The notes below the pieces were generated by a model. The model ran no database searches, was not told where the DNA came from, and was given only the letters and a program-made list of their open reading frames with translations. A stretch of DNA of 39,098 bases from Loktanella salsilacus. GTDB taxonomy: Bacteria; Pseudomonadota; Alphaproteobacteria; Rhodobacterales; Rhodobacteraceae. How positions within the stretch are numbered: position 1 is the first letter of the stretch; the number at the start of each line of letters is the position of its first letter. The stretch spans positions 1 through 39,098 of the forward strand of contig NZ_FOTF01000028.1 in NCBI RefSeq assembly GCF_900114485.1, in the 5' to 3' direction. Shown here one piece after another: positions 1 through 39,098 of this stretch. Both the position numbers and the translations under genes were made by a program.

Positions 1-32
1 TTGCGTGAAAACGCAGGCCGCTGATGTGAAAA

Positions 33-55
33 CGCGGGGGATAAAATCCCCCGCG
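33..55 (+). other. Strong hairpin in the 23S-5S spacer
   Basis: Ten base pairs (33-42 with 46-55) close an AAA loop, followed at 62-68 by a run of T. The stem is perfect and GC-rich. It lies about 15 nt before the 5S gene, so it is probably an rRNA-processing stem rather than a working terminator, because the 5S and tRNA downstream must still be transcribed. The 23S gene itself lies outside the window. Confidence 0.5.
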
Positions 56-70
56 GTCTGTGTTTTTTTG

Positions 71-187
71 GTGTGGTGATCATAGCGTGAGCAAAACACC
101 CGATCCCATCCCGAACTCGGCAGTTAAGTGCCACCGCGCTGATGGTACTGCGTCTTAAGACGTGGGAGAGTAAGTCATTGCCACACC
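71..187 (+). rRNA. rrf: 5S ribosomal RNA
   Basis: About 117 nt with the conserved 5S core CCCGATCCCATCCCGAACTC (101-120) and the loop-E/helix-IV stretch TGGTACTGCGTCTTAAGACG. The ends GTGTGG and CCACAC pair as helix I. The sequence is the alphaproteobacterial (Rhodobacteraceae) type. It is followed by tRNA-fMet, the usual order at the end of a rrn operon in this family. The ends may be off by a few bases. Confidence 0.95.
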
Positions 188-270
188 TAATAAACACAGA
201 CACGTATCTCTCAACGATATAAAACAAACAAATACAGCGACATATGGACAAAAATAACGTCCAATAATGG

Positions 271-349
<79 letters not shown>

Positions 350-861
350 TATTATTAACAATTACAACGCGTTACACGCCACCTTCGGGCGGCTTTCTGC
401 GTTGGCATTTCGGGTGGTGCTACGCTGGTGCTACGTTTTTCGGGTGCTCGGAGACGGTGGCCGCTGGGGAGCTATAATGCTCTCTATCCAAAAGAAATTG
501 AGATCGTTCTGTCGGACAGAGGCTGGTTAATCGTCGTTGGCCTGCGTGGTTGTTTGGGCCGGAGTATCAAACGGAATGAAGCTTGGTCTGAAAGGCTCAC
601 AGTTATTATGTGCTTTGAGGTGGGTGTATTGCACCGTACATGTATCCATAGTTGGTAGATTTTCAGTTGAAATAAGTGCTGACTTCCGTTGGCACTGCTA
701 CCTTTAAGATGAGGTGCCCTAGGTTGTCATCAAGGTATAGCGATTGGGATGAGGGCCCGTACTCGTGAGGTCTAACTATGCCGTGCTAATTCCTAGGTTG
801 ACAGCTTGTCATTCCTCTTCCAAACCTAAGGTTGTATTATTAATGATGAAAATCTAGAAAG
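350..861. other. Left end of the element, no convincing gene
   Basis: About 500 bases hold a tRNA-side stem-loop (378-393, GCC..TTCG..GGC with one A-C mismatch, followed by TTTC) and the tandem GGTGCTAC repeats at 415-434. A TTGACA hexamer lies at 798-803, but I see no well-spaced -10 box. A 76-codon open frame (428-658) has no Shine-Dalgarno sequence and an odd composition, so I do not call it. The leader for the repeat-protein gene must lie in the right part. Confidence 0.5.
415..434 (+). repeat. Tandem GGTGCTAC repeats, left end
   Basis: Two copies of TGGTGCTAC start at 415 and 426, 11 bp apart. The same pair with the same 11-bp spacing and orientation occurs at the other end of the element (7911-7929). 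Tandem direct repeats near both att cores are typical of arm-type binding sites of tyrosine integrases or of excisionase sites. Confidence 0.55.
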
Positions 862-870
862 GTGAGCCTA

Positions 871-1212
871 ATGTCTCGGAAATTTCTTGCTCGTGCTGCT
901 GCTACAACATGTGTTGTCGGGGGCATGGTTGGGCCGGTGAGCGCAGAGTCGTGTACGTCATATGGCAATACAGTATATTGCAGCGACGGATTCAGTGCTA
1001 CGCAGTACGGAAACACTGTCTACGGTAGTGATGGTTATTCATCGACTACTTATGGCAACACTGCCTACGGAAGCGACGGTTTTTCTTCTACTGCGTATGG
1101 AAATACTGTGTATGGGAGCGATGGTTACTCGGCTACGCAGTATGGAAATACTTTGTACGGAAGTGACGGTTACTCGGCCACGCAGTATGGAAATACAGCT
1201 TACGGGAATTGA
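871..1212 (+). CDS. Secreted protein of 15-residue YGNTxYGSDG repeats
   Basis: The 113-residue product begins with a signal peptide: MSRKF, a hydrophobic stretch to about residue 20, and a likely cleavage after VSA near residue 26. The rest is six tandem copies of a 15-residue unit, YGNTVYGSDGYSATQ with small changes, the last cut after YGN. The first copy has a Cys (YCSDG) and another Cys lies just before it, so they could form a disulfide. I chose the ATG at 871, with AAGG 8 nt upstream, over an in-frame GTG at 862. Short YGNT/SDG-repeat exported proteins occur in many bacteria without a known function; a beta-rich repeat fold is likely. It is the first rightward gene of the element and is followed within a few bases by the next gene. 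Confidence 0.7.
   Translation: MSRKFLARAAATTCVVGGMVGPVSAESCTSYGNTVYCSDGFSATQYGNTVYGSDGYSSTTYGNTAYGSDGFSSTAYGNTVYGSDGYSATQYGNTLYGSDGYSATQYGNTAYGN
961..1209 (+). repeat. 45-bp coding tandem repeat, about 5.5 copies
   Basis: Units start at 961, 1006, 1051, 1096, 1141 and 1186 (TATGGNAAYAC or TACGGAAACAC), each encoding YGNTxYGSDGxSxTx. The last two full units are nearly identical in DNA, so copy number could change by slippage or recombination. Confidence 0.85.
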
Positions 1213-1214
1213 AT

Positions 1215-1949
1215 GTGAAAACTCACGCCGAGCCATTGAAGGTTGGCTGGATAGTGGATGCCCCTTTCGGTGACTTTGCGTTTTCTGAGCCAAGTTCCTT
1301 GTTTCGAACGCGAGATAAGGCTGCCTCAGAACGTGCAGTTCAGGCATGCCCAGCAGTAAATGATCTGGAGCAGCGTCTATTCGTAGTAGCTGCCCCTTTC
1401 AGTTTCTCTCTTTCCGTTACGAAGGTTGGAGAAGATTTTGACTTATATGTTGAGTCAGAGAATACGCGTGCCGACGCCGACTTATTAACTCGTTATCTTT
1501 CATTCATGCCGCAAAATCTCTGGCGTTCGCCTGATAGACCTGTCTTGCAGGTCTTGCTTCCTTACGTCTTTATCTGTGATGAGATGTGCTATTTGACCCA
1601 AACGCCGCCGTATTTAGACTCAGTTTTCAACGATTGGCCGGGAACGATTATCGCGGGTCGCTTTCCAATTACAAATTGGCCTCGAATTCTAAACTGGGCA
1701 TTCGAATGGCATGATATTGCCCGCCCTATTACTATAAAGCGCGGGCAGCCATTGTGTTATTTTTCATTCGAGGGAACCGACCCGTCTCGCCGAGTTAAGT
1801 TGATCGAGGCCAAGGCGACTGATGAGTTGCGTGCCTTCAGAAAAGGTATCGAGGGTATGCCAAAGTTTACATCTGGAACTTTCAAAGTAATGGATGAGGC
1901 TAGTAAGCGTCGGCCCAAGACCCTTCTATTGGAGGCTGACCGTGGTTGA
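1215..1949 (+). CDS. Uncharacterised cytoplasmic protein, 244 aa
   Basis: I do not recognise this family with certainty. The protein has no signal peptide or membrane segment. A central stretch (PVLQVLLPYVFICDE, then GTIIAGRFPITNWPRILNWA, then FEWHDIARPITIKRGQPLCYFSF) reads like proteins now grouped as domains of unknown function in phages and islands, with a conserved GRFPI..W.R.LNWAFEW core and an I..GQPL.Y..F end; DUF6065 is a possible but unverified match. The reading frame is open from a TTG at 1209 that overlaps the previous stop. The GTG at 1215, with GGGA 7 nt upstream, is the better start. The gene is translationally coupled to the next one: its stop overlaps that start by 8 bp. Confidence 0.65.
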   Translation: MKTHAEPLKVGWIVDAPFGDFAFSEPSSLFRTRDKAASERAVQACPAVNDLEQRLFVVAAPFSFSLSVTKVGEDFDLYVESENTRADADLLTRYLSFMPQNLWRSPDRPVLQVLLPYVFICDEMCYLTQTPPYLDSVFNDWPGTIIAGRFPITNWPRILNWAFEWHDIARPITIKRGQPLCYFSFEGTDPSRRVKLIEAKATDELRAFRKGIEGMPKFTSGTFKVMDEASKRRPKTLLLEADRG

Positions 1950-2277
1950 CGGTTCTCGGCTCATCAACGGAGCTATTGATATACGCGCAGAAGGCTCTTT
2001 ATTCTATTTTGCATTGGGTGAATGGCTTCGTTCAGATACAAAGGAAGCTGAGTTCGTCGTAGCTCAAAGGTGTGTTATTCCAACTGAGGAGGCACGTGGG
2101 TTGCTAACGTTTCTCCTGTCTAATCTTCCTCCGGACAAAGCGGTGCCGGTAAAGTCTGACATTGATGATTCAGCATCGACTTCGGCACCTAAATTAGCAG
2201 GTGTTGGTGAAAAGGTTTCGCGGCAACGCTTGTTTAGAAGCATTAAGGAAAATGATGTCAAAGCGCATGGCATTTGA
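1942..2277 (+). CDS. Hypothetical protein, 111 aa
   Basis: The family is not recognised. I chose the GTG at 1942 because GGAGG lies at 1931-1935, 6 nt upstream; the longer frame from 1894 has no such signal. The start overlaps the end of the previous gene by 8 bp, so the two probably act together. The N-terminal 75 residues look compact (alternating hydrophobic pattern, SLFYFALGEWLR, then EEARGLLTFLLSNLP). The C-terminal 35 residues are charged and probably disordered. There is no Cys cluster, HTH or membrane segment. Base composition is AT-rich like its neighbours. Confidence 0.6.
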   Translation: MVDGSRLINGAIDIRAEGSLFYFALGEWLRSDTKEAEFVVAQRCVIPTEEARGLLTFLLSNLPPDKAVPVKSDIDDSASTSAPKLAGVGEKVSRQRLFRSIKENDVKAHGI

Positions 2278-2595
2278 AATGGGTTTTCTCAAAATTTAAT
2301 ATTGCTTAAATTTTTGCGGATTGCAGACAAGGATAAATCGGTTGTTATGAATTTTATCCGTCTTCAGTTTCCTACTAGTGTTTGCCAGAATACGGTAGGG
2401 TCCTGAAGGCAAGACGGGTGGTTTTTTCGTCAATTCAAATACGTTTTTTGTCGTTGTTCACATGAACTTTAGTGCACTGCTTTTGGCGTAAATTTTATCG
2501 TTATTTTTTATTTTGGTTTTTCTCGAGGTATCGGCGTGCATGCTGGATGGAAAATGTAGGTGGTTCCCCAGTGTTAGTTTTTCTGCAGCTATTCT
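2278..2595. other. AT-rich intergenic stretch between convergent arms
   Basis: This lies between the last rightward gene and the iteron array. It is T-rich (runs such as TTATCGTTATTTTTTATTTTGG near 2496-2517) and has no supportable gene. It could hold terminators for the rightward genes and the AT-rich melting zone of the proposed origin. Confidence 0.45.
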
Positions 2596-2675
2596 GCCGT
2601 CCGCCCTGTCCGCCGCTGTCCGCCGCCAAGCCCTGTTGATTATGATGGCGGACAGGGGCGGACAGGGCGGACAGC
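2596..2675. repeat. Inverted iteron array, candidate replication origin
   Basis: Three GTCCGCC units (2599-2605, 2608-2614, 2618-2624; spacing 9 and 10) are mirrored by three GGCGGAC units (2647-2653, 2657-2663, 2666-2672; spacing 10 and 9). As a whole, 2596-2624 and 2647-2675 form a 29-bp inverted repeat with two mismatches around a 22-bp centre. The array sits four bases beyond the stop codon of the primase-helicase gene. Phage P4 and similar satellites replicate from repeat arrays bound by their own primase-helicase, so an origin is the best guess. A very strong terminator for either arm is the alternative, but there is no T-run at either end. Confidence 0.65.
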
Positions 2676-2678
2676 GAT

Positions 2679-4730
2679 TTAGGTCAGTGTCACTTCGATA
2701 ACGCGACGTCGGTCCTTCCCGGTGCGGGTGTGCGTAACGATCACGCCCCGCGACCGGAGCAGGGGAGCGATGCGGCGAAGTTCGGTGCCAAAGGCTGCGG
2801 GCTGGCGCGGGAAAGCGTCGCTGCCTTCAGTGATCGCCGGGTAGCGCTTACGTAGGTATGTAATGAGATCGGCAGTTGTGCCTTCCCAATGGCGCTGTGC
2901 CTGGATCATCGTCAAGATCGCACTGGCAACCGCGTTGCATTCCAGCGCCGCTTCCTCTGCCTCTGTGCGGTTCGCGCTGTAGGCGCTCAGAAAGCTCCCC
3001 TGAGGCCACCCTAAGGTTTGTTCGGCAGCAGTGACCCATTTTGCGAAGTCGGCCATCCTGGGGCGCTCTGTGAGTCGCACAGAGGGCAGGGCGGCCATCG
3101 CCCCTGATATGGCATTTAGTAATGTGCCCAGAATTGCAGGGCGCGCCGCTTCAAAGCGCTTCCAGAAGTCAGCCTCATATTCCCGGCGGGTTTCAGAAAT
3201 CACGGGAAGATTGAGACTGATGGCCCGGTCCGCCAGGTCGGGCCGCTCTGCCAGTTCAGGAATACCGTTCAAGATGATTGGCCGTGTCGCCTTGAACAGC
3301 ACCTCGTCGGCGTCGCTGTGCAGCTTACGGGTGGCAAAGCCGCCACCGGTTGCCAGGCGACACAGCGCGTCAGCCATCGCGGGCTTGATCCGCGATAGGT
3401 TGTCAAAGGCCAGCACATGCCCATTCTGTGCCGCGATCATCAAGTCCCTCTCATCACCAGGGAAGCTGCGGCTGTCGAGCTCCGCCGGATCAATCAGGCG
3501 GCGCAGGACTTTGGCCGTCGTGCTTTTGGCGCTGCCTTGCTCTCCCGTCAGTATTAAAAGCGGGTAGGGGCCTTCAGGTCGCAGTGCGCCCAGGAGCCAG
3601 CCAACGATCAGCTTAAAGTCATCATCGTTGCGGACGTTCACGAAGGGCCGCAAACATTCCAGGTCGGCCCCCTGGCGGGCAGGGCGGGGCAGGGCCGCCA
3701 TGCTAGGAGAGCGGCGGAAACGCGGGCTGCCCATCGGCCTCTCGCGCCAGCCTTCCGCGTCAATGTCGATAACCGACCAATCAGCCCCGCCCAGGTCCAG
3801 GGCAAAGCCCTCATCGGTTTGTCCCATCCGAAAGAATACCGGATGAGTCTCGCCTTCAAACAAGGCCTGGCCGATGTACTGCCGCGACAGGTCGTCCAGC
3901 TTGGCAGCGGCGGGCGTCTTGCCCTTGGCTTGAAAGTACTCATACGCCAGCAGCCGTTTGAAGCCGCCACTGCCCAAGGCAAAGGTTTCAAAGTGATCGC
4001 CGCGCCGGATCGTAGCGAAGGGCATCTTGTCCGGACTGTGCCACAGGTCGGCGTCCTCAAAGAGTGGGACGTCAACGCTGGCGTCGTCAGCTTCAGGCGG
4101 TGGCGGGCCATCATCTAACGTAAGGACGATAAGCCGATTGATCTCAGTCACACCCCAGCCGCCTGCGATGGCGTCAGCGGCGTCCCATCCCTTATGTAAC
4201 GTAATAGGCTGCGCTGCCGGATTGGCTGCATTCTGTACCATTACCTTACATAGGAGCGCGTCAGAGATCGGGATGACCTTCGCGGGGGTGTTAAATTCCC
4301 TATGTAAGGTATCAGCGATTTGCGCGGCGTATTCCTGCCCTGGCTCGTCGTGGTCAGGCCATACGATAACGCGCCGCCCTGTAAGGGGCGCAAGGTCGGT
4401 TTTGCGAGCCGCGTTCGATCCGCCAAAGGTCGTCGTCGCAATAAAGCCAAGTGTCACCAAAGCATCGGCGCATTTCTCGCCTTCGGTCACGATGATCGGG
4501 CGATCTAGGTTTGCGGCCTGGAGTTCGGGAAGGCGATACAGTGGGCGGCTGTCCAGAGCAGTCCAGGTTTCGGCGGTCACGTCATAGGGGATAAAGAACT
4601 TATCACCGCCGCCCCGCTCAAAGCGGTTGGCGATCAAAACGGTGTTGCCCTGGGCGTCACAGTAAAAGTGCTGCGTTGTCGGTGCGCCTGCTTTCGGGTG
4701 GCGCAATGCCTTGAGATTGTCGCGCATCAT
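2679..4730 (-). CDS. Toprim and P-loop primase-helicase, large part
   Basis: A 683-residue replication protein. Near residues 76-135 is a Toprim domain: IIVTEGEKCADAL with the catalytic Glu, then VIVWPDHDEPG with the acidic DxD. The middle carries a P-loop, LTGEQGSAKST, at about 394-404, and a Walker B-like HVLAFDNLS about 40 residues later, as in D5/SF3-like island helicases. The zinc-finger-side N-terminal piece is encoded by the separate gene just upstream. An ATG at 4742 is possible, but I prefer the ATG at 4730: it gives an ATGA overlap with the upstream stop and has GGGGG about 8 nt before it. It probably primes and unwinds the excised element, with the iteron array right after its stop codon as the likely target. 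Confidence 0.85.
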   Translation of the reverse strand: MMRDNLKALRHPKAGAPTTQHFYCDAQGNTVLIANRFERGGGDKFFIPYDVTAETWTALDSRPLYRLPELQAANLDRPIIVTEGEKCADALVTLGFIATTTFGGSNAARKTDLAPLTGRRVIVWPDHDEPGQEYAAQIADTLHREFNTPAKVIPISDALLCKVMVQNAANPAAQPITLHKGWDAADAIAGGWGVTEINRLIVLTLDDGPPPPEADDASVDVPLFEDADLWHSPDKMPFATIRRGDHFETFALGSGGFKRLLAYEYFQAKGKTPAAAKLDDLSRQYIGQALFEGETHPVFFRMGQTDEGFALDLGGADWSVIDIDAEGWRERPMGSPRFRRSPSMAALPRPARQGADLECLRPFVNVRNDDDFKLIVGWLLGALRPEGPYPLLILTGEQGSAKSTTAKVLRRLIDPAELDSRSFPGDERDLMIAAQNGHVLAFDNLSRIKPAMADALCRLATGGGFATRKLHSDADEVLFKATRPIILNGIPELAERPDLADRAISLNLPVISETRREYEADFWKRFEAARPAILGTLLNAISGAMAALPSVRLTERPRMADFAKWVTAAEQTLGWPQGSFLSAYSANRTEAEEAALECNAVASAILTMIQAQRHWEGTTADLITYLRKRYPAITEGSDAFPRQPAAFGTELRRIAPLLRSRGVIVTHTRTGKDRRRVIEVTLT

Positions 4731-5038
4731 TTCAGCCCCCATTCGTTGCCCAAAGTGCGAGCCGCGTCGGTTTGCGTCAGCCCGTTTATGTAGGCGTAAA
4801 GGCTCACAGGATCGCCGCCTGCGTCACCTGTGGCAAAGTCTGCCCAGCGTCCCGTAACAGTATTCACCTTGAACGATCCGGCGCGGCGGTCTGCCCTGGT
4901 CGGATTACGGGCCACCCATTCTTGGCCGCAGCGTCGCCCATCGGGCAGCCAGGCTACCAAGAGGTCAGGGAAGCGGTTCAGGCAGGCCATATTGACCACA
5001 ACGAAAGACACGCTGCGCCATTTGGTTTGAGCGCTCAT
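4727..5038 (-). CDS. N-terminal primase piece (CHC2-side domain)
   Basis: A 103-residue protein whose C-terminal half has the hallmark GRWADFATGDAGGDPVSLYAYI followed by an alternating helix ending at GNEWGLK. This is the segment that normally precedes the Toprim domain in single-chain island primases. Zinc-ligand spacing is incomplete: only two Cys are present, in MACLN and RRCGQ, so the finger looks degenerate or absent. Its stop overlaps the start of the Toprim gene (ATGA) and its own start overlaps the stop of the AlpA-like gene (ATGA). The three genes therefore form one coupled operon. The split may be natural rather than damage, because both pieces keep good initiation signals. Confidence 0.75.
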   Translation of the reverse strand: MSAQTKWRSVSFVVVNMACLNRFPDLLVAWLPDGRRCGQEWVARNPTRADRRAGSFKVNTVTGRWADFATGDAGGDPVSLYAYINGLTQTDAARTLGNEWGLK

Positions 5039-5238
5039 AGCCCCACCTCATGTTCGCGGGACGCTTCAAAGGCTTCCAGGTCTGCCAGGCGATACCGCAC
5101 AAGGCGTCCGACCTTGATGTAGGTCAGCGCGTAGCGTTTGGTGCAGCGCCAGGTCGCAAGCGTTGTCGTGGACACGCCAAGCCGTTCTGCCACGTCTTGC
5201 GGCGTCAGGAGGTTCGGTTTTTGGATTGTAGTCGTCAT
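5035..5238 (-). CDS. AlpA-like helix-turn-helix protein
   Basis: A 67-residue protein with the MerR/AlpA-type winged HTH of the excisionase family: LLTPQDVAERLGVSTTTLATW (helix-turn-helix), then YIKVGRLVRYRLADLEAFEASR (wing). Such proteins control integrase transcription or act as recombination directionality factors; in P4-like elements the analogues are AlpA/Vis. I chose the ATG at 5238 because AAAGGAG lies 9 nt upstream. A more upstream ATG (5259) would begin inside the inverted repeat. It heads the operon with the two primase genes. A perfect 10-bp inverted repeat covers its Shine-Dalgarno sequence. Confidence 0.85.
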   Translation of the reverse strand: MTTTIQKPNLLTPQDVAERLGVSTTTLATWRCTKRYALTYIKVGRLVRYRLADLEAFEASREHEVGL

Positions 5239-5250
5239 GTTGTGGGCTCC

Positions 5251-5277
5251 TTTGAGCATGTTTCATCCATGCTCAAA
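5251..5277 (-). promoter_or_regulatory. Perfect inverted repeat overlapping the alpA-like SD
   Basis: TTTGAGCATG (5251-5260) and CATGCTCAAA (5268-5277) form 10-bp arms around a 7-nt loop. Read on the minus strand, the second arm runs straight into AAAGGAG, the Shine-Dalgarno sequence of the AlpA-like gene. It can serve as an operator for a dimeric regulator at DNA level, or as an RNA hairpin that hides part of the ribosome-binding site. Confidence 0.65.
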
Positions 5278-5446
5278 GGGTCACAGCTTAGCCCGTATCT
5301 CTCAATCAAAGCTGATCGCGGATTACGGGAGCTGAACGCTCCCGGAATCTGTGATCAACAGATGGACGGGTTTTCATCAAAATTTGCTACGTGGACGACG
5401 CAGGTAGAAAGTTCTTGGTTCAGTACAGATTTTTGCAAGAAGAGGA

Positions 5447-5764
5447 CTAAGACGGTTCACTAGGCCGCAAGGGAACGATATAATCATCCTCTGCCTTCGG
5501 GTCCATCTGGCCCGCGCTCCACGCGCTTATAATAAATGCAATTCCAAGCGGAAGCACAAAGGCCAGCAGAAGAAATCCGACTATCAGGAAAAGCCAGCCG
5601 TAAGATTTAAAAATTGGCATTACTCCGATCTTTTGTAGGAGGTTCATCTGAAGATTCCACCAATAGCGACCAACTATTGAAACACTTCCGGCCACCGCTG
5701 ATATGCCTTCTATGGCTGCGCCATAGGCGACATGGGAATCTGGCTTCTTATTGTCATTTTTCAT
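5447..5764 (-). CDS. Small membrane protein, 105 aa
   Basis: The family is not recognised. A soluble N-terminal part (residues 1-50, with GAAIEGISAVAGSVSIVGRYWW, perhaps a re-entrant or weakly hydrophobic helix) is followed by a strong membrane span at about 55-82 (YGWLFLIVGFLLLAFVLPLGIAFIISAW) and a short acidic, Pro-rich tail. Start ATG at 5764 with AAGG about 7 nt upstream. It stands alone between the AlpA operon and the integrase block, the place where islands often carry accessory or immunity genes. No function is claimed. Confidence 0.6.
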   Translation of the reverse strand: MKNDNKKPDSHVAYGAAIEGISAVAGSVSIVGRYWWNLQMNLLQKIGVMPIFKSYGWLFLIVGFLLLAFVLPLGIAFIISAWSAGQMDPKAEDDYIVPLRPSEPS

Positions 5765-5917
5765 TGGATGCCTTTGCTTTTTTGAAGCTGAACCTGAAGA
5801 GAGTCTAAAATTTATTTGGATGAAGAATCTCTATTAGGCTGCCCTGCTTGAGTGATATTTCTGATATTAATTTTGATCTTCGCATTGCATGCCGTTTTAT
5901 GAAGTCTGAGCCAATAA

Positions 5918-6739
5918 TTACGCACCCAGTTTTTGGGCCCTAAGGTTCTTAATTCCACTCACAATAGCGCTGCGGGGTAGTGCAGGATCAAGTTTCTTGA
6001 GGACCATATGCACGGCATCAACAGCATGAGACGCCGTTGATCTGGCTTCGGTAAAATACATTCCTTCAGTGAATGGGTGCTCTGAGTGTTCTTCCCAAAC
6101 TGGTTTGAAAGCCTCTAAAAAAGCCAAGACAGCATGGTTGGATCTTAGCTTGTGCGTTGCGCTGCGCTTCCGCCAGCTTTCTGTCTCTTGAGCCAATTCA
6201 TCCGCATAATCGGGACCCCATAGGGCAGCGTGATCGGGGTCGTGTTTGGGCTTGCGATTTATCGCATCTTCTGCTGCCACGGCGATGTCAGTGGCGAGGT
6301 TTTGGAGCATTGCCAACGTGTGAGGTTTTTCTCCTAACAGGCTCGACAACACTTTGGGGGATGATCCCTCTGAGAGGCTATCAAATTTCTGAATTTCAAT
6401 TTCGAGCTTGTCGCTAGCTCGGCCAAATTCATATAAATCCAGCAGGGCGAGGTGCAGTTCCTGCGCAGACCGCGCTACCTTCCCCAAGGCAGCATTTTCT
6501 GCTTTTTCTGACTGGTGGAACTCTTCATCATATTTAGCACTGAGAAAGGTGTCGATTGCAGTCGCAAGCCCTGCCTCAAGCCTTTTCTCATCGGTAGGCT
6601 CACTACAAAAACTCGCAAGCTTAGCAGTGATCTCGCCACCCAATGCTGTGCTGTACCCCCCTCGGGGTGCATCGCCTCGATACAGCAAGTACCACAGCGG
6701 CGCTGTGGCATTGCTTTCGTGGTCTGAAGTTTTACTCAT
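5918..6739 (-). CDS. Uncharacterised protein coupled to the integrase
   Basis: A 273-residue soluble protein, rich in Ala, Leu and Glu and mainly helical by eye, with no motif I recognise. Start chosen at the ATG at 6739 (MSKTSDHES), which overlaps the integrase stop by 8 bp (ATGAGTAA), so it is translated with the integrase. Longer frames upstream run inside the integrase gene and are shadows. The N-terminus (PLWYLLYRGDAPRGGYSTALGG) and the segment HALWGPDYADELAQETESWRKRS-like near residues 170-195 are possible landmarks. Being last in the integrase transcript suggests cargo or a superinfection or maintenance function, but that is only position. Confidence 0.6.
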   Translation of the reverse strand: MSKTSDHESNATAPLWYLLYRGDAPRGGYSTALGGEITAKLASFCSEPTDEKRLEAGLATAIDTFLSAKYDEEFHQSEKAENAALGKVARSAQELHLALLDLYEFGRASDKLEIEIQKFDSLSEGSSPKVLSSLLGEKPHTLAMLQNLATDIAVAAEDAINRKPKHDPDHAALWGPDYADELAQETESWRKRSATHKLRSNHAVLAFLEAFKPVWEEHSEHPFTEGMYFTEARSTASHAVDAVHMVLKKLDPALPRSAIVSGIKNLRAQKLGA

Positions 6740-7892
6740 TGTGCCCCGTATAGCTAAACATCGCATCGGTGGCCTTGTTGACAGACTCTCGCACAGGATC
6801 AAGGTTCAGGCGGGCATAGACTGCCGTGGATTGCTGGCTGCGGTGGCCTAAGGTTTTGCCAATGATGTAGCTGTTCGCCCCGGTGGCGGCCTGCCAGCTG
6901 CCTAGGGTGCGGCGTAGGTCGTGAATGCGCAGATCGGCAATACCTGCTTCTTTCAGAATTCGCGCCCAAGCCTTCTTAGGGTCTGCCAGGTGGCCCTTTG
7001 CGCCGTTGCCTGGAAAGACCCAAGGGCCGAGCGAGTGCAGCTTGCGCTCTTGCAGGATCGTCATGGCCTGCGGCGACAGATGTACGATTTGCGGGTCGCT
7101 ATTCTTCGTGAGCGCAATCCGCCAGGTTGCTGCGTGGAAGTTGATCTCTTCCCACCGCATCGCAAGCGTGTTGGATTTACGCGCCCCGGCCAAAAGCGAG
7201 ATCATAAAGAAATCCCGCGCGGCCTCATTGGGCTCATTCGCCATGGCCGCAAAGAAGCGGGGCAATTCGTCAGGCTGCAAAAACCGATCTCGGCTTTGTT
7301 CGCGGAACTTCTTAATCCCTGTCGCCGGGTTCGCGCCCTGCCAGCCCCAATCCGCCGCCTTGTTAAAGATTGAGCGAATAAGCTCCAAAAGCCGGTTGGC
7401 TTGATAGATACCGCTGTCTTTGCCCACCTTGGCGTGAAGCCGCTCCACCTCCGGCTTTTCGATGCTCGATATTCTGCGCTTGAACCAATGCCGCAGGAAC
7501 TTGTTCACCTCCCGCTCGTCATAGGCCCAGGAGCGCTTATGCACCTTTGAGTGCTTTTCCAGGTATTCGGTGAACAGCGCTTCAAAGGTCATTTCGTCAC
7601 GGATCGCCCGCTTGGCCTTTTGCGGGTTCTCGCCCATCGCGATCTCGCCCTTGGCACTTGCTGCAAGCTTGCGGGCGTTCTCTACTGTCAGGTCAGGGAA
7701 CTTGCCTAGCAACAGCCGTTCGGGGCGTCCGTCGATCCGCTTGTATAGATAGAAGGTTTTGCTGCCTGCCGCCGTAACCGCCAGCACCAGGCCCTTTTCC
7801 TTGCCGTCGTAATAGTAATCCCGCTTGCCCTTTTCAGCTGCCTTGGCCGCCGATAGGGCCGCCTTGGTGAAGTTGATCTCAAAGCTTGCCAT
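6732..7892 (-). CDS. int: Tyrosine recombinase (P4-type integrase)
   Basis: A 386-residue site-specific recombinase of the DUF4102/P4 integrase group. Residues 1-90 form the arm-binding DUF4102 domain (GLVLAVTAAGSKTFYLYKR..GRPERLLLGKFPDLTVENAR). Residues 100-185 are the core-binding SAM-like domain. The catalytic domain follows with R238 (AGARKSNTLAMRW), K263, H324 and R327 (RIHDLRRT), H350 (LGHRS) and the nucleophile Y359 (TAVYARL), all intact. It lies next to the distal att repeat and reads away from it, so it should integrate and, with the AlpA-like protein, excise the element at tRNA-fMet. Confidence 0.95.
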   Translation of the reverse strand: MASFEINFTKAALSAAKAAEKGKRDYYYDGKEKGLVLAVTAAGSKTFYLYKRIDGRPERLLLGKFPDLTVENARKLAASAKGEIAMGENPQKAKRAIRDEMTFEALFTEYLEKHSKVHKRSWAYDEREVNKFLRHWFKRRISSIEKPEVERLHAKVGKDSGIYQANRLLELIRSIFNKAADWGWQGANPATGIKKFREQSRDRFLQPDELPRFFAAMANEPNEAARDFFMISLLAGARKSNTLAMRWEEINFHAATWRIALTKNSDPQIVHLSPQAMTILQERKLHSLGPWVFPGNGAKGHLADPKKAWARILKEAGIADLRIHDLRRTLGSWQAATGANSYIIGKTLGHRSQQSTAVYARLNLDPVRESVNKATDAMFSYTGHNE

Positions 7893-7910
7893 ATGTCTGT
7901 CCTTAGATGC

Positions 7911-7929
7911 GGTGCTACACTGGTGCTAC
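7911..7929 (+). repeat. Tandem GGTGCTAC repeats, right end
   Basis: GGTGCTAC occurs at 7911-7918 and 7922-7929, 11 bp apart, matching the pair at 415-434 in spacing and direction. It sits just upstream of the integrase start (7892), so binding here could also control the integrase promoter. Confidence 0.55.
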
Positions 7930-8050
7930 ACTAGAGCGCAAATACGGACAATCAGCAGTTGTCTTGAGTAAAGCAGATATGGGCTTAAGCGGCTGTTTTA
8001 GATAGGTTAAAGGATGTTCAGCAATGCAGCGCAAACAACGGGCCGTTAGA

Positions 8051-8097
8051 CTCATAACCTGAAGGTCGTAGGTTCAAATCCTACTCCCGCAACCAAA
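8051..8097 (+). repeat. Right attachment-site repeat, displaced tRNA-fMet 3' fragment
   Basis: Forty-seven bases identical to 303-349: the original 3' part of tRNA-fMet from the anticodon loop through CCA, cut off from its 5' half by the element. It is a remnant and not a functional tRNA. Sequence to its right is host DNA. Confidence 0.93.
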
Positions 8098-8127
8098 ATA
8101 TTTGGACTAATTACAAAGACATAACAG

Positions 8128-8141
8128 CCACCTTCGGGTGG
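8128..8141 (+). terminator. Original terminator of the rrn/tRNA operon
   Basis: CCACC-TTCG-GGTGG forms a 5-bp stem with a stable UUCG tetraloop, followed by AATTTTGCG. It sits 31 nt after the displaced tRNA 3' end, and a diverged counterpart follows the functional tRNA at 378-393. It is probably the pre-integration end of the rRNA transcript. The T-run is short, so strength is uncertain. Confidence 0.5.
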
Positions 8142-8453
8142 AATTTTGCGTTCGTGTGGCTGGTGTGGAAGCACCCAGCGTCAATGCGCAGCTATGGCGA
8201 ACCATACACGCTGGCAGGATAGCCGGATCCACCCGCTAACACTGATCTGCGAGTCTCTTCGAAAAGCCCGATTGCGCACCATCGCTGCGCTCTGCGCGAG
8301 CGATCGCTCAGCGGACAAAGCTGCGGGCGTAAAAGCCCAGACGATGCTGCCGCGTCTTCCGTGGTGGAGAGCGGAAAGTGGACATTCGCTTTGAGCGCGA
8401 GCGATAATTTGTGATGCCATTTGTTCGATTTTGGCATGAACCACGACAGCCTG
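8142..8453. other. Noncoding stretch between attR and the catabolic locus
   Basis: No gene can be supported. The phrase GGAGAGCGGAAAGTGGACAT near 8364-8383 resembles degenerate relic sequence common between genes of Roseobacter-group genomes. A short inverted repeat, ATGCCA (8414-8419) with TGGCAT (8432-8437), lies just past the stop of the leftward operon and could be a weak end signal. Confidence 0.4.
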
Positions 8454-9599
8454 TTACTTGTTCCGATATTTGCTCAGATGTGTCGGGCCTACATCATCAA
8501 AGGTTGAAACGCCAAGCTGCCCTAAGGCGCGGACCAGTTCCAGATGTAGGATCTCGAATGCCTTTTGTGCGCCAGCGTCACCACCCGCGCCGACGCCGTA
8601 GGCAAACGCGCGGCCTGCGAATGCAAAGTCTGCGCCAAGCGCCTTGGCGCGCAACATATCAGCGCCGCGCCGGATGCCGCTATCGACGATGACGGTCATG
8701 CGCCCCGCTACTGCATCTGCGATAGCGGGGAGGGCCTCAATCGTGGGTGGGCCAAAATCCACCTGACGCCCGCCGTGATTGGACACAACAATTCCATCGC
8801 AGCCCAATTCGGCGCAGGTCACGGCGTCTTGCGCGTGCAAAATGCCTTTGACCAGGAGGCGACCCTTCCAGCGAGCTCGCAATCGTTTGAGGTCATCCCA
8901 CGTGAACCCTGGCGTGATCAGGGTTTTTTGCACCTCTGCATAAGAGGTCGCGCCTTGTAGCAGGTTTGCGTAGTTGGCGACGTTCGGTGCGCCATATTTC
9001 AGGCTCCTCAGCGCCCACCGCGGGTTCATCGCGCATTGCAGGATGACGTCGGGCGTAAAGCGGAACGGCACGGCAAGCTGGTTGCGGATATCGCGGTCGC
9101 GCTTGCCTGCGGCGGGCACATCCGCCGTAACCATTAAGGTGGTGTAGCCCGCAGCTTCTGCCCGAGCGATCAGGCCTTCTGTCACTGCCGCATCGCTTGA
9201 GACATAGAGCTGGAACCAGCCGTTGCCGTCGGCGGCTTCGGCCAATGCCTCTAACGTGGTCGAAGAAGCCGAACTTGCCACATAGGGGATGTTCTGCGCC
9301 TTGCACAGCCGCGCGAGCGTCAGATCGGCTCCGGGCCAAAAGGCGTTGAGCATACCGATCGGGGCCATGCCGAAAGGCGCATCGTAGGTTTGGCCAAAGA
9401 CAGTTGCGGTTGTGTCGATCTTGGACACATCCACCATATAGCGCGGGGTCAGTTCGACCTCTTCAAACGCCTCACTATTGCGACGCATATTGCGTTCGTT
9501 TTCCGCACCGCCATCGACCAGATCAAAGGCGAAACGCGGAATTCGGCGTTTGGCACGCAGTCGCAGATCGTTGATAGAGGCGGCGCGATCTAGTCCCAT
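8454..9599 (-). CDS. FMN-dependent alpha-hydroxy acid dehydrogenase, LldD-like
   Basis: A 381-residue member of the L-lactate dehydrogenase/glycolate oxidase family, which oxidises L-2-hydroxy acids with FMN and passes electrons to quinone or oxygen. Visible landmarks are FAFDLVDGGAENERN near residue 23, FQLYV (Y132), the FMN-contacting VKGILHAQDA (K251), the catalytic SNHGGRQ (H275, R278) and IVDSGIRRG near 304-312. All active-site residues are present except that the usual first Tyr of the substrate pocket reads as Phe (FAFD). Start at the ATG overlapping the upstream stop (TGATG), so it is coupled to the SDR before it. As last gene of the operon it plausibly oxidises the L-lactate released by the FAH-type hydrolase encoded at 20856-21710. 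Confidence 0.88.
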   Translation of the reverse strand: MGLDRAASINDLRLRAKRRIPRFAFDLVDGGAENERNMRRNSEAFEEVELTPRYMVDVSKIDTTATVFGQTYDAPFGMAPIGMLNAFWPGADLTLARLCKAQNIPYVASSASSTTLEALAEAADGNGWFQLYVSSDAAVTEGLIARAEAAGYTTLMVTADVPAAGKRDRDIRNQLAVPFRFTPDVILQCAMNPRWALRSLKYGAPNVANYANLLQGATSYAEVQKTLITPGFTWDDLKRLRARWKGRLLVKGILHAQDAVTCAELGCDGIVVSNHGGRQVDFGPPTIEALPAIADAVAGRMTVIVDSGIRRGADMLRAKALGADFAFAGRAFAYGVGAGGDAGAQKAFEILHLELVRALGQLGVSTFDDVGPTHLSKYRNK

Positions 9600-10342
9600 C
9601 AGATCGACCACCCGCCATCGACAGCAAAGGCTTGCCCTGTGGTGAAAGCTGCCATGTCTCCGGCCAGATAACACACCATCTCGGCGATTTCTTCGGGTTG
9701 GCCTAGGCGGCCCATGGGTTGGCGTTCCTTGAAGGCGGCAAGGGCCTTGTCAAAGTCACCGGTGGCGGCAAGCCGGTCGTTCAGCGACGGGCTTTGCACG
9801 GTGCCGGGACAGATGGCGTTGCAGCGGATGCCGTCTTTGACGAAGTCAGCGGCAATCGCCTTGGTCATGCCGATGATCGCCGCCTTTGAGGCACCATAGG
9901 CAAAGCGGCGTGGCGCGCCTTTTTCACTGGACACGATAGAGGCGATATTGATGATCGACCCCGCGCCCTTGTCCAGCATCCCTGGCAGCACCGCTTTGGT
10001 GATGCGATACATGGCCTTGGCATTCAGGTTAAACGCACGGTCCCAGACGGCGTCGTCACAATCAAGAATTGTGCCGTCATGCACCCAGCCTGCGCAGTTC
10101 AACAGAATGTCCACGGGTGCGACAGATGCGACAAGGGCTTCCACCGCCGCGGCATCCAGCACGTCCAGTTGCATGCCTATGATGTTAGGTGACGTATCAG
10201 CCAGTTCAGCAACCAAAGAGCCATCCAGATCAGTGGCGATTACCTGCACGCCGCGCGCCGCGAGCGCTTGCGCGCTGGCACGGCCGATGCCTGCACCCGC
10301 AGCGGTAATCAGTGCAGTTTTGCCTTTCATTGAGTGTCCCAT
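9599..10342 (-). CDS. SDR, 2-keto-3-deoxy-L-fuconate dehydrogenase-like
   Basis: A 247-residue classical short-chain dehydrogenase. The nucleotide-binding motif AAGAGIGRASA is near residue 14. NCAGWVHDGTILDC, the catalytic Ser in NIASIVSSEKG, YGASK (Tyr-x3-Lys) and NAICPGTVQSPSL follow. The phrases WVHDGTILDCDDAVWDRAFNLN and GIRCNAICPGTVQSPSL match the subgroup that includes bacterial L-KDF dehydrogenase and human BDH2/DHRS6. That enzyme oxidises 2-keto-3-deoxy-L-fuconate at C4 to the 2,4-diketo acid, the substrate of the FAH hydrolase made from the divergent operon. Start ATG at 10342 with AGGAGG 7 nt upstream; a longer open frame overlaps the next gene and is a shadow. Confidence 0.85.
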   Translation of the reverse strand: MGHSMKGKTALITAAGAGIGRASAQALAARGVQVIATDLDGSLVAELADTSPNIIGMQLDVLDAAAVEALVASVAPVDILLNCAGWVHDGTILDCDDAVWDRAFNLNAKAMYRITKAVLPGMLDKGAGSIINIASIVSSEKGAPRRFAYGASKAAIIGMTKAIAADFVKDGIRCNAICPGTVQSPSLNDRLAATGDFDKALAAFKERQPMGRLGQPEEIAEMVCYLAGDMAAFTTGQAFAVDGGWSI

Positions 10343-10352
10343 AGAGTTCCTC

Positions 10353-11117
10353 CTAACGGGCGAGCCAGCCGCCATCGACGGTGACGACGCTGCCGTGGCA
10401 ATAATTGGCGGCGTCAGACGCCAGAAAAACCGCAGCGCCTGCGATCTCGGACGGATCGGCAAAGCGGCCCGCCGGAATGCGTTCCAACAGCGCTTTAGAT
10501 CGGTCGGAATCGTCGCGCAGCGCCTGAGTGTTGTCTGTGGCGGTATAGCCGGGTGCGATGCTGTTGACGTTGACACCGTATGGCGCCCATTCGTTGCACA
10601 GGGCCTTGGTTAGGCCGACGACCGCATGTTTGCTGCTGACATAGGCCGGCACGCGCAGGCCGCCTTGCGACGCAAGCACAGAGGACACGATGATAATTTT
10701 GCCTGACCCTTGCGCCACCATCAGTTTGCCCGCCGCCTGCGATAGCAACCAAACGGAATCGAGGTTGACCGACAGCACGCGCCGCCAATCTTCCAGCGGC
10801 ATCTCCGTGCTGTCTTCGCGATGGATGATCCCGGCGTTGTTAACCAGAATATCAAAGCCGTCTAAGGCATTGCTGGCAAAGTCGACGACGTCTTTGGCTG
10901 CAGCCTGATCCATGCCGTTGAAATCTGCCTGCACGGCGAAACCTTTGACGCCCAACGCCCTAATTTTGGCGAGGGTGTCGTCGGGTTGGTGGCTGCGATA
11001 GGTCAGCGCCACATCGGCCCCGGCGGCGGCAAGGCCGAGGGCAATGCCCTCGCCGATGCCAGTTGCCCCGCCGGTGACCAGTGCTTTGCGGCCGGTCAGG
11101 TCAAACGGGTTGCCCAT
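10353..11117 (-). CDS. SDR, KduD-like 2-deoxy-D-gluconate 3-dehydrogenase
   Basis: A 254-residue classical SDR. It follows the KduD pattern through most of its length: FDLTGRKALVTGGATGIGEG, NNAGIIHREDSTEMPLEDW, the catalytic IVSSVLASQGGLRVPAYVSSK, NEWAPYGVNVNSIAPGYTATDNTQALR, RIPAGRFADPSEIAG and the C-terminal VTVDGGWLAR. KduD enzymes interconvert keto-deoxy sugar acids with NAD(H) in uronic acid breakdown, and related enzymes accept other deoxy acids. The start at 11117 lies 1 nt after the stop of the M24 gene. Together with the neighbouring SDRs it points to stepwise oxidation of a sugar-derived acid; the exact substrate is not readable from sequence. Confidence 0.85.
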   Translation of the reverse strand: MGNPFDLTGRKALVTGGATGIGEGIALGLAAAGADVALTYRSHQPDDTLAKIRALGVKGFAVQADFNGMDQAAAKDVVDFASNALDGFDILVNNAGIIHREDSTEMPLEDWRRVLSVNLDSVWLLSQAAGKLMVAQGSGKIIIVSSVLASQGGLRVPAYVSSKHAVVGLTKALCNEWAPYGVNVNSIAPGYTATDNTQALRDDSDRSKALLERIPAGRFADPSEIAGAAVFLASDAANYCHGSVVTVDGGWLAR

Positions 11118-11118
11118 A

Positions 11119-12429
11119 TCAGTACCGGTTCGCAATCGGCAGCTCTTCGGCAGGGAAGAGGCTGATGACCTCGCAACCATTTTCTGTCACCACGACCTCT
11201 TCCTCGATCCTTGCGGCGGAATAGCCGTCGGTTGCGGGGCAGTAGGTTTCCAAGGCGAAGACCATGCCGGTCTTGATTTCCATGGGGTGATCCATCGACA
11301 CAGCACGGCTGATGATGGGCCGCTCATGTAGCGCCAGACCAAGGCCATGACCGAATTGTAGACCAAAGGCTTGATCTTCATTCGCAAAGCCAAGTTCCTG
11401 AGCTGTTGGCCAAACCGCTGCCACCTTGTCGGTGGAAACGCCCGGTTTGATCATCGCGATAGAGGCATCGATCCATTCGCGTGCCTTGGTGTAGGCGTCA
11501 GTTTGCGACGGTGTCGCGCGGCCGACGTTGAACGTTCGGTAGTAACACGTCCGATACCCTTGATAGGATTGCAGGATGTCAAAGAAAGCCTGATCGCCGG
11601 GTCGGATTAGGCGGTCGGTAAAGTTGTGTGGGTGCGGGTTGCAGCGTTCGCCGGAGATGGCGTTGACCGCCTCGACGTCGTCTGATCCCATCTCGTAAAG
11701 CAGCTTGTTGGACAGCGCGACAATGTCGTTTTCGCGGATGCCCGGCTTCAGCTCTTCATAGATCATGTGATAGACGCCATCGACCATCGCTGCCGCTTGC
11801 GTCAAAAGCTGGATTTCGTCTGTATTCTTGATCTCGCGCGCTGCCAGCATGATCTGTTGGCCATCGACCACGTTGAGGCCTTCTTGTTGCAGCGCGTGGA
11901 ACATTGCGGTTTCAGCATAATCCACACCAACGGGCATATCGCCCATACCGGCATCGCGGATCAATCCGGCGATCTGCTTGGCATACTTCTGCATCAGGCC
12001 GAATTCCGGCGGGATGGTGCCGCGCATGCCGACGACACCGGCAAGGCAATGGCTCGGCTCCAGCCAGTCGGAGTGGCGCTTGTGGTGCTCTGCCGCGGAG
12101 CCGAAATCCCAAACATAAGGGCTGTCGTCACCTGTCAGCAGGCAGAAACGGCACATCTTGTCGCGTTCCCATTCGCCGATTTTGGTGGCCGAAACGTAAC
12201 GGATGTTGTTCACATCAAACAACAGCAGTGTGCCCGCCTCTGAATTTTGTAGGGACTGGCGGGTCCGCGCAAGGCGGTAGCGACGCAGGCGGTCGTGGTC
12301 GATACGGCGTTCGAAATCCACGGACATGTGGCCATGCGCTGGCAGTTTGTCGCGCCATTCCCAGTTGGGTTGAAGATCCATTGGGGTAAGCAGGTTCGGC
12401 ATGAGGGCATTGCCCGGACGTTCTGACAT
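11119..12429 (-). CDS. M24-fold (DddP/creatinase-like) protein, altered metal site
   Basis: A 436-residue protein with a creatinase-like N-terminal domain (TLLLFDVNNIRYVSATKIGEWE near residue 67) and a C-terminal pita-bread domain. Of the five usual M24 metal ligands I see D284 (AFFDILQ), H361 (QFGHGLGL), E394 (FALETY) and E409 (ARIEEEVVVTENG). The second Asp is Cys295 in GYRTCYYRTF, where the family normally has GY..D..RTF. H369 (ALHERP) is kept. The family includes Xaa-Pro peptidases, creatinase, ectoine hydrolase and the DMSP lyase DddP, which share the NIRY N-terminal phrase. With SDRs on both sides a role on a sugar-derived or amide substrate is more likely than peptide cleavage. SD AAGGAG 6 nt upstream. 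Confidence 0.8.
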   Translation of the reverse strand: MSERPGNALMPNLLTPMDLQPNWEWRDKLPAHGHMSVDFERRIDHDRLRRYRLARTRQSLQNSEAGTLLLFDVNNIRYVSATKIGEWERDKMCRFCLLTGDDSPYVWDFGSAAEHHKRHSDWLEPSHCLAGVVGMRGTIPPEFGLMQKYAKQIAGLIRDAGMGDMPVGVDYAETAMFHALQQEGLNVVDGQQIMLAAREIKNTDEIQLLTQAAAMVDGVYHMIYEELKPGIRENDIVALSNKLLYEMGSDDVEAVNAISGERCNPHPHNFTDRLIRPGDQAFFDILQSYQGYRTCYYRTFNVGRATPSQTDAYTKAREWIDASIAMIKPGVSTDKVAAVWPTAQELGFANEDQAFGLQFGHGLGLALHERPIISRAVSMDHPMEIKTGMVFALETYCPATDGYSAARIEEEVVVTENGCEVISLFPAEELPIANRY

Positions 12430-12489
12430 GGAAGTCTCCTTCGAGGCGCAGGGCCCCTTTTGAATTTGAAATTTGAAAAGGGCTGGTCG

Positions 12490-13299
12490 TTACTGGATGC
12501 ACCAGCCGCCATCGACGTGGATCATCTGGCCGGTCATGTAATCGCTGTCGTCGGACGCGAGGAATGATGCGGTGCCGACGATGTCTTTGGGATAGGACAC
12601 CCGCTTGATCTGCAGTGCATCGCGCACGATGTCGTCGTAGGCTTGACCTTCTTTTTCCTTGAAGCCGATATCGACAAGGTCCTTGTCCAGCTGTTCCCAA
12701 AGCGGTGTGACAACAACGCCGGGCGCGTAGCCGTTCACAGTGATGCCATGTTCGGACAGGCCGATTGCGCCACAATGGGTCAGGGCAAGGCAGCCGTATT
12801 TCGAAGTGCAATAAACGGTGACGTCCACCAGCGGCTTGCGCGATGCGATGGATCCGACATTGATGAGCTTGTAAGGATGGGCTTCCATCGGGCCTTGGGC
12901 GATCATCTGGCGGGCAGTTTCCTGCATGCCCAGCCACATCGCCTTTGTATTGACGTTCATGATCATGTCCCAGTTGTCTTCATCGATATCCATGAAGAAG
13001 CGGGGCTTGTTCAGGCCGGCATTGAAGACACCAACATTGATCGACCCAAAGGCGGCGACGGTTGCCGCCACGGCAGAGGCATTGTCTTCACGCTTGGTGA
13101 CATCCATTTTGACCGCGATGGCCTTGCCGTTGCCGGCTGCATTAATCTCGTCCGCGACGGCTTGCGCCATATCAAGGTCCAGATCGCCGATACAGACGTT
13201 TGCACCTTGCTCTGCAAAGGATCGGGCGTTGGCCTCGCCCATGCCGCGGGCGGCACCGGTGATAAGAATGTTTTTACCTTTGAGGCGGTTGGGGTCCAT
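12490..13299 (-). CDS. SDR, polyol/sugar dehydrogenase-like
   Basis: A 269-residue classical SDR: NILITGAARGMGEANA near residue 11, NAGLNKPRFFMDIDEDNW, the catalytic VGSIASRKPL, YCTSKYGCLALTH, and the ending YMTGQMIHVDGGW. The segment HGITVNGYAPGVVVTPLWEQLDKDL resembles bacterial sorbitol/polyol dehydrogenases (SmoS type), which oxidise polyols or aldoses with NAD. It is closely related to the SDR in the divergent operon (16406-17203), so the locus has two paralogues, perhaps acting on successive or stereoisomeric substrates. SD GGAGGAG 6 nt before the ATG at 13299. It lies 24 bp after the regulator gene and starts the enzyme part of the leftward operon. Confidence 0.85.
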   Translation of the reverse strand: MDPNRLKGKNILITGAARGMGEANARSFAEQGANVCIGDLDLDMAQAVADEINAAGNGKAIAVKMDVTKREDNASAVAATVAAFGSINVGVFNAGLNKPRFFMDIDEDNWDMIMNVNTKAMWLGMQETARQMIAQGPMEAHPYKLINVGSIASRKPLVDVTVYCTSKYGCLALTHCGAIGLSEHGITVNGYAPGVVVTPLWEQLDKDLVDIGFKEKEGQAYDDIVRDALQIKRVSYPKDIVGTASFLASDDSDYMTGQMIHVDGGWCIQ

Positions 13300-13323
13300 G
13301 GGTGTCTCCTCCTGACGTCATGA

Positions 13324-15138
13324 CTATGGTGGGGATAGGGTTGCGTCGGCTCTCTCCTGCGCGCGGCGCAATGCGTTTTGCGGGGTGATGATCCCGCGCA
13401 GCATGTCGTGAAATTCTTCTCCGCAGATCTGGATGATCTCGTTGATTTCGGGGATCGGGGGGCGCGGCCAGAACTGCAATTCGTCGCGCCAAGACATGGC
13501 ATCCACGGCTTCGAATATGGGTGAAAGGCGCCGTACATCGGGGTCTGCGCCCACGGAATAACGCGGGTTTGTCCGGCTGCCGTTCTGCACATACAGCTTT
13601 TGTGCTGGGGCCGATGTGAAGACCAGCAAGGCCTCTACCGCTGCGGGGATACGCTCTTTCGGCAAGTTGGCGGGAATGCCCATCACATAGCCACCGACGG
13701 GTGCAATCGCGGCCCCATTCGGGCCAGCGGGATGAGGTAGATATCCGGTCTGATCCTTGGCGGGCGACGCGTCATCAAGCTCGAAATAGGGCGCAAGAAG
13801 CGTGTAGCCGTAAGCCATCGCAATGCGCCCGGCGGCGTAAGGACGGATGCGTTCGTACCACGACATCGACAGGATATCGGGGGGCGAATAGGCCAGCAGT
13901 TCTTTTAGAAACTCAGCCGCTTGCAAACCCGCTGGCGTATCAATCGTGAACCTGTATGCGCGGTCCGCTAGACGCTGCGTATCATATCCACCTGCATTCG
14001 GTGTTAGGTCAAGAATGGGTTGCCCAAAGTCGGCCAAGGTCATCAGAACGGTGTGGCCCAAAGCGGTCCCGCGTGCAGCGTTCCATGCAATGCCATGCAG
14101 GCCGCGTTGTGGATCGTGCAGTGCCTTTGCCGCTTCTAGCAGGCCCTGGGTTGTGGTGGGCGGGACAAGACCCGCCTGTGCAAACAAGTCCTTGCGGTAG
14201 AACAAAAGCTCTGGCGTTGTTTGGGCCGGGATGCCGTATGCACGACCGCCCCAATGGGCTGCTTGCCAACCGGCTGTATGGAAATCCGATGGATCAATGC
14301 GGGCAATATCCATTATCTCATCAAGCGGCATCAGGACATTCTGTTCCGCAAACCCACCGACCCAAGGAAGGTCAACGGCGATGATGTCGTAACTGCTCGA
14401 CTTGCGACTTGCGTTGCGCATGGTTTCTTCGTGTAGGCGGTCAATCGAAAACGCGCGTTGGTGAATTTGCGTGCCGATTGTCTGTTCGAATTGCCGCTTA
14501 AGGTTTTCCATCACCATGAAGGTCGGATCACCATGCACCAGAACCCGCAAGCCACCCGCAAGTTTAAGCGACTGGGCCAGAACCTTCATCGGGGGGATCG
14601 ATTTGGCGTTCAGGTACGACCCGCCAAAGTAGTAGTCGGCTGACTCTGACGATGCTGCATCACCAAACTGCGCAGTCGCAAGGCGTCGCACGCGGTTTGT
14701 CAGCTGGGTCCATTGATCCAGCAAAACAACACTGGGATGCAGGGAAAAGCTTTTCCCTGTCGCTGTGCGGGGGCGTTGGTCAATCAGGCCCGCCTCTTGC
14801 ATGTCCTTGATGCGGCGATTGGCGGTTGCATATGGCGCGCGGCTGGCACCGATCAGCGATGTCATCGTGATCAGCCGGCCTTCTAGATGGCCGCGGATCA
14901 GATGCATTGAAATGCGCAGGTTCGGGGTCGATGCAAACAGGGCGGATGCGTTTTCCAGCTCGTCGCCTAGGTCCTCAATGAAGGACAGCGTGCGAAGCAT
15001 GTCGGCCTTCGCCCGAGGCGGCATGAGTTGATTGAAATGCTCCCCCCTCATGACGTTCATACTCCTGATCGCTGCCTTCCCTTTGGTGTGGCGTTTGCCA
15101 CGCGGTGTATTCAAAACGGATGATTTTACAGTCTTCAT
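13324..15138 (-). CDS. Winged-helix regulator fused to an ABC solute-binding domain
   Basis: A 604-residue two-part protein. Residues about 45-160 look like a MarR-type winged helix (RISMHLIRGHLEGRLITMTSLIGASRAPYATANRRIKDMQEAGLIDQRPRTATGKSFSLHPS). From about 195 to 590 it reads as a family-1 extracellular solute-binding protein: GLRVLVHGDPTF, YDIIAVDLPWVGGFAEQNVLMPLDEI, YGIPAQTTPELLFYRKDLFAQAGLVPPTT, and WYERIRPYAAGRIAMAYGYT. There is no signal peptide and the wHTH comes first, so it should act in the cytoplasm as a sugar-sensing transcription factor, not as a transport component. Start 15138 has AAGG 8 nt upstream; ATG 15060 or 15051 (after AGGAG) are alternatives and would shorten only the basic N-terminal tail. 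It is divergent from the ABC operon and heads the catabolic operon. Confidence 0.85.
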   Translation of the reverse strand: MKTVKSSVLNTPRGKRHTKGKAAIRSMNVMRGEHFNQLMPPRAKADMLRTLSFIEDLGDELENASALFASTPNLRISMHLIRGHLEGRLITMTSLIGASRAPYATANRRIKDMQEAGLIDQRPRTATGKSFSLHPSVVLLDQWTQLTNRVRRLATAQFGDAASSESADYYFGGSYLNAKSIPPMKVLAQSLKLAGGLRVLVHGDPTFMVMENLKRQFEQTIGTQIHQRAFSIDRLHEETMRNASRKSSSYDIIAVDLPWVGGFAEQNVLMPLDEIMDIARIDPSDFHTAGWQAAHWGGRAYGIPAQTTPELLFYRKDLFAQAGLVPPTTTQGLLEAAKALHDPQRGLHGIAWNAARGTALGHTVLMTLADFGQPILDLTPNAGGYDTQRLADRAYRFTIDTPAGLQAAEFLKELLAYSPPDILSMSWYERIRPYAAGRIAMAYGYTLLAPYFELDDASPAKDQTGYLPHPAGPNGAAIAPVGGYVMGIPANLPKERIPAAVEALLVFTSAPAQKLYVQNGSRTNPRYSVGADPDVRRLSPIFEAVDAMSWRDELQFWPRPPIPEINEIIQICGEEFHDMLRGIITPQNALRRAQERADATLSPP

Positions 15139-15359
15139 GCGTTGCACCTTATATTGCGGTGGGGGTGGCCCTAGAGAGTATCGCAAATATATCGAGAACG
15201 GATATAATTTCATCCAGAATGAATAATATTGGAGGGGCCAACCCTAAACGGCACCGGCATGGTAACGGTGATCATACCGGTTCGCCGGGTGGTGATTCCC
15301 CCTTGGGAGAGAGTGGGGGAGAGGCTTAAACGTCTAATAAGTTCTTGGAGGAGATCACT
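15139..15359. promoter_or_regulatory. Divergent promoter region of the catabolic locus
   Basis: This 221-bp gap separates the regulator gene from the binding-protein gene and must contain promoters for both operons. An AT-rich stretch at 15181-15235 includes TATAAT at 15203-15208; I see no good -35 for it. The 27-bp imperfect palindrome at 15254-15280 lies between this stretch and the binding-protein gene. GGAGGAG at 15347-15353 is the Shine-Dalgarno sequence of the binding-protein gene. Confidence 0.6.
15254..15280. promoter_or_regulatory. Imperfect palindrome, candidate operator
   Basis: CCGGCATGGTAAC (15254-15266), a central G and GTGATCATACCGG (15268-15280) pair at 10 of 13 positions, including CCGG/CCGG at the tips and ATG/CAT inside. 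It lies about 80 bp before the binding-protein start and about 116 bp before the regulator start. A dimeric regulator, most likely the winged-helix fusion protein encoded next to it, could bind here. Confidence 0.5.
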
Positions 15360-16328
15360 ATGACACTACGCACAGTCCTGACCGCCACGGCTGCAACAGC
15401 AGCACTGACCGTTGCAGGTGCAGCACATGCAGAGGCCCACGGCCCGATGCGCATCGGCATTACGCAGAACAACGTCGGCGTGGACAGCTATCAGACAACC
15501 TATGAAAAGGCGTTCATCGCGGCGGCCGAAGCCAATGACAAAGTCGAAGTCGTGGTTCTGGACGCCGGCGGCGACGTCGCTCGTCAGATCGCCCAGATGG
15601 AAGACCTGATCCAGCAGGAAGTCGACGCAATCATCATCTGGCCAACAAACGGCGAGGCGGTCATCCCCGCTGTGCGCAAGGCACATTCTGCCGGCATTCC
15701 GGTCGTCGTGACCAACTCTAATATTGCGGAAGCCGGCTTTGACTTTGTCGCGACATTCTCTGGCCCGGACAACGTCACGCAGGGATCGCGCTCTGCCGAG
15801 ATCATGTGCGATCGCTTCAAGGCGCTGGGTATTGAGAACGAAGCCCAAGTCGTGCAGATTTCCGGCCAGCCCGGCTATACCACAGCGATCGAACGTCAGC
15901 AGGGTTTTGACGACCGTCTGCCAGAAGTTTGCCCGAACGTGACACTGGTCGAAACGCAGCCAGGCGATTGGAACCGTGAAAAGTCCCAGCAGGTGATGGA
16001 AGCGTTCCTTGTAAAGTATGACAATATTGACGGCGTCTATGCGGGCGACGACAATATGGGCGTTGGCGCGCTGAACGCAGCGCTGGCAGCAGACCGTGCC
16101 GAAGGGATCACTTTTGTCGGCGCGACCAACTTTTCGGTCGGCTACGAGGCGATGGAACGCGGCGAGTATTGGGGGTCGATCTACCAGTCTCCGGTTGATG
16201 ACGCCGAAGCAGCGCTGCAGTCCGCCATCGAACTTGTCAGCGGTACGGAACTGCCGTTCCTGAACTACTTTGACACGCCCAAGATTACGCAGGACAACAT
16301 GTCAGAGTTCACAAAGCCGGTGTTCTAA
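15360..16328 (+). CDS. Ribose-type ABC sugar-binding protein
   Basis: A 322-residue periplasmic protein of the Peripla_BP_4 (class I, RbsB-like) family. The signal peptide (MTLRTVLTATAATAALTVAG) is probably cleaved after AHA near residue 24. The mature chain has the typical start MRIGITQNNVGVDSYQTTYEKAF, VVVLDAGGDVARQIAQMEDLIQQEVDAIIIWPTN, GIPVVVTNSNI, and the hinge-side GVYAGDDNMGVGALNAA. Start ATG at 15360 with GGAGGAG 6 nt upstream. It is the first gene of the rightward operon and delivers the sugar to the two permeases downstream. A hairpin after its stop would let it be made in excess over the membrane parts. Confidence 0.93.
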   Translation: MTLRTVLTATAATAALTVAGAAHAEAHGPMRIGITQNNVGVDSYQTTYEKAFIAAAEANDKVEVVVLDAGGDVARQIAQMEDLIQQEVDAIIIWPTNGEAVIPAVRKAHSAGIPVVVTNSNIAEAGFDFVATFSGPDNVTQGSRSAEIMCDRFKALGIENEAQVVQISGQPGYTTAIERQQGFDDRLPEVCPNVTLVETQPGDWNREKSQQVMEAFLVKYDNIDGVYAGDDNMGVGALNAALAADRAEGITFVGATNFSVGYEAMERGEYWGSIYQSPVDDAEAALQSAIELVSGTELPFLNYFDTPKITQDNMSEFTKPVF

Positions 16329-16343
16329 AGAACCCAGGTTTTG

Positions 16344-16363
16344 CGGGGCGCTGTGGCGCCCCG
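16344..16363 (+). terminator. Stem-loop after the binding-protein gene
   Basis: CGGGGCGC (16344-16351), loop TGTG, GCGCCCCG (16356-16363), followed by TTTCC. An 8-bp all-GC stem in the gap between binding-protein and SDR genes is the usual place for a 3'-end stabiliser or partial terminator in ABC operons. The short T-run suggests only partial termination. Confidence 0.7.
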
Positions 16364-16405
16364 TTTCCATTCCACACTCACCATCGTTTTACGGGGGGAT
16401 GCGTC

Positions 16406-17203
16406 ATGGGACGTGTAACTGGACGGTCATGTCTTGTGACCGGCGCAGCGCAGGGCATTGGCCGCGCCATCGCAGAGGCGCTGCTGGATGAAGGTGCCGA
16501 CGTTTGTTTTGCGGACATCAACGGCGAAAAGGTCGCCCAAGTGGCCGGGGCGAATGTCGACAGGGCCAAACAGCATGGCGGAAAGGTGACCCACGCACGG
16601 GTCGACGTGACGGACCGCGCGTCCGTGAAGGCGATGATCGCCCATACGGTGCAGGTCTTCGGCAAGCTTGATGTGAAATTCAACAATGCTGGCGTAAACC
16701 GCCCGATGAATTTTCTGGATGTCACCGAAGAGAACTGGAATTTCATTATGGGGGTCAACGGCTTGGGTTGTATGATCGGGATGCAGGAAGCAGCCCTTCA
16801 AATGATCGCCCAAGGCACGGGCGGCAAGATCATTAATACCGCCTCCATCGCGAGCCGGCAGGGGTTTGACAACGTGGCACCCTATTGTGCCAGCAAATTC
16901 GCCGTCGTGGCGCTGACCCAATCGGGCGCGCGCGATCTGGCGAAACATAACATAACTGTCACGGGCTTTGCACCCGGGGTGGTGGCCACGGAAATGTGGG
17001 ACCAGGTCGACCAGGATCTGATGGAGATTGGCGCTGCCGAAAGGCCAGGTCAGGCGATGGAGGAGTTTTCGTCTGAAATCCTGCGCGGGCGTGTTGCAAA
17101 AACTGAGGATATTACTGGGACGACGACGTATCTGGCGTCGAAAGACAGTGACTACATGACCGGACAAATCGTGATGATCGACGGTGGGATGACCCTAGTC
17201 TGA
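16406..17203 (+). CDS. SDR, polyol/sugar dehydrogenase-like (paralogue)
   Basis: A 265-residue classical SDR: SCLVTGAAQGIGRAIAEALL near residue 9, NNAGVNRPMNFLDVTEENW, the catalytic NTASIASRQG, YCASKFAVVALTQSG, NITVTGFAPGVVATEMWDQVDQDL, ending YMTGQIVMIDGG. It shares these phrases and a similar length with the SDR at 12490-13299. Both resemble sorbitol/polyol dehydrogenases, so an NAD-linked oxidation of the imported substrate is likely. Its place between the binding protein and the permeases ties it to the transporter. Start ATG at 16406 with GGGGG about 7 nt upstream. Confidence 0.85.
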   Translation: MGRVTGRSCLVTGAAQGIGRAIAEALLDEGADVCFADINGEKVAQVAGANVDRAKQHGGKVTHARVDVTDRASVKAMIAHTVQVFGKLDVKFNNAGVNRPMNFLDVTEENWNFIMGVNGLGCMIGMQEAALQMIAQGTGGKIINTASIASRQGFDNVAPYCASKFAVVALTQSGARDLAKHNITVTGFAPGVVATEMWDQVDQDLMEIGAAERPGQAMEEFSSEILRGRVAKTEDITGTTTYLASKDSDYMTGQIVMIDGGMTLV

Positions 17204-17248
17204 TCAAGGGGTCAACAATGGCCGGGGCCTGGCCCGTAGGAGGGGAAT

Positions 17249-18223
17249 ATGGCGAGCATGTCGAAAGCAGACATCGGACGCATCTTGGCACGGCAGGGCA
17301 TTTTAATCGCGTTTGCCGTGTTCATCATCGGTTTTACACTGGTCAATGAACGGTTTTTAAGCCCTGACAATGTGATGGGCGTGGTGCGGTCTTCGGCCAT
17401 TCTGGGGGTCATGGCGCTAGGCGTGACCTTTGTCGTTATCAGCGGTAACCTTGATTTGTCTGTCGGGTCGATGATGTCGTTTTCGACCATCGTAGTTTTA
17501 GATTTGCATGACAAAATTGGTCCCGCGCTGGCCATTCCCGCCATGTTCGCAATGACGCTGTGCCTTGGGGCATTCATCGGATTTCTGGTGGGCTACCTCA
17601 AGCTGAATTCCCTGATTGTGACGCTTGGCATGTTGTCGGCGATCCACGGCCTGACGCTGACCTATTCGGGCGGCCAGAACATGGACATCGTCGACAAAGA
17701 AGGCACTTGGTTCAGCGTATTCGGCCAAGGGTCTGCACTTGGAATTCCGGTGCCGATCCTGATTTTCGTCGCTTTGGCAGCGCTTTTGGGGATCATTTTG
17801 GCCAAGACCCCGTTTGGGCGAAAAGTCTATGCTGTGGGCGGCAACGGTACCGCCGCAACCTTTTCAGGCATCAAACGCGGGCGCATTGTGTTCCTGTGTT
17901 ACGTGATGTCGGCCTTTTGCGTGGCCGTCGCGGGGCTGATCCAAGCCAGCCGGTCGATGGGGTCGCAAAACACCGTCGGGCAAGGGCTGGAGCTTGACGT
18001 GTTGGCTGCCGTGATCCTGGGGGGCGCGTCGCTACTGGGCGGGTCTGGCACGATTTTCAAAACCGTCATCGGCGTGCTGATCCTTGGGTTTATCCAGAAT
18101 GGTCTGCTGCTGGTCGGCCTTCAATTCTATGTCCAGTTCGTTGTGACATGGGTCATCATCATCCTTGCGGTCTGGCTGGATATTGCGGCCAAACGCGGCA
18201 AGCTTTGGTCAAACATCGCGTAG
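17249..18223 (+). CDS. ABC sugar permease, RbsC family (first)
   Basis: A 324-residue inner-membrane protein with about 8-10 hydrophobic spans, starting at residue 17 (GILIAFAVFIIGFTLV). RbsC-family signatures are present: GVTFVVISGNLDLSVGSMM, the loop NSLIVTLGMLSAIHGL, the cytoplasmic TPFGRKVYAVGGNGTAATFSGI (contact with the ATPase) and GLELDVLAAVILGGASLLGGSGT. SD AGGAGGGG ahead of the ATG. It pairs with the second, different permease 12 bp downstream, so the channel is probably a heterodimer. Confidence 0.92.
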   Translation: MASMSKADIGRILARQGILIAFAVFIIGFTLVNERFLSPDNVMGVVRSSAILGVMALGVTFVVISGNLDLSVGSMMSFSTIVVLDLHDKIGPALAIPAMFAMTLCLGAFIGFLVGYLKLNSLIVTLGMLSAIHGLTLTYSGGQNMDIVDKEGTWFSVFGQGSALGIPVPILIFVALAALLGIILAKTPFGRKVYAVGGNGTAATFSGIKRGRIVFLCYVMSAFCVAVAGLIQASRSMGSQNTVGQGLELDVLAAVILGGASLLGGSGTIFKTVIGVLILGFIQNGLLLVGLQFYVQFVVTWVIIILAVWLDIAAKRGKLWSNIA

Positions 18224-18235
18224 GAGAGCGGAAAA

Positions 18236-19237
18236 ATGGAAGCTGGAAAACTGTCCAAATTTCTCAAGAACGGCGCGATATGGGGCTTTATCCTGTTCGA
18301 ACTGATCTTCTTTAGCGTCGCGGGCGAATTCATGTCGCTGTCTGACAAGGCGTTTATGGATGTCGACAATATGCTGCTGCTGCTGAAGCAATCGGCGCCG
18401 ATCGGCATTATCGCCGTCGGCATGACGATCATCATGATCAACGGTAATATCGACCTAAGCGTTGGTGCCATTTTTGCGCTTTCGGCGGTGATCTTGCTGG
18501 ATAGCATGACGTGGCCCGTCTTTGCGGACCTTGGCGACTGGGTGATCCCCGTGTCATGGACGCTGGCGCTGCTGACGGGTGTTGTGTCGGGGGCCATCAA
18601 CGGGCTGATCGTCTGGAAAACCGGGGTTGATGCCTTCATCGTGACGCTTGGGTCTATGCTGGGCTTTCGCGGTCTGGTGTTCATGTACAACGGTGAAAAC
18701 CCCACATCGAGCCTCAACTGGACGCTGGTGGATTTTGCCGAGGCACAGTTCCTTGGATTTCACACTGCGACATGGTTTCTGGCCGTCGTCACGGTTGTCA
18801 TTTGGTACGTGATGACCCGCACGGTCCATGGCCGCAACGCCTATGCCATCGGCGACAATCGAGAGGCGGCGGTAAACGCGGGCATCAAGGTCGGCCCGCA
18901 CATGCTGATCAACTTTATGATCATCGGCTTTTTGGCGGCCTTGTCGGCGGTCGTGTTCTATTCAGAATCCGGATCGGTCAATCCAAACGACGGGCAACTG
19001 TACGAGCTGTGGGTGATCACCGCCGTGGTGCTGGGCGGCACCAAACTGACCGGCGGGGCAGGGTCGATAATATCCACGCTTGGTGGCGTTCTGGCCATCC
19101 AGCTGCTGCGCAAAGGGCTGGGTCACATCGGTGCAGACACATCGACCGTGAACCTTGTGATCGGCCTAATCCTGATCGCGGTGCTGTTTTTGGATCGTCA
19201 GCTGAATACCCGGGGGAAAGAGGAGTTGAAGATATGA
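18236..19237 (+). CDS. ABC sugar permease, RbsC family (second)
   Basis: A 333-residue polytopic membrane protein with the same signatures as its neighbour: GMTIIMINGNIDLSVGAIFALS, DAFIVTLGSMLGFRGLVFMY, the ATPase-facing TVHGRNAYAIGDNREAAVNAGI, and LYELWVITAVVLGGTKLTGGAGS. It starts 12 bp after the first permease, and its stop overlaps the ATPase start (ATGA). Two distinct permeases in one RbsABC-type operon are seen in some alphaproteobacterial sugar/polyol transporters. Confidence 0.92.
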   Translation: MEAGKLSKFLKNGAIWGFILFELIFFSVAGEFMSLSDKAFMDVDNMLLLLKQSAPIGIIAVGMTIIMINGNIDLSVGAIFALSAVILLDSMTWPVFADLGDWVIPVSWTLALLTGVVSGAINGLIVWKTGVDAFIVTLGSMLGFRGLVFMYNGENPTSSLNWTLVDFAEAQFLGFHTATWFLAVVTVVIWYVMTRTVHGRNAYAIGDNREAAVNAGIKVGPHMLINFMIIGFLAALSAVVFYSESGSVNPNDGQLYELWVITAVVLGGTKLTGGAGSIISTLGGVLAIQLLRKGLGHIGADTSTVNLVIGLILIAVLFLDRQLNTRGKEELKI

Positions 19238-20748
19238 CCGAGCAAAGACCCGCTTTGCGCCTAGAAGGTATCGTCAAAACCTTTCCCGGTGTGCGCGCGC
19301 TTGATGACGTTTCATTCGCGGTCATGCCGGGTGAAGTTCATGCCTTGATGGGCGAAAACGGCGCTGGAAAATCGACGTTGATGAAGGTCTTGGGCGGTAT
19401 TCACCAACCTGACGAAGGCCGGATCATCGTTGAAGAAGTACCAACGGTTATGACCTCGCCCTTGCAGGCGAAATCCAAGGGGATCGTTTTTATCCACCAA
19501 GAACTGAGCCTTGCCGAAGAATTAACTGTTGCAGAGAATATTTATCTGGGGGAATTGCCGCGCCGGTCTTTCGGGCGGGTGGACTGGGCGACGCTTTATG
19601 CACAGACCGATGCGATCCTTGCAAAGCTCAAGGTTAGCTTCAACGCGAAAACCATCGTTGGGGATTTATCTATCGCCAACCAGCAAATGGTGGAAATCGC
19701 CCGTGCGCTGACCGTCGATGCCAAGGCTGTCATTTTTGATGAACCCACAGCATCGCTGACCGACGCGGAAAAGGTTGTGCTGTTTGATGTGATCTCAGAC
19801 CTGCAAAGTCAGGGTGTGGGGATCATCTATATCTCGCACCGGATGGAAGAGATTTTCAAGATCACCGACCGGATCAGCGTGCTGCGCGACGGGTCCTATC
19901 GCGGCACACTGGTCACCTGCGACACCAACGAAGAAGAGGTCACGCAACTGATGATCGGGCGCGCGCTTGATCTGTCGCGCAATGAATCCCACCACGCCTT
20001 GGGTGATGTCGCGCTAGAGGTACGTGGCCTGTCGTGCGGTAAGCTGTACAAGGACGTAAGTTTCTCGGTCCGCCGCGGCGAGGTTTTGGGCTTTTACGGT
20101 CTAGTCGGCGCAGGGCGCACCGAGATCGTGGAAACGCTGTTTGGGTTGCGCGACCCCGACGCTGGCGCGATCCTGTTAGATGGCCAAGAAGTGCGCGTGT
20201 CTTCCCCCGCCGATGCGATTAGCAAAGGCATTTCACTGGTGCCCGAGGACCGCAAAGGTCAGGGCCTTGTGCTGGGGATGAACTGCCGGGACAACATGAC
20301 CTTGCCGCAGATCGGTGATTTGTCCTCCGGTCCCTTCGTGTCACCCAACGCCGAAACCGCAATCTTTGATAAATACAAAGAAAAGCTCGATATTCGCACG
20401 CCCGGCTGGAAACAGACGGTCGGCAATCTATCGGGCGGCAATCAGCAAAAGATCGTCATCGGCAAATGGTTGTCGATGCATCCCAAAGTGCTGATCGTGG
20501 ATGAGCCGACACGGGGCATTGATGTGGGGTCGAAATCCGAAATTCACAATCTGATCCGCGAATTGGCTGCACAAGGCTATGCCGTGATCGTGGTCAGCTC
20601 TGAGATGCCCGAAGTGCTGCATGTCAGCGACCGGATCGTCGCGATGTTCGCGGGCCGGGTGATGCGGATGTTTACCTCTGATGAAGTGACCGAAGAAAGC
20701 CTGATACAGGCGATTTCCGGCATCACCAGCACGGATAAGGTTGCGTAG
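19234..20748 (+). CDS. ABC sugar ATPase, RbsA-type double domain
   Basis: A 504-residue cytoplasmic ATPase with two nucleotide-binding domains. Domain 1: GENGAGKSTLM (Walker A, about residues 40-50), LSIANQQMVEIARAL as a divergent signature, and VIFDEPTASLTD (Walker B). Domain 2: GLVGAGRTEIVE in place of a normal Walker A, LSGGNQQKIVIGKWL, and LIVDEPTRGIDVGSKSEI. The degenerate second P-loop is the rule in RbsA/MglA/XylG proteins, so it is not damage. It powers the permease pair encoded just upstream, to which it is coupled by an ATGA overlap. A longer frame upstream is a shadow of the permease. Confidence 0.95.
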   Translation: MTEQRPALRLEGIVKTFPGVRALDDVSFAVMPGEVHALMGENGAGKSTLMKVLGGIHQPDEGRIIVEEVPTVMTSPLQAKSKGIVFIHQELSLAEELTVAENIYLGELPRRSFGRVDWATLYAQTDAILAKLKVSFNAKTIVGDLSIANQQMVEIARALTVDAKAVIFDEPTASLTDAEKVVLFDVISDLQSQGVGIIYISHRMEEIFKITDRISVLRDGSYRGTLVTCDTNEEEVTQLMIGRALDLSRNESHHALGDVALEVRGLSCGKLYKDVSFSVRRGEVLGFYGLVGAGRTEIVETLFGLRDPDAGAILLDGQEVRVSSPADAISKGISLVPEDRKGQGLVLGMNCRDNMTLPQIGDLSSGPFVSPNAETAIFDKYKEKLDIRTPGWKQTVGNLSGGNQQKIVIGKWLSMHPKVLIVDEPTRGIDVGSKSEIHNLIRELAAQGYAVIVVSSEMPEVLHVSDRIVAMFAGRVMRMFTSDEVTEESLIQAISGITSTDKVA

Positions 20749-20855
20749 AAGCGCATTGGATTTGCCGGATCGGGCCATGTGGATTTCGAATGGCGCTGCC
20801 ATAAGTCCACGATTTATCCGGGAACATACAGACGAAATAGAATAGAGGACAGGAC

Positions 20856-21710
20856 ATGAAACTTCTCCGTTATGGCGCGCCTGGTGCCGAAAAACCCGGA
20901 CTTTTGGATACCGCTGGCCGTGTACGTGATCTGTCGGGTGTCGTTGCCGATATTGCAGGCGATACTTTGCGACCCGCTGGCCTGAAAGCCCTGCGTGCGC
21001 TGGATCCGGAAACGTTGCCGCTGGTTGAAGGCACGCCGCAAGATGATTTGCGCCTTGGCGCGTGTGTTGGCAATATCGGAAAATTCATCTGCATCGGCCT
21101 GAATTACGCCGACCACGCCGCAGAGGCCGGCATGCCAATTCCGCAAGAGCCTATTATTTTCAACAAATGGACGTCTGCGGTAGTTGGCCCGAATGATGGC
21201 ATTCAAATTCCGCGCGGATCGGCAAAAACAGATTGGGAGGTTGAACTTGGTGTCGTCATCGGCCAACCAGGCTCCTATATCGACGAGGCAAACGCGATGG
21301 ACCATGTCGCTGGTTTTTGCGTCATCAACGATGTGTCAGAGCGTGATTTCCAGCTGAATCGCGCAGGTACATGGGACAAGGGCAAGGGCTGTGACACGTT
21401 TGGGCCGACAGGTCCGTGGCTAGTCACGCCTGATGAAATTGCAGACATGGACAACATGGACATGTGGCTGGATGTGGATGGCAAGCGGATGCAGACCGGA
21501 TCGACGGCGACACTGATTTTCAAAATTCCGCACCTGATTTCCTATTGCAGCCAATTCATGAGCCTGCAGGCGGGTGATGTAATCTCCACCGGCACGCCGC
21601 CGGGTGTTGGCATGGGGCAAAAGCCGCAGCAATTCCTGCATGGCGGTGAAGTCGTGACTTTGGGCATTGCGGGTTTGGGTGCGCAGAAATCAAAAGTATT
21701 GGCGGCCTGA
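20856..21710 (+). CDS. FAH-family hydrolase, 2,4-diketo-3-deoxy-L-fuconate type
   Basis: A 284-residue fumarylacetoacetate-hydrolase-fold protein. The C-terminal FAH domain begins near residue 75 with KFICIGLNYADHAAEAG. Metal ligands E128 and E130 (TDWEVELGVVIG) and D159 (CVINDVSERDFQ) are present, as are PIIFNKWTSAVVGPND, GTWDKGKGCDTFGPTGPWLV and DVISTGTPPGVGMGQKP. The N-terminal MKLLRYG...PGLLDTAGRVRDLS and the KGCDTFGP phrase match the subgroup that cleaves 2,4-diketo-3-deoxy-L-fuconate to pyruvate and L-lactate; annotation as ureidoglycolate lyase is common but less likely. SD AGGACAGG ahead of the ATG. It follows the transporter by about 107 bp and complements the KDF-dehydrogenase-like SDR and LldD-like enzyme of the divergent operon. 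Confidence 0.87.
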   Translation: MKLLRYGAPGAEKPGLLDTAGRVRDLSGVVADIAGDTLRPAGLKALRALDPETLPLVEGTPQDDLRLGACVGNIGKFICIGLNYADHAAEAGMPIPQEPIIFNKWTSAVVGPNDGIQIPRGSAKTDWEVELGVVIGQPGSYIDEANAMDHVAGFCVINDVSERDFQLNRAGTWDKGKGCDTFGPTGPWLVTPDEIADMDNMDMWLDVDGKRMQTGSTATLIFKIPHLISYCSQFMSLQAGDVISTGTPPGVGMGQKPQQFLHGGEVVTLGIAGLGAQKSKVLAA

Positions 21711-21890
21711 CAATAGATTAAAGGCCCTCGATTGACTGATAGCACACCGCGCATGTTTTGCTTGGACGATGGCCCCCTTTTTCGACCGATAAGACGTCGA
21801 CGTGCAGATATACTGATGGTTTTGGTTGGGTGCGACCATAGGGGGTGGCCTTGGTGAAGAACTGTTGGCAAGAGCCTAAAAGATATAAGG

Positions 21891-22547
21891 TCATATCGCC
21901 ATAAACAGCGATATGGCACCGACAAGAATTAGGCTCAGCGCCCAGACCAGGTCTAAATTGAACCAACTTCGGGACAGAAACTTCAGTCCGAACCAGCGGT
22001 AGACACCAAAGGCCATCAGGCCGCCGGAGAGTGTCATCGCCAAGGTATGAACCAATGCGACACCCACTGCGATCGCGGCAGTGCTGGTCATCAGGGCTTG
22101 GGCGGCGGCGTGTCCGGCATCGGTGTCGACTGTCCGGCAGATGCCTAGGTAGATCGGCACCAACATCAGGCCTGCACCATGGGCCATGGCCGCAAGAAAC
22201 GACCACAGCGCCAGCCGGGACGGCGGCACGCGGGCCAGAAAACGCGGATGGCGGCGGTTGAAGAACAGCCAGACGCCAAGCCCGATCACCAGACAGGCTG
22301 CCGCAATTTGGATTTCGTGCTGCCATTGCGCCACGAATAGCAAGGCTGTGAACGGAAACAGGATCGCCCCCATCGCCAGCAGATGCCCAGCGGCCAGGGC
22401 ACCGACCGCCTTGAAAAGGCTGCTCTGCGATCTGTCCATCAGGGCGGCCGATACGGCCAGTGGCCACCCCATGCCGGGATTGACGCCGTGATAGATGCCC
22501 GAGGCCACAACGGCCCACCAAAGGGCCGCTGCCGTCGTCATATCCAT
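21891..22547 (-). CDS. Polytopic membrane protein of unknown function
   Basis: A 218-residue protein with about six membrane spans. Two conserved-looking His-Gly motifs stand out: GIYHGVNPGMGWPLAVSAAL in the first span (residues 17-36) and SFLAAMAHGAGLMLVP in the middle. Similar proteins are annotated only as hypothetical; the pattern recalls transporter-like families with intramembrane His, such as metal or anion exporters, but I cannot assign one. It starts 6 bp after the stop of the SBP56 gene with AAGG as SD, so it should work with that protein. A longer frame on the same strand (to 21718) is a shadow. Confidence 0.75.
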   Translation of the reverse strand: MDMTTAAALWWAVVASGIYHGVNPGMGWPLAVSAALMDRSQSSLFKAVGALAAGHLLAMGAILFPFTALLFVAQWQHEIQIAAACLVIGLGVWLFFNRRHPRFLARVPPSRLALWSFLAAMAHGAGLMLVPIYLGICRTVDTDAGHAAAQALMTSTAAIAVGVALVHTLAMTLSGGLMAFGVYRWFGLKFLSRSWFNLDLVWALSLILVGAISLFMAI

Positions 22548-22553
22548 AACGCC

Positions 22554-23954
22554 TTACACCGACGGATAGCAGAAACTATCGGTCGAGCAGTCGCCACCCT
22601 CGAGCCGGATTTGGTGGCTGCGATAGCCTTGCGGGAATTCAACGAAGAAATCCTCGGCCAAGGTCAGACCGCCATCTTCGCCGACATGGGCCATCACCAT
22701 CTGCCCGCCCTCATCATCGGGATAGAACTGATCGTCCCACGTGGAATAGAGCGAGTTGGTCCAGTAGACACGCTTTCCGTCCCGGCTGATCTCGACCATT
22801 TGGGGCGCGTAGGCAAAAGTCTTGCCGTTGGGATGCTTCGTCCCACGCGCGATCCCGCCCAATTCAACCTTGCCGGTCAGTTTGGGGTTCATCGGGTCGG
22901 TGACATCATATTGATGCATCTCGCCCAAGCCCCAGCAGGCCACGTAGAGATATTTGTCATCAAGACTGAGGTCGATGTCGGTGACCAGCGGCGGCACCGC
23001 CTCGAACCCTTTTAGGAGCGGCGGCAGATTTTCCGCCTTTTCCGGGCGCGGATCGATAGTGATGGTTTTCTTTGCCTCGAACGTGCCGTCGTCCTTTTGC
23101 CACCACGTAAAGATCGCGCCTTGTAGGTTCGTGGTGTCGATCACCACGCCGCAAAAGCCGTAATCTTTTGACGGGTCGTGCGCGGGGCGGATTTCCAACG
23201 CCATTTGGTAATTTTCGCCCAGATCAATGGTCTGGACGTTCTTGCGCTGCCGCAGGTTCCAGAAATGGATCGAATGCCCGTATTTGTTGGCCAGAAGGTC
23301 CTCGGCGACGATGCCGTTCTCGAACTGCGGCGGCAGACCCCATTCGGAACTGATCATATAGTCGCGCGGCAGATTCCACCAAAAATCATAGTGCTTGTCT
23401 TGGCTGCCGCGGTCCATTTCGTAGCGACCCAGAATCTCGAAGGTTTCGCAATCCATGATAAAGATACCTGGCGGGCCGTCGGTGCCATCTACGCCACCGC
23501 CGCCCAGCGTCGAGACGTAGATGCCTTCGGGGCCGCAATGGATCGTGTGGGGGCGCGAATAGCCGGTCTTTGCAAAGACCTCCTCTGGTTCGATAATCTT
23601 GTGGATCTTCGCCTTCAACGGCTCTTTCACGTCGATGATGTAGATCCGCGACGACCGGATGCCGGGGATGATCAGGTAGCGGCGTTCCAGAAAGGCATGG
23701 CCGGACAGGGGTGACAGGGACGACGAACAGGCGTTCCAGCCGAAATGGTGAAACTCGTCGCCGGTATTGGGCATGATCACCTGATGGACGATCTGGCCGT
23801 AGGTGTCGGATTTCGGGTTCACATCAACAACCGCCAGCCCGTCGGGGCGCGATCCGTCCGGGCTAAGCATCAGTGTGAAAGCCAGGGTTTCGGGCGGGGC
23901 CTCCATCGCAAGTTTCGGCGTCGCGTGAAATGTTGGATCTGGTCTCAGGTTCAT
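22554..23954 (-). CDS. SBP56/SELENBP1 family, methanethiol-oxidase-like
   Basis: A 466-residue beta-propeller protein close in length to human SELENBP1 (472). Shared landmarks: PMPNTGDEFHHFGWNACSS (the conserved HH..GWN.CSS), SSRIYIIDV, RPHTIHCGPEGIYVSTLGG, GYDFW-like HYDFWWNLPRDYMISSEWGLP, TDIDLSLDDKYLYVACW, MHQYDVTDPMNPKLTGKV, TNSLYSTWDDQFYPD, and the C-terminal GGDCSTDSF. Members oxidise methanethiol to formaldehyde, hydrogen peroxide and sulfide. I see no signal peptide, so this one is probably cytoplasmic, unlike the exported MtoX described in some methylotrophs. SD GGGAGG 9 nt before the chosen ATG at 23954. Its neighbours (DmdA-like methyltransferase, acyl-CoA ligase, crotonase) support a role in methylated sulfur metabolism. 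Confidence 0.88.
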   Translation of the reverse strand: MNLRPDPTFHATPKLAMEAPPETLAFTLMLSPDGSRPDGLAVVDVNPKSDTYGQIVHQVIMPNTGDEFHHFGWNACSSSLSPLSGHAFLERRYLIIPGIRSSRIYIIDVKEPLKAKIHKIIEPEEVFAKTGYSRPHTIHCGPEGIYVSTLGGGGVDGTDGPPGIFIMDCETFEILGRYEMDRGSQDKHYDFWWNLPRDYMISSEWGLPPQFENGIVAEDLLANKYGHSIHFWNLRQRKNVQTIDLGENYQMALEIRPAHDPSKDYGFCGVVIDTTNLQGAIFTWWQKDDGTFEAKKTITIDPRPEKAENLPPLLKGFEAVPPLVTDIDLSLDDKYLYVACWGLGEMHQYDVTDPMNPKLTGKVELGGIARGTKHPNGKTFAYAPQMVEISRDGKRVYWTNSLYSTWDDQFYPDDEGGQMVMAHVGEDGGLTLAEDFFVEFPQGYRSHQIRLEGGDCSTDSFCYPSV

Positions 23955-24023
23955 TGGTCGTTCCTCCCTTGAAAAAACGTCTATCTTCCTGCGCGATCTC
24001 CTCGATCTCACCCTATCCTGGAT

Positions 24024-25727
24024 TCAACCTGCGGGGTGTAATTTCTTAGCCGCGGTTTCGGATGTATCGGGCGAGAGACTTGGCGCGACCTTTGCGGCCA
24101 GCGCCCGCGCTTGTTCGCGCAAAACGAATTTCTGAATCTTACCCGTTGTGGTGCGCGGGATCGGCATGAAAACGATACGCCCGGGCACCTTATATCCCGC
24201 CAGTTGCATCCGGCACCAATCCCGAAGCTGATCCGCGTTCGGTTCGGCATCGGCACAAAGCTCGACGAATGCGCAGGGTGTTTCGCCCCATCGGTCGTGC
24301 GGCATGGCGACGACGGCCACAACGGCCACGTCAGGGTGACGATAAAGCACCTCTTCGACCTCGATCGAGGAGATGTTTTCGCCGCCAGAGATAATGATGT
24401 CCTTGGACCGGTCCTTGAGCTGGATATAGCCGTCGGGGTGCATCACGCCGAGGTCGCCTGAATGGAACCAGCCACCGGCAAACGCTTCCTGCGTGGCTTG
24501 CGGATTGCGGAAATAGCCTTTCATTACGACGTTACCGCGAAACATGACCTCTCCCATGGTCTGACCGTCGCGCGGCACCGGCGTCATCGTTTCGGGGTCC
24601 ATCACGTCCAGTTGTTCCAGCGCCAGATAGCGGACACCTTGCCGGGATTTCAGCCGCGCCTGCTGAGCAGGCGGCAGGTTGGTCCAGCTGTCGTGCCAGT
24701 CATTCACGACCGCGGGACCATAGGTTTCGGTCAATCCATACAGATGAACGACATCGAAGCCCGCCGTCTTCATATCGGCCAGCAGTTTTTCTGGGGGTGG
24801 TGCAGCGGCGGTGAAGAACTGCACGTTGCGGTCGATGTCGCGTTTGACCGCCGCAGGGGCTGCGATCATAAGCGACATGACAATCGGCGCTCCGCACAGG
24901 TGGGTCACGCCCTCATTGGCCAGCGCCGACCAGATTGGTTCAGCCCTGACCTGCCGCAAGCAGACATGGGTCCCGATGATGGCGGACAGCGTCCAAGGAA
25001 AGCACCAGCCGTTGCAGTGGAACATCGGCAGGGTCCACAAATAGACCGCATGTTTCGGCATCGAAGCCGTCAGCGCGTTCCCCTGCGCCAACAAGTAGGC
25101 CCCGCGATGATGCGACACGACCCCCTTTGGATCGCCCGTCGTGCCAGAGGTGTAGTTGATTGCAATCGCGTCCCACTCATCATCCGGCATCAGCCACGGA
25201 AAATCTGGCGCACCCCCGGACAAAAAGTTTTCGTAGTCCATCGCGTCGACAGCGACCGTCTGGTCCGTAAACTCCGGGTCGTCATATTGGATCAGCACGG
25301 GTTTGACCGTCGCCAGTGCGAGTGCGTCCTGCATGAGGGACATGAACTCCCGATCCACGATAACGAGCTTTGACCCGGCGTGATCAAGCTGGAACGCGAT
25401 GATCGCCGCATCCAGCCGGGTGTTGATTGAATGCAGGACCGCGCCGCACATCGGCACACCGTAGTGGCATTCCAACATCGCGGGCGTATTCGCCAGTAAA
25501 GCGGACACCGTATCGCTGCGCCCGATCCCGGCCTGCGTCAGCGCTGATGCTAACTGTCGCGACCGGCGATAGAAATCGGCGTAGCTGCGCCGCAGCACAC
25601 CATGCACAATGGCCGTATGATCTGGAAAGACGCTGGCCGCGCGTTCCAGAAATGTCATCGGTGTCAGGGGCTGATAGTTCGCCGGATTGCGATCCAGTCC
25701 GGTGTCGTAGGGGTTCGCGTTCTTCAT
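24024..25727 (-). CDS. Acyl-CoA synthetase, AMP-binding
   Basis: A 567-residue adenylate-forming ligase that should activate a carboxylic acid as its CoA thioester. Motifs in order: P-loop INYTSGTTGDPKGVVSHHRG (near 190), LPMFHCNGWCFPW, VHLYGLTETYGPA (A5), GGWFHSGDLGVMHPDGYIQLKDRSKDIIISGGENISSIEVEEVL (A7-A8), and PRTTTGKIQKFVLR (catalytic Lys, A10). It belongs to the AAE-type group with the N-terminal MTFLERAASVFPDHTAIVHG, not to the group of characterised DmdB enzymes, so use of methylmercaptopropionate is only a contextual guess. Start ATG at 25727, one base after the crotonase stop; an upstream frame is a shadow. Confidence 0.9.
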   Translation of the reverse strand: MKNANPYDTGLDRNPANYQPLTPMTFLERAASVFPDHTAIVHGVLRRSYADFYRRSRQLASALTQAGIGRSDTVSALLANTPAMLECHYGVPMCGAVLHSINTRLDAAIIAFQLDHAGSKLVIVDREFMSLMQDALALATVKPVLIQYDDPEFTDQTVAVDAMDYENFLSGGAPDFPWLMPDDEWDAIAINYTSGTTGDPKGVVSHHRGAYLLAQGNALTASMPKHAVYLWTLPMFHCNGWCFPWTLSAIIGTHVCLRQVRAEPIWSALANEGVTHLCGAPIVMSLMIAAPAAVKRDIDRNVQFFTAAAPPPEKLLADMKTAGFDVVHLYGLTETYGPAVVNDWHDSWTNLPPAQQARLKSRQGVRYLALEQLDVMDPETMTPVPRDGQTMGEVMFRGNVVMKGYFRNPQATQEAFAGGWFHSGDLGVMHPDGYIQLKDRSKDIIISGGENISSIEVEEVLYRHPDVAVVAVVAMPHDRWGETPCAFVELCADAEPNADQLRDWCRMQLAGYKVPGRIVFMPIPRTTTGKIQKFVLREQARALAAKVAPSLSPDTSETAAKKLHPAG

Positions 25728-25728
25728 C

Positions 25729-26529
25729 TTAGGCATCCAGCCAAACGGGGGGCCGTTTCGCGATGAAGGCTCCGATGCCTTCTTCTGCGTCACGGGCCAG
25801 CATGTTGTCGACCATGACCTGCGTGGCGTAGTCATAGGCCTCTGACAGGGTCATGTCGCGCTGAGCGTAGAATGCGCCCTTGCCGGTCGCCAGCGTCATG
25901 CTGGATTTCGACGCGATCTTGCGTGCCAGTTCCATCACGGCGTCCCGCAGATCCTCGACTGCGGCGGTCCTGTTGATCAGTCCCATTTCTGCCGCGCGGT
26001 CCGCCGGGATCATGTCGCCTGTCAGCAGCATCTCCATCGCGTGTTTGCTGCCCACATTGCGGGACAGGGCGACCATGGGGGTCGAGCAGAACAGTCCGAT
26101 GTGAACACCGGGGGTGCTGAATGTTGCCGTCTGGGCCGCGATGGCAAGGTCGCAGCTTGCGACAAGCTGGCAGCCCGCGGCCGTGGCCACGCCGGTGACT
26201 TCCGCAATGACTGGTTTCGGGCAGGTGACGATGCCCTGCATCACGCCGGAGCACTGCGTCAGGACCTGCGCAAAATAGGCGCGCCCCCCGTCCGCACCCG
26301 CGCGACCTGCTGTCATTTCCTTGAGGTCGTGGCCCGCACAGAAAGCAGGACCTTTCGCGGCAAGGATGATGATCCGGACCGCGGGGTCGGCCCCGGCCCG
26401 TGCAAAAGCACCCGCCAATTCTGCCAGCATCGCCTCTGATAGCGCGTTGCGCCGCCCGGGATCGTTCAGGGTCAAACGCAGGATGCCATCCACGTCCAAG
26501 TCGTGCGTCAGGATATCACCAGTCAACAT
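25729..26529 (-). CDS. Enoyl-CoA hydratase/isomerase family, ECHDC3-like
   Basis: A 266-residue crotonase-fold protein. The oxyanion-hole segments are present: GPAFCAGHDLKEM (about residue 59) and VTGVATAAGCQLVASCDLAIA (about 111). The ECHDC3-type phrases PGVHIGLFCSTPMVALSR, MEMLLTGDMI and DAEEGIGAFIAKRPPVW are also present. The two Glu residues that act as acid/base in true hydratases are not where they should be: the second falls in HIGLFCSTP. Hydration may thus not be its reaction; thioester hydrolysis or isomerisation are alternatives. It overlaps the OsmC gene by 7 bp and is followed by the acyl-CoA ligase after 1 bp, so ligase and crotonase form a unit. Confidence 0.88.
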   Translation of the reverse strand: MLTGDILTHDLDVDGILRLTLNDPGRRNALSEAMLAELAGAFARAGADPAVRIIILAAKGPAFCAGHDLKEMTAGRAGADGGRAYFAQVLTQCSGVMQGIVTCPKPVIAEVTGVATAAGCQLVASCDLAIAAQTATFSTPGVHIGLFCSTPMVALSRNVGSKHAMEMLLTGDMIPADRAAEMGLINRTAAVEDLRDAVMELARKIASKSSMTLATGKGAFYAQRDMTLSEAYDYATQVMVDNMLARDAEEGIGAFIAKRPPVWLDA

Positions 26530-27002
26530 GGCATCAGGTCCGTTTGGGCGGGGTGCAGGATATTGATTTCGACGCTGTCGGCCAAAGTGTTGGCGATGAA
26601 GCAGTAGCGGTGCGCGCGGTGCTGCATCTTTTCCAGCTCGGCATCCGACGGCGAAAATCCGGTGTCGAACCGCACGAGCGGGCGCAGATCAATCCGCGTC
26701 ACCGACATCTGACCCTGCGCATTTTTGCCAAGGTGTGCGACCGCATGATCGCTATAGCTCGCCACCGGCCATGCCGCCTTCGCCGCAAGGGCGAGAAAGG
26801 TCATCATGTGGCAACTGGACAGGGCCGAGGCAAGCGCCTGTTCCGGGTTGGTATTGGCCGGATCGCCGCCCCAATCGGGGGCAGCGTCCACTTGGATGTC
26901 GCAATCGCTGTTGAATTGCACCGTATGTGCATTGGAATACTTGCCGGTCAGCAGCGCGGGTTCCGCACGTTGCCAGTGTAACTGGATCGAAAGGTCGGAC
27001 AT
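26523..27002 (-). CDS. OsmC/Ohr-family thiol peroxidase-like protein
   Basis: A 159-residue OsmC-fold protein with the two conserved cysteines: C64 in ASALSSCHMMTFLALAA and C134 in AHRYCFIANTL, plus NPEQALASALSSCH typical of the family. These proteins reduce organic hydroperoxides using the Cys pair and a dithiol reductant. In this operon it could remove peroxide made by the SBP56/methanethiol-oxidase-like protein. Its end overlaps the start of the crotonase gene by 7 bp, and it starts 29 bp after the stop of the methyltransferase gene. Confidence 0.88.
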   Translation of the reverse strand: MSDLSIQLHWQRAEPALLTGKYSNAHTVQFNSDCDIQVDAAPDWGGDPANTNPEQALASALSSCHMMTFLALAAKAAWPVASYSDHAVAHLGKNAQGQMSVTRIDLRPLVRFDTGFSPSDAELEKMQHRAHRYCFIANTLADSVEINILHPAQTDLMPC

Positions 27003-27031
27003 GTGTCAGGTCTCTTGATTGGCCGGGACGC

Positions 27032-28171
27032 TTAGGCGGCGGCAAGTTTCTTCTTGGGGTCGTAGAACGGACGCTCGACCACGGTCGCGCGGACCAGCCC
27101 GGACGGGGTCATGATGTCCACTTCGGTCCCGATATTCGCGTGCGCAACCGCCACCATCGCCAGCGCGATGTTACGTTCAAGCCGCGGAGAGTAGACCGCC
27201 GACGTGACCTTGCCGATGTCCGTGCCATCTTTGCTGATCGGCCAGAAAGTAGTGTTCGGACCTTTCATCGGTGCGCCGTCGACGATCACGCCGACTTGGA
27301 TACGGCTTACGCCCTGATCGCGGATGCGGCGCAGCGCGGCCTTGCCGATGAACTCCGCCTCCATGTCGAGGTCCACAAGTCGGTCGAGCCCAAGTTCGTA
27401 AGGGTTCGTCTTGATGTCCGCGTCGGCATGGTAGGATAGCATCCCGCCCTCGATCCGGCGGATCGAGGAGGTGTGCCCCGGCTTCAGACCGAACGCCATG
27501 CCCGCCGCCATGATCCGTTCCCACAGTGCATCGCCATGGGTGCTGTCGCGCAGATATATCTCGTAACCCAGTTCGCTGGACCAGCCGGTGCGCGATACGA
27601 GGAGGGGGATGCCATCCAACTCAAGTTCGCGGTGCCAGTAGTATTTCAGATCGAGGATGCTGTCGCCGAACAGAGCCTGCATGATCTCGCCAGACCTTGG
27701 CCCTTGCAACTGCAACGGCGACACGTCCGGCTCGCCAATCGTGACGTCCAAGCCGGCATGCACGGCCACGCCTTGCGCCCACAGCAAGATGTCGCTGTCG
27801 GCCAGGGAAATCCAGAAATGGTTTTCGGCAAGACGCAGCAGGATCGGATCGTTGAGAATGCCCCCTTCCGCGTTCGTGATCAGGACATATTTGCACTGGC
27901 CGACGGCCATCTTTGATAGATCGCGCGGCGTCAGCATCTGGACAAAATGCGCCGCATCGGGGCCCGTGATCTCTACCTGACGCTCTACCGCCACGTCGCA
28001 CAGGATCGCATCGTTGACGAGGGTCCAGAAATTCTGTTCCGGATCACCGAAATCGCGGGGGATATACATGTGGTTGTAGACGGAAAATCCCTTTGCACCC
28101 CAACGCACAGTTGCATCGAAATAGGGTGATTTGCGGATCTGTGTGCCAAAGCCGAAGTCGTCTGCGTGCAT
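27032..28171 (-). CDS. GcvT-fold methyltransferase, DmdA-like
   Basis: A 379-residue tetrahydrofolate-dependent methyl- or aminomethyltransferase fold. Phrases resemble DMSP demethylase DmdA throughout: GAKGFSVYNHMYIPRDFGD, ILCDVAVERQVEITGPDA, MLTPRDLSKMAVGQCKYV, GGILNDPILLRLAENHFWISLADSDILLWAQG, EPDVSPLQLQGPRSGEIM, and SRTGWSSELGYEIY. The C-terminal GcvT_C domain ends in a KKKLAAA tail. DmdA moves a methyl group from DMSP to THF, leaving methylmercaptopropionate. Other THF demethylases of this family act on glycine-betaine derivatives, so the substrate is not certain. Start ATG at 28171 with GGGGGAACAAG upstream. It is preceded by a perfect palindrome and the Lrp gene. Confidence 0.8.
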   Translation of the reverse strand: MHADDFGFGTQIRKSPYFDATVRWGAKGFSVYNHMYIPRDFGDPEQNFWTLVNDAILCDVAVERQVEITGPDAAHFVQMLTPRDLSKMAVGQCKYVLITNAEGGILNDPILLRLAENHFWISLADSDILLWAQGVAVHAGLDVTIGEPDVSPLQLQGPRSGEIMQALFGDSILDLKYYWHRELELDGIPLLVSRTGWSSELGYEIYLRDSTHGDALWERIMAAGMAFGLKPGHTSSIRRIEGGMLSYHADADIKTNPYELGLDRLVDLDMEAEFIGKAALRRIRDQGVSRIQVGVIVDGAPMKGPNTTFWPISKDGTDIGKVTSAVYSPRLERNIALAMVAVAHANIGTEVDIMTPSGLVRATVVERPFYDPKKKLAAA

Positions 28172-28255
28172 CTTGTTCCCCCTCATGCGTCACCGGTCGG
28201 ATAGGCCGGGATCGATTGAACCTGAGCGACTTTAGGTCCGAGCGATGCTCATGTT

Positions 28256-28284
28256 CGGTCTGAAAATGCGGCATTTTCAGACCG
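28256..28284. promoter_or_regulatory. Perfect 29-bp palindrome, operator candidate
   Basis: CGGTCTGAAAATGC (28256-28269), a single central G, and GCATTTTCAGACCG (28271-28284) are exact reverse complements over 14 bp. It lies about 85 bp before the methyltransferase start and about 48 bp after the Lrp gene. With a one-base centre it cannot form a normal RNA hairpin, and no T-run follows, so it is better read as a DNA operator, presumably for the adjacent Lrp/AsnC-family regulator. Confidence 0.75.
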
Positions 28285-28331
28285 GACGGGCTCATTTAGG
28301 GGCAGAGTTGAGACCAATCAGTCTGCCCAGG

Positions 28332-28823
28332 TCAGCTGATGTTTTTCACCGCCAGTTTGGCAAGGTTGGGGCGATTTGCCTTAACAATGCGAGTCGCGAT
28401 GTAAGTCATGTATCGATCCACACCCAGCTCTGCTTCCAGCATCGCCTGCATCAGGGCCTGAAACGACATGAGATTGGAAGTGACAGCCTTCAGCACGTAA
28501 TCCATCCCGCCGCCTGTAGCGATGCATTCCGTGATCTCTTCCCGGTCCATGACAAAGGCTTCAAATCTGTCAAAGTCGGCCTTGCGATGATGGGTCAGCG
28601 ATACGGTGACCATCACCTGTGTCACATCACAGATCCGGTCTATTGCGATGTCACCGTGATAGCCTCGGATCAGACCAGCCGCCTTAAGGCGATCCAGTCG
28701 GGCCCAGCACGGCGTTGCGGAAATGTTGGCAATCTCAGCAAGCTTGGCCTTACTGAGTTGCCCATGCTGCTGAACCGCGCAGAGGATGCGAATGTCGGTC
28801 GCGTCGAGGCCAATCCTTTTCAT
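28332..28823 (-). CDS. Lrp/AsnC-family transcription regulator
   Basis: A 163-residue regulator. The N-terminal HTH reads LDATDIRILCAVQQHGQLSKAKLAEIANISATPCWARLDRLKAAGLIRGY (about residues 6-55), where the usual S..C..R recognition helix is ATPCWARLDRL. The C-terminal RAM domain (VMVTVSLTHHRKADFDRFEAFVMDREEITECIATGGGMDYVLKAV) should bind an amino acid or related small effector and drive octamer formation. I chose ATG 28823 as usual for the family, although the SD is weak; ATGs further upstream are possible. It is the first gene in the leftward cluster and the likely controller of it through the palindrome at 28256-28284. Confidence 0.9.
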   Translation of the reverse strand: MKRIGLDATDIRILCAVQQHGQLSKAKLAEIANISATPCWARLDRLKAAGLIRGYHGDIAIDRICDVTQVMVTVSLTHHRKADFDRFEAFVMDREEITECIATGGGMDYVLKAVTSNLMSFQALMQAMLEAELGVDRYMTYIATRIVKANRPNLAKLAVKNIS

Positions 28824-29204
28824 CCGTCGGCACCCACATTGCATCAAGGTCATGGCGGCAACACACCGCACGTTTTGACAAAGCTAACGCGCGAATCTCG
28901 GCGTGACAGTTGAATTTGCGACGGGTTCTCCTTTGCCAGCGGCAAAGGACGGATTTATCCGGGTCCACCAGGGATCAGAATGCGCAGCGAAGGGCTTTTG
29001 GGCGCTAGGCACGAACTTCATTTTTGGTATCTAAGCATGCATCGGTTGCTTGAACTCGCGTCGTAGCTTTGCCGGCAGAACGACGTTTTAGCTTAGCAAA
29101 TGCTGCGCGATGCATAGATGTCTGCAATGACGAGCCGCGCGGCAGCATCTTTAGGAGGCGGTGAATGGTCGGTTTAGGCCGTCCATGCCCAACGGGCCAG
29201 ACGC
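28824..29204. other. Noncoding stretch between regulator and recombinase relic
   Basis: About 380 bases with no supportable gene. Text such as GAATGCGCAGCGAAGGGCTT (28978-28997) and AACTCGCGTCGTAGCTTTGCC (near 29054) looks like decayed relic sequence. The regulator promoter is probably in the left part. Confidence 0.4.
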
Positions 29205-29734
29205 CTAGATTTCGATAGCTTCGGATATTGCCAGTGCATCTTCAGGTTCGACATCCAGGTATCTGACAATGCTGTCCAATTTTGTGTGCCTAGCAGAAGC
29301 TGAACAGCACGCACGATCCTTGCATACTGGCGCGTTGATGTGTGGAGCCACTCGTGGAAGCGGCCGGGCCAAAGGTATTCGGACCCGGCCGTCAGTGAAT
29401 ATGTCATCCACTTCATGACGGAAGTGCGGGTGCCTTCGGAAATCTCAAACCGGACCGGTTTTTGCGTTTTGCTTTTAAGGACGGACCCTCGTTCCTTGAT
29501 CTGACCGTACGCCATGACATTAACGATTTTCATGCGGACAAGATCACAGCCGCGTAGTTTGTTGGCGATCGCCATGTTGAACAGAGCGAGGTCGCGATGG
29601 TTTTGGGCCAACTCTAGCCGAAGGCGGATCGCCCAGACTTGTTTGGGTTTCAGAGGTCGCTTTTGACCGACGATGCGGACTTTGTTCCAAGCGGGCCGAA
29701 ACGCACAAATGGTTGGTAGGTTCGGTGTTTGCAT
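29205..29734 (-). pseudogene. Tyrosine recombinase relic, internal deletion and frameshift
   Basis: The N-terminal part (MQTPNLPTICAFRPAWNKVRIVGQKRPLKPKQVWAIRLRLEL, KLRGCDLVRMKI with the first catalytic Arg, GSEYLWPGRFHEWLHTSTRQYARIV) follows a small phage-integrase-like family of about 210 residues that is common in alphaproteobacteria. After ARIV (about 29315) the text jumps to RAVQLLLG, so roughly 35 residues that should hold the HxxR catalytic motif are missing. A one-base loss near 29290 then shifts the frame; the tail HTKLDSIVRYLDVEPEDALAISEAIEI, with the Tyr, continues in another frame to 29205. The product cannot be active. Confidence 0.85.
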
Positions 29735-30054
29735 GAGGGATCGACCGATCCACCATACCCTTCCACAGCGACAACCCGACGTTGACGCCGCATCATATCA
29801 TGAGATGCTGCGGCGCATCCGATGTCCGCTCCGAGCCCATTTTGACCGATCCTGAGGCTTGCATGAATGGGCGCTCAGGTGAACGGTCGACTCATTTGAG
29901 GTTGCCGTTCATGAAATTACACACGCAATACTTTACCTAGTTCACGAACATCAGACAGAACTCATCGGAACACATGATGCCCTTCCTCATGCTATTTAAT
30001 TGAGGCGTAGAGCAAAGAAAACTTGAGCCCATGGCTTGCCGAGATATTAACGTC
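29735..30054. other. Noncoding stretch upstream of the recombinase relic
   Basis: No gene can be supported in these 320 bases. Partial dyad GCCGCA...TGCGGC near 29787-29814 has a long loop and is probably incidental. The 3' end of the GGDEF-EAL gene lies at its right edge without an obvious terminator. Confidence 0.4.
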
Positions 30055-31773
30055 CTAAGCTTTCTTTAAATCAGCGACGTCAAATCTCGACCTGGCAACG
30101 ACAGCCGGGATCGCATCGGGATGCATTGGCTTTGCAAATAGAAATCCTTGAACCTCATCGCAACCGATTTCCGCAAGCGCATCGTATTGCTCCTGCGTTT
30201 CGATCCCCTCCGCGATCGTGACGTGACCGAGCGCTTTTGCCATTCCCGTGACCGCCCGAAAAATATCGAGGCTACTGTCGCGGCTCGTAATATCGAGAAT
30301 GAGGGACCGGTCCAACTTCATAGACGTGTAGGGCAAGCGGGACAGTTGCGACAGGTTCGAATACCCGGTCCCAAAATCGTCGATTGCAATCTTGAGACCT
30401 GCGCTTCTCAACGCAATCATCTGCTCCTGTGTTGACTCGAAATCACCCATGGCCATTGTTTCGGTAATCTCGATCTCCACCAGATTGGGATCGACACGGT
30501 ATTTTTTCAGGATTGTTAGTAGCCGTGGCACCAAGTTTGTATCCGCGAATTCTGCAGGGGACACGTTAACCGACACGGATAGGGAGAGACCTTGTCTTTG
30601 CCAGATGCTGCACTGCTTAATGGCTTTTTCAAAAACGGCGGCACCAAGCAGCGGCATCAACCCGGCTTGCTCGGCGATGGGAACAAATACCTCGGGCGAG
30701 ATTGAACCGCGTTCGGGATGAGTCCAACGCGCCAGCGCTTCAACGGCGACGCAACTCAAATCGGTCGTTGAAAAGCGCGGCTGGTAGGCAAGCGTAATCT
30801 CGTTACATTCCATCGCACGCCTAAGGTCACCCTCGACGTCGCGCCGGTCCCGCCACTGCGCACGAAGGGCCGCAGACACGGCCACCATCCGACCTCGCCC
30901 AGTTCGCTTGGCTTCGTACATCGCAAGGTCTGCCAGATTAAGAAGGTCTTCGGGGCTGTTCGCATCTTCCGGAAAACGGGCGAGGCCAATGCTCGCACCG
31001 ACATGTACCTTGGCGCTATCGATTTCGAAGGGCTCCATGAGGCTTTCTAGGATTGCACAGCATAACTCCTCAGGATTTCCCGACGATTGAGGTAGGATAA
31101 CGACGAACTCGTCGCCAGAGACGCGGGCAATCACCGTATCACGCGGGGGTTCGTCACACAGATCACCCATCGGCGTCATGCAGGTTTCCAGTTCGTCTAA
31201 ACGTCGTCCAAGCGCCTTGGCAATGCGAACGCTTACGCGGCGGAGCAACTCGTCCCCGGTCTCATGCCCATGCATGTCGTTGACGCGTTTGAAGCCGTCC
31301 AGATCAATAAACAGGACGGTGGCACGGTTGATGCCGCCGCCATTGGACAATCGGCTGAGGAGGTGAAAGACCACCGCACGGTTAGGCAAGCCTGTCACAC
31401 CATCGGAGTAGGCCAGAACGTTCATCCGGACGATATTGCTGTTCAGGCGGTTGACCATCTTGCGGAAGCTATCGGCCAGCCCACCAACTTCGCAGGCGCA
31501 ATCGACGTCGACGGGGGTGTTGAAGTCACCAGCCACGAGGGCCTCGGTGCTGCGATGCAAGGCCGCGATCTGCGATGTCAGGTTACCTGCCGCCAGAACC
31601 ATAATTAACGCCGGTAGCAAGATGCACAGCCCGATGGCTAGGCCGATCTGCCAACCGCCAAATCCGGCTTCAACGACCCAAAGGTGGCCTAAGATCGCGA
31701 GCCCTCCGATCATGGCACCCATCAGCCCGAAGCGCACCGGTATGCTGTTCAGTCCCTTTCCCTTGCTGCCCAT
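30055..31773 (-). CDS. GGDEF-EAL cyclic-di-GMP enzyme with HAMP
   Basis: A 572-residue inner-membrane signalling protein. Two spans (about 14-34 and 41-62) leave almost no periplasmic sensor. A HAMP-like linker (ASEL-type, about 63-118) follows, then GGDEF (DGVTGLPNR, FIDLDGFKRVND, and the active motif S219-GDEF) and EAL (E345AL in VEALARW, EITETMAMGD, AIDDFGTGYSNL, KLDRSLI, AEGIET, QGFLFAKP). Both catalytic sets look intact, so it could make or degrade cyclic di-GMP. An unusual 30-residue insert (about 188-215, Glu/Asp/Cys-rich) precedes the GGDEF motif and no RxxD inhibition site is in place. SD GGAG about 9 nt before the ATG. It stands alone. Confidence 0.93.
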   Translation of the reverse strand: MGSKGKGLNSIPVRFGLMGAMIGGLAILGHLWVVEAGFGGWQIGLAIGLCILLPALIMVLAAGNLTSQIAALHRSTEALVAGDFNTPVDVDCACEVGGLADSFRKMVNRLNSNIVRMNVLAYSDGVTGLPNRAVVFHLLSRLSNGGGINRATVLFIDLDGFKRVNDMHGHETGDELLRRVSVRIAKALGRRLDELETCMTPMGDLCDEPPRDTVIARVSGDEFVVILPQSSGNPEELCCAILESLMEPFEIDSAKVHVGASIGLARFPEDANSPEDLLNLADLAMYEAKRTGRGRMVAVSAALRAQWRDRRDVEGDLRRAMECNEITLAYQPRFSTTDLSCVAVEALARWTHPERGSISPEVFVPIAEQAGLMPLLGAAVFEKAIKQCSIWQRQGLSLSVSVNVSPAEFADTNLVPRLLTILKKYRVDPNLVEIEITETMAMGDFESTQEQMIALRSAGLKIAIDDFGTGYSNLSQLSRLPYTSMKLDRSLILDITSRDSSLDIFRAVTGMAKALGHVTIAEGIETQEQYDALAEIGCDEVQGFLFAKPMHPDAIPAVVARSRFDVADLKKA

Positions 31774-32387
31774 GCATATGATCTCCGCTGTTTTTCGTTC
31801 ACCTCTCCTAGCCAGTGCGGCATTAGCGTCAATTTCCGGTTTACAAAGCGAGTTGTTATGAGCGGAAGTTATGTAAAATATGACAGAGTCTCAGCAACCA
31901 TTCCTATGGCCCATTCCCAAAACCTGACCATGACTGTCAATAACTTGGGTTTTCAAATCAAATATCGCGGCCTTCAAAAATATATGTTGGAATTATTGGC
32001 GTAAACTGGCCTCGAGCCTCGCGCCTCGCCGCAATCAGAGAACCGTTTTGGAACGGTTCCGAAAGCAGTTATTGGCGCAGCTGCAGCGAATCCACAATTT
32101 GTCCGCCGATCTGCCCTCAAGGATCCCAGACGGTGCGTGAACGATCAAAGTCTGCTTTCGGGAAGCTGCACTGCAGAGGCGGAGTGCGTGTTCAATGTCC
32201 GCTAAGGGTCGTTCGTTGCCGCCGCTACTGGGGGCAGAGAGCCGCCATTCGCCGCGCCTGCATACTAAAATGGTGTGTCCAAAGAAAGCGGATGGTCGGG
32301 GATGCGCCCCCGTGCTTTTTGGGGGGCATCGGTTTTGCGTGGGGTCGCGATCCAGAGCCGTTGCAATTCCTAAAGGACCAGGCACGG
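31774..32387. other. Noncoding stretch with relic repeat
   Basis: No gene is supported in 614 bases. It contains an AT-rich zone after 31850, a small hairpin AACCGTT-TTGG-AACGGTT at 32041-32058, the first copy of a 130-bp repeat (32083-32212), and a second decayed segment (32213-32390) of the Roseobacter relic type. The hairpin could end the leftward rhodanese transcript, although it lies some 330 bp past that gene. Confidence 0.45.
32083..32212 (+). repeat. 130-bp dispersed repeat, copy 1
   Basis: This segment matches 36343-36474 in the same orientation. Long exact blocks include CAGACGGTGCGTGAACGATCA and CTGCTTTCGGGAAGCTGCAC followed by TGCAGAGGC, with scattered differences outside. It carries no open frame. 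It is probably a decayed intergenic family; the two copies bracket the rhodanese to fatty-acid-hydroxylase block. Confidence 0.75.
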
Positions 32388-32891
32388 TCACGCACCCGAA
32401 GCCTGTGTCGTCAGTCCCAGCACCAGCCAGTCCTGCATGCCGCCGCGGTAGTAGTAGATTTTGTCCGGCGGAAAGCCGTTGTCGACCATCGCGTGCATCG
32501 CGCGCGTACTTTGAGGGCAGGCCGGGCCATTGCAAAACGCCACGATTTTCTTAGCGGCGTCGCAGTTCCAGCCGGACGATGATCGCACACATCCGAGCAC
32601 ATCCAGGCGGTTTGCCACCTCTTCAAACGGAATCGAGATGCTTCCCGGAATCGTGCCCTTCAATCGCCAATCGGGATCGCGCATGTCCACCACAACGTAG
32701 TCGTCATCCGCCAAGCAGGCCAGAACCTCAAGCTCGCCGACGGGGGTGACACCGGCTATCGGGACCATCGGTTGCAGATACCCAGTAATCAGCTGCATGT
32801 CGTTCCGGTGGCGTTCGATTTCAACCGATCCGCCAGCCAAGTTGACGACCCGTTTCGTCTCGTCCGCCGTTATGTTGAGAAGTTGAACCAT
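32388..32891 (-). CDS. Rhodanese-domain protein
   Basis: A 167-residue protein with one rhodanese domain in the C-terminal two thirds: EVLACLADDDYVVVDMRDPDWRLKGTIPGSISIPFEEV, then the active loop AFCNGPACPQSTRA (C120 as likely sulfur acceptor, C125 second), then GGMQDWLVLGL. Rhodaneses carry persulfide sulfur. The N-terminal 50 residues (ETKRVVNLAGGSVEIERHRNDMQLITGYLQPM) are not part of that domain. No signal peptide, so cytoplasmic. Start ATG at 32891, without a strong SD. Its neighbours are copper- and redox-related rather than sulfur-related. Confidence 0.85.
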   Translation of the reverse strand: MVQLLNITADETKRVVNLAGGSVEIERHRNDMQLITGYLQPMVPIAGVTPVGELEVLACLADDDYVVVDMRDPDWRLKGTIPGSISIPFEEVANRLDVLGCVRSSSGWNCDAAKKIVAFCNGPACPQSTRAMHAMVDNGFPPDKIYYYRGGMQDWLVLGLTTQASGA

Positions 32892-32964
32892 TCGTCGATC
32901 TCCAGTCCGGTTTTGTTTCGTTAAGCAGCCTGCGTCCTCTGCATCTTGAGCGTTTCGCGCTGCA

Positions 32965-33030
32965 TCAGACCCCGAACACGGCGAGCCCCAAGGCTACAAT
33001 CGCAGTAAGGATGCCGATGCGTAATCGCAT
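32965..33030 (-). CDS. Possible 21-residue membrane peptide
   Basis: ATG at 33030 with AGAGG 9 nt upstream opens a 21-codon frame, MRLRIGILTAIVALGLAVFGV, ending in TGA. The sequence is a short basic start plus one hydrophobic helix, the look of a small membrane protein or a bare signal sequence. A 66-codon frame in another register on the same strand lacks a good start. Such a short frame may be chance; confidence is low. Confidence 0.3.
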   Translation of the reverse strand: MRLRIGILTAIVALGLAVFGV

Positions 33031-33216
33031 CTCGGATCGCCTCTACCGCCTTTGCTAGAAGGTCCCGGACCTGGCCCGCAACGGGGATCAGTTCAAGGGC
33101 GATGAGTTGGTGAGGCGCCACGAGAATCGGCTTTGCGCACCCAAATCAGATGCGACGGTCCACAATCCACGCATGAACCTTTGTGCATCAGGCTATCGTA
33201 TCTCAGTCCTGCCGCC

Positions 33217-33230
33217 CTGATGCAGATCAA
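33217..33230. promoter_or_regulatory. FnrL/Anr-like box upstream of the SHOCT gene
   Basis: CTGAT-GCAG-ATCAA matches the FNR-type consensus TTGAT-N4-ATCAA at 9 of 10 positions. It is about 80 bp before the SHOCT gene start at 33310, a usual distance for activation. A second such site lies at 38037-38050. Confidence 0.5.
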
Positions 33231-33309
33231 GGCCTTCGCGCCGGTTCCATCCTACACTGACATACGCAATAGGCGGCCAGCGTTGATGCCGTGCAAAAGG
33301 AGTCGCAGA

Positions 33310-33682
33310 ATGGAATTCAAAAAATAGGGCGATTGCCCCGATTGTCGCGGGCATACTTTACACGACCGCCACCTCTGCAATGGCGCAGGTCGGGGAAATC
33401 CCAGAGCGTTTTGGCCAGTACAATCATGGACATGACATGATGTGGGGCAGCAACCAGTGGGGCGGCTTCGGCATGGTCCTTGGGCCGATCTTTATGATCC
33501 TGATTGTCGTCGGGATCGTCGCCGCGATCATATATCTTTTGCGCCTGTTTGGTGCGACTGGACCTGCTACCAGCAGTCACGCCGCGCACGACCGTGCCTT
33601 GGTGTTGCTGAAGGAACGCTATGCCAAAGGTGAAATCGACTCGACCGAGTTCGCCGAGCGCAAGAAGCTGCTGGCTGACTAA
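33310..33682 (+). pseudogene. SHOCT-domain membrane protein, frameshifted at an A6 tract
   Basis: The best start is the ATG at 33310, with AAGGAG 7 nt upstream, but that frame hits TAG after five codons (MEFKK). If the run of six A (33319-33324) had five, the frame would read MEFKNRAIAPIVAGILYTTA, then TSAMAQVGEIPERF, a good signal peptide, and run on in the open frame to 33682. That frame holds a membrane span (GGFGMVLGPIFMILIVVGIVAAIIYLLRLFG) and a C-terminal SHOCT motif (LVLLKERYAKGEIDSTEFAERKKLL). An ATG at 33380 could start a 100-residue version, but it has no SD. Slippage, a real mutation, or a sequencing error are all possible. The companion gene downstream is a multicopper oxidase, a pairing often seen with copper-handling loci. 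Confidence 0.75.
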
Positions 33683-33848
33683 CCTGCTATTTTCGTGTGG
33701 GTTCAAGCCTCGCGGCACCGTGGCGATTCCTGTCATCGGCGCGCGGGGCTTCAGCCTGCTGTTGCCTTGTGAAGCGCCGGGTCATACGCCTTACCCACAG
33801 ACGTGGTTTGCTATTGCAACGCTTCTAACCAAGCCTTGAAAGATCAGC

Positions 33849-35258
33849 ATGAAAAGACGCCAATTCCTGACCTCAACCTCCGCAGCGATTATGACTGCGG
33901 GTATTGTTTCACCAATGTTTGGCCAGCGTGCATTTGCGCAGGGCCAACCGGCTTTGACCCGCCTTGCAATGCCGCCTCTTTTGGACACGCGTCCGACTGG
34001 CCGGTTATCGCTGACGGCAACGTCAGGCAGCAGCAGCTTTTTCGGCGGGCCCGGCACACCGACCGCTGGGTTCAATCAGGGTTATCTGGGGCCGACCATC
34101 ATCATGCAGAACGGCGATTTGGCGGCCGAAGTGCAGAATAACATTGAAGAACCCATCAGCGCGCATTGGCACGGCCTTTTAGTGCCCGGAGAGCATGATG
34201 GCGGCCCGCACCTTCCGATCGCGCCCGGTGCCACATGGCAGCCAGAAATGTCGATTGCACAGGATCCAGCAACCATCTGGTATCACTCGCATATTCACGA
34301 ACGCACTGCAGAACAGGTCTATTTCGGGCTGGCCGGGGTCATCCACGTGACGGACGGGCAGGACGATGCGCGCGGACTGCCGTCCGCTTACGGGATCGAC
34401 GATCTGACGCTTGTTTTACAGGATCGTCGGTTCGATTCCGCCGGACGTATGGCCTATGATCCGTCCATGATGGACGTCATGCACGGGTTTGCTGGAAACC
34501 GGATGCTGGTCAACGGTCAGGCGGGTGCCACAGCGGTCGTGCCAGAGGGGTTCGCCCGCCTGCGCCTGCTGAATGGCTCGAATGCGCGCAACTACGCATT
34601 GTTTTTCGATGATACCCGCCCGATGCATCTGGTGGCGACAGATGGTGGCTTCCTGCCAGCGCCCGTCGCATTGGATGTACTGCGCCTTGCACCCGGAGAA
34701 CGGGCTGAGGTTCTTGTCGATTTCTCGGATGGTGGCGCGCCGGTACTGATGAGCGATCCTGACCAAGCCTACGGTGTCCTGCAGTTCGCCACTGACAACA
34801 CGCTGCCAGCGCGGATTACCCGCCTGCCAGAGCAGCTGGATGGTGCGCCAGAGGATTTGACAGGAGCAGAGGTTGCGACGCGGCAGGTCTCTCTCGATAT
34901 GGGGATGGGCGGCATGATGATGGGCGGCGGTGGCTTTGCCATCAACGGGCGGCCCTATGACATGGGCCGGATCGATTTTGAAGTCGCCCTCGGGTCGGTA
35001 GAACGCTGGCAAATCCGCAGCACCATGGTCGCGCATCCGTTTCACGTCCATGGCGTACGCTTCCGCGTGGTCACCGAGAACGGCGGCCCTCCGCGGCCCG
35101 AGAACACCGGCTGGAAAGACACCGTGTTGGTGACCGGAGAGGCCGAGATCCTCGCGCGGTTCGACCAACCCGCAAGCCGCGACACACCATTTATGTTCCA
35201 TTGCCATATCCTCGAACATGAAGATGCAGGCATGATGGGACAGTTTACTGTAACCTGA
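33849..35258 (+). CDS. Tat-exported multicopper oxidase, CueO/SufI-like
   Basis: A 469-residue periplasmic oxidase. A twin-arginine signal (MKRRQFLTS, cleavage after AFA near residue 30) is followed by three cupredoxin domains. Copper ligands are complete: H106-W-H108 (HWHG), H146 and H148 (WYHSH), H396-PFHVHG, and H451-C-H...H457...M462 (HCHILEHEDAGMM), giving T1 ligands His396, Cys452, His457 and Met462. A Met/Gly-rich strip MGMGGMMMGG (351-360), before the third domain, recalls the Met-rich copper-sensing region of CueO. It probably oxidises Cu(I) or phenols for copper tolerance. Start ATG at 33849, weak SD. It follows the SHOCT protein gene by 166 bp and is followed by a hydroxylase gene after 43 bp. 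Confidence 0.92.
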   Translation: MKRRQFLTSTSAAIMTAGIVSPMFGQRAFAQGQPALTRLAMPPLLDTRPTGRLSLTATSGSSSFFGGPGTPTAGFNQGYLGPTIIMQNGDLAAEVQNNIEEPISAHWHGLLVPGEHDGGPHLPIAPGATWQPEMSIAQDPATIWYHSHIHERTAEQVYFGLAGVIHVTDGQDDARGLPSAYGIDDLTLVLQDRRFDSAGRMAYDPSMMDVMHGFAGNRMLVNGQAGATAVVPEGFARLRLLNGSNARNYALFFDDTRPMHLVATDGGFLPAPVALDVLRLAPGERAEVLVDFSDGGAPVLMSDPDQAYGVLQFATDNTLPARITRLPEQLDGAPEDLTGAEVATRQVSLDMGMGGMMMGGGGFAINGRPYDMGRIDFEVALGSVERWQIRSTMVAHPFHVHGVRFRVVTENGGPPRPENTGWKDTVLVTGEAEILARFDQPASRDTPFMFHCHILEHEDAGMMGQFTVT

Positions 35259-35301
35259 CGCCCGCGCCGCGTGGACCGTCACAAGAGCGTCGGGAGTGCC
35301 G

Positions 35302-36147
35302 ATGACAGAGTCCCTACTTGCTACTGAACCGCAGCTACGCCTCATCGTGTTCCTCGGTGTTTTGGTGGCGATGGCCCTATGGGAACTCGCAGCGCCCCGA
35401 CGCAGGCGAGAGATCCCGCGTGTCATCCGCTGGACGAACAATCTGGGCCTTGTGGTGATCGATACCATTGTGTTGCGATTGAGCTTTCCGATCCTTGCGG
35501 TCGGATTGGCCGTGATTGCGCAGGACAGTGGCTGGGGGTTGTTCAATATCATCGATGCGCCGGGGTGGGTTGCGGTCATCGTCTCGATTGTCGTCCTCGA
35601 TCTGGTCATTTATCTGCAGCACGTCATGTTCCATGCGGTGCCCGCGCTGTGGCGGCTGCACCGGATGCATCACGCCGACCTCGAATTCGATGTCACCACG
35701 GGCCTGCGCTTTCATCCGGTCGAAATCCTACTGTCGATGGGGATCAAGTTGGCGGTGGTCGCGGCATTGGGGCCACCCGCCGTCGCGGTGTTAATTTTCG
35801 AAGTTTTGTTGAACGCAACTGCGATGTTCAATCATTCCAATATCCGGCTGCCGATGCTTGTGGACCGCTTCCTTCGCTTGATCGTGGTCACGCCAGATAT
35901 GCACCGTGTCCATCATTCGATCATTCCAGAGGAGACGAACAGCAATTTTGGCTTCAACCTTCCCTGGTGGGATAGGCTGCTCGGGACCTACAAGGCCCAG
36001 CCAAAAGCTGGGCACGAGGGGATGACGATCGGGATCGAGCAATTCCGGACAGGGCGCGACCTGTGGCTCGACCGGATGTTGGTTCAACCGATCAAAGGTC
36101 CGGCAAGCGGCTATCCGATCAATCGTGAGGCAGGGAAGAAGTCTTAA
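35302..36147 (+). CDS. Fatty acid hydroxylase/sterol desaturase superfamily protein
   Basis: A 281-residue membrane protein with about four spans and the eight-His di-iron motif: QHVMFH (HxxxH), HRMHH, HSN, and HRVHH (HxxHH-type), in the usual order. Residues FHAVPALWRLHRMHHAD and NFGFNLPWWDRLLGTY are typical of bacterial members that hydroxylate or desaturate lipids such as carotenoids, fatty acids or hopanoids. Start ATG at 35302 with GGGAG about 5 nt upstream; a GTG two codons earlier is possible. It lies 43 bp after the oxidase stop and is likely cotranscribed; the substrate is unknown. Confidence 0.88.
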   Translation: MTESLLATEPQLRLIVFLGVLVAMALWELAAPRRRREIPRVIRWTNNLGLVVIDTIVLRLSFPILAVGLAVIAQDSGWGLFNIIDAPGWVAVIVSIVVLDLVIYLQHVMFHAVPALWRLHRMHHADLEFDVTTGLRFHPVEILLSMGIKLAVVAALGPPAVAVLIFEVLLNATAMFNHSNIRLPMLVDRFLRLIVVTPDMHRVHHSIIPEETNSNFGFNLPWWDRLLGTYKAQPKAGHEGMTIGIEQFRTGRDLWLDRMLVQPIKGPASGYPINREAGKKS

Positions 36148-36342
36148 GCGAACATGCCGGTGGTCGTATTCCGACCGCCAACTGTTTTAAGTGTTGGAGG
36201 ATAAAGAGAAAGTTAGACACGGTAGACTTGCCGATATGCTGTGCGGTGTAACACGACGCGCCCGGCGTTCAGTCAATATCAGTGGAAGAACACTGAGGTG
36301 GAATGATAACTAGTCACCGTACAAAAGCAGACATGCCGCAAG

Positions 36343-36474
36343 CGCAGCGAATTCACAGCTTGTCCGCATAGCTACCCTCCAAGGCTCTCAGACGGTGCGT
36401 GAACGATCACGGTCTGCTTTCGGGAAGCTGCACTGCAGAGGCTGAAGGCGTGTTCAATGTCGGGTAAGGGCCTT
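36343..36474 (+). repeat. 130-bp dispersed repeat, copy 2
   Basis: Direct-orientation match to 32083-32212, with the same blocks CAGACGGTGCGTGAACGATCA and CTGCTTTCGGGAAGCTGCAC. The gap around it (36148-36641) contains no supportable gene; the rest is AT-richer filler. Together with copy 1 it brackets about 4.1 kb of copper- and redox-related genes. Confidence 0.75.
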
Positions 36475-36641
36475 GAGCGTCGTACTACATAAGCCGCGGC
36501 GACCCGCATCCCGCTACCACATGTTTGTGGATATTATGGATATGACATGAGGAAGGGTTCAAAACAGATTTAGTGCTTCCGGTGTCATACAAGCTTCGAT
36601 ACGTTGAAATCACCCAGCGGAACCACCAGAGAGTTACATTA

Positions 36642-37013
36642 ATGCGACCACTTTTAGGCCATGACGCTATTCACCCTGACATCGACCGTACCGTCAGCAC
36701 ATATTATAGTGACATTGTGCAAGAGGTCAGCGAAGCGATAGGCGCGAACGGTGTTGTAATCGTGGGCATGAAACATAATCCCTTCGTTAAGAAGGCCCGC
36801 AAAACCCTTCAAGAGGCGGGAATTGAATTCAAATATCTAGAGTATGGCAGCTATACTTCACAGTGGCACAAACGACTATCGCTTAAGATGTGGTCAGGCT
36901 GGGCAACGTTCCCAATGATTTTCGTGGATCAAACGCTTATTGGTGGCTATAACGAGTTGCAGGCGCTTCTCAAAAACCCCGACGCAAAATTGACGTCATT
37001 GACGCGCGTTTAA
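36642..37013 (+). CDS. Glutaredoxin-like protein without active-site cysteines
   Basis: A 123-residue protein with a glutaredoxin fold from about residue 35: GVVIVGMKHNPFVKKARKTLQEAGIEFKYLEYGSY, then WSGWATFPMIFVDQTLIGGYNELQAL. The redox motif (CPYC or CGFS) is replaced by HNPF, and the chain holds no Cys at all. The TFP cis-proline loop and the GG glutathione-binding turn are kept. The family is known from proteobacteria with this GM..NP start, without an assigned reaction. I chose ATG 36642; a longer frame from 36573 has a doubtful start. An intergenic relic repeat precedes it. Confidence 0.8.
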   Translation: MRPLLGHDAIHPDIDRTVSTYYSDIVQEVSEAIGANGVVIVGMKHNPFVKKARKTLQEAGIEFKYLEYGSYTSQWHKRLSLKMWSGWATFPMIFVDQTLIGGYNELQALLKNPDAKLTSLTRV

Positions 37014-37228
37014 TCATTCAAAGGCATTGCCAAGTTTGCTGAATTCCGGGTCGAATTAACCTGTTTTTTCATTTCGTGTTGACCCCTCCAGCTTATGATA
37101 ACCGAATAGAAAGTCGGTGGAATTCATAACGGCTGTTGGGGTGCGACGTTTCGTGAAACTGGGTTTATTGTCTCGGACAATTCAACACCGTCCCCTTTAT
37201 AACAGACCAACCCTAAATCGCGGAATTT

Positions 37229-37618
37229 TCAGGGACGCAGGTCAGTCTTCTTGCGCAACCGGCGCAGATGCCAGCGGTAGATGACCGGGGCTAAGACGTA
37301 GTCATAAAGCGCCGAAGCGAACTGTTTGATCACTGGCAGGCCTACAACTTTGCCCAGCCACCGATATTTCGGCATTTGTGCCCAAAGGACCAGAAACGCC
37401 GGGATGCCCGATGTCAGCGCGCCATCATGCAACACGTAAAGCCTGCGCGCTGCTGTGTCAGCATCAAGCCCCCACTGCAGGCGAGCGTCAGAGTTCAGGT
37501 CGTCAAACTGGATCGGCAATTCGTTGTCACCCGAGTACTGCGCGTAGTGCTGTATTTCGAAGTTACAGACGGGGCAGTCGGCGTTGTAAAGAACAGCTGT
37601 CTTGGGATTATTTTCCAT
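37229..37618 (-). CDS. DUF393 (DCC-family) thiol-disulfide protein
   Basis: A 129-residue protein beginning VLYNADCPVCNFEIQHY, the CxxC (C15, C18) of the DUF393 group, whose members are thioredoxin-like. It continues with RRLYVLHDGALTSGIPAFLVLWAQMPKYRWLGKVVGLPVIKQFASALYDYVLAPVIYRWHLRRLRKK, the usual helical end with a basic tail. The start at 37618 (MENNPKTAVLYN) fits family length better than an upstream GTG at 37660. It converges with the glutaredoxin-like gene; no operon partner is seen. Confidence 0.85.
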   Translation of the reverse strand: MENNPKTAVLYNADCPVCNFEIQHYAQYSGDNELPIQFDDLNSDARLQWGLDADTAARRLYVLHDGALTSGIPAFLVLWAQMPKYRWLGKVVGLPVIKQFASALYDYVLAPVIYRWHLRRLRKKTDLRP

Positions 37619-38100
37619 AAAACTGAGGTAGTCCCATAAAACCTGAAGTCCAAGTGTCACTGTGTCGCGCAGGTCGCTGCACTGTGCTGAACCACCATCG
37701 CCGTCAAAGCCGAATGATCACCAGTATGGCTTATGGACGACTGCTTGGGGGCACTACGCTACATCCTGCCAACGCCGAGAGGGCCGGAGAGTAGACATTC
37801 GCAGCAAGCGCAAACCAAATTGGGCAACTAGAACAAAGCGGACGCACGGGGCTGCGAACCAGTTTTTTTGTGCAAACGCAGCGAAGGTCGGCAGTGAGGC
37901 TAAACTGCGGATTTCTGTTTCGCGGCAAATGACCGATTTGCATCCATTTCGACACAGTAAGTTATCCAATATGTGGGAACAAAAACGGACTTTAATCGCG
38001 TCAGACTGAAAGCTTGTCATGTAACCAGCTCGGTACCTGATCTGGATCAAAGCGTCGTCTATTCGGTTATGCGCAACTGCGCAAAAGCTGAGGTGTATTT
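37619..38100. other. Noncoding stretch upstream of arsR
   Basis: About 480 bases with decayed relic text (for example GTAGACATTCGCAGCAAGCG, 37792-37811). An FnrL-like box lies near the right end (38037-38050), 50 bp before the ArsR gene. AGG at 38091-38093 is the SD of that gene. No gene can be supported here. Confidence 0.45.
38037..38050. promoter_or_regulatory. FnrL/Anr-like box upstream of the ArsR gene
   Basis: CTGAT-CTGG-ATCAA fits TTGAT-N4-ATCAA at 9 of 10 positions, the same variant half-sites as at 33217-33230. It lies 50 bp before the ArsR ATG and could make the operon oxygen-responsive. Confidence 0.5.
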
Positions 38101-38376
38101 ATGATACTTTCTGTCTTATCGGCCCTTGCCGAACCTACCCGCTTGGCCGCGCCGCAAATATTGCACCATGGCGATGAGCATTGCGTTTGCGACTTGATGC
38201 GTCGCCTTGGCGTCACGCAAGGCCGAATGTCGCGCCATATGCGGGTGCTTAAACAGGCCGGTCCGTTGATCGACAGGCGTAATGCGCAATGGCTGCGCTA
38301 CCGGATCAAGCCGGATCTGGCACCGCATTTGCGCCGTCTACTGGACGCAGCATGGGTCGAAGGCGTGATAGCATGA
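38101..38376 (+). CDS. ArsR-family metalloregulator
   Basis: A 91-residue winged-helix repressor: LSALAEPTRLAAPQILHHGDEHCVCDLMRRLGVTQGRMSRHMRVLKQAGPLIDRRNAQWLRYRI. C28 and C30 in EHCVCDL match the alpha-3 metalloid site (ELCVCDL) of ArsR, so arsenite or antimonite sensing is plausible. The chain is rather short. AGG about 7 nt before the ATG. Its stop overlaps the permease start (ATGA), so it controls an operon with that gene, which is now interrupted by an insertion sequence. Confidence 0.88.
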   Translation: MILSVLSALAEPTRLAAPQILHHGDEHCVCDLMRRLGVTQGRMSRHMRVLKQAGPLIDRRNAQWLRYRIKPDLAPHLRRLLDAAWVEGVIA

Positions 38377-38777
38377 ATATTTTTGGTTGGCTGAACGATC
38401 AATTGCTGCGGATGCAATGGCTATCCGATGTGGTTGCGGCGGGCGTGGAGGGGGTTGGGCTGGACCCTGCATCGCGCGTGGGCGGATCGATCCAATTCTT
38501 CGTCTATGATGTGATCAAGATTTTCATTCTGCTTTCAGTCCTGATCTTTGCAATCTCCTATGTGCAGAGCTATTTTCCGCCCGAACGCACACGGCGTATT
38601 TTGGGCGGGCGATCGGGCATTGGCGCGAATATCCTTGGTGCATTGCTGGGCACCATCACGCCGTTCTGCTCTTGCTCGTCAATCCCGCTCTTCATCGGCT
38701 TCACGGCTGCGGGCTTGCCGCTGGGCGTGACATTCTCTTTCCTAATCTCCTCGCCTTTGGTCGATATGGCGTCGGTC
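38373..38777 (+). pseudogene. DUF318/ArsP-type permease, interrupted by an IS
   Basis: The first 135 residues of a predicted permease of the YraQ/ArsP (DUF318) family: YVQSYFPPERTRRILGGRSGIGANILGALLGTITPFCSCSSIPLFIGFTAAGLPLGVTFSFLISSPLVDMAS, with the family FCSCSSIPL motif. The frame runs straight into the terminal repeat of an IS21-like element at 38778. The rest of the gene (usually 320-350 residues) should lie beyond the far end of the IS, outside this window. Such permeases export organoarsenicals or related species. The gene is translationally coupled to the ArsR gene. Confidence 0.85.
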
Positions 38778-39098
38778 TGTAGATTTCCACGCAGAAGTGA
38801 GCCGGGTAAGCGGATAATTTCCACTGAGATTTGAGCCATGTGACCTTTCCTCCAGCGCGATGCGCAATGGGGGACATTGGAGTGATACACATGGGACTTT
38901 TGAACATCATTCGACGTATGGCACTGCGCGAGAAACTATCGACCCGCGAGATCGCGCGTCGCACGGGCATGTCGCGCAATACCATCACCAAATATTTGAA
39001 CGCGGGCACGATCGAGCCGCAGTTCACGACGCCGGAGCGGCAAAGTAAGCTCGATCCGTTCGCCGACAAGCTGACCGGGTGGCTGAAGACGGAGGCCG
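38778..39098 (+). mobile_element. IS21-family insertion sequence, left part
   Basis: Begins TGTAGATTTCCACGCAGAAG. The motif ATTTCCACnnnGAnnTGAGCC occurs twice (from 38782 and from 38817), the multiple terminal repeats typical of IS21 elements. The transposase gene starts at 38891. The element continues past the window end, so its length and target duplication cannot be read. Confidence 0.85.
38891..39098 (+). CDS. istA: IS21 transposase IstA, N-terminal part
   Basis: The first 69 residues only, running off the window: LNIIRRMALREKLSTREIARRTGMSRNTITKYLNAG is the helix-turn-helix of IS21-family IstA, followed by TIEPQFTTPERQSKLDPFADKLTGWLKTEA, typical of the group. The DDE domain and the IstB helper are outside the window. 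ATG at 38891, with GGGGGACATTGGAG shortly upstream. Confidence 0.9.
   Translation, partial: MGLLNIIRRMALREKLSTREIARRTGMSRNTITKYLNAGTIEPQFTTPERQSKLDPFADKLTGWLKTEA

Follow-up and report, generated by a model that had tools for sequence, protein, structure and literature searches.

Transcriptional regulators can use solute-binding protein (SBP) domains as their sensors, as the available part of PMC9602780 remarks in general terms. SgrR of Escherichia coli and DsvR of Vibrio cholerae combine an N-terminal helix-turn-helix (HTH) with a C-terminal solute-binding domain and are connected with sugar-related genes, and SgrR negatively autoregulates (PMC13060122, available part). LysR-type regulators consist of a DNA-binding domain and a periplasmic-binding-protein-like II effector domain (PMC5882156, available part). 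In LacI/GalR regulators, a periplasmic-binding-protein domain acts as intracellular sugar sensor, and in engineered biosensors an ABC-transporter binding protein was joined to a DNA-binding domain for the same role (both from the available part of PMC6079105).

The regulator gene analyzed here, REG, lies in a stretch of 39,098 nt from Loktanella salsilacus, the whole of which is referred to as the window (Table 1). Its product is a genuine fusion, in which a basic N-terminal tail is followed by a MarR-like winged helix and a complete SBP_bac_1 domain (i.e. a family-1 SBP). As far as the sources cited above describe them, REG resembles the SgrR family in combining an HTH and a solute-binding domain in a probable regulator of sugar-related genes, the LysR-type regulators in joining a DNA-binding domain to a periplasmic-binding-protein-like II effector domain, and LacI/GalR in the proposed use of a periplasmic-binding-protein domain as intracellular sugar sensor. 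The domains themselves differ. SgrR is built from SgrR_N (PF12793) and SBP_bac_5, neither of which was found in REG at E ≤ 10 in the Pfam scan, whereas REG carries a MarR_2-like domain and SBP_bac_1. The effector domain of LysR comprises about 200 aa and is not a full SBP, unlike the REG sensor; no LysR Pfam model (HTH or substrate domain) was found in REG. LacI has a type I fold and another HTH, unlike the SBP_bac_1 and MarR-like domains of REG, and the Pfam scan of REG matched neither the LacI HTH nor a Peripla_BP (type I) domain. Btr-type AraC regulators of Bacillus likewise carry an SBP domain fused to a DNA-binding domain, but with an AraC-type HTH and an SBP of a siderophore-binding class. 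The engineered biosensors are synthetic in the part of their description available, whereas REG is natural and conserved. Members of the MarR family are typically small proteins without a separate sensor domain, whereas REG encodes 604 aa including a 400-aa SBP domain.

A fusion of a family-1 SBP and a winged helix was not found in the open PMC literature among the matches listed, which is weak evidence of absence because most subscription papers lie outside that scope. The available parts of PMC7017128, PMC4021124, and PMC4103551 list SgrR_N as a transcription factor domain and hold nothing further on the REG architecture. Given this absence from the matches listed, and since the defining domains of SgrR, LacI, and LysR were not found in REG, we call the combination of a MarR-like winged helix with a full SBP_bac_1 domain new and the principle of an SBP as sensor known. 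A preliminary description had regarded the protein as a parallel invention to LacI-type regulators that is rarely discussed; this is right for the particular combination, as far as the open PMC literature goes, but not for the principle, which is familiar from SgrR, LysR, and the engineered fusions.

Table 1. Features of the REG locus (positions in the window; residues refer to the REG protein).
Feature	Position	Strand	Remarks
REG	13324..15138	-	604 aa; winged helix + SBP_bac_1 fusion; relatives mostly named 'extracellular solute-binding protein'
N-terminal tail, residues 1-40	15019..15138	-	basic; low-confidence (disordered); conserved start; second start-like codon at residue 27
MarR-like winged-helix domain, residues 38-162	14653..15027	-	AlphaFold2 model, Foldseek, Pfam on split-out domains
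Elements of the winged-helix domain	REG residues: helices 72-85, 92-99, 103-115; wing 119-135; long flanking helices 41-64, 137-158		from the model of the domain
Family-1 solute-binding (type II periplasmic binding) domain, residues 197-601	13336..14550	-	full length
Third, weaker ortholog repeat (TGTtCAaaaTG..), place of	15156..15170		34 bp from operator 1, towards REG; degenerate in the window
Predicted operator 1, TATCGAGAACGGATA	15190..15204		consensus TATCCA-N3-TGGATA, 2 mismatches
Predicted operator 2, CATCCAGAATGAATA	15211..15225		2 mismatches; exactly 21 bp from operator 1
27-bp imperfect palindrome (preliminary description)	15254..15280		not conserved; left arm contains the -10-like box
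CATGGT, conserved CAnnnT, -10-like	15258..15263	+	constant spacing to operator 2; inferred as likely transporter-operon promoter box
Exported SBP of divergent CUT2 transporter (Peripla_BP_4, type I fold)	15360..16328	+
SDR dehydrogenase SDR4	16406..17203	+	Pfam, NCBIfam
CUT2 permease 1	17249..18223	+	Pfam, NCBIfam
CUT2 permease 2	18236..19237	+	Pfam, NCBIfam
CUT2 ATPase (RbsA/AraG-like)	19225..20748	+	start 19225 inferred from domain onset in a longer ORF
FAH-family hydrolase	20856..21710	+	closest among matches listed: 2,4-didehydro-3-deoxy-L-rhamnonate hydrolase, 408 bits, cut-off 500
SDR dehydrogenase SDR3	12490..13299	-	directly downstream of REG
M24-family enzyme	11119..12429	-	part of conserved module; DddP 124 bits vs cut-off 600, only match listed
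Two SDRs (one KduD-like) and an FMN-dependent, L-lactate-dehydrogenase-like enzyme	8454..11117	-

When the whole protein was scanned (in its 629-aa ORF version), no Pfam model matched the N-terminal part of REG. N-domains were also scanned separately (65 in total, from the window and 64 orthologs, with matches counted at E ≤ 1). MarR_2 then matched 63 of the 65 and HTH_24 matched 59, with a best value of 2.3e-7; for the window domain, MarR_2 reached only E 0.033 and 14.8 bits (cut-off 27). The AlphaFold2 model of residues 38-162 (pLDDT 86.6) displayed winged-helix topology, with a long helix, two further helices, the recognition helix, a two-stranded wing, and a second long helix in this order, i.e. 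a MarR-like fold with flanking helices. Among the 50 best PDB matches of these residues in Foldseek, 46 were MarR-family proteins, as judged by title (PefR, MexR, MepR, HucR, and similar titles, which we take to denote this family), and the remaining four were other DNA-binding proteins; the matches had E values of 0.004-0.08 and probabilities of 0.69-1.00, with weak TM scores of only about 0.3-0.44. A winged-helix profile searched against PDB sequences gave chance-level matches (best 0.16; two of the seven listed were named MarR). The N-domain is kept as protein in all 65 aligned sequences. Taken together, this evidence supports the modeled winged helix, which no single score does.

The C-terminal part matched SBP_bac_1 with 8.6e-27 and 95.4 bits, above the curated cut-off of 26, and SBP_bac_8 with 2.1e-22 (both in the scan of the longer 629-aa ORF). 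The best phmmer match of the REG protein was 5iai (1.6e-28), and Foldseek with the full-length AlphaFold2 model (pLDDT 73.8) placed sugar-binding proteins first (5iai, 1.4e-25; 1eu8, 1.7e-24; 6dtq, 7.4e-23). The ortholog profile matches 5iai along 400 positions. This protein, Arad_9887 of Agrobacterium radiobacter, is the closest solved relative of the REG sensor domain; it is described as an ABC-transporter solute-binding protein and, unlike REG, matches without an N-terminal DNA-binding domain. Many positions of the SBP domain are invariant across the 65 aligned proteins. The SBP of the adjacent transporter belongs to another class (Peripla_BP_4), and REG was therefore not made by copying the cognate SBP.

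The REG start MKTVKSS is backed by conservation across orthologs; an alternative, longer ORF of 629 aa begins at 15213. Across 80 orthologs and the window, a common pattern at the start is M..S.SS..N, from which about 28 residues lead to a second start-like codon. In REG this is the codon of residue 27 (15058-15060), at which ATG, GTG, or TTG occurs in 79 of the 81 sequences. Possibly, it provides an alternative translation start, which could yield a protein without the basic tail. The first 30 residues of REG carry a net charge of +8. The highest mean hydropathy for any 12 of the first 45 residues was -0.07 in the window protein, compared with 1.57 in the exported SBP next door; over the 81 sequences, the median was -0.09 and the highest value 1.34 (near the start of one ortholog). 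By hydropathy, the window copy thus has no hydrophobic N-terminal segment that could form a signal peptide, and the protein is expected in the cytoplasm.

Synteny was counted in 80 orthologous loci of at least 48% identity. A CUT2-type SBP gene diverges from REG in 79 of these, followed by SDR4 (71/80) and two permease genes (75/80 and 74/80); on the other side of REG, SDR3 is present in 79 and the M24 gene in 74 loci. Missing genes were mostly located near contig ends (for M24, five out of six within about 1 kb), except for four cases of SDR4 and one of M24. In all of the best 80 loci, the REG ORF is full length (602-616 aa). The main claims of the preliminary description, i.e. a winged helix fused to a full-length family-1 SBP, no signal peptide, and a divergent position, therefore hold up, and the same domain order recurs in other genomes.

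Aligned intergenic regions (the window and 79 loci, 80 in total; L069 was left out because of a contig end) show two copies of the motif TATCCA-N3-TGGATA. In an alignment-free count, 77 of the 80 intergenic regions had a best site with at most two mismatches (20 single-base shuffles averaged 0.45 such regions, with at most 2), and in 72 the two best sites were exactly 21 bp apart. At 14.0 and 16.6, the scores of the window operators are lower than the median (18.5). We also scanned 295 Rhodobacteraceae genomes for the tandem at up to three mismatches, a search that does not start from the gene and for which the window tandem, with four mismatches, falls short of the threshold. The tandem was detected in 15 genomes, at one site each, and the reversed-pattern control gave 0. 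All 15 tandems lie between a REG ortholog and a CUT2 SBP gene, and REG is present in all 15 genomes, once in fragments. In contrast, single sites with at most two mismatches in the genome of L. salsilacus are at chance level (64, control 65). For this reason, we rely solely on the tandem with its location and conservation, and single sites do not allow a regulon to be defined outside the locus.

More distant relatives were also inspected for the motif. In Skermanella (49% identity), three repeats with scores of 16-17 are found upstream of the REG relative, not at the 21-bp spacing; the Shinella plasmid relative has a weak site (score 8.7), and no good site was found upstream of six more distant plasmid relatives (L085, L086, and L088-L091). 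The tandem is kept at 21 bp in G565, a genome of another class with a 54% identical regulator. Twelve wider regions with REG relatives were scanned for sites scoring above 16. Of the 12 sites obtained, eight were intergenic, all in four module-bearing loci, and four inside coding sequences were background. In these loci (L139, L140, L143, and L144; regulators 33-54% identical), strong sites occur in intergenic regions next to transporter, SDR3, or M24 genes, and in two of the four loci they are away from the regulator gene. The tandem spacing is 20 bp in L143 and L144. In two of the four loci, with 42% and 48% identical regulators, the regulator gene lies behind or within the transporter operon, and the strong sites, 20 bp apart, sit between the transporter SBP and SDR3 genes; one of these genomes has a further strong site upstream of the M24 gene. 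A 1.4-Mb genome with a 33% identical regulator has sites scoring 18.6 between regulator and SBP genes and before SDR3, and among the three relatives from 1.4-Mb genomes, a strong AT-rich site is near the gene in two and none in L103. No intergenic site above 16 was found in the seven regions that have paralogs without the SDR3-M24 pair (L141, L142, L145-L148, and L150) or for L149, which has an M24 relative; a Pfam match at 1e-5 was not found for the L149 fragment (a 33% relative). The site follows REG together with the catabolic module. The simplest reading of these sequences is that the predicted site is bound by this ortholog group and that the paralogs have diverged.

The preliminary description had also invoked the 27-bp palindrome in support of a local regulator, a point that we do not retain. 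It pairs at 10 of 13 positions, a level reached by 6 of 200 shuffles of the 221-bp intergenic region. Ten pairs are attained in only 2 of 80 orthologous intergenic regions (the window and a 99% identical MAG), and the palindrome was rejected as operator; the conserved tandem sits elsewhere, at 15190-15225.

Altogether, a cytoplasmic one-component transcription regulator with an SBP as sensor and a tandem operator at its divergent locus is the explanation that we prefer overall, and with considerable confidence. REG would then very probably be an intracellular sensor controlling the neighboring sugar-uptake and breakdown operon, much as first described. Its MarR-like winged helix would bind the tandem TATCCA-N3-TGGATA pair between the divergent genes, with the long flanking helices possibly forming a dimer. 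The ligand of the non-exported family-1 SBP domain may be the sugar or polyol taken up, or an early product of its breakdown; 'Venus flytrap' closure of the domain could change DNA binding or promoter contact. The outcome would be ligand-dependent activation of transporter and catabolic genes together with autorepression of REG.

This direction of control appears as the likeliest logic, by a modest degree and from site position alone, because the sites lie both upstream of the -10-like box and over the predicted promoter of REG. The C, A, and T of CAnnnT are conserved at 96, 95, and 94%, respectively, at +32, +33, and +37 from the end of operator 2, without gaps, and a G at +8 at 88%. If CAnnnT is the -10 box, the operator centers fall at about -52 and -73 relative to the transporter operon, which are activator-like positions. 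Alternatively, the same protein and operator could form a classical repressor, in which ligand-free binding blocks both its own and the transporter promoter and the ligand releases it. Many MarR-type regulators are repressors; a single promoter-like match, against 0.4 expected from shuffles, was obtained in the region, which is directed towards REG and overlaps the operators, and operator 1 is 51-55 bp from the REG start codon in 77 of 80 loci. Such a repressor is conceivable, if rather less probable, since, for the transporter operon, the conserved -10-like box begins 32 bp beyond the end of the sites, an arrangement expected of an activator.

Other explanations concern the protein or its site. 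That the tandem belongs to a different regulator, with the fusion protein binding elsewhere, would agree with the missing site in relatives with other neighbors, but it is unlikely in view of the tandems found solely beside REG (15/15 from 295 genomes) and of their retention in G565, or as three single repeats in Skermanella. Slightly less likely still, the SBP domain might sense no small molecule and instead dock onto another protein, e.g. a part of the transporter. Its class, which differs from that of the adjacent SBP and so speaks against a copy of the cognate one, would fit this proposal, whereas the full length of the domain, its many invariant positions, and its match to sugar-binding proteins over 400 positions argue against it. 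Finally, REG could be an SBP that is exported and whose N-terminus was mis-called or fused by chance, as the name 'extracellular solute-binding protein' on 26 of the 34 plasmid records matching at least 80% of REG and the hydropathy maximum of 1.34 in one of 81 sequences might suggest. We regard this as very improbable, given the N-domain conserved as protein in 65 of 65 sequences, the window copy devoid of a hydrophobic segment, and the absence of a CUT1 permease among the ten neighboring genes scanned. The cytoplasmic regulator with an SBP sensor thus remains our preferred reading.

In a scan of genome contigs from 84,980 species, 303 pattern matches were obtained. At E ≤ 1e-3, a relative is encoded by 254 of them; their N-domains were checked in part only, and the best 80 of the 254 loci were kept. 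Matches at E ≤ 1e-30 occurred in 15 of 101 related genomes, and matches at E ≤ 1e-25 in 9 of 385 and 6 of 398 genomes (the own genome included in each count; some of the matches are limited to the SBP part, and for the two latter counts no more than three candidates were scored in any genome). A REG relative also occurs in G565, a genome of another class. Of the plasmid records, 826 match the REG query somewhere, mostly over part of it, and 34 over at least 80%. Ten of the 40 plasmid loci listed were examined. Eight relatives among them (24-49% identity, at least 84% coverage) adjoin differing operons, including (i) sugar ABC genes with a divergent SBP in Skermanella, Shinella, and Paraburkholderia; (ii) a CUT1-type transporter in Agrobacterium and Aminobacter; (iii) intradiol dioxygenase and maleylacetate reductase genes in Rhizobium, Sinorhizobium, and Aminobacter; and (iv) dehydrogenases and an ABC transporter in L. 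salsilacus. A match in Roseinatronobacter (L092), with 433 aa and a coverage of 63%, has the appearance of an ordinary SBP. Taken together, the genes next to L086, L087, L088, L089, and L091 include those for intradiol dioxygenase, maleylacetate reductase, 2,3-butanediol dehydrogenase, and Gfo/Idh/MocA proteins, which suggests that the REG family covers further classes of ligand.

There is perhaps an even chance that these proteins form a large undescribed family, in which a complete family-1 SBP acts as intracellular sensor behind a MarR-like domain and controls different sugar, polyol, and aromatic catabolic operons in alpha- and some betaproteobacteria, even in 1.4-Mb genomes, as a ligand-dependent activator with tandem operators two helical turns apart, and which its 'extracellular solute-binding protein' name has hidden. 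At least 80 loci (254 candidates) carry REG, and annotated copies bear a name with the wrong cell compartment that conceals the regulator. For a conserved catabolic module found in marine bacteria, the analysis provides both a predicted operator and a route to the substrate, because the regulator holds its own binding protein, which can be screened for ligands. REG moreover offers a naturally occurring blueprint for coupling an ABC binding protein to a DNA-binding domain, so far built by hand according to the available part of PMC6079105.

The sequences of the neighboring genes point to a sugar, deoxy-sugar, or polyol as substrate class of the operon, since they encode the transporter, four SDRs, an FMN-dependent dehydrogenase, a FAH hydrolase, and a DddP-like M24 enzyme. 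Permeases encoded by the ten neighboring genes scanned are of CUT2 type only; the permeases and the ATPase have several CUT2 systems among the matches listed, all of them below cut-off, and NCBIfam gave no match at or above cut-off for the neighbor proteins, again among the matches listed. In other genomes, the conserved module carries 2-oxoacid-dehydrogenase-type genes. As the neighbor matches are below cut-off and relatives have other enzymes, no single substrate is claimed. An assignment of the M24 enzyme as DddP was rejected, its 124 bits being far below the 600-bit cut-off; its nearest solved relatives are 4s01, 4rzy, and 4s00 ('Peptidase M24', about 85 bits), presumably DddP structures.

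Some further features were noted. Where the rest is rearranged, the M24 gene stays with SDR3 and REG (L139, L140, L143, and L144). REG relatives occur in three species of one genus with 1.4-Mb genomes (L101-L103 and L140), and in L140 the relative is found together with SDR3, M24, and a Peripla_BP_4 transporter. Apparent GC-rich inverted repeats (ACCGG-TTCG-CCGGGT, then CCCCC...GGGGG) at 15275-15330, in the stretch that separates the -10-like box from the SBP start, recur in relatives, as seen in the alignment. In Phaeobacter, the REG locus is on plasmids of 60-82 kb; that of Phaeobacter inhibens (L113) has ThuA and 2-oxoacid dehydrogenase genes in place of the FAH and FMN genes of the window.
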